A stretch of 33,453 nucleotides of DNA from Allorhizocola rhizosphaerae. Its GTDB lineage: Bacteria > Actinomycetota > Actinomycetes > Mycobacteriales > Micromonosporaceae. A program made the position numbers and the translations under genes. Where the stretch lies: contig NZ_QJUG01000083.1 in the NCBI RefSeq assembly GCF_003426775.1, positions 1 to 33,453 of the forward strand, in the 5' to 3' direction. The notes beneath the pieces are model-generated. The model worked only from the letters and a program-made list of their open reading frames with translations, was not told the origin of the DNA and did no database searches. This document shows, one piece after another, positions 1 through 33,453 of this stretch (position 1 is the first letter of the stretch; each line of letters begins with the position of its first letter).

Positions 1-160
1 TGAAAACATTCATACCAAAGGAATCAACCCAACAAAGGGGTCAAAAACCAAACAAAAACTTTGGCACTGGCATAAACAAGCACCCTGTTAAGTTCTCAAA
101 AAACAAACACACACCAAACCAGACCACACACCGTGCGACCCAATCCGGGGCAACTCCCCA
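1..160 (-). promoter_or_regulatory. rRNA operon leader (upstream of 16S rRNA)
   Basis: The region is AT-richer than its surroundings. Read on the minus strand it contains TTTTTTGAGAACTTAACAG and GGTGCTTG (within 77-110), followed by GCCAGTGCCAAA and T-rich tracts ending in a CCTTTGG block. This matches the conserved antitermination/processing leader that precedes 16S rRNA in actinobacteria (GTTTGAGAACTCAA-type boxA region). The mature 16S sequence is not in the window and should begin just beyond position 1. The placement downstream of tyrS, transcribed the same way, also fits the common actinobacterial order. Confidence 0.85.
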
Positions 161-189
161 ACACTACCCGATCGGACCTATCTGGTCAA
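161..189 (-). promoter_or_regulatory. Proximal rRNA promoter
   Basis: On the minus strand there is TTGACC (184-189), a 17-bp spacer and TAGTGT (161-166). This is close to the sigma-70/HrdB consensus and sits at the expected distance upstream of the conserved leader box. Confidence 0.7.
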
Positions 190-271
190 ATCCGGCGGCG
201 GTGACCCGGAGCACACAGCTTCGCTGTGGTTCTAGATCGTTGGGGGCTCCGACAACCCGGCCGGCACTTCG

Positions 272-291
272 GCTCTCGCTGCTGCGAGGGC
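272..291 (-). terminator. Hairpin between tyrS and the rRNA promoter
   Basis: An 8-bp stem (272-279 with 284-291, one G-T pair) has a 4-nt loop. There is no T-tract, so it may be a U-less terminator for tyrS transcripts or just structure in the rRNA upstream region. Confidence 0.3.
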
Positions 292-325
292 TGAACACCC
301 GCCCGGCTCGTTGCCGGCTCGAAAA

Positions 326-354
326 ACATTACGCGTTTGTGCGGCCCGCCGCAA
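326..354 (-). promoter_or_regulatory. Possible distal rRNA promoter
   Basis: On the minus strand there is TTGCGG (349-354), a 17-bp spacer and TAATGT (326-331). Actinobacterial rRNA operons commonly have several promoters. The -35 overlaps the hairpin just downstream of tyrS, which makes the call less certain. Confidence 0.45.
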
Positions 355-364
355 ATCGGCGGGC
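344..364 (-). terminator. Hairpin just after tyrS
   Basis: A perfect 8-bp GC stem (344-351 with 357-364) with a 5-nt loop starts 12 bases past the tyrS stop codon. There is no immediate T-tract. It is a plausible intrinsic terminator of the U-less type seen in high-GC actinobacteria. This is inferred from structure only. Confidence 0.45.
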
Positions 365-375
365 AGCGATGGGTG

Positions 376-1629
376 TCACACCAGCTCGACGCCGGCGATG
401 GTCTTCTTGCCCCGGCGCAGCACGAGGTAGCGTCCATGGAGGAGAGAATCCCTGCTCAGTGGACTGTCGGGATCGGACACTCGCTCATTGTTGAGGTACA
501 TGCCGCCTTCGGCCGCGGCACGGCGCGCATCGCCCAAACTCGACGCGAGGCCCGACTCCCTGAACAACACCGCAGCATTGTCCAGCGACGACACCCGCGC
601 GAGGCCCGCCTCCGCGAGCGCCGCGCCCAGTGTGGACTCGGGCAGGTCGCTCAGCGCACCCCGCCCGAACAGCGCCTGCGACGCCGCGATCACCGCCTGG
701 CACTCCTGTTTGCCGTGCAACAGCGTGGTGAGCTCCTCCGCCAGCGCCTTCTGCGCCCCGCGCAGGAACGGCTTCTCCGCCGTCTCCCGCGCCAGCTCCT
801 CGATCTCCTCCCGCCCGCGCAGGCTGAAGATCTTCATGAACGGCACCACGTCACGATCGTCGGTGTTGAACCAGAACTGGTAGAACGCGTACGGGCTGGT
901 CATGCTCGGGTCGAGCCACAGGGCCCCGCCCTCCGTCTTGCCGAACTTGGTCCCGTCGGCCTTGGTCACCAGCGGTGTGGTGAACGCGTGCACCGGTCCG
1001 GCGCCGCGCCGCCGCACGTAGTCGACGCCCGCGGTGATATTGCCCCACTGATCCGACCCACCAAATTGCAGGCTGCACCCGTACCGTCGATGCAATTCAA
1101 AAAAGTCATTTCCTTGAATCAGCTGGTACGAGAACTCGGTGTAGCTGATTCCGCTCTCCAGCCGGTTTCGGACCACATCGCGGGCGAGCATCTTGTTGAC
1201 CGGGAAGTGTTTGCCGACGTCACGCAGGAACTCGATGGCCGACATGGGCTGGGTCCAGTCCAGGTTGTTGACCATCGTGGCCGCCACGGAGCCCTCGAAG
1301 TCGAAGAACGGCTCGACCTGCCGCCGAATCTTGTCGACCCACGTCGCGACCACGGCCGGGTCGTTGAGCACGCGCTCGCCGCTGTCCTTCGGATCACCGA
1401 TCAGCCCGGTCGCGCCCCCGACCAGCAGCAGCGGCCGGTGGCCGGCAAGCTGCAACCGGCGCGCGGTCAGCACCTGCACCAGGTTGCCATGATGGATGCT
1501 CGGCGCGGTCGGGTCGAACCCCACATAGAACGTCACCGGCCCGCCGGCCAGGTGCTTGCGGAGCTCATCGAGGCCGGTCGAGTCCTGTATCAGGCCGCGC
1601 CACTGCAGATCATCGAGGATGTCGGTCAC
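376..1629 (-). CDS. tyrS: Tyrosyl-tRNA synthetase
   Basis: This cytoplasmic class I aminoacyl-tRNA synthetase charges tRNA-Tyr. With the GTG start at 1629 it is 417 residues, the usual bacterial length. That start is preceded by a GGGGGAT ribosome site; a longer reading frame to 1701 has no family similarity in its extra residues. Visible landmarks are FYVGFDPTAPSIHHGN (residues 34-49, the HIGH-type motif HHGN), a LLLVGGATGLIGDP stretch, KFGKTEGG near residue 230 (the KMSKS-type loop) and a C-terminal S4 RNA-binding domain. It runs in the same direction as the rRNA leader to its left and is divergent from the DUF1800 gene, with 116 bp between the starts. Confidence 0.97.
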   Translation of the reverse strand: MTDILDDLQWRGLIQDSTGLDELRKHLAGGPVTFYVGFDPTAPSIHHGNLVQVLTARRLQLAGHRPLLLVGGATGLIGDPKDSGERVLNDPAVVATWVDKIRRQVEPFFDFEGSVAATMVNNLDWTQPMSAIEFLRDVGKHFPVNKMLARDVVRNRLESGISYTEFSYQLIQGNDFFELHRRYGCSLQFGGSDQWGNITAGVDYVRRRGAGPVHAFTTPLVTKADGTKFGKTEGGALWLDPSMTSPYAFYQFWFNTDDRDVVPFMKIFSLRGREEIEELARETAEKPFLRGAQKALAEELTTLLHGKQECQAVIAASQALFGRGALSDLPESTLGAALAEAGLARVSSLDNAAVLFRESGLASSLGDARRAAAEGGMYLNNERVSDPDSPLSRDSLLHGRYLVLRRGKKTIAGVELV

Positions 1630-1734
1630 GACGACGATTATCCCCCGTGCCTGGACCCGGCCCGCATCAGGTTTACCGTAAGCAGCCGGCGGGCCACGCA
1701 TCGATAACTAGCGCGATGGCGTACCGATCCGGTT

Positions 1735-1740
1735 TACTCT
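1735..1740 (+). promoter_or_regulatory. Candidate -10 box for a leaderless DUF1800 mRNA
   Basis: TACTCT lies 5 bases before the ATG at 1746, which would put the transcription start at or next to the start codon. No ribosome site precedes either candidate ATG (1716 or 1746), and no clear -35 is visible. This is inference only. Confidence 0.3.
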
Positions 1741-1745
1741 CCCCC

Positions 1746-3059
1746 ATGGCCGAACGCGACAAGCTCGCGCATCTGCTCCGCCGGGCGACCTTCGGCCCCA
1801 CGGCCGAAGAGGTCGACGCGGCGGAGCGCGACGGGCTCGAGGCGACGATTGCGCGGCTGGTCGGGCCGTCGGACCCCAATCTGGGCCCGCCCATCCCCGT
1901 GATCACCAACGATCCCGTCGACTCCCTTCCCCGGGACGCGACCGGCGCCCAGCGCGAGGCGGCGCGCAAGACGCGCGAGACCCAGATCGCCACGATCACC
2001 AACTGGTGGCTGGATCGCATGGTCGTTGCCGGGAGCCAGCTTGAGGAGAAGATGGCCTTCTTCTGGCACGGGCACTGGGCCACCAGTATCGAAAAGGTCG
2101 ACTCGGCCCACCTGATGCTGTTGCAGCACAACACGTTCCGCCGCTACGGGCAGGGCGATTTCGCCGCGTTCGTGAAGGCGATGGTTCGCGACCCGGCCCT
2201 GATCCTGTGGCTTGACGGGCAGCGCAACACCCGCAAGGCGCCCAACGAAAACCTGGCCCGCGAGCTGCTTGAGCTGTTCTGTCTCGGGATCGGCAACTAC
2301 ACCGAAGACGACGTCAAGGCGGGCGCCCGCGCGCTCACCGGCTGGGTGGTCGAGCGCGGGAGCGGCAAGACCCGCCTCGACATGAGCCGCTATGACGCCG
2401 GCGAGAAGACGATCCTCGGCCAGACCGGCAAGTTCGACGCCGACGGGTTCGCCGATGTGCTGCTCAACCTGCCCGCCTCGCAACGCTTTGTGGCCCGCCG
2501 GCTGTGGTTCCGGTTCGCCTCGGGCGACCCGGTCCCAGAGGAGGTGCTGCACAAGCTGGTCAGCGCCTACCACGCGGGCAAGGGCATCACGACCATGCTG
2601 CTGGCGATGTTCAGCCACCCGGCGTTCCTGGCGACCCGTGGGCAGCTGGTGAAGCAGCCGCTGGAGTGGGCGGTCGGGGCGATGCGCCAGCTGGGCCTGC
2701 GCCCGTCGACCCTGGCCGAAAACGACCGCAAGCAGCTGATGAACAGCCTCGATGGGCTCGATCAGGTGCCGTTCCGCCCGCCGAGCGTTGGCGGCTGGCC
2801 GCATGGGGCGGCCTGGCTGACGAGCCATTCCATCCAGGTGCGGCTGCGCCTGGCCGAGATGCTCGCGGCGCGCACGCCCAATTCGGTGCTCGCCAAGCTC
2901 AACGAGGCCCCGCAGGAGGGCCGGCCCGACGCGCTGGCGAAACTGCTCGTGGTCGACGCCTGGACGCCCCGCACGCGCGCCGTGCTCGACGGCGCCGCCA
3001 AGGATTCGCGCAAGATGCTGGCTCTGGGGCTGGTCAGCCCCGAGTACAGCGTCCATTGA
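1746..3059 (+). CDS. DUF1800 family protein
   Basis: This 437-residue protein has the DUF1800 hallmark near its N-terminus (LLRRATFGPT, residues 8-17). It also has typical later blocks: FFWHGHW, a LWLDGQRN-x4-PNENLARELLELF stretch, GARALTGW, and a C-terminal PPSVGGWPHG. Biochemical function is unknown. DUF1800 genes are almost always next to DUF1501 genes, as here: the next gene starts 8 bases after this stop and its ribosome site overlaps the stop codon, so they form an operon. The start is uncertain. ATG 1746 is chosen because it begins the family homology and suits a leaderless transcript; ATG 1716 in the same frame is the alternative. No signal peptide is evident. Confidence 0.85.
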   Translation: MAERDKLAHLLRRATFGPTAEEVDAAERDGLEATIARLVGPSDPNLGPPIPVITNDPVDSLPRDATGAQREAARKTRETQIATITNWWLDRMVVAGSQLEEKMAFFWHGHWATSIEKVDSAHLMLLQHNTFRRYGQGDFAAFVKAMVRDPALILWLDGQRNTRKAPNENLARELLELFCLGIGNYTEDDVKAGARALTGWVVERGSGKTRLDMSRYDAGEKTILGQTGKFDADGFADVLLNLPASQRFVARRLWFRFASGDPVPEEVLHKLVSAYHAGKGITTMLLAMFSHPAFLATRGQLVKQPLEWAVGAMRQLGLRPSTLAENDRKQLMNSLDGLDQVPFRPPSVGGWPHGAAWLTSHSIQVRLRLAEMLAARTPNSVLAKLNEAPQEGRPDALAKLLVVDAWTPRTRAVLDGAAKDSRKMLALGLVSPEYSVH

Positions 3060-3067
3060 GGAGAGTC

Positions 3068-4312
3068 ATGGACTTTCTGACCAGACGCAAGTTCCTGCTC
3101 GCCAGCGGGGTCACCGGGGCCGGCGCCATCGCCGCGGGCGTCACGTGGCTGCCGATGAAGGAGATCATGCAGACGGCGGGCGAGCTGACCGGGCTCGCGC
3201 CCGGCGTGCCCAAGATCCTCGTCATCGTCACGCTCTACGGGGGCAACGACGGGCTCAACACCGTCATCCCCTACAACGACCCCGCCTACGCCAAGGCGCG
3301 GCCCGATCTGGCCTATGACGAGGGCGAGGTGCTCAAGCTCGACGAGGTCGCGGGGCTCAACCCCGCGCTGAAGGGAATGCACCAGGCATTCGAGCGCAAG
3401 CAGGTGGCGATCGTGCGCAGCGTCGGCTATCCGAAGCCGGATCGCAGCCATTTCCGTTCGATGGACATCTGGCACACGGGCGAGCCGGAGCGTCCCGGCA
3501 ACACCGGCTGGCTGGGCCGCTGGCTCGATACCGCAGGCGGCGATCCGCGCCTGGCCGTGTCGTTCGAGCAGGTGCTGCCGCCGCTGCTGGCCGGCGAGGC
3601 GAGCGCGGGCGCGGTGGTGGGCGGCAACGGGCTGCGCCTGCCCAAGACGTTCAACATGAAGTCGATCAGCGGGCTGGGCCAGGTCGTGCCGGGCGAGCCC
3701 AAGTTGCAGGCCCGCGCGGCCTCGTGCTTCGAGGCCTTGGCGGGTGTCGACCAACTGATCAAGGACGTGATAGAGGACGCGGCCGAGCGGGCCAAGGCGG
3801 GCGAGACCCAGGCGACCGGCACGGGCGGGCAGACCGCGATCCAGCAGCAGTTCAACCTGGTCGCGCAGTGCATCGAGGCGAAGGTGGCCACCCGGGTGTT
3901 CTCCGTGTCGCTGGGCGGCTTCGACACCCACGCCGACGAGAAGCAGCCGCACCAGACGCTGTTGGGCATGCTTGACCGCGCTGTGACCGGCTTCCTCGAC
4001 CGGATGTCCAAATCGGAGCAGGGCAAGAACGTGGTCGTGTTGGTTTATTCGGAGTTCGGGCGGCGAGTGAAGGCCAACGCGTCCGACGGCACCGATCACG
4101 GCACGGCGTCCGATGTGTTCCTGCTCGGGCATGGCGTCAAGGGCGGGATCTACGGGCAGCCGCCGGACCTGAAGGACCTCGACCGGGGTGGCGATTTGAA
4201 ATACACCACCGATTTCCGCGACGTCTATGCCACCGTGCTGGAGCGGGTGCTGGAGACCGACGCGGATCGGGTGCTGCCCAAGTGGAGCGGGCGGCTTCCC
4301 CAGATCGTCTGA
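3068..4312 (+). CDS. DUF1501 family Tat-exported protein
   Basis: This is a 414-residue member of the DUF1501 family (related to the alkaline phosphatase/sulfatase fold). The N-terminus MDFLTRRKFLLASG plus a hydrophobic stretch is a twin-arginine signal, so it is exported folded across the membrane. Family blocks seen are LYGGNDGLNTVIPYNDPAYA, the RSHFRSMDIWHTGEPE region, SLGGFDTHADE and YSEFGRRVKANASDGTDHG near the C-terminus, whose His/Asp residues are probable metal ligands. The ATG is preceded by GAGGAGAG (3058-3065), which overlaps the stop of the upstream DUF1800 gene. Translation and probably function are therefore linked, but the physiological role of the pair is unknown. Confidence 0.88.
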   Translation: MDFLTRRKFLLASGVTGAGAIAAGVTWLPMKEIMQTAGELTGLAPGVPKILVIVTLYGGNDGLNTVIPYNDPAYAKARPDLAYDEGEVLKLDEVAGLNPALKGMHQAFERKQVAIVRSVGYPKPDRSHFRSMDIWHTGEPERPGNTGWLGRWLDTAGGDPRLAVSFEQVLPPLLAGEASAGAVVGGNGLRLPKTFNMKSISGLGQVVPGEPKLQARAASCFEALAGVDQLIKDVIEDAAERAKAGETQATGTGGQTAIQQQFNLVAQCIEAKVATRVFSVSLGGFDTHADEKQPHQTLLGMLDRAVTGFLDRMSKSEQGKNVVVLVYSEFGRRVKANASDGTDHGTASDVFLLGHGVKGGIYGQPPDLKDLDRGGDLKYTTDFRDVYATVLERVLETDADRVLPKWSGRLPQIV

Positions 4313-4363
4313 GCGACCAGCCCGGCGGCGACAGAGCCCAGGCCCGATTGACGACTCCCAACC

Positions 4364-4386
4364 GCTCGCCGAGGGCGCAGGCGAGC
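4364..4386 (+). terminator. Possible terminator after the DUF1501 gene
   Basis: A 7-bp perfect stem (GCTCGCC 4364-4370 with GGCGAGC 4380-4386) encloses a 9-nt loop, 51 bases after the DUF1501 stop. No T-tract follows, so support is structural only. Confidence 0.35.
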
Positions 4387-4445
4387 CCACCGCGCGCCTG
4401 GCAGGAGGGCGAAGCGGCGCCGGCGCAGCAGGTGGCGTTCACGAC

Positions 4446-4478
4446 GTCGCGACGACATCTTGGCGATGTCATCGCGAC
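4446..4478. promoter_or_regulatory. Operator palindrome in front of the TetR gene
   Basis: Arms GTCGCGACGACATC (4446-4459) and GATGTCATCGCGAC (4465-4478) match on 13 of 14 positions around a 5-bp spacer. A likely promoter overlaps it: TTGGCG (4460-4465), 17 bp, GACTAT (4483-4488). The length and position suit binding of one or two TetR dimers and autorepression. Confidence 0.65.
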
Positions 4479-4486
4479 GCCTGACT

Positions 4487-5260
4487 ATGGTGTCGTATGT
4501 GGCCAAGGAGTACAGCGGCTCAGGTGACCCCACGCGCAGCATGCAGCTGCTTTGGGGGATACAGGAGCGCCCGAAACGCGGCCCCAAACCCCGGCTGACG
4601 GTCGAAGACATCACCCGCGCGGCGATCACCCTGGCCGATGCCGAGGGCCTGGAGGCCGTGTCGATGCGCCGGGTGGGCGAGCAGCTGGGCGTCACGGCCA
4701 TGTCGCTGTACAGCTATGTGCCGAGCAAGGCCGAGCTGCTGGATCTCATGATCGACAGGGTGTACGGCGAAATGCCGCGCACCGACTCCGATGAGCCCTG
4801 GCGTGCACGGCTAGAGCGTGTCGCACGGGGCGCACGCGCGATGTACCTACGGCACCCGTGGCTGCTGCAGGTCGCAACCGCCCGCCCCGTGCTCGGCCCG
4901 AATGCGATCGCGCGCTACGAGCACGACCTGCGCGCCGTCGAAGGCGTAGGGCTCAGCGATCTCGACATGGACCTGGTCGTGGCCCTGATCGGCGACTACG
5001 TGCACGGCTCGGTGCGCACGGCCATCGAGGCGGCGCAGGCCGAGGAGCGCACGGGCATGACCGACCTGCAGTGGTGGGAGTCGCTTGCGCCGCTGCTGGA
5101 GAAGGTCGTCGATTGGCGCGACTACCCGGTGGCGACCCGGGTCGGCGAAAAGGTGGGCGAGCTCTACCAGGCGCCCATGGATCCCGAGCGCAGCTTCGAG
5201 TTCGGGCTGCAGCGCGTCCTCGACGGTATCGAGGTGTACCTCAAAAACGCCACATCTTGA
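4487..5260 (+). CDS. TetR family transcriptional regulator
   Basis: This 257-residue repressor has an N-terminal YSGSGDP-x-RSMQLLWG tail. It is followed by a TetR helix-turn-helix, with LTVEDITRAAITLADAEG leading into VSMRRVGEQLGVTAMSLYSY. The C-terminal ligand domain is of the tetracycline-repressor-like type (TetR_C). The start is not certain: ATG 4487 (used here), GTG 4490 or GTG 4499 keep the conserved YSGSGDP segment, while ATG 4541 would remove it. Starts at 4460 or 4466 would lie inside the operator. Its stop overlaps the convergent membrane-protein gene by 20 bp. No divergent target gene is present, so self-regulation, or control of the cassette or distant genes, is inferred. The ligand is unknown. 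Confidence 0.88.
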   Translation: MVSYVAKEYSGSGDPTRSMQLLWGIQERPKRGPKPRLTVEDITRAAITLADAEGLEAVSMRRVGEQLGVTAMSLYSYVPSKAELLDLMIDRVYGEMPRTDSDEPWRARLERVARGARAMYLRHPWLLQVATARPVLGPNAIARYEHDLRAVEGVGLSDLDMDLVVALIGDYVHGSVRTAIEAAQAEERTGMTDLQWWESLAPLLEKVVDWRDYPVATRVGEKVGELYQAPMDPERSFEFGLQRVLDGIEVYLKNATS

Positions 5261-6512
5261 CGTCCACTTTGGACATCCGATCCGCCAGCTGCGCGCAAAT
5301 GCGCGCCAGCAGCGGCACGGCCAGCCAGGCCAACACGAAACCGTAGTACGCGAATTCGGCCAGCTGGCCGGGGTTCAGGTGAGGCGGGCGCACCATCGGG
5401 TACCAGATCTGACTGAATTCCAAGGTGAAATGGCAGACATACGCGTATTGGTAGTAGCCGATGAAACATTCCGGCGGGAAATACGAACCCAGCACGAGAC
5501 TGTCGGCCCCGACCCACACCGAAACCAACAGCACCGCCAGCACGCCAAGGTTGCCGAGCACGCTCGGGTAGGGGTGCCGCAACACGGCAGCGAGCGCCAG
5601 CGACGCCGGAAGGATTGCTATCACGAAGAAGCGCGGGCCCCAATAGTCTCCGCCATACCAACTCCACCAACTCGCATACGCCAGCACGAGCCCGGCCAGG
5701 AACAGCATCCACAGCAGATAAACCCGAAACAGCGGCGCGTCCAGCCGTTTGCGCACCGGCAGCAGCAGTCCCGGCGCGTAGAACACCAGCCCCTTGCCGA
5801 ACGAGAACAGGATGGCCATCAGCCCGAAGAAGAACGGATACGAGAATCCGTCGAGGCCCGAATACGGCATGACGGTTTTCGCGATGACCACGTTGTTGGT
5901 GTATTCGGCGTCGAACCCGCGCCTGAACCAGATTTCCAACACCACGATGAGCCCGCCGACGCCCACCGGAATGAGGTGGCGCAGGCGCTTGAACCGCACG
6001 CTCTCCCCCGCCGACACCAGGCCGAGGCCGATCAGTGTGGCGGGGGTGTTGGCCGCGCCGAGAATCACCGCCGCCCATCCGGCCTTGGTGAATCGGTAGA
6101 CCAACGCCACAATGCCCACGCCGACCGCGACCATCGTGAACACCTCGCCGTAGAAGTTGCGCACGTGCGGTGCGATCATGCTGCCCGCCACCACGAGCAA
6201 CAGGAACGTGCGCAGCAGCGAGCGGTCGATGTGCTTGCGCAGCAACAAATAGAGTGCACCGATCGACAGCGCGAACAGAATGATGTTGTAGTACTGCAGC
6301 ACGCCCAGCCCGAGCAGGTAAAGCGGGGTGGCGAACAACGGGCCGATCATCGAGTAGATCGTGTCGGCGACCTCACCGCGCTGCCACAGCTGCAGCAGCG
6401 CGTTCCACCGCGCGAGGCCGTCGCCGCCGAGTTGCTGCTGCTGCCCGAAGGCGAGCAGGAACAACCCGAGCAGAATCAGGGCCGTTTCGACGGGGGCCTT
6501 CCATGGGCGCAT
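5241..6512 (-). CDS. Polytopic membrane protein, GT-C glycosyltransferase-like
   Basis: The protein has 423 residues and about ten or more hydrophobic segments. The charged and aromatic loop SWWSWYGGDYWGPRFF (second half) resembles the WGG/YGPRFL loops of GT-C type (PMT/GT39-like) lipid-linked glycosyltransferases of actinobacteria. The N-terminal exoloop after the first segment (GQQQQLGGDGLARWNALLQ) is where such enzymes carry acidic catalytic residues; a D is present there, but I cannot assign it. The function call is therefore tentative; membrane localisation is secure. It begins 11 bp after the DNA glycosylase gene and may be the last gene of the arg transcript. Its last 20 bp overlap the convergent tetR gene. 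Confidence 0.6.
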   Translation of the reverse strand: MRPWKAPVETALILLGLFLLAFGQQQQLGGDGLARWNALLQLWQRGEVADTIYSMIGPLFATPLYLLGLGVLQYYNIILFALSIGALYLLLRKHIDRSLLRTFLLLVVAGSMIAPHVRNFYGEVFTMVAVGVGIVALVYRFTKAGWAAVILGAANTPATLIGLGLVSAGESVRFKRLRHLIPVGVGGLIVVLEIWFRRGFDAEYTNNVVIAKTVMPYSGLDGFSYPFFFGLMAILFSFGKGLVFYAPGLLLPVRKRLDAPLFRVYLLWMLFLAGLVLAYASWWSWYGGDYWGPRFFVIAILPASLALAAVLRHPYPSVLGNLGVLAVLLVSVWVGADSLVLGSYFPPECFIGYYQYAYVCHFTLEFSQIWYPMVRPPHLNPGQLAEFAYYGFVLAWLAVPLLARICAQLADRMSKVDVKMWRF

Positions 6513-6523
6513 GGATCAGCAGG

Positions 6524-7105
6524 CTATCGCACGACCCGGTTACCCGGGCGATACGCACTTACCGTCGGGTCGCCGGGCAGCCAGAACCGCCACGCGCGCT
6601 CGGCCTCCTTGGCCACGCCGACCCGCGGCCCCTGTTCAAACCGCGCCCGTCTTGGGGGGACAGTGAGCCGCACGGGCGAGGCCGGGTCGAACACATCGAT
6701 GCCATTGGCCGCGCCGTCCAACTCCAGTACCGTCGCCAGCCGCGCCGGACCCCTGGCGAGGTCGCGTGGCGAGACGCCATCTCCCCTTCGCGACACGGCC
6801 AGGTCCACGCCGTCGATGACCTCGCCCGCCCGCAGCAGCACGGCGCTGGCCTCGCCCTCCGGGCCGGTCACGATGTTGGCGCACCAGTGCATCCCGTACG
6901 TGAAATACACATACAGCCGCCCCGCGGGACCGAACATCACGTCGTTGCGCTTGGTGCGCCCACGGTGGGCGTGCGACGCCTCGTCCTGCCCGATGCCCGC
7001 GTAGGCCTCGACCTCCGTGAGCCGCACCGCCACCGCGCCCTTGCGGATGACGGCGCCCAGCAGTCGCGGCGCCACCTCCGCCGCGGAGCCCTCTATGAAG
7101 CCCAC
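6524..7105 (-). CDS. 3-methyladenine DNA glycosylase (Mpg/AAG family)
   Basis: This 193-residue base-excision repair enzyme is predicted to remove alkylated purines. Recognisable blocks are VAPRLLGAVI, the catalytic-region TEVEAYAG-x4-ASHA-x2-GRT-x-RN (Glu in VEAY is the expected general base residue), GRLYVYFTYGMHWCANIV, and a C-terminal GPRVGV. The GTG start at 7105 is chosen because homology begins there and it overlaps the end of argH by 13 bases, so translation is coupled. An ATG far upstream would add unrelated sequence read from within argH. Having this repair gene directly after argH is a common actinobacterial arrangement. Confidence 0.92.
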   Translation of the reverse strand: MGFIEGSAAEVAPRLLGAVIRKGAVAVRLTEVEAYAGIGQDEASHAHRGRTKRNDVMFGPAGRLYVYFTYGMHWCANIVTGPEGEASAVLLRAGEVIDGVDLAVSRRGDGVSPRDLARGPARLATVLELDGAANGIDVFDPASPVRLTVPPRRARFEQGPRVGVAKEAERAWRFWLPGDPTVSAYRPGNRVVR

Positions 7106-8484
7106 TCGTGCCAAGCCCGCAGTTGTTCGACCACTTTGGACAGTTGCTCGGCGACCGGACCCGGCCCGGTGGACCCGGGCGTGATGCGTGCCGCCAGCGC
7201 CTCCCGCACGGTGAGCACGTCGCGCACCTCCGGTGTGAGGTGCTCGCTCACTGAAGCCAGGTCGTCGTCGCTCACCTCGTGCAGTTCGCATTCGCGCACC
7301 GCGCACAAAGCCACCAGCTGGCCGGTGATCTCGTGCGCGTCCCGGAACGGGACTCCCCTTCGCACCAACCAGTCCGCGACCTCCGTGGCGAGCGAGAACC
7401 CCGCGGGCGCCGCCTTGGCCAGCCGGTCGACCCGCACGGTCATCGTCGAAATCATGCCGGTCAGCGCGGGCAGCACGAGCGACAGCGTGTCGATCGCGTC
7501 GAAGACCGGCTCCTTGTCCTCCTGCATGTCGCGGTCATAGGTCAGCGGCAGGCCCTTGAGCATGGTGAGCACGCTGACCAGCCCGCCGATCAGCCGCCCG
7601 GCCTTGCCCCGGGCCAGCTCGGCGATGTCGGCGTTCTTCTTCTGCGGCATGATCGATGACCCGGTCGCGAACGCGTCATCGAGCTCGACCCAGCCGAACT
7701 CCTGCGACGTCCACAGCACGACCTCCTCGCCCAGCCGGGACAGGTGCACGCCGAGCAGGGCCGTGACGAACAGGAACTCGGCCACGAAGTCGCGGTCGGA
7801 CACCGCGTCCATGGAGTTGGCGAACGACTCGCGGAACCCCAGCTCCTTGGCCACCTGCGGCGGGTCCAGCGGCAGTCCCGAACCGGCGAGCGCGCCCGCG
7901 CCGAGCGGGCTCACGGCCGCCCTTGCGTCCCAGTCGCGCAGCCGGTCGAGGTCGCGCAGCAACGGGTGCACGTGGGCGAGCAGCCAATGTCCAAACACGA
8001 CCGGCTGGGCGTGCTGCACGTGGGTCATGCCCGGGGCGGGCGTGTCCACGTGCCGCGCGGCCTGCTCGGTGAGCGCGTCGGCCAGCTCTTTTATCAAGAA
8101 CGCCACCCCGCGGGCGTGGTCGCGCAGATACAGCCGCAGGTCCGTGGCCACCTGGTCGTTGCGCGAACGCCCGGCGCGCAGCTTGCCGCCCAGCGCGCCC
8201 AGCCGTTCCAGCAGCCCGCGCTCCAGCGCGGTGTGCACGTCTTCATCTTCGACCGTGGGCCGGAAGGTCCCGGTTTCCACGGCCGCGTCGAGGTCGTCGA
8301 GCGCCGCGAGGACCTGGCCCAGCTCGTCGGGCGTGAGCAGCCCGGCGGCCGCCAGCACCCGGGCGTGCGCCCGCGAGCCCGCGATGTCGTACCGCGCCAG
8401 CCTCCAGTCGAAATGCACACTCACGGAAAGCCGTGCCAGCGCCTCCGCGGGTCCGCCCTGAAACCGTCCGCCCCACAACTTCAT
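7093..8484 (-). CDS. argH: Argininosuccinate lyase
   Basis: This enzyme splits argininosuccinate into arginine and fumarate, the last step of arginine synthesis. It is 463 residues, the normal length for this fumarase/aspartase superfamily. It starts [11 protein letters not shown] and contains [13 protein letters not shown], the [12 protein letters not shown]-type histidine region, and the signature [12 protein letters not shown] with the catalytic serine loop. The ATG at 8484 overlaps the argG stop in an ATGA. Translation ends inside the start region of the DNA glycosylase gene. Confidence 0.98.
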
Positions 8485-9687
8485 TTGACAACGTCCCTCT
8501 GTGCCGCGAGCCGCGAGGGCAGTCCCCACAGCTCGACAAATCCGCGCGCCAGCGACTGGTCGAACCGGTCGCCCTCGTCATAGGTCGCCAGGTCGAAGTT
8601 GTACAGCGACTCCTCCGAGCGCCGGCCCGTCACCACGGCCCGGCCCGTCACCACGGCCCGGCCCGCGTGCAGGGTCATGCGGATCTCGCCGGACACATGC
8701 CGCTGTGTCTCGTCGAGGAACGCGTCGAGCGCCCGCTTCAGCGGCGAGAACCACAGCCCGTCGTAGACGAGCTCGCCCCACCGCTGATCGACCGACCGCT
8801 TGAACCGGGCCACATCGCGCTCCACGGTCACATTCTCCAGCTCCTGGTGCGCGGTGATGAGCGCGATCGCCCCCGGCGCCTCATACACCTCGCGGCTCTT
8901 GATGCCCACGAGCCGGTCTTCCACCATGTCGATGCGGCCGACACCCTGCGCACCCGCGCGCCGGTTGAGCTCGGCGATGGCCTGCAGCGGCGTCACGGTC
9001 TCGCCGTCGATCGCCACGGGCACACCCTGGTCGAACGTGATCACGACCTCGTCCGGGTCTCTCGGGGAAGCGGGGTCGGCCGTGTACGCATAAATGTCCT
9101 CGATCGGCCCGTTCCAGATGTCCTCCAGGAACCCGGTTTCCACGGCTCTTCCGAAAAGATTTTGATCTATCGAGTACGGCGACCGGTGCGACACATCGAT
9201 CGGCAGGTTCTTCGCTTCGGCGTATTCGATGGCCCTGTCGCGCGTCCACGCGTAATCCCGGGCCGGCGCGATCACCTTCAGGTGCGGGGCGAGCGAGCCG
9301 ATGCCGACCTCGAACCGCACCTGGTCGTTGCCCTTGCCGGTGCAGCCGTGTGACACGATCGTGCCGCCGTGCTTGGCAGCCGCCGCCACCAGGTGCTTGA
9401 CGATCAGCGGCCGCGACAGCGCGCTCACCAGCGGATAGCGGTCCATGTACAACGCGTTCGCGCGCACGGCCGGAAGGCAGTAAACGGCGGCGAACTCGTC
9501 GCGCGCGTCGACCAGCTCGGCCTCGACCGCGCCGCACGCGAGCGCCCGCTTGCGGATGGCCTCCATGTCCTCGCCGCCCTGACCGACGTCGACGGCGACG
9601 GCGATCACCTCCGCACCGGTCGTCTCGGCGAGGTACGGGATGGCGACGGAGGTGTCCAACCCGCCCGAGTAGGCGAGCACCGCCCGC

Positions 9688-9695
<8 letters not shown>
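8481..9695 (-). CDS. argG: Argininosuccinate synthase
   Basis: This ATP-dependent enzyme joins citrulline and aspartate. It is 404 residues, with the N-type PP-loop [10 protein letters not shown] at residues 7-16 and the conserved [15 protein letters not shown] block. Toward the C-terminus the peptide RAVVTG is repeated in tandem ([17 protein letters not shown]), where homologues normally have it once; this comes from an 18-bp direct duplication. The ATG at 9695 overlaps the end of argR by 8 bases (ATGAATGA). Confidence 0.98.
8624..8659. repeat. 18-bp tandem duplication inside argG
   Basis: Two identical 18-bp units (8624-8641 and 8642-8659) lie directly next to each other. A partial third unit follows, GGCCCG from 8660. 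The duplication is in frame and inserts six residues near the C-terminal end of ArgG. Confidence 0.9.
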
Positions 9696-12216
<2,521 letters not shown>

Positions 12217-12220
<4 letters not shown>

Positions 12221-12981
12221 GGCAGCACCGTCGTCCCTTCATCGAGTTTGATGGCCGCGTGGGGGACGCGACCGTCGACCACATGCGCGGTGGGCACACC
12301 GCGTTGCACCGCCGACAGGCACGCCTCGACCTTGGGCAGGATGCTCGGCTCCAGCGTCGGCATCAGCTCCTGCAGCCGCGCTGCGGTCACCCGCGACAGG
12401 AAGCTGTCGGTGTCGGGCCACTGCGCATAGAGCCCCGGCACATCGGTCAGGATCACCAGCCGCGTGGCCCCCAGCGCAATCGCCAGCGCCGCGGCAGCCG
12501 TGTCGGCATTCAAATTATGCGGTACCCCGAAGGCGTCCGGCGCGATCGTCGACACCACCGGCACGTGCCCGTCGGCGAGCAGCTTTTCCACCAGCGCCGG
12601 GTTGACGTTGCCCGCCTCGCCCACGAGCCCGATGTCGTGCGAGACCGGCACCGCCGTGATGAGATGACCGTCCTCACCGGACAGTCCGACCGCCGACCCG
12701 CCCTTGGCGTTGATCAGCCGCACCAGGTCCTTGCCGATGGACAGCAGGACCATCCGCACGATCTCCATGGTCTCGGGCGTGGTGACCCGCAAGCCCGCGT
12801 GGAACCGTGACTTGATCCCCACCCGTTCCAGCATGCTCGAAATCTGCGGACCACCGCCGTGCACCACGACCGGTCGCTTTCCTTCGCGCGCGAGCTGAGC
12901 GATGTCGGCCGCGAACGAAGCCTGCAACGCGGGCGACGTCATCGCATGCCCACCGTACTTAACCACCACCACATCACTCAC
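12217..12981 (-). CDS. argB: Acetylglutamate kinase
   Basis: This enzyme phosphorylates N-acetylglutamate. It is 254 residues, with [10 protein letters not shown] at the N-terminus, [10 protein letters not shown], and [11 protein letters not shown]. It lacks the ~30-residue N-terminal helix found in the long arginine-inhibited hexameric kinases of many actinobacteria and resembles the short E. coli type. If so, feedback inhibition by arginine may be absent (inference from length). The GTG start at 12981 has a strong GGAAAGGGGG ribosome site just upstream. Confidence 0.96.
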
Positions 12982-13003
12982 ACCCCCACCCCCTTTCCGC
13001 GCC

Positions 13004-13058
13004 GATCATGAACTTACGTCCATGTTCGACGGCGTGTCGTGACGCCAACTTCATGATC
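13004..13058. repeat. Imperfect inverted repeat between argJ and argB
   Basis: The arms GATCATGAACTTACGTC (13004-13020) and TGACGCCAACTTCATGATC (13040-13058) pair, with two mismatches and one bulge. They fill most of the 93-bp gap, the only sizeable one inside the arg operon. The GATCATGAA-TT motif resembles dispersed intergenic repeats of actinomycete genomes (from memory, not searched). It could form a transcript hairpin. Confidence 0.6.
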
Positions 13059-13074
13059 AACCGAGACTGGGGTG

Positions 13075-14229
13075 TCATGACGAATAAGCCGAATTCTCGT
13101 GCACGTAATCGTGGGTCAGGTCATTGGTCCACACGGTGGCGTGGGCGTCACCGGCGTGCAGGTCGATGGTGATGGTGATCTCTGGCCCCGACAGATCCAC
13201 CTTGGACCGATCCTCCGCGGCTGCACCCGACCGGCACACCCACACCCCGTTCATCGCCACGTCGAGCATGTCCGCCTCGAACTCCGCATCGGTCGTGCCC
13301 ACCGCCGCGAGCACCCGGCCCCAGTTGGGGTCTTTGCCGAACAGTGCCGCCTTGAGCAGGTTGCTGCGCGCGACGGCCCGGCCCACCTCGACCGCCTCCT
13401 CCTCGGTGAGCGCGTGCACGACCTCGATCGCGATCCGCTTGGTGTGCCCCTCGGCGTCGGCGAGCAACTGCTGCGCCAGGTCGTGGCACGCCTGGGTGAC
13501 GGCGGCGGTCAGCTCCTCCTGCGTGGGCGACAGCCCGGACGCCCCGGAGGCCAGCAGCAGCACGGTGTCGTTGGTGGACATGCACCCGTCGGAGTCGAGC
13601 CGGTCGAACGTCAGCCGGGTCGCCTCGCGCAGCGCCTCGTCGAGCGCGTCGGCATCGGCCACGGCGTCCGTGGTCAGCACGCACAGCATGGTGGCCAATG
13701 CGGGGGCCAGCATGCCCGCGCCCTTGGCCATGCCGCCCACGGTCCAGCCGTCGCCCCGGACAACGGTCTTCTTGGGCCGGGTGTCGGTGGTCATGATGGC
13801 CTCGGCCGCGAGGTCGCCGCCCGCCTTGGACAGCGCCTTGACCGCACTGTCCACTCCCGACAGCAGCTTGGGCATGTCGAGGCGCACCCCGATCAGGCCG
13901 GTGGAGCAGACCGCGACCTGGCCTGCGCCCATGGCGCCGAGCTTGCCGGCGACGTGCTCGGCCGTGCGGTGGGTGTCTTGAAAGCCGGCCGGCCCGGTGC
14001 ACGCGTTTGCCCCGGCCGCGTTGAGCACGACCGCCTTCAGCGCGCGGCCCTTGAGCACCTGCTGACTCCACAGCACCGGGGCGGCCTTGACCCGGTTGGC
14101 CGTGAACACGCCCGCGGCCGTGGCGTCGGGACCGTCGTTGACCACCAGCGCGACGTCGGCCGTGCCGCTGGCCCGCATCCCCGCGGCCACGCCGGCCGCC
14201 CGAAAACCCTTGGGCGCCGTCACACTCAC
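13075..14229 (-). CDS. argJ: Glutamate N-acetyltransferase / amino-acid acetyltransferase
   Basis: This bifunctional enzyme recycles the acetyl group between acetylornithine and glutamate. It is 384 residues. The autocleavage site is in DSDGCMSTNDTVLLLASG, where the Thr of STNDT becomes the N-terminal nucleophile of the beta chain. Other ArgJ blocks are PKGFRAAGVAAG at the start, VCSTGLIGV, the MTTDTRPKK block and FGKDPNWGRVLAA. The GTG at 14229 overlaps the stop of a 24-codon ORF that is a diverged copy of this gene's own start. A GGGGTGG ribosome site precedes it. Confidence 0.97.
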   Translation of the reverse strand: MSVTAPKGFRAAGVAAGMRASGTADVALVVNDGPDATAAGVFTANRVKAAPVLWSQQVLKGRALKAVVLNAAGANACTGPAGFQDTHRTAEHVAGKLGAMGAGQVAVCSTGLIGVRLDMPKLLSGVDSAVKALSKAGGDLAAEAIMTTDTRPKKTVVRGDGWTVGGMAKGAGMLAPALATMLCVLTTDAVADADALDEALREATRLTFDRLDSDGCMSTNDTVLLLASGASGLSPTQEELTAAVTQACHDLAQQLLADAEGHTKRIAIEVVHALTEEEAVEVGRAVARSNLLKAALFGKDPNWGRVLAAVGTTDAEFEADMLDVAMNGVWVCRSGAAAEDRSKVDLSGPEITITIDLHAGDAHATVWTNDLTHDYVHENSAYSS

Positions 14230-14311
14230 GCGTCCACCCCTTCGCCACAACCGGCCGCGACCTCCGCGGTCCGAAATCCCTTTGGTGCCGTCACACTCAT
14301 GGAGCCACCCC
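14180..14311. repeat. Diverged tandem duplication of the argJ 5' end
   Basis: Two 61-bp copies, 14180-14240 (real argJ start) and 14251-14311, have a period of 71 bp. Both contain GGGGTGG, four bases, then (A/G)TGAGTGTGACGGC. In the first 50 coding bases I count 12 differences, and most are at third codon positions. Confidence 0.85.
14226..14300 (-). CDS. 24-codon ORF duplicating the ArgJ N-terminus
   Basis: It encodes a 24-residue peptide beginning MSVTAPKGFRTAEVAAG, almost the same as ArgJ residues 1-17 (MSVTAPKGFRAAGVAAG), then CGEGVDA and stop. Its ATG overlaps the argC stop (ATGA) and its TGA overlaps the argJ GTG (GTGA). Ribosomes could therefore pass from argC through this ORF to argJ. 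It has its own GGGGTGG ribosome site. It is either a remnant of a partial duplication or a coupling/leader peptide. No independent function is known. Confidence 0.6.
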   Translation of the reverse strand: MSVTAPKGFRTAEVAAGCGEGVDA

Positions 14312-15307
14312 GAAGGCAGAAAGGCCGGAGGTCTCCGGCAGCCCGAACATGAGGTTGGCGCACTGGACCGCCTGGCCTGCCGCGCCCTTGCCGAGGTTGT
14401 CGATCGCGCTCACCACGATGATCCGGCCGCTGTCGACGTCGACGGCCGCCTGCAGGTGAGCGCTGTTGGAGCCGAGCGTCGCCGCCGTGTGCGGCCACTG
14501 CCCCTCGGGCAGCACGTGCACGAACGGCTCGTCACCATACGCATCGACCAGCACCTCGCGCACCACACCCGCCGTGATGTCACAGCTGGTCGGAATCGCG
14601 GTGACGGTGGCGAGAATGCCGCGCGGCATCGGGGCCAACACCGGGGTGAAGGACATGGTCTTGGCGCCGGTCGCCTGTTTGATCTCGGGCACGTGCTGGT
14701 GCTGCCCCACCTTGTAGGGCGACAGGTCGCCCATGACCTCGCTGCCGAGCAGGTGCGCCTTGGGCGACTTGCCCGCGCCCGACGTGCCGGACGCCGCGAC
14801 CACGACCACGTCTTCGGGCTGGGCGAGCCCGGACATCAGGAGCGGCGCCAGCGCGAGGGTGGTCGCCACGGCGTAGCAGCCGGTCGCCGCGACCCGGGCG
14901 GAGCCCGCGATGCGGCGACGCTGGCCGGGCAGCTCGGGCAGCCCGTAGGTCCACGTGCCGGCGTGATCGCCGCCGTAGTGGCGCTGCCAGAGCTCGGCGT
15001 CGCGCAGCCGGAAGTCGGCCCCGAGGTCGACGACCTTGGGTCCGTCGATCTGCGCGGCGAGCGCCGCCGACTCGCCGTGCGGCAGCGCGACGAACACCAA
15101 ATCGGCCTCGGCGACAGCATCGGCCGTGGTGGCCGATAGGGTCAGGTCGAGGCCCACGAGATGGGGGTGGACGCGGGATAGGGGCTGACCCGCCTGCGAG
15201 TGGGCCGTGGCGCAGACGAGCTCGAACTCGGAATGGCCGGCGATCAGTCGCAGCAGCTCGCCGCCGGCATAGCCGCTGGCGCCCGCCACTGCTACCTGGA
15301 TGCCCAT
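14297..15307 (-). CDS. argC: N-acetyl-gamma-glutamyl-phosphate reductase
   Basis: This NADPH-dependent reductase makes N-acetylglutamate semialdehyde. It is 336 residues, with the N-terminal nucleotide-binding motif VAVAGASGYAGGELLRL, the catalytic cysteine in ATGCYAVATTLAL, and later GTSGAGKSPK and HQHVPEI. The ATG at 15307 has a clear GGAGGA ribosome site 4 bases upstream. The frame stays open for 157 more codons, but that stretch contains the ARG box and promoter and shows no ArgC similarity. It is the first gene of the arg operon. Confidence 0.97.
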   Translation of the reverse strand: MGIQVAVAGASGYAGGELLRLIAGHSEFELVCATAHSQAGQPLSRVHPHLVGLDLTLSATTADAVAEADLVFVALPHGESAALAAQIDGPKVVDLGADFRLRDAELWQRHYGGDHAGTWTYGLPELPGQRRRIAGSARVAATGCYAVATTLALAPLLMSGLAQPEDVVVVAASGTSGAGKSPKAHLLGSEVMGDLSPYKVGQHQHVPEIKQATGAKTMSFTPVLAPMPRGILATVTAIPTSCDITAGVVREVLVDAYGDEPFVHVLPEGQWPHTAATLGSNSAHLQAAVDVDSGRIIVVSAIDNLGKGAAGQAVQCANLMFGLPETSGLSAFGVAP

Positions 15308-15340
15308 ACTGTCCTCCGCATAGTCATTCGCTCCGTGGTA

Positions 15341-15369
15341 AGCATACGGACCAGTGCATGACCATGCAA
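15341..15369 (-). promoter_or_regulatory. argC operon promoter
   Basis: On the minus strand there is TTGCAT (15364-15369), a 17-bp spacer and TATGCT (15341-15346). The predicted transcript start is near 15334, giving a leader of about 27 bases. The -35 lies within the ARG box, as expected for ArgR repression. Confidence 0.7.
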
Positions 15370-15370
15370 C
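15353..15370. promoter_or_regulatory. ARG box (ArgR operator)
   Basis: The core TGCATGGTCATGCA (minus strand, 15355-15368) is a palindrome with 6-bp arms and a 2-bp spacer. It fits the Streptomyces ARG-box pattern TGCATR-WW-YATGCA apart from G in the spacer. Its centre is about 54 bases before the argC ATG and overlaps the -35 element. Confidence 0.8.
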
Positions 15371-15374
15371 GACA

Positions 15375-15518
15375 TTAGCCGGCGTTGTGAGCCGCATCGC
15401 CCGATAGGTCGATACGGCGACGATCATGGTCGTCGTCATCGTGGGGTCCAGCCGACGGGTCTGCGTTGCTTCGTGGCCGCGGGCGTCTCGCCTCGGCCGC
15501 CCGCCGTCGTCGGGCCAT
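15375..15518 (-). CDS. Possible small basic/acidic protein, unknown
   Basis: This ORF of 47 codons has a very good ribosome site (GGGAGG, 4 bases before ATG 15518). The peptide is Arg-rich at first (MARRRRAAEARRPRPR) and later has a HDDDDHD cluster. It ends just upstream of the argC promoter. I recognise no family, and compositional bias makes chance possible. Confidence 0.3.
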   Translation of the reverse strand: MARRRRAAEARRPRPRSNADPSAGPHDDDDHDRRRIDLSGDAAHNAG

Positions 15519-15732
15519 GGAACCTCCCGTCGCCTCCTCTCGCGCCCGCCTGACCGCCTGGCACTCGCCTCCCGCGAGGCGGCCACGGCGGGCGCATCGC
15601 CGATCGTGACCCGCGGAAGGCAGGGGTCGCCAGCGGCCGAGCCCGACGGCGCGGCGACGGGCGCACGCGTGGCGATGGCGTTCAACACCACCTTCGCCCC
15701 CACAATCACCTCCGACGCACGGCTCGACGTGC
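15519..15732. other. Unassigned GC-rich stretch upstream of argC
   Basis: No convincing gene is seen. A minus-strand frame beginning MSTSSRASEVIVGAKVVLNA (ATG at 15736) overlaps the end of the next ORF by an ATGA and has high-GC third positions for some 60 codons. It then runs without a stop into the argC frame, so it cannot end as a separate protein. It may be the decayed 5' part of a lost gene. Confidence 0.4.
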
Positions 15733-15927
15733 TCATCGCCACCGACCCACCCCGGCGCGAAACAAACACTGTCCACATTGGTCAGTCGCGTCGGGACGCG
15801 CCCACGCGATGTCGGCGAGGCTCAAACATGCCGCGCACTTGAGGCGTTTCAATTGCTCCACATGCGGGTAGAGGAGCAGATTGGCGGCGGAGGGGCGAGC
15901 ACGCTCGTCTTCGGCGGGCCCCATCAA
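15733..15927 (-). CDS. Possible small cysteine-rich protein, unknown
   Basis: This is a 64-codon ORF with two CxxC pairs (KCAACLS and QCGQCLF) about 19 residues apart, a spacing compatible with a zinc ribbon or rubredoxin-like knuckle. ATG ATG at 15927 lacks a clear ribosome site. It matches no family I recognise, and the neighbouring intergenic DNA is less GC-rich than genes. It is real only if homologues exist. Confidence 0.3.
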   Translation of the reverse strand: MMGPAEDERARPSAANLLLYPHVEQLKRLKCAACLSLADIAWARPDATDQCGQCLFRAGVGRWR

Positions 15928-16149
15928 ACGACTGATCAGCGCGCTAGACTTACCGAGGGAATAGATGTTTGTCGATCTTCAGGTGGCGGGATGGGGGACC
16001 CGATCCGCTGAGTTAGTTGGCGTGAATCGGCATTCATGTAGGGCACATCACCAATGTGGGGCTAAGCTCAAATCGACAGCAACTGCGCCGTACCGCCAGC
16101 GGCGTGCCATTTTCAGCGCACGGGGAATGGTCGTGACTGGGGGATCGTA
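15928..16149 (+). promoter_or_regulatory. Upstream region of the LuxR-type regulator
   Basis: The region is less GC-rich than surrounding genes and holds no gene. It includes the palindrome at 16023-16036 and a possible promoter TTGGCG (16018-16023), 16 bp, TAGGGC. A GGGGGA ribosome site precedes GTG 16150. Confidence 0.4.
16023..16036. promoter_or_regulatory. Palindrome TGAAT-N4-ATTCA before the regulator gene
   Basis: This perfect 5-bp-arm palindrome (TGAATCGGCATTCA) lies about 114 bases before the regulator start, within a possible promoter. It resembles the E. coli half-site arrangement of ARG boxes but has a GC-rich centre. It could be an autoregulatory site. Confidence 0.35.
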
Positions 16150-16755
16150 GTGATCAGAGTCCTTATTGGACAGAAAGGCAGGCTGCTGCGTGGGGCGATT
16201 GCGACCGTGCTGTCGCGGACGCCGGAGATGAGAGTCGTAGCCGAACTGTCGCACGGTGACAGGGTGGCAAGTGCCGTGCAGCGCGAGGCGGTCGACATCG
16301 CCGTCCTCGATTCGAGGATACCCTGTTCCATCTTATTAACCGATTTATGCGAGAAGCTCATTCCACAATGCGCGGTTCTTCTCCTGAGCGACCCGGAATC
16401 CACCGACAGGCTGTGTTTCAGCCTTGCGAGGTTGGCTCCCCGGGTCGGTTTTATTGCCACCGAATCGTCGCCCGACGTGCTCATCGACAGCGTGCTGCGG
16501 GCTGCTCGGGGCGAGGTGGTCATCGACACCAAACTGGCGTTGTCGGTGATGATCGCCAATCAGAACCCACTGACCGAACGCGAGCGCGAGGTGCTCCGGC
16601 TTGCCGCCGAGGGGCTGCGCTCCACCGAGATCGCACAGCGGCTCTTCCTCAGTCCGGGGACGGTCCGGAACCACCTGTCACGGATCCTGACCAAGACGGA
16701 CTCGCGGACCCGGATCGCGGCGATCCGGGCGGCTCATGAGCGAGGCTGGATATGA
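16150..16755 (+). CDS. LuxR-family response regulator, RamR-like, atypical receiver
   Basis: This 201-residue regulator has a receiver-like domain (1-120) and a LuxR helix-turn-helix (141-195: LTEREREVLRLAAEGLRSTE, then a recognition helix SPGTVRNHLSRIL). Asp54 in AVLDSRIP is at the phosphorylation position. However, the acidic pair expected at residues 8-9 is Gln-Lys, and the conserved Lys near 104 is Thr, so ordinary aspartyl phosphorylation looks impaired. No histidine kinase is nearby. By position and type it is the counterpart of RamR, which activates the SapB ramCSAB operon in Streptomyces. Here it lies convergent to the transporter genes, and the two coding regions overlap by 107 bp. 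Confidence 0.88.
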   Translation: MIRVLIGQKGRLLRGAIATVLSRTPEMRVVAELSHGDRVASAVQREAVDIAVLDSRIPCSILLTDLCEKLIPQCAVLLLSDPESTDRLCFSLARLAPRVGFIATESSPDVLIDSVLRAARGEVVIDTKLALSVMIANQNPLTEREREVLRLAAEGLRSTEIAQRLFLSPGTVRNHLSRILTKTDSRTRIAAIRAAHERGWI

Positions 16756-18355
16756 GTTCACGATAGAGGGCGGAGCGCTCCAGCAACCCGGCATGGTCGC
16801 CGAGCTGGGCGCCCGCCCCATCGAGCACCAGGATCCGCTTGGCGCGCAGCGCGGAGCTCAACCGGTGCGCGATGACGATCAGCCCGCCGGGCCGGCGGGC
16901 GAAAGCCTGCTCCGCGACGGCTTCCGTGGCCGGATCGAGGTGGCACGTGGCCTCGTCGAGAATCACGATCGGCGCGGACGACAGGTAAGCCCGCGCGAGC
17001 GCGATCAACTGGCGCTGACCGGCCGACAGGCGCCCCGGCTCGACCACCGCGTCCAGCCCACCGAGCTCTTCGACGAGCGTGCCCGCCCCGACGGCCGCGG
17101 CCGCGGCATTCAATAAAGCGTCGTCCGCACCGGGACGCAGATAGGCGAGGTTCTCCCGCACGGTGGCCGAGAAGACGTACGCCTCCTGCGGAATGAGCAC
17201 CCGGTCGGCGACGACCACCTCACCCGACGACGGGTGGCGCAGCCCGCACAGGACCATCGCGAGGGTCGACTTGCCGATGCCGCTCGGGCCGATCACAGCG
17301 AGGTGCGCACCCTCGCCCACGGCCAGGCTCAGATCGCGGAACACCGGCTCGCTGTGCGGGCCGTAGGCGAAGGTCACGTGGCGCGCCTCCAACCGGGTGC
17401 CGGCCCCTTTGACCGCGGCCGGCGGTGTGACGCGCTGCTCCAGCAGCCGGCCCAGGGTCACCGTGTACCGCAGGCCCGCGCCGCCGAGCCCGCCCATGAG
17501 CTTGCGCATCGCCGGCTGGAGTCCAAACAGGACATACGTCAGCCCGCCGAGCACCTCGCCCGGGGTCAGGCCCCGGCCGGTGAGCCACGGGACCGCCATG
17601 AGCAACGCGATGAGCGGGAGCCAACCGCCGACCGCGAAGCACAGCGTGCGCACGACGGCGGTCCACGACAGCGCGCGCTCGGCGGCCGCCTGGTCTTCGA
17701 TCGGCCCGGCCACCATCGCGGCGGCATGACCCGACGCACCGCACGCGATGGCGTCGCGCGCCCCGGCCACCACCGTCGACGCGGTCGCCGCGAGCCGCTC
17801 CTCGGCCAGTACGGCCGCACGCTGCCGCCGGGCCGAAAGACCAAGCGAGGCAACGAATCCGGCCACGCCCAGCAGGAACGGCGGGCCGACGAACAGCATC
17901 ACCCACGGCGACAACGCGAGCAGCCCGAGCAGCACGCCCACCACGCCGACCACGAAATCGCGGGTGACCATGAGCAGTCCCGCGAAGCTGTCCCGGACGA
18001 TCTCGACCTGGCGGGTCAGCCGGGCCACCGCGCCGTCGTCGGCCTGCCCGTCCAGGGCCCGCGCGAGCGAGGACCCGACCACCCGGCGCACCAGCTCGTC
18101 GCGCATGGGCTCGACCATCTCGCCCAGCCCGCGCAGCACCTGCCGGGCGCCGACCGCGCTGCACAGGCTGACCGGGATGATCGCGGCCAGCCACGCCAAC
18201 CCGACCAGCGACCGCCCCGCGAGGAAATGGTCCACCGAGCGGGCCACCGCCACGCCGAGCATCGCCGCGGGCAGCGCCTCCGGCAGCGACCACAGCAAGA
18301 AGCGCAGCACCGCCCCGCGCCGCAGGTGCAAGACACCGAAGGCAATCGGAGTCAT
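16649..18355 (-). CDS. ABC exporter subunit (RamB-like), class III lanthipeptide export
   Basis: This 568-residue fused membrane/ATPase protein has five or six hydrophobic segments in residues 1-310 and an ATPase domain after that. Walker A is IGPSGIGKS (356-363 for GPSGIGKS), the signature is LSAGQ (443-447, Ala for Gly), Walker B is VILDEAT with the catalytic Glu468, and the switch His is at about 497. The start ATG at 18355 forms an ATGA with the upstream ABC gene, implying a heterodimer. The last ~35 residues are a Gly/Ser/Pro-rich tail encoded opposite the end of the regulator gene, probably a read-on beyond an ancestral stop. Predicted role: export of the modified peptide. Confidence 0.88.
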   Translation of the reverse strand: MTPIAFGVLHLRRGAVLRFLLWSLPEALPAAMLGVAVARSVDHFLAGRSLVGLAWLAAIIPVSLCSAVGARQVLRGLGEMVEPMRDELVRRVVGSSLARALDGQADDGAVARLTRQVEIVRDSFAGLLMVTRDFVVGVVGVLLGLLALSPWVMLFVGPPFLLGVAGFVASLGLSARRQRAAVLAEERLAATASTVVAGARDAIACGASGHAAAMVAGPIEDQAAAERALSWTAVVRTLCFAVGGWLPLIALLMAVPWLTGRGLTPGEVLGGLTYVLFGLQPAMRKLMGGLGGAGLRYTVTLGRLLEQRVTPPAAVKGAGTRLEARHVTFAYGPHSEPVFRDLSLAVGEGAHLAVIGPSGIGKSTLAMVLCGLRHPSSGEVVVADRVLIPQEAYVFSATVRENLAYLRPGADDALLNAAAAAVGAGTLVEELGGLDAVVEPGRLSAGQRQLIALARAYLSSAPIVILDEATCHLDPATEAVAEQAFARRPGGLIVIAHRLSSALRAKRILVLDGAGAQLGDHAGLLERSALYRELISSLAHEPPGSPRSGSASPSWSGSVTGGSGPSPD

Positions 18356-19965
18356 TGGAACACCGCCCGATAGGCAGGCTCGTCCCACAGTGCGGCGTGC
18401 GAGCCGACCGCGCGCACCGTGCCACCGTCGAGCCACACCACCAGATCTGCCCGCTCCGCCGTGGTGATGCGATGGGTGATTATCAATCTGGTACGCGACG
18501 CGGCGAGCAGCGCCTCGCCGATGCGCATCTCCGTGACCATGTCCAAACTCGACGTCGCGTCGTCAAGGACCAGCAGGCGGGAGGCATCCCACGCCCGCGC
18601 GAGCCCGAGCCTCTGCGCCTCCCCACCCGACATCGGCGCGTCCGCGAGCGGGGTGTCATACCCATGCGGCAAGCGCACGACGAAATCGTGTGCATGCACG
18701 GCGGTCGCGGCACGGGTCGCACCGACGTGCTCTCGACCCAGGCCGATGGCGTCGGAGACGGTACCCCCCAAAAGAACGGGTTTTTCAAAAGCGCAACCGA
18801 CGGCTCGCCGCAGCTCCCCCTCGGACACGGACGGCAACGGCACGCCGTCGAGAAGCACAGTGCCACCATCGGGATCACGCAGCCGCGCCGCCAGAAAAGC
18901 CAGCACGGACTTGCCCGACCCCGACCGGCCCACCACGGCAGCAGATGATCCACCCGGCACGGCAAACGTGACGCCGCGCAGCACACCATCCACGGAAACG
19001 CCGTCGAACTCCAGCCGCCCCGGACCGTCCGGAAGCGACAGCGTGCCGTAGGAAAGGGGCGGGACTTGCAGAACCGCATTGATGCGCGACGTCGCGGAGC
19101 GGGCACGAGCCAGCCCGCCCAGGACGCCCGTCAGAGCGCCAAGTCCCGCCCCGATGACCGCGTAGCGGCCCGCCGCGAACAGATCTCCGGGGGTGAGATC
19201 GTGTGAGGCGAGCAGCAGACCGCCCGCGGCCATCACCACGACCAGCACCAGGGGCCCGACGACGGCACCCTGGGCGGTCGAGCGCGCAAGCACCTGCCAC
19301 ATCCGCATCCCCTGCGCGCGAAGCTCTTCAAGTGGCCGGAGCACGCGCTCGCGCTCGGCCTCGTACGTCCCGGCGGCGGCGATGGTCCGGGCACCGGTCA
19401 TCGCCTCGGTCAGGCGGGCCGCGATGCCGCTCTGCGCCACCTGATAACCGGCCGATGCCTGCTCGGCGCGCCGGCTGAACGAGCGAAGCACGAGGGTCAC
19501 CCCGCCCACGCCGGCCAGGAACGCCACGCCCAGCCGCCAGTCCATGATGGACAGCACGATGAGGCTGCCCACGGGCGGCAGGACCCCGAGCGCCAGGCTG
19601 ATCCGGCTGAAGTCCGCCTGGGCGGCCTCCGACGCCTGCCCCGAGACCCGGCTCACCAGGTCACCGGTGGGAAACCCGAGCAGGCGGTGCGGACTGACGG
19701 ACAGGATCTGCCGGATCAGCGCATGGCGCAGCCGGGCCGCCGCGTTGGCGGCGTATGCCGTGGTCGCGAATGAGTCGAATAGATCCGACGCGATGGACAC
19801 GGCGATCAGCCCGACTGCGAGGGCGAGCCCGTTGCCGTCGATCGCCCGGCCCAGCGCCATGGGCAGCGCCAGGGAGGCGAACGTGCCTATCGCGCCCGAA
19901 CAGGCGACCAGCATAAGCTGACGGCGGGACCGGGCGATCTCCACTCGTCCGGTCCCGCCATTCAT
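18352..19965 (-). CDS. ABC exporter subunit (RamA-like), class III lanthipeptide export
   Basis: This 537-residue protein has an ABC-exporter membrane domain (about residues 1-300) followed by an ATPase domain. Walker A is GRSGSGKS (346-353), the signature MSGGE (445-449), the Walker B end LLVLDDATSSLD, and the switch His at about 498. The residue after the Walker B Asp is Asp469, not the catalytic Glu, the kind of change found in the degenerate site of heterodimeric exporters. The ATG at 19965 has an AGGTGG ribosome site and lies 26 bp after the precursor gene. Export of the mature peptide is inferred from context. Confidence 0.9.
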   Translation of the reverse strand: MNGGTGRVEIARSRRQLMLVACSGAIGTFASLALPMALGRAIDGNGLALAVGLIAVSIASDLFDSFATTAYAANAAARLRHALIRQILSVSPHRLLGFPTGDLVSRVSGQASEAAQADFSRISLALGVLPPVGSLIVLSIMDWRLGVAFLAGVGGVTLVLRSFSRRAEQASAGYQVAQSGIAARLTEAMTGARTIAAAGTYEAERERVLRPLEELRAQGMRMWQVLARSTAQGAVVGPLVLVVVMAAGGLLLASHDLTPGDLFAAGRYAVIGAGLGALTGVLGGLARARSATSRINAVLQVPPLSYGTLSLPDGPGRLEFDGVSVDGVLRGVTFAVPGGSSAAVVGRSGSGKSVLAFLAARLRDPDGGTVLLDGVPLPSVSEGELRRAVGCAFEKPVLLGGTVSDAIGLGREHVGATRAATAVHAHDFVVRLPHGYDTPLADAPMSGGEAQRLGLARAWDASRLLVLDDATSSLDMVTEMRIGEALLAASRTRLIITHRITTAERADLVVWLDGGTVRAVGSHAALWDEPAYRAVFQ

Positions 19966-19991
19966 GATGGGCCACCTATTCCGTGGTGGGC

Positions 19992-20147
19992 TTACTTGCC
20001 GCCGCAGAGCAGCGCGCTCAGCTCGGAGCCGTGGCCGCCGCACAGGGTGATGCTGATGTCCGAGCCGCAGCTGTGGCCGGAGTTCGAGCTTCCGGTGGCC
20101 ATGTCGACGATCGGGGAGTCCATCGCCTGGAGGTCGAGCAGCGTCAT
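19992..20147 (-). CDS. Class III lanthipeptide precursor, SapB (RamS)-like with three ring motifs
   Basis: This 51-codon gene has a textbook AAGGAG ribosome site (20155-20160) 7 bases before ATG 20147 and ends TAA. The leader MTLLDLQAMDSPIVDMA contains the class III recognition motif LLDLQ. The core is predicted to start at Thr18-Gly19-Ser20, by analogy with SapB (core beginning TGS, recalled from memory). It contains three S-x2-S-x3-C motifs: SSNSGHSC (20-27), SDISITLC (29-36) and SELSALLC (41-48), then GGK. Each motif is the substrate for a labionin or lanthionine ring made by LanKC. The first two align with the two SapB rings; the third, joined by GGHG, is extra. It sits between the kinase-cyclase and the transporters, as ramS does. 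Confidence 0.93.
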   Translation of the reverse strand: MTLLDLQAMDSPIVDMATGSSNSGHSCGSDISITLCGGHGSELSALLCGGK

Positions 20148-20165
20148 GATGACGCTCCTTTCTGG

Positions 20166-22685
20166 TTAGGGGTTTACCTGACCCGCACCGATCAGTGCGG
20201 GAGTCTTGTCGTCCAGCGCCGCGCCCAGGGCGAGCAGGACACCGGCGGTGCCGGTGGCCAGATCCATCGACAGGCGCAGCAGGCCGTTGCCGGGGAAGGC
20301 CAGGCCATCCTTGAACGGGACGGCATGCCAGTCGAGGTTGCGCACCTGCTTTTCGATGCCGGGGCGTTTCGTCGCAGCCAGGTAGAGCAGGATGCCGGCG
20401 CGGCCGCTGAACAGGTTGGGCAGCGCATACATCGTGGACTGCGCGGCCAGGCCGATCTGGTCGGCGGCGGTGCGGAACTGTTCGTCCTCGCGCCGGGTGA
20501 GGTAGTCCTCCAGCGCCAGTCCAATCCCGACACTGCCGGTCTCGAAGTACGGCATGGTGCGCCAGCCCTCGTTGACCTCCATGATGCCGTCGGAGCGGAC
20601 AACGCATCGCTTGAGATCCATGCGCAGCGCGGTCGCGGCCTTCTCGAGAAACGCCTCGTCGCCGGTCTCGTCGTAGGCGCGCATCAACAGCAGCGCCGGG
20701 CCGGACGCGCCGCGCACCAGACCCGCGAGCGGATTGTCACCACCGCTGATCTCCGGCACGGAGTCCTCGTTGCCCAACCGCTCCGCGACCAGGCGAGCGG
20801 CCTCCAGCCCCGCCTCGCGCAGCCTCGGTTCACCGGTGCGGTGCGCCAGGTGCAGCAGGTTGAGGCCAACGCCCGCCAGACCCGAGTGGAGGTCCTGGCC
20901 CAGCGTCGTCCAGTTCTCGCTGAGCACCATGTCGACCAGATTCAATGCCTCCTTCTGGTACCCGAGGTGCTCCAGCACGAACGCGACGCCGTGCAGCCCG
21001 TCATACAACCCCGGCGGCGTCCCGGTCGCGGGCTTGCGCGCCCGCTGCAGCAGCCACTCCTCGTACTCCGGGAACCGGCCCGCGCCCGTGGCCGACAACG
21101 CATACAGCACACCGGCCGCGCCATAGCCCAGGCTGATCCCACCGCCCGTGCTGAACTGCCGCGGATCGCCCGGGAACAGACGGTCGTCGCGGTGCGGCGT
21201 CGCGCTGCCCACGATCGCCTTGGTCAAACTCATCCTCGCCTGTTCCCAATCCCCCAAAGCCGGGATGGGCCCGGGCTCCGGCGCGATCACCTCGACCGCC
21301 TGCGCCAGGAAGTCCTCGGGTACCGGGAAGTGCGCGGAGATCACGTCGGCGAAGTGCCGGGCCTTCGTGCGGTCGAGCCACACGATGTTCATCAGCGGCA
21401 GGAACAGGGCCAGCTTCAGGCAGGCCAGCGCGTAAAGGTCGATGTCGAACCCGGTCGTGCTCGACGGCGACGCGAACCCCTGGTTGGCCAGGCCCGGCCG
21501 GGTCATCTCGGAGACCGGCGCGGCCACCTCGAAGTCCAGCAGCCCGATCGTGTCATCCTCGCGCACCAGCACGTTCCACAGGTGCAGATCGCCGTACACG
21601 TATCCGCGCTCGTGGATCGCCTTGACCGCGCGCTCCGTCTGGTCGTAGATGCCCATGGCCCACGCCGTGTACGCGGCCAGGTCGTCCGGCGTCGTGTCGA
21701 GTTTGATCAGCGGGAAGCGATGCGCGATCTCCCGGCTGAGCGGGCGACCGTCCACGTACTCCATGGCCAGGAACCGATGCTCACCGATGTCGAACAGCTC
21801 ATACGCCTCGGGCACCCCGGGGATCCCGGCGAACTCGCGCATGATCTTGTACTCGCGTTCCACGCGGGCCACCGCGTCCTGCCCACGCGCGTCCAAACCG
21901 GAGTGTGGCCGTGCCTCCTTCAGCACCACCTGCCGGTCGTCCAGCTTGCGCCGGCCCACGTAGATCCCGCCACCGTTGGAAAAGTGCAACGCGCGCTCGA
22001 CCGTGTACGAGATGTCGGTCAACTTCACCGAATTGCGCGCGTCCAAGTGCGGCTGCAAAAACCCGGGCAGCTTCACCCACGGCGGCAGGTGGAACACCGG
22101 CCCCCGCCGGTCGGGCACCAGCGTGCCCGTGTCATCGGCGATCGCGCCGACGATCTGCCCATTGGGCGCCACGCAGAAGCGCGAGGCGAACGCGCCGTAG
22201 CGCACATAAAGCGGGCCCTTGCCCCATCGCAGGTCGCTGAGGATGTAGGGACTCGGCTCACCGTCGAGCAGCTCACCGAGCTCGTTGAGGATCCGCTCGC
22301 ACACCGTGTCGTCGGCGGGGTAGATCGTCACCAGCTTGCCGCTGTACCCGCGCGGGGCGTACTTGGAGACCCGGGAGATCAGCGCGGCGTGCGAGCGCAG
22401 GAACTTGAACTTGATCCCGCGCGGCGCGCAATACGCCCACACCTTGCCCAGGACGCTCTCGGCATTGTCCAAACACGACGACGCGTGAATCTTCCATCCC
22501 TGCAGCGGGAGCTCCACGTCGTCGGGTGGCACCATGACCAGCCAGTCATCCTGCTCGACGCGTCCCCAACCGTCCGGCAGCTCGCACGTGGCCAAGTCGA
22601 ACGGCCTCGGGTCACCCTGTGCGGCGTGAAGAACGTCGAAGAAGATCGGGTCCGCGTTGGTGTACGCACCATATCCCTCATCCAC
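20166..22685 (-). CDS. Class III lanthipeptide synthetase LanKC (RamC-like)
   Basis: This three-domain 839-residue enzyme should phosphorylate and dehydrate Ser residues of the precursor and cyclise them with Cys. The N-terminal lyase-type region (1-210) begins VDEGYGAYTNADPIFFD, typical for the family. The Ser/Thr kinase-like domain (about 225-490) has a nucleotide loop near 236-245, Lys256, catalytic loop YGDLHLWNVLV (Asp366, Asn371) and LLDFE (Asp384). The LanC-like cyclase (about 500-839) shows the GYG, GLYDGLHG, SGLAGVG and SGRAGILL barrel repeats but not the Cys-Cys-His zinc ligands, as expected for class III. GTG 22685 is the only start in frame before a stop. The gene ends 18 bp before the precursor gene, so the two are co-transcribed. 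Confidence 0.95.
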   Translation of the reverse strand: MDEGYGAYTNADPIFFDVLHAAQGDPRPFDLATCELPDGWGRVEQDDWLVMVPPDDVELPLQGWKIHASSCLDNAESVLGKVWAYCAPRGIKFKFLRSHAALISRVSKYAPRGYSGKLVTIYPADDTVCERILNELGELLDGEPSPYILSDLRWGKGPLYVRYGAFASRFCVAPNGQIVGAIADDTGTLVPDRRGPVFHLPPWVKLPGFLQPHLDARNSVKLTDISYTVERALHFSNGGGIYVGRRKLDDRQVVLKEARPHSGLDARGQDAVARVEREYKIMREFAGIPGVPEAYELFDIGEHRFLAMEYVDGRPLSREIAHRFPLIKLDTTPDDLAAYTAWAMGIYDQTERAVKAIHERGYVYGDLHLWNVLVREDDTIGLLDFEVAAPVSEMTRPGLANQGFASPSSTTGFDIDLYALACLKLALFLPLMNIVWLDRTKARHFADVISAHFPVPEDFLAQAVEVIAPEPGPIPALGDWEQARMSLTKAIVGSATPHRDDRLFPGDPRQFSTGGGISLGYGAAGVLYALSATGAGRFPEYEEWLLQRARKPATGTPPGLYDGLHGVAFVLEHLGYQKEALNLVDMVLSENWTTLGQDLHSGLAGVGLNLLHLAHRTGEPRLREAGLEAARLVAERLGNEDSVPEISGGDNPLAGLVRGASGPALLLMRAYDETGDEAFLEKAATALRMDLKRCVVRSDGIMEVNEGWRTMPYFETGSVGIGLALEDYLTRREDEQFRTAADQIGLAAQSTMYALPNLFSGRAGILLYLAATKRPGIEKQVRNLDWHAVPFKDGLAFPGNGLLRLSMDLATGTAGVLLALGAALDDKTPALIGAGQVNP

Positions 22686-22706
22686 GCGAACATCATCATT
22701 GCCATA

Positions 22707-22735
22707 AAGTTAAATGAACTAGTACTAGAAGTCAT
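22707..22735 (-). promoter_or_regulatory. Promoter and palindrome of the lanthipeptide operon
   Basis: The gap before LanKC is strikingly AT-rich. On the minus strand there is ATGACT (22730-22735), a 17-bp spacer and TAACTT (22707-22712). The perfect palindrome CTAGTACTAG (22719-22728) fills the spacer and is a candidate operator for the RamR-like regulator or another factor. The predicted leader is short, about 15 bases. Confidence 0.55.
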
Positions 22736-22737
22736 GT

Positions 22738-23295
22738 TTAGATAGTGACACTTGACCGGTACCGCAAGAACAACAGCTGGTCAACGGAAATCGCGTGCAT
22801 CATTCGCATTCGCCGCGGTGGATGCGGCGCGCCCGCGGTGATCCGCCCCGCACCCGGCCCGACGAGCATCGGGCCGATCGTGAGGCACAGCTCGTCGATC
22901 GCGTCCAGCCCCGCGAGCGCGCCGAAGATGTGCGGCCCGCCCTCGCACAGGAGGTGTTTGCGCGCGTGTTTGGCGAGCAGATCTGGCACATCCCTCAGGT
23001 GAGCGATCTCGAAGATCGGATCCGGCGGCAGTCCATTTTGGACCCGCCATGCACGCGCCTCATCCGAGATGAGGCTCCCCCGGTATCCCTCGACCCGCAC
23101 GGTGTTGGCGCCGACCATGACGACGTCGGCCATCATCCGCAGCAGCCCCATCAGCTCCTGGTCCTTGGGCCCGCCGAGCGGCCCGGAGCGCCCGTCCAGG
23201 GTGACCGCCCCGTCCAGTGACGTCACCATGTTGAGCCGCACCATCGGCGCGCCTCGGTCCTCCGGCAGGTATGCCGCGAGCAGTTCGGTGTCCAT
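22738..23295 (-). CDS. RibD C-terminal/DHFR-fold reductase-like protein, shortened
   Basis: This 185-residue protein is of the RibD C-terminal (pyrimidine reductase/dihydrofolate-reductase-like) family. Seen are VRLNMVTSLDGAVTLDG, ADVVMVGANTVRVEGYRG, LLCEGGPHIFGAL and DELCLTIGPMLVG. Relatives I recall are about 230-250 residues. The segment between the GLPPDPIF region and HLLCEGGP is about 50 residues too short, which removes a central strand-helix pair next to the NADPH site. Activity is therefore uncertain. The ATG at 23295 is one base after the folP stop, so it is translated with folP. A role in pterin/folate reduction is suggested only by context. Confidence 0.75.
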   Translation of the reverse strand: MDTELLAAYLPEDRGAPMVRLNMVTSLDGAVTLDGRSGPLGGPKDQELMGLLRMMADVVMVGANTVRVEGYRGSLISDEARAWRVQNGLPPDPIFEIAHLRDVPDLLAKHARKHLLCEGGPHIFGALAGLDAIDELCLTIGPMLVGPGAGRITAGAPHPPRRMRMMHAISVDQLLFLRYRSSVTI

Positions 23296-23296
23296 G

Positions 23297-24172
23297 TCAC
23301 ATGTTGTGCTTCGTGTAGACGGGCGACCTCCACCCCATGATGGCCTCGGTCATCCGCACGGCATCGACCGACTCGCGCACATTGTGCATGCGCACGATGC
23401 GGGCGCCGTGCAGGATCGAGACCACGGCCGCCGCGAGGCTGCCGGCGAGCCGCTCCCCCGGCGGCCGGTCCAGCGTCTCGCCCACGAAGTCCTTGTTGGA
23501 CACGGCCGCGAGCATGGGATAGCCCACCGCCGCGATTTCCCCCAGCCGCCGCGTCAACTCCAGCGTGTGCAGGGTGTTCTTGTTCAGGTCGTGTCCCGGA
23601 TCGATGATTATCTGGTACGGGCGCACGCCCCTGCCGAGCGCGAGGTCCACCTTCTCCCGGAGGAAGGCCGCGATCTCCCCCGCGATGTCCACATAGGACG
23701 GACGCGGATAGGGCGTGCGCGGCGCGGCCAGGCTGTGCGTGATGATCAGCTGCGTGCCGGGCCGGGCCGCGACCAGATCGGCCAGCGCCGGATCGTGCAG
23801 CCCCGTGGTGTCGTTGACGATGTGCGCCCCGGCATCCAGCGCCGCCTCGGCGACCTCCACCCGGAACGTGTCCACGCTGACCACCGCTTCTTTCTCCACG
23901 GCGGCTCGCACCACGGGCAGCACCCGATCGAGCTCCACGTCGGCGGGCACCTCGCCGTCGTCCGGCGAGAACTTGACCCCGCCGATGTCGACCCAGTCCG
24001 CGCCCTCGTCCACCGCCCGCGCCACGGCCGCGACCGCCTTGTCGAGCGCGAACGTCGCCCCCTTGTCGTAGAAGGAATCCGGGGTGCGATTGACCACGGC
24101 CATGACCGCGACCTGGCGGTCGAAGTCGAACCGGCGCCCACCGATCACGCGAACGGGCTCATGCATGATCAC
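23297..24172 (-). CDS. folP: Dihydropteroate synthase
   Basis: This folate-pathway TIM-barrel enzyme condenses p-aminobenzoate with hydroxymethyl-dihydropterin pyrophosphate. It is 291 residues from GTG 24172 (or 289 from ATG 24166). Motifs are MAVVNRTPDSFYDKG near the N-terminus, EGADWVDIGGVKFSP, SVDTFRVEVAEAALDAGAHI followed by VNDTTG, IIIDPGHDLNKNT and a C-terminal RMHNV. The pterin motif reads DIGGVKFSP, not the usual DIGGESTRPG, so it may be a FolP2-type paralogue whose catalytic activity would need proof. It begins 4 bases after the META-domain lipoprotein gene and is followed directly by the RibD-like gene. Confidence 0.88.
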   Translation of the reverse strand: MIMHEPVRVIGGRRFDFDRQVAVMAVVNRTPDSFYDKGATFALDKAVAAVARAVDEGADWVDIGGVKFSPDDGEVPADVELDRVLPVVRAAVEKEAVVSVDTFRVEVAEAALDAGAHIVNDTTGLHDPALADLVAARPGTQLIITHSLAAPRTPYPRPSYVDIAGEIAAFLREKVDLALGRGVRPYQIIIDPGHDLNKNTLHTLELTRRLGEIAAVGYPMLAAVSNKDFVGETLDRPPGERLAGSLAAAVVSILHGARIVRMHNVRESVDAVRMTEAIMGWRSPVYTKHNM

Positions 24173-24176
24173 TAGG

Positions 24177-24941
24177 TTACGACGTCAGCTGCAAACCCCT
24201 GCCGGAAGGATGCTTCAACACGAGCCGGTTGGCCTCGATCGTGTAGTCCACGGTCCCGTCGAGCACACCGACCACGGCCCGCTCCAGCTGGCCCTCGGGG
24301 CCAGGGCATGCCATCTTGGTCGTGGCCACGTTGGAGAACGTGATCGTCTTGTCCTGCTGGCTGAACGTGCCGCCCAGCGAGTTGCACCCGGTGTTGCCCG
24401 TGACCTTGTCGCCCTGGAACTCCAGATAGGCCTGCGCGCCCTGCGGCACCGAGCTCGCCGACTCTGAGTCGAGCAGCGAGTCGACCGTCCACCGCCGGCC
24501 CGCCAGTGGGCGATCCGGGTCGGCCACCTCGCGATCCTGCAATTTGATCTCCGTGGAGTCTCCCTTGAGCACCAGATCGTTGCCGGTCAGCGTGTACGCC
24601 GGGCCGGCGGTCACGAACTTGATGAACCAGTCGTCCTGGTCCATGCGCGGCTTGTCGCACGCCATGTCGGTGCCGCCCATGTCGGACACCTTCATCCGGC
24701 CACCCTCGAACGTCACGTCGCCGAATAGGTGGTTGCACCCGGCGTTGGCCGAGATCTTGCCCTTTTCGGGGAACATCAAGCTGATCCGGGTCCCCTCGGC
24801 CAACGCGTGACCGCTGACCGAGGTGGACAGAAAGGTCCGCCCCAGTACCTCCGGCGTGCCCGCGCTCGGGCTTGCGCTGTCGGGTTGTCCGGCGCAGCCC
24901 GCCGTCAGTAATGCCAACACTAGAACGGACCTTCTCATCAT
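24177..24941 (-). CDS. META-domain (HslJ-like) lipoprotein
   Basis: This 254-residue protein has a lipoprotein signal (MMRRSVLVLALLTAGC, lipobox LTAGC, Cys16), so it is predicted to be anchored outside the membrane. Two META domains follow (about 31-135 and 140-250). Each has the family pattern GCN-x3-G ... MAC: AGCNHLFG with DMACDK, and TGCNSLGG with KMACPG. The function of actinobacterial META lipoproteins is unknown; HslJ relatives are linked to stress and antibiotic tolerance. ATG 24941 (or 24938) follows pheT by 15 bases, suggesting read-through from pheST. Confidence 0.88.
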   Translation of the reverse strand: MMRRSVLVLALLTAGCAGQPDSASPSAGTPEVLGRTFLSTSVSGHALAEGTRISLMFPEKGKISANAGCNHLFGDVTFEGGRMKVSDMGGTDMACDKPRMDQDDWFIKFVTAGPAYTLTGNDLVLKGDSTEIKLQDREVADPDRPLAGRRWTVDSLLDSESASSVPQGAQAYLEFQGDKVTGNTGCNSLGGTFSQQDKTITFSNVATTKMACPGPEGQLERAVVGVLDGTVDYTIEANRLVLKHPSGRGLQLTS

Positions 24942-24956
24942 GTGCCCTTCGACGCC

Positions 24957-27398
24957 CTACGCCCCGCGCAGGGTTCCGCCCAACCTCTCGGAAACGAGCG
25001 CTACGGCGGCGTCCCGTGCGGCGATCGCCTCCTCCACTTTGAGGGTGCGGTCAGGGGCCCGGAACGTCAGGCTGTAGGCCAGCGAACGTTTACCACCGCC
25101 GATGCCCTCGTAAACGTCGAACAGCTTGATCGACTCAAGCAATTGTCCTGCGCCCTCGATCAGCGTGTGCTGCACGACCTGAGCCGGGATGCCGCGGTCG
25201 AGCACCAGCGCCACATCGATCAGCGCGGGCGGATAGTTCGACAGCGTGGGCGGCGGGGTGAGTCCGGGCAGCGGCACGCGATCGAGGTCGAGCTCCATGG
25301 CGCACGTGCCCGGCGGGATATCAAGCGCGGCGCACACCGCCGGGTGAAGTTCGCCGGCGAGTCCCACCTCGACGCCGTCCACGGTGAATGATGCGCACCG
25401 TCCGGGGTGGAACGGCTCGCGCACGGTCTGCGCGATCTCGTGCTTGTCCAGCACCGCCCTGGCCGCCTCGACCGCGTCGGCCCACGACGCCTGCCGGCCG
25501 GGGCCCCACCAACCGGAGCGCTCGAATTCACCCGTCAGGATGACGGCCACGTGCAGTGGCTGGTGCGGCACGGCCTCGTTGGCGACCCGCCACTGCGCAT
25601 CGGACGGACGCCCGTCGACACCCATGACGGGCGGGGCCAACATGTCATCGCCCGGCAGGAACACCAGGCCCAGCTCGTAGAGCGCGACATCACGCTGACC
25701 CCGGCCGAGGTTGCGGCGCAGCGCGGTGACCAGGCCCGGCAGGAGGCTGGTCCGCATGAACGGCTCCTCCTCCGAGATCGGGTTGGTCAGGCGCACGGCA
25801 TGGCGCGTGTCGCCCAACGTCTCCATCGCCTCGCGCGACACGAACGGGTAGGTGAGCACCTCGACATAGCCCTGCTCGGCCAGCGTGCGCCCGATGTTTC
25901 GCCTTCTCCGCTGCCCGGGAGTCAGGCCGTTGCCCGGCGGGGCAATCGGCAGCACGCTCGGCACGGCCTCGAACCCGTCCAGCCGCACGACCTCCTCCAC
26001 GAGGTCGGCACCCTCGCGCAGATCGGGCCGCCACGACGGCGGGATCACGTCCACCCGGTCCTCGTACTGCGCGACATCGCAGCCGATCTCGGTGAGCAGG
26101 TCGGCCACGCGGTCAACCGAGTACTCCACGCCGATCAGCTTGGTGGGCTGATCGCCCGCCATCGAGATCATCACGGGCTCGGGCGGGTAGTTCAGGTCCA
26201 GCACCTCCTCGCCGGGCGTGCCGCCGCCATACTCGACCAGCAGCGAGACCGCCCGCTCGACGGCGACCAGGCACAGCTCCCGGTCGACCCCGCGCTCCCA
26301 GCGCTTCGCGGCCTCACTGAACAGCTTGTGGCGCCGCGCGGTGCGCCCGACCATGGCCGGATCCCAGTGCGCCGCCTCGAAAAGCACGTTGGTCGTGCCG
26401 TCCACGACCTCAGAGGTCTGCCCGCCCATGACGGCCGCGAGCGAGATCGGCCCGGTTTCGTCGCAGATGACCATGTCCTCCGGGCTGAGCACCCGCACGA
26501 CACCGTCCAATGTGGTCAGTTTCTCTTTTTCCTGCGCGCGGCGCACCACCACTGCGCCCTTGATCCGGTCGGCGTCGAAGGCATGCATGGGCTGGCCCAG
26601 TTCGAGCATCACGTAGTTGGTGATGTCGATGGCGAGGCCGAGCGTGCGGATGCCGGCCGTGGTCAGGCGGCGCTTCATGAAGTCGGGCGTGGGCGCGTTG
26701 GGGTCGATGCCCCGCACGAGGCGGGCGGCGAACCGGTCGCACCCCTTGGTGTCGTCGATCGTCAGCGGCCACGCGGGTTTGGCCGTGGCCTCGGTGCGCG
26801 GTCCGAACGCGGGATCGTTGAACGGCACGCGGTAGGCGTGTGCGAGCTCTCGGGCCAATCCTCGGACGCTCATCTGGTACCCCCTGTCCGGGGTGATCTC
26901 AAGAGCGAGCCCGATGTCGTCCAAGCCGACCACGGGCCTGGCATCCTCCCCCGGCTTGGCGTCCACAGTGGACGGGAGCACGATGATGCCCGCGTGGTCG
27001 TCGCTGAGGCCCAGCTCGCGGGCCGAACAGATCATGCCGTGCGACATGCGCCCATAGGTCTTGCGCGAACCCACCTCGAACCCGCCCGGCAGCACCCCGC
27101 CCGGCAGGATCACGACCACCAGATCGCCCTCGCTGAAGTTGGACGCGCCGCAGATGACCTCCTGCGGTTCGGACCGTCCAATGTCGAGGGTCACGAACCG
27201 GATCGGCTTCTTGAATTCCTTCAGCTCCTCGATGGTCAGCACGCGCCCGACCACCAGTTCGCCCTTGACCGACTCGCGCTGATCGATCACATGCTCGACC
27301 TCGATGCCGAGATTGGTCAGCCTCTTGTCAATCTCCTGCGCCGTAACGGACGCGGGAAGCTCCACGAACTCGCGCAGCCACGAGACTCCCACTTTCAT
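24957..27398 (-). CDS. pheT: Phenylalanyl-tRNA synthetase beta subunit
   Basis: This 813-residue subunit of the alpha2-beta2 synthetase has the usual domain order. These are the N-terminal MKVGVSWLREFVELP, an EMAP/OB tRNA-binding domain (about 40-150, with VVGRVLTIEEL and ICGASNFSEGD), the B3/B4 editing region, the B5 domain, the catalytic-like core and a C-terminal FDX-ACB anticodon-binding domain (LSNYPPALIDVALVLDR to the end). The ATG lies one base after the pheS stop. Confidence 0.97.
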   Translation of the reverse strand: MKVGVSWLREFVELPASVTAQEIDKRLTNLGIEVEHVIDQRESVKGELVVGRVLTIEELKEFKKPIRFVTLDIGRSEPQEVICGASNFSEGDLVVVILPGGVLPGGFEVGSRKTYGRMSHGMICSARELGLSDDHAGIIVLPSTVDAKPGEDARPVVGLDDIGLALEITPDRGYQMSVRGLARELAHAYRVPFNDPAFGPRTEATAKPAWPLTIDDTKGCDRFAARLVRGIDPNAPTPDFMKRRLTTAGIRTLGLAIDITNYVMLELGQPMHAFDADRIKGAVVVRRAQEKEKLTTLDGVVRVLSPEDMVICDETGPISLAAVMGGQTSEVVDGTTNVLFEAAHWDPAMVGRTARRHKLFSEAAKRWERGVDRELCLVAVERAVSLLVEYGGGTPGEEVLDLNYPPEPVMISMAGDQPTKLIGVEYSVDRVADLLTEIGCDVAQYEDRVDVIPPSWRPDLREGADLVEEVVRLDGFEAVPSVLPIAPPGNGLTPGQRRRRNIGRTLAEQGYVEVLTYPFVSREAMETLGDTRHAVRLTNPISEEEPFMRTSLLPGLVTALRRNLGRGQRDVALYELGLVFLPGDDMLAPPVMGVDGRPSDAQWRVANEAVPHQPLHVAVILTGEFERSGWWGPGRQASWADAVEAARAVLDKHEIAQTVREPFHPGRCASFTVDGVEVGLAGELHPAVCAALDIPPGTCAMELDLDRVPLPGLTPPPTLSNYPPALIDVALVLDRGIPAQVVQHTLIEGAGQLLESIKLFDVYEGIGGGKRSLAYSLTFRAPDRTLKVEEAIAARDAAVALVSERLGGTLRGA

Positions 27399-27399
27399 C

Positions 27400-28695
<1,296 letters not shown>

Positions 28696-29478
28696 CTAAA
28701 GAGCAGATCTGTGCGCACGGGCAGAAGCATACAGGCAGACCGCCGCGGCCGCCGCCAGGTTCAAGCTCTCTGCGAAGCCATATACGGGTACGCGGACCCG
28801 CTCCGCCCGCGCGAGGACCTCATCCGGCAGGCCATGCGCCTCCCCGCCGAACAACCAGGCCGTCTTTCGCGTGAGCCGGGGCTCGATCTCGAACAGATCG
28901 CTCTCTCCCCGCCCACTGGTCGCGAGCACCAGCATGCCTTCCAAGGCGTCCAACACCTGGCCGGTCTCCCGCTCCCGCACCACATCGACGTGAAACAGGC
29001 TCCCGGCGCTCGCCCGCACACACTTGCCGTTGTGCGGGTCAACCGAGTCACCCGCGAAGATCACCGTGTTGGCCCCGGCCGCGTCGGCCGTGCGCAGGAT
29101 CGTGCCCGCGTTGCCCGGGTCTCGGATGTCCACGGCCACGGCCACGAGGCGGGGCTGCTTCGCGAGCGCGTCGTTCAAGGAGACGTCGACAAGCTCACAG
29201 ACGGCAACAACCCCTTGCGGTGTCACGGTTTCGGCGAGTGCGGCCATCGCCTCGTCGGTCACGACGCTCGCGTCCGGGTATTCGCCCGCCCGGTCGGCCG
29301 TCACGAACAACTCCCGCACGACTCCCGCCGCGACCGCCTCGCGCACCGCCTGCGGCCCTTCGGCCAGGAACAGTCCGGCCTTCTCCCGCTCCCGCCGCCG
29401 CTGCAGTTTGATGGCAGCAGAAACCCGGGGTGTCCGTGTCGTGAACGGACGGTCCCCGGGCCTCTGCGCGCTGTTCAC
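28696..29478 (-). CDS. SpoU/TrmH-family RNA 2'-O-methyltransferase
   Basis: This 260-residue SPOUT methyltransferase uses S-adenosylmethionine to methylate ribose in rRNA or tRNA. The N-terminal substrate-binding part ends near residue 100. The knotted catalytic domain shows VAVDIRDPGNAGTILRTADAAG, WLFGGEAHGLPDEVL and VRVPVYGFAESLNLAAAAAVCLY, the three SpoU motifs. The GTG start at 29478 is used; the region after rplT leaves only a 12-bp gap, so it is probably the last gene of the infC-rpmI-rplT transcript. The exact RNA target cannot be told from sequence. Confidence 0.92.
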   Translation of the reverse strand: MNSAQRPGDRPFTTRTPRVSAAIKLQRRREREKAGLFLAEGPQAVREAVAAGVVRELFVTADRAGEYPDASVVTDEAMAALAETVTPQGVVAVCELVDVSLNDALAKQPRLVAVAVDIRDPGNAGTILRTADAAGANTVIFAGDSVDPHNGKCVRASAGSLFHVDVVRERETGQVLDALEGMLVLATSGRGESDLFEIEPRLTRKTAWLFGGEAHGLPDEVLARAERVRVPVYGFAESLNLAAAAAVCLYASARAHRSAL

Positions 29479-29490
29479 TTAACGGGCAGC

Positions 29491-29862
29491 TCAGGCGGTC
29501 TGCGCGCTGGCGACGGCCTTTTTGGCAACCTCGACGAGGGCGACGAACGCCTTCTCGTCGTTGACCGCCAGCTCGGCGAGGATCTTGCGGTCCACCTCGA
29601 CGCCCGCGAGCCGCAGGCCCTGCACGAGGCGGTTGTAGGTGATGCCGTTGGCGCGGGCACCCGCGTTGATGCGGGTAATCCACAGCTGGCGGAAGTCACC
29701 CTTGCGATCCTTGCGGTCGCGGTAGGCATACTGCATCGAGTGGAGCATCTGCTCCTTGGCCTTGCGGTACAGCCGCGAGCGCTGCCCGCGGTAACCCTTG
29801 GCGCTCTCGAGGACCGCCCGGCGCTTCTTATGGGCGTTGATCGCCCGCTTGACGCGTGCCAT
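29491..29862 (-). CDS. rplT: Ribosomal protein bL20
   Basis: This 123-residue, strongly basic large-subunit protein begins [15 protein letters not shown] and contains [16 protein letters not shown] and [15 protein letters not shown], diagnostic of bL20. It is third in the infC-rpmI-rplT order, 120 bp after rpmI. Confidence 0.99.
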
Positions 29863-29982
29863 TTATCGTATTCCTCCTACGTATTTCCTGGGGTTCGCGG
29901 GGTTGGACCCCGCGGCGGAATTCGGGCCTGCGGCGAACCGACCGGAGGTCGGTGAGCAGCCGGGCCCGCCCCGCGGCGCGCG

Positions 29983-30177
29983 TCAGCGCCCGAGCAGCTT
30001 CTTGATCCGCGGCGCGTCAGCCTTGGAGACCTCGACGGTCCCGGTCAGCCGACGGGTACGGCGGGAGGACTTGCCCTCCAGCAGGTGACGCTTGCCGGCC
30101 TGCTCGGCAACGATCTTGCCCTTGCCGGTGACCTTCACCCGCTTGCCCATGCCGGTGTGGCTCTTCATCTTCGGCAT
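29983..30177 (-). CDS. rpmI: Ribosomal protein bL35
   Basis: This 64-residue basic protein starts [20 protein letters not shown] and ends KKLLGR, typical of bL35. ATG 30177 fits the family start; the longer open frame upstream is not coding. It lies 40 bp after infC. Confidence 0.98.
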
Positions 30178-30217
30178 TTTCGAAGTTCTCCCCTGACTAG
30201 TGTGCTGTGGTGCTAGA

Positions 30218-30823
30218 TCAGGCCTGCGCCGATGCCCCGGCGACGGTCTCTTCGGTCGCCTGCTCCGTGGAGGCGCCCTCCGGCTCACCCTTGCGGGCGC
30301 CGGTGGTCTTACCGCCGCGGTGGGGCGCAAGCACCATGATCATGTTACGGCCGTCCTGCTTGGCCTGGGACTCGACGAAACCCATGTCCGCGACCTCCTC
30401 CTCGAGCCTGCGCAGGAGCCGGAAACCCAGCTCGGGGCGGTGCTGCTCGCGACCCCGGAACATGATCGTCACTTTGACCTTGTCTCCCGCCTTGAGGAAC
30501 CGCAGCACGTGACCTTTTTTGGTCTCGTAGTCATGCGAGTCAATCTTCGGCCGGAGTTTCATTTCCTTGATGACCGTCTGTTGCTGGTTACGCCGGGCTT
30601 CCCTGGCCTTGAGCGCGCTCTCGTACTTGAACTTGCCGAAGTCCATGAGCTTGCAGACCGGAGGGCGTGCCATGGGCGCAACCTCGACCAGATCCAGATC
30701 TACGTCTGCGGCCAGCTGCAAGGCGCGCTCCAGTGGGACGATGCCCACCTGCTCTCCCTCAGGGCCGACCAGACGGACCTCACGTGCCCGGATCTGCTCG
30801 TTTACGCGTGGCTCGACGCTGAT
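30218..30823 (-). CDS. infC: Translation initiation factor IF-3 (ATC start)
   Basis: This factor binds the 30S subunit and proofreads the start codon. Homology begins at [20 protein letters not shown], upstream of the first ATG/GTG in frame. The only start that keeps it is ATC at 30821-30823, placed 4 bases after a strong AAGGAGG ribosome site. infC genes are known for rare starts (AUU/AUC/AUA) that let IF-3 repress its own translation. With this start the protein has 201 residues; a C-terminal tail rich in Ala/Glu/Thr follows the second domain, as in other actinobacteria. It leads the infC-rpmI-rplT operon. Confidence 0.95.
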
Positions 30824-31081
30824 GTGGCCTCCTTGATCGTTCCTATTCCTGACGTGCGACCGTGATGATCGTCGCCCGGCGCGGTGCGCCGAGCTCGACC
30901 CTCAAAGCAGTAGGCCCAGCCTCGGGAGAGACTGGGCCTGCTCGACCGGTCATGTGCGCACGTCAGCGCACCCCAAGCACGAGGCTCAGGTGACCGGACC
31001 CAACTCGCTCAAGGCGGACGGGTGGGAGCAGGCGCTCCGCTTGATGGCAGCATGCACTGCCAGGTCGTAAACGCAACTATA
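30824..31081 (-). promoter_or_regulatory. infC operon leader with hairpins and promoter
   Basis: A good -10 box TATAGT is at 31076-31081, though the -35 is weak. That gives an untranslated leader of about 245 bases. The leader carries a strong hairpin: 8-bp stem 30912-30919/30932-30939, then a 1x1 mismatch, 3 more pairs and a 4-nt loop. A second perfect 6-bp hairpin (30877-30891) lies nearer the start codon. Such long structured leaders commonly control infC-rpmI-rplT expression; the mechanism here is not determined. Confidence 0.6.
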
Positions 31082-31083
31082 CA

Positions 31084-31542
31084 CTACGCCCGGTTTTGGG
31101 CATGAAGTGACCGCAAGCACTGCACCGCGTGTACGGCGTGCTCTCTGTCCACCGCCTGGACGGCCAGCACAGACACCGTATCGTCGTTTTCCAGCTCCAG
31201 CGACAGCCACGGCCGTCCCCGGTCGAAGCTCACCTTGCGCACAAGGCTCCACGGCAATTGATAGCCGCCGACGATGTTCTGCACCTTGATGCCCGTCTCG
31301 TCGGCCTGCACCCGCGGCCGGGCGATCAGCATGATCCCCGCGGCGAACACCACGCCCAGACCGATCATCGCGTACTGATCGCCCGGCCTGAACACACCCT
31401 CGCCAACCTCGGTCAGCGCCGTCCCGATGAGGGTGAAGAGCAGGAGGATGCTCACGGCCGCCACCGCGCACACCACGCGCACCCGCTTGGGCCGATGCAC
31501 GAACACCGTCGAACTAGCTCCCACCAGCTTCACCCCCCACAC
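31084..31542 (-). CDS. PH-domain membrane protein
   Basis: This protein of up to 152 residues has two membrane segments (about 22-44 and 57-74) followed by a bacterial PH-like domain with ETGIKVQNIVGGYQLPWSLV and RPWLSLELENDDTVSVLAVQ. It is typical of small actinobacterial PH membrane proteins located between hisG and infC; function unknown. The start is uncertain because the first ~17 codons lie in a tandem repeat: GTG 31542, 31533, 31524, 31506 or 31500 are possible. Its stop lies just before the infC promoter. Confidence 0.8.
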   Translation of the reverse strand: MWGVKLVGASSTVFVHRPKRVRVVCAVAAVSILLLFTLIGTALTEVGEGVFRPGDQYAMIGLGVVFAAGIMLIARPRVQADETGIKVQNIVGGYQLPWSLVRKVSFDRGRPWLSLELENDDTVSVLAVQAVDREHAVHAVQCLRSLHAQNRA

Positions 31543-31749
31543 ACGCCACCCACACCGGCCCCAGCCTACGCACGAACACCATCGAACCAGCTCCCACCAG
31601 CCTCACCACCCACACACGCCACCCACACCGGCTCCCGCCGATGCACGCGCCTCGCCGAGCCAGCTCCCGCAAGCCTCACCACCCACACCGGCCCCCAGCC
31701 GATGCACGCGCCTCGCCAAACCAGCTCCCACAGGCGTCACCACCCACGC
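31492..31749. repeat. Four imperfect tandem repeats over the PH-gene start
   Basis: Units begin at 31492, 31565, 31638 and 31699 (lengths about 73, 73, 61 and a partial ~51). Each starts CC(G/T)A(T/C)GCACG and contains CCAGCTCC or its variant CTAGCTCC, then CACC-rich sequence. The first unit includes the 5' coding end of the PH-domain gene; the rest fill the gap to hisG. Confidence 0.85.
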
Positions 31750-31763
31750 TTGATCCGGCCATG

Positions 31764-32597
31764 TCATAACCGGCACGCGTGGATGTCGGTCACCAGGATC
31801 GCCCGCGCGCCCAGGTCGTAAAGCTCGTCCATGATCCGGTGCACCTCGGCCCGCTGCACCATCGCCTGCACCGCGACCCAGCCCTCCCGGTGCAGCGGCG
31901 AGACCGTCGGCGACTCGATGCCCGGCGTGATCGCGCACGCGGCGTCGAGCCCGTCGGCGCGCACGTCGTAGGCCAGCATCACGTAGCGCCGGGCCACGAG
32001 CACGCCCTGCAGCCGGCGCAGAATCTGTGTCACCGCGCCGTTGCCCTCCGCCGGGGACCGTCCAATCAGGACCGCCTGCGACTCCAGGATCGGCTCCCCC
32101 AAGGTCTTGAGCCCCGCCTGGCGTAGCGTCGCGCCCGTCGCCACCACATCGGCGATCGCGTCGGCCACACCCAACCGGACGGCGTTTTCGACCGCACCGT
32201 CGAGCGTGATCACCTCGGCCTGGATGCCCGCGTCGGCCAGATATTTTTCCACCACGCGCGGGTAGGCCGTGGCGATGCGCTGCCCCTCCAGGCTCAGGTA
32301 GGGATCGGGCGCCGCGAACCGGAACGTCGCCTCGCCAAACCCAAGCTCCAGCAGCTGGTTGACGGTCGAGCCGGAGTCGACGAGCAGATCCTGCCCGGTG
32401 ATCCCAAGATCGAGATCGCCGGAGTGGACATAGGTCGCGATGTCGCGCGGCCGCAGATAGAAGAACTCCACGTCGTTGTCGGAGTCGAGGCAGGTCAGGT
32501 CGCGGTCGTCGGACCGCTGCCGGTAGCCCGCCTCGCGCAGCATGTCGGCGGCCGGACGGGAAAGCGTGCCCTTGTTGGGCAGTGCTATGCGGAGCAC
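31764..32597 (-). CDS. hisG: ATP phosphoribosyltransferase (long form)
   Basis: This is the first enzyme of histidine synthesis. It is 277 residues, the long HisG with a C-terminal ACT-like regulatory domain that binds histidine, so it should not need HisZ. Blocks are MLRIALPNKGTLS, FFYLRPRDIATYVHSGDLDL and GVADAIADVVATGATLR. The GTG start at 32597 has an AGGAGAAG ribosome site overlapping the hisE stop. Confidence 0.97.
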   Translation of the reverse strand: MLRIALPNKGTLSRPAADMLREAGYRQRSDDRDLTCLDSDNDVEFFYLRPRDIATYVHSGDLDLGITGQDLLVDSGSTVNQLLELGFGEATFRFAAPDPYLSLEGQRIATAYPRVVEKYLADAGIQAEVITLDGAVENAVRLGVADAIADVVATGATLRQAGLKTLGEPILESQAVLIGRSPAEGNGAVTQILRRLQGVLVARRYVMLAYDVRADGLDAACAITPGIESPTVSPLHREGWVAVQAMVQRAEVHRIMDELYDLGARAILVTDIHACRL

Positions 32598-32609
32598 AGC
32601 GATCTTCTC

Positions 32610-32873
32610 CTAGAGGTGTTTGTAGACGTCGTCGAGCTCCAGCCCGGCGGCAAGCATGAGCACCTGCGCCTGGTAGAGCAGTTGGGAGATCTCCTCGGCG
32701 GCCCGGTCGGGCCCCTCATGCTCGGCCGCCATCCAGCTCTCGGCGGCCTCCTCCACGACCTTTTTGCCGACGCTATGGACGCCCCGGCGCACGGCCGCCA
32801 CCGTCGCCGACTCGGGATCGCCCGCGGCGACCTTGCCCTTCAACTCGGCGAAAAGCTCGTCAAACGTCTTCAC
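32610..32873 (-). CDS. hisE: Phosphoribosyl-ATP pyrophosphatase
   Basis: This 87-residue MazG-fold enzyme catalyses the second step of histidine synthesis. It contains [17 protein letters not shown] and [20 protein letters not shown], the metal-binding helices. The GTG start at 32873 begins [11 protein letters not shown]. It is followed directly by hisG; the separate hisI is not in this window. Confidence 0.96.
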
Positions 32874-32981
32874 CCGGCAATTGAAGCACGGGCCTAGGAC
32901 ATTTCCGATCCCGCCGCAGCGATCGTGGAGGCGCGACCGGTTGAGGACCGAAACCGTCCTAATAACGATCTAGCGTGGACT

Positions 32982-33127
32982 ATGACCCGAACAGTCGACT
33001 CCTTCACCATCAACCTCCCGCAGCGCGATCTGGACGACCGCACCAGGCGGATCGAAGCCGTCCGATGGCCGGCTCACCAGGCGGCTCGAAGCCGTCCGAT
33101 GGCCGGACGAACTGACCGACGCGGCGC
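32982..33127 (+). pseudogene. Remnant of an epoxide hydrolase N-terminus
   Basis: From ATG 32982 the peptide MTRTVDSFTINLPQRDLDD then TRRIEAVRWP resembles the N-terminal (EHN) domain of microsomal-type epoxide hydrolases. A 34-bp-period duplication then shifts the frame: the second copy resumes in another frame as TRRLEAVRWPDELTDAA, the expected continuation. The sequence then runs into the end of the convergent helicase gene, so the catalytic alpha/beta-hydrolase part is missing. TAGCGT (32971-32976) may be a leftover -10 box for a leaderless start. Confidence 0.65.
33041..33106. repeat. Two near-identical 32-bp copies, frameshifting
   Basis: Copies 33041-33072 and 33075-33106 differ at one position and have a period of 34 bp (not a multiple of three). 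They break the epoxide hydrolase frame. Confidence 0.9.
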
Positions 33128-33131
33128 GTCC

Positions 33132-33453
33132 TCAGGCGGTCACGGCCAGCGCAAGCGGCAGCACCGCCGAGGCGCCGGCCAGCCGGAGCTCCCGGGCCGC
33201 GAGCGCCATGGTCCAGCCCGAGTCCACGAGGTCGTCGATGAGCAACACCGGCCCGCTCAGCCCCGCCGGTGCCATGAGCGCCCCGTAGAGCGCCTTGACC
33301 CGGTGCGCACTGTTGGCCCGCCCAGCGTCCACAGTGGACGCGGTGGTCTGCACGGTGCCCAACAGCGGCAGCCGCCCGACCGCCGCCACGTGCGCCGCGA
33401 CGCTTCCGATCAGCTGCGCCCGCCGGTGCGACCCGATCGCGACCACGCCCGCC
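33132..33453 (-). CDS. RecQ-type helicase with phosphoribosyltransferase tail (C-terminal part)
   Basis: This is the partial 3' end of a gene whose start lies beyond the window; the frame is open to 33453. The ~106 visible residues contain VVAIGSHRRAQLIGSVAAH and the PRPP-binding-type motif VLLIDDLVDSGWTMALAARE, then GASAVLPLALAVTA. This matches the C-terminal phosphoribosyltransferase-like extension seen on many actinobacterial RecQ helicases. A stand-alone phosphoribosyltransferase is the alternative, since the helicase part is not visible. Confidence 0.7.
   Translation of the reverse strand, partial: AGVVAIGSHRRAQLIGSVAAHVAAVGRLPLLGTVQTTASTVDAGRANSAHRVKALYGALMAPAGLSGPVLLIDDLVDSGWTMALAARELRLAGASAVLPLALAVTA

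What the first reader, a model, noticed from the sequence alone, without database searches (positions are those of the whole stretch)
19992..20147. SapB-like lanthipeptide precursor with three consecutive ring motifs
The 51-residue precursor has the LLDLQ leader motif and three perfect S-x2-S-x3-C motifs at residues 20-27, 29-36 and 41-48. The first two line up with the SapB core (TGSxxSxxxCG...SxxSITxC, recalled from memory). The third, after a GGHG linker, is an addition and the core ends GGK. Multiplied motifs have been described in the larger class III peptide stackepeptin, so three rings are not unprecedented. A RamS-type morphogenic peptide with an added ring would still be a new variant, with a predicted 34-residue core from Thr18.
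Basis: partly seen in the sequence, partly recalled or inferred. Interest (0 to 1): 0.88.

Follow-up and report, generated by a model that had tools for sequence, protein, structure and literature searches.

The report
Stackepeptin-type three-ring lanthipeptide precursor
This is a real gene for a small ring-bearing peptide of a type already known from a related soil bacterium (stackepeptin), sitting in a gene set like the one that makes the aerial-growth peptide SapB; it is a new member of a known kind rather than a new invention.

Summary
On the minus strand at 19992-20147 lies a 51-residue precursor with an LLDLQ leader and three exact S-x2-S-x3-C motifs. Pfam and NCBIfam place it in the RamS/SapB-AmfS family. 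It lies in a complete ram-like operon: class III synthetase LanKC, precursor, two ABC exporters, convergent LuxR-type regulator.

Two corrections. First, three rings are not new here. Three-Cys precursors beside a LanKC occur in at least 23 of 354 family genomes. One, 60% identical, adjoins the only LanKC over the cut-off of a genome whose length matches Stackebrandtia nassauensis to the base: almost certainly the stackepeptin precursor. The three-ring LanKCs form one clade. Second, the ring unlike SapB's is the FIRST (SSNSGHSC, hydrophilic); rings 2 and 3 resemble the SapB pair.

Best reading: a stackepeptin-type class III lanthipeptide, exported, probably a surface-active aid to aerial growth. 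Chaplins occur in 22 of 23 such genomes and 118 of 331 others, but kinship is not corrected for. Ring chemistry is untested.

Leads: an orphan second three-motif precursor in the same genome, and TTA codons in the regulator.

The parts
19992..20147 (-). Three-ring class III lanthipeptide precursor, 51 aa (RamS/stackepeptin type)
20166..22685 (-). Class III lanthionine synthetase LanKC, 839 aa (lyase, kinase, cyclase)
   Evidence: NF038151 1045.6 bits, cut-off 575; RamC_N, Pkinase, LANC_like; lyase and kinase residues important in ThurKC conserved
18352..19965 (-). ABC exporter 1 (transmembrane region plus ATPase), RamA-like position
   Evidence: PF00664, PF00005; matched downstream of the precursor in 20 of 20 relatives fetched
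16649..18355 (-). ABC exporter 2 (ATPase found; no Pfam membrane-region match), RamB-like position; its 3' end overlaps the regulator gene on the other strand
   Evidence: PF00005; 20 of 20 relatives, one cut by its contig end
16150..16755 (+). LuxR-type response-regulator-like gene, convergent with the operon, with three TTA codons (62, 63, 66)
   Evidence: GerE PF00196; TTA codons
20097..20147 (-). Leader region, residues 1-17 if the core begins at Thr18 (LLDLQ recognition motif); the cleavage site is unknown
   Evidence: M1 and LLDLQ (residues 3-7) invariant in 21 sequences
20067..20090 (-). Ring motif 1, SSNSGHSC (residues 20-27): hydrophilic, unlike both rings of two-ring peptides
20040..20063 (-). 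Ring motif 2, SDISITLC (residues 29-36): SapB-like
20004..20027 (-). Ring motif 3, SELSALLC (residues 41-48): SapB-like

Best explanation
The gene is a stackepeptin-type class III lanthipeptide precursor in a complete ram-like operon. Inferred mechanism: LanKC binds the LLDLQ leader helix, phosphorylates and eliminates the two serines of each S-x2-S-x3-C motif (six dehydrations), and closes three lanthionine or labionin rings. A protease encoded elsewhere trims the leader, and the two ABC proteins export the product. The product is an amphiphile: a hydrophilic, usually His-bearing first ring followed by two SapB-like hydrophobic rings. Its most likely job is SapB-like, a surface-active peptide that helps hyphae grow into the air beside chaplins. 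Shown here: sequence, operon, family, clade and co-occurrence. Inferred: all chemistry, processing, export and function.
For: Precursor and LanKC pass curated cut-offs. Lyase and kinase residues K65, H67, K94, K108, K117, D151, R162, catalytic D and N, and D and E of DFE are conserved in 30 of 30 three-ring and 20 of 20 two-ring LanKCs compared; several of the lyase residues were tested by mutation in ThurKC (PMC10604976, passages). LanKC, precursor and two ABC genes stand together in 20 of 20 relatives fetched. The 30 three-ring LanKCs form one clade, 100/100, 1 change in 100% of 200 bootstrap trees; with two more divergent three-Cys loci added the 32 still form one clade (SH-aLRT 100, quick tree). 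G348 contig 1 is 6,841,557 bases, the published length of S. nassauensis (PMC3035245, passages), the species from which stackepeptins are known (PMC6429369, passages). Its single LanKC over the cut-off adjoins a three-ring precursor 60% identical to this one. Chaplins (PF03777) are in 22 of 23 genomes with a three-Cys precursor and 118 of 331 others. The regulator carries TTA codons, as most amf-like clusters of Streptomyces do in the ramR-like or ramC gene (PMC4255298, passages).
Against: No product has been seen from this strain. The stackepeptin link rests on genome length and on a single LanKC; the stackepeptin paper itself is not held. The chaplin association is confounded by kinship: all 22 genomes of genus g15 (Glycomyces by matching contigs) have chaplins though only 10 gave a three-ring match. 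118 genomes have chaplins without a three-Cys precursor found, and one with such a precursor (G329, 86% complete) has none. The two-ring peptides also stand in ram-like operons: genus g23 has them without chaplins (no g23 genome among the 140 matches), while G314 and G095 have both. The cyclase position proposed as general base in ThurKC (Asp771) is Ser here and mostly Thr or Ser in the clade. PMC4255298 states that ramR proper was found only in streptomycetes, so the LuxR-type gene is ramR-like by place only.
Confidence: 0.75

Rival explanations
1. One reading: a RamS-type two-ring morphogen to which a third, C-terminal ring was added, a new variant.
For: The N-terminal flank of ring 1 (TGS/GGGS) resembles that of the first ring of two-ring precursors, so ring 1 could descend from SapB ring A with a changed loop. 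Ring 2 alone matches the second ring of two-ring peptides best (mean 8.99).
Against: The register ring A to 1 and ring B to 2 scores 1.3 against 10.7 for A to 2 and B to 3; for the window alone -1.9 against 8.8. Three rings are shared by a whole LanKC clade, so nothing was added in this strain.
Confidence: 0.08
2. An exported class III peptide whose main role is signalling or weak antibiosis, not surface activity; the ram-like operon only reflects ancestry.
For: Class III peptides have diverse functions (PMC10206099, passages). The operon type is shared with two-ring clusters in genus g23, whose genomes gave no chaplin match. No activity is known for this peptide. PMC6429369 calls stackepeptins bioactive without detail in the passage seen.
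Against: The loops of rings 2 and 3 are about as hydrophobic as those of the two-ring peptides. No immunity gene was recognised among the five cluster proteins scanned. Chaplins co-occur in 22 of 23. Durhapeptin, a SapB/AmfS-family peptide, induces aerial hyphae and needs its hydrophobic residues (PMC13380574, first part of the text and passages).
Confidence: 0.3
3. Ring 1 is not an ordinary lanthionine/labionin: the conserved His of SSxSGHSC is cross-linked or binds a metal, as in noursin.
For: A His precedes the SC of the first cysteine in 26 of 31 distinct three-Cys precursors. Noursin, a class III peptide, has a His-to-butyrine cross-link and binds copper (PMC10206099, passages).
Against: Noursin uses a dehydrated Thr and a separate LanKC subgroup; ring 1 here has no Thr. 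Of the 31, Lys or Gln replaces His in 4 and the orphan has Leu; two further three-Cys precursors have SASSTGC or SSSSTGC without His. So His is not essential.
Confidence: 0.06
4. A decaying or silent cluster with no functional product.
For: A second LanKC-like gene in the same genome is broken up. The cluster sits at a different place from its two nearest relatives.
Against: All five genes are open, LanKC keeps its catalytic residues, and motif residues are invariant across genera.
Confidence: 0.06

Closest known systems
Stackepeptin (Stackebrandtia nassauensis; Jungmann et al. 2016, title seen in reference lists only)
   Same: Class III; multiplied motifs in the core (title). The probable precursor in G348 has three motifs, the same leader start and the same operon, is 60% identical, and its LanKC lies in the same clade.
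   Different: Linkers differ (G and GGHG here, P and GGT there), and the tail is GGK here, H there.
SapB / AmfS (RamS family, Streptomyces; SapB sequence recalled, two-ring relatives)
   Same: Leader, RamS Pfam and NCBIfam family, LanKC-precursor-ABC-ABC order, LuxR-type regulator beside the cluster.
   Different: Two rings there, three here; the extra hydrophilic first ring; LanKC 46-49% identical to the ten Streptomyces ones compared by tblastn.
Durhapeptin (Streptomyces durhamensis, PMC13380574)
   Same: SapB/AmfS-family class III precursor with LLDLQ leader; hydrophobic residues needed for aerial-hypha induction.
   Different: Two SXXSXXXC motifs and a core of precursor, LanKC and one transporter gene.
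Noursin (PMC10206099)
   Same: Class III peptide with a functional His.
   Different: One Cys, a Thr-derived His cross-link, and a distinct LanKC subgroup.

Membership tests
Class III lanthipeptides | LanKC synthetase with lyase, kinase and LanC-like domains adjacent to the precursor | tested here: met
   NF038151 1045.6 bits over cut-off 575; class IV model 350.6 below its cut-off 650; domains
Class III lanthipeptides | LxLQ-type leader and S-x2-S-x2-5-C core motifs | tested here: met
Class III lanthipeptides | Thioether or labionin rings in the product | not testable with these tools
   needs mass spectrometry, GC-MS or NMR
Stackepeptin type (three-ring) | Three S-x2-S-x3-C motifs with a first ring like SSxS[GKN]HSC | tested here: met
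Stackepeptin type (three-ring) | LanKC in the same clade as that of the probable S. nassauensis stackepeptin locus | tested here: met
Stackepeptin type (three-ring) | The S. nassauensis precursor is the published stackepeptin precursor | tested here: inconclusive
   One LanKC over cut-off in G348; species confirmed in print; the stackepeptin paper is not held
SapB/AmfS morphogens | RamS/SapB_AmfS sequence family | tested here: met
SapB/AmfS morphogens | Two-ring core | tested here: not met
   three motifs
SapB/AmfS morphogens | ram operon order with two ABC exporters and a LuxR-type regulator | tested here: met
   orthology of the regulator to RamR not shown
SapB/AmfS morphogens | Surface activity and restoration of aerial growth | not testable with these tools
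   needs purified peptide and a deletion strain
Noursin-like His-cross-linked peptides | Thr-derived His-to-butyrine cross-link made by a LanKC-Hbt enzyme | tested here: not met
   no Thr in ring 1; NorKC itself was not compared

The most novel reading that the evidence does not exclude
Stackepeptin-type peptides are a distinct developmental surfactant family: one LanKC clade found in Micromonosporaceae-like, Glycomycetaceae, Pseudonocardiaceae and Actinopolymorphaceae genomes. A hydrophilic, usually basic head ring is fused to the SapB ring pair, and the peptide works with chaplins. In this strain the single intact LanKC also serves an orphan second three-motif precursor with a different ring order, giving two peptides from one enzyme.
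Probability: 0.3. Interest if true: 0.55.

Novelty: new member of a known kind. Interest (0 to 1): 0.3.

Why it matters
It corrects the reading of an apparent new SapB variant. The three-ring peptides are a shared stackepeptin-type family whose odd ring is at the head. If they are SapB-like surfactants, a peptide family known mainly from genome mining would gain a role, and the use of the head ring could be tested by removing it. The orphan second precursor gives a direct test of whether one LanKC serves precursors elsewhere in the genome.

Tried and rejected

Search for the orphan precursor in relatives at E 0.001: 1 of 101 family genomes, its own. It is not a widely conserved partner.

Phylum-wide search with the three-ring alignment: 6 of 396 genomes matched; only the own genome has a three-ring-level score (83 bits). 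The other five match over model positions 1-36 to 1-39 only.

Reading the Asp771-equivalent column of LanKC as a predictor of ring type: mixed letters in both groups, so nothing can be said.

Weak matches: 12 places fetched as a check. Two of 12 (G075, G329) held further three-Cys precursors, two (G001, G263) two-ring ones, eight none that my pattern recognised. Other weak matches were not fetched, so 23 of 354 is a lower bound.

Considered and set aside: that the third motif lies beyond the true end of the gene (no stop, invariant residues); that the plus-strand frames across the operon are genes (taken for GC-rich mirror frames, not tested further); that the precursor is single-strain noise.

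In-print check of three-ring SapB-type cores: searches. [quoted passage not shown] PMC11251773 lists stackepeptin and SapB in one subfamily with 2-3 cysteines (passage). In those listings, and in the passages I read, I saw nothing on the SSxSGHSC head ring or on a chaplin association; no search was made for chaplins, and most subscription papers are not held.

Full report
THE OBSERVATION. The minus strand of 19992-20147 encodes MTLLDLQAMDSPIVDMATGSSNSGHSCGSDISITLCGGHGSELSALLCGGK followed by TAA. AAAGGAGCG lies upstream of its ATG. It scores above the curated cut-offs of Pfam RamS (38.8 bits, cut-off 24.3) and NCBIfam SapB/AmfS (34.6 bits, cut-off 25).

THE OPERON. Reading with transcription on the minus strand: LanKC (22685-20166), precursor, ABC exporter 1 (19965-18352), ABC exporter 2 (18355-16649). 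A LuxR-type gene on the plus strand (16150-16755) converges on it. LanKC is class III: 1045.6 bits against a cut-off of 575, while the class IV model stays below its own cut-off. Lyase residues important in the solved ThurKC, and the kinase catalytic residues, are kept in 30 of 30 three-ring and 20 of 20 two-ring LanKCs compared. None of the five cluster proteins scanned is a protease; actinobacterial class III clusters usually lack one (PMC7268733, passage).

RELATIVES. A search of 354 genomes of the same family with this single precursor gave, besides itself, 20 fetched loci whose precursors have three cysteines. In 19 of these 20 all three motifs are exact; in L021/L059 the first is in the S-x2-S-x2-C register. 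In 20 of 20 the precursor stands with a LanKC and two ABC genes; one (L049) is cut by its contig end. A later check of 12 weaker matches added two more three-Cys precursors (G075, G329), with first ring SSSSTGC or SASSTGC and two exact hydrophobic rings after it, beside a LanKC and at least one ABC gene. So at least 23 of 354 genomes have the type; weaker matches beyond these 12 were not fetched. A scan of named genomes gave 51 loci, 23 with three cysteines and 28 with two (counted by eye); many of the 23 are the same genomes again. Their hosts are nine Glycomyces, four Actinophytocola, two Amycolatopsis and one each of Longispora, Catelliglobosispora, Rhizocola, Phytohabitans, Phytomonospora, Herbihabitans, Actinopolymorpha and a strain named Micromonospora sp. 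CPCC 205371. In one of the 23 (L112) the first ring is S-x2-S-x2-C. The 28 two-ring loci are all Streptomyces. In a sample of 397 genomes of the order, 45 matched the three-ring alignment, 8 of them at three-ring level (83 bits or more, own genome included). In 396 genomes of the phylum, 6 matched and only the own genome at that level. These samples overlap in part.

STACKEPEPTIN. One of the 20 lies on a contig of 6,841,557 bases (G348), exactly the published genome length of Stackebrandtia nassauensis (PMC3035245, passages). That genome has one LanKC over the cut-off, and it adjoins the three-ring precursor MALLDLQGLESPADLSATRGGSSGSGHSCPSNLSATLCGGTSGLSVLICH. [quoted passage not shown] The identification is therefore very likely but not read from that paper, which is not held. 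The window precursor is 60% identical to it.

PHYLOGENY. A tree of 52 LanKC proteins puts all 30 three-ring LanKCs (window, 20 family loci, 9 others) on one side of one branch with support 100/100, in 100% of 200 bootstrap trees. Their sister group is nine two-ring LanKCs of the same family. Two rows (L152, L153) belonged to no group. I left out L074, a partial match, L154-L156, and most of the Streptomyces loci. A second, quick tree without L152 and L153 and with the two divergent three-Cys loci puts these next to the 30; the 32 form one clade (SH-aLRT 100) and the 30 another within it (97). The window LanKC pairs with those of G340 and G093 (100/98), at 66% identity to the nearest.

WHICH RING IS EXTRA. 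Ring 1 of the three-ring peptides has a hydrophilic loop (mean Kyte-Doolittle -1.4). The loops of rings 2 and 3 are hydrophobic (2.3 and 3.7), like those of the two rings of two-ring peptides (3.8 and 1.9). Matching two-ring rings A and B to rings 2 and 3 gives 10.7; to 1 and 2, 1.3; to 1 and 3, 0.05 (29 against 37 distinct precursors; 2 irregular ones left out). The 29 include the orphan described below, whose hydrophobic first ring works against the point. The two divergent precursors, not in this count, also have the polar ring first. So the SapB-like pair is rings 2+3 and the head ring is the odd one. The flank before ring 1 (TGS, GGGS) does resemble that before ring A, so how the ring arose is open. 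A His precedes the first SC in 26 of 31 distinct three-Cys precursors, Lys in 3, Gln in 1, Leu in the orphan.

FUNCTION. Chaplin domains (PF03777) were found in 140 of 354 family genomes. Of the 23 genomes with a three-Cys precursor 22 have them; the exception is G329, 86% complete. Of the other 331, 118 have them (Fisher p 7e-9). None of these is corrected for kinship. The within-genus test is uninformative: all 22 genomes of g15 (Glycomyces) have chaplins, 10 of them with a three-ring match. The regulator has three TTA codons and ABC exporter 2 one, against one in the six non-cluster genes counted. Among three-ring relatives with a regulator match, 16 of 26 have at least one TTA in the matched stretch; among two-ring loci of this family 1 of 9; among Streptomyces loci with a match 4 of 4 (two best matches per locus). 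TTA codons in amf-like clusters of Streptomyces are on record, and the same review says that ramR itself was found only in streptomycetes (PMC4255298, passages). Durhapeptin, a two-ring relative, induces aerial hyphae and needs its hydrophobic residues (PMC13380574, first part of the text and passages). S. nassauensis makes aerial mycelium on some media. Together these make a SapB-like role the best guess, at about 0.6 within the overall explanation.

VERDICT. A sound observation, correctly placed in class III. The claim of a new variant with an added C-terminal ring is not supported. It is a new member of the stackepeptin type, on a branch of its own with two relatives. What is fresh is the single-clade picture, the head-ring position, the chaplin co-occurrence, and an orphan second precursor in the same genome.

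Noticed in passing
G000:C157:44696-44839 plus strand (L002 1501-1647; L032 about 9697-9843): Orphan second class III precursor in the same genome: MALLDLQALDARPVPTGHPFSEISLLLCPSENSIHLCWRSELSVTLCA, three exact S-x2-S-x3-C motifs. No match to the window LanKC or ABC proteins in the 18 kb around it; neighbours include a GDSL lipase, an AHSA1-domain gene and an NRPS gene. Found in no other of 101 family genomes.
   Followed up: partly
G000:C440:39817-40641 and surroundings (L034 about 403-3267; L061): An open frame of about 955 aa that begins like LanKC (62% identical over 29 residues), continues with AMP-binding and condensation pieces of an NRPS, then returns to LanKC sequence (60% identical to residues 259-534 of the window LanKC). 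It looks like a broken mosaic gene or an assembly chimera.
   Followed up: partly
In the window the whole lanthipeptide operon and its regulator sit in that junction, while G340 and G093 have their three-ring operon elsewhere. Gene names here are recalled from the sequences, not from a family search.
   Followed up: yes
window 16150-16755, codons 62, 63 and 66: Three TTA codons in the LuxR-type regulator. In 8 of 9 g15 (Glycomyces) loci with a match the regulator has one at aligned codon 56 or 57.
   Followed up: partly
window 16649-16755: The regulator gene and the end of ABC exporter 2 overlap by about 107 bases on opposite strands.
   Followed up: no
L187 (G075) and L188 (G329): A second flavour of three-Cys precursor (SASSTGC or SSSSTGC head ring, then two hydrophobic rings) whose LanKCs are sister to the stackepeptin-type clade.
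   Followed up: partly
L140-L143, L149 (genus g23): Near-identical two-ring precursors repeated within one cluster (GGGSQASLLLCGDSSLSVTTCN type), two or three per locus.
   Followed up: no
L147 (G372), L148 (G657): Precursors with a Thr-bearing first ring (STLTVLGC or STLTILGC) and a SNLS or SNIS second ring; three copies in L147.
   Followed up: no
L046, L047, L048, L049, L054, L055, L056 (genus g15): The match to ABC exporter 2 is split by a gap of a few hundred bases between the membrane and ATPase parts, suggesting an insertion in that gene.
   Followed up: no
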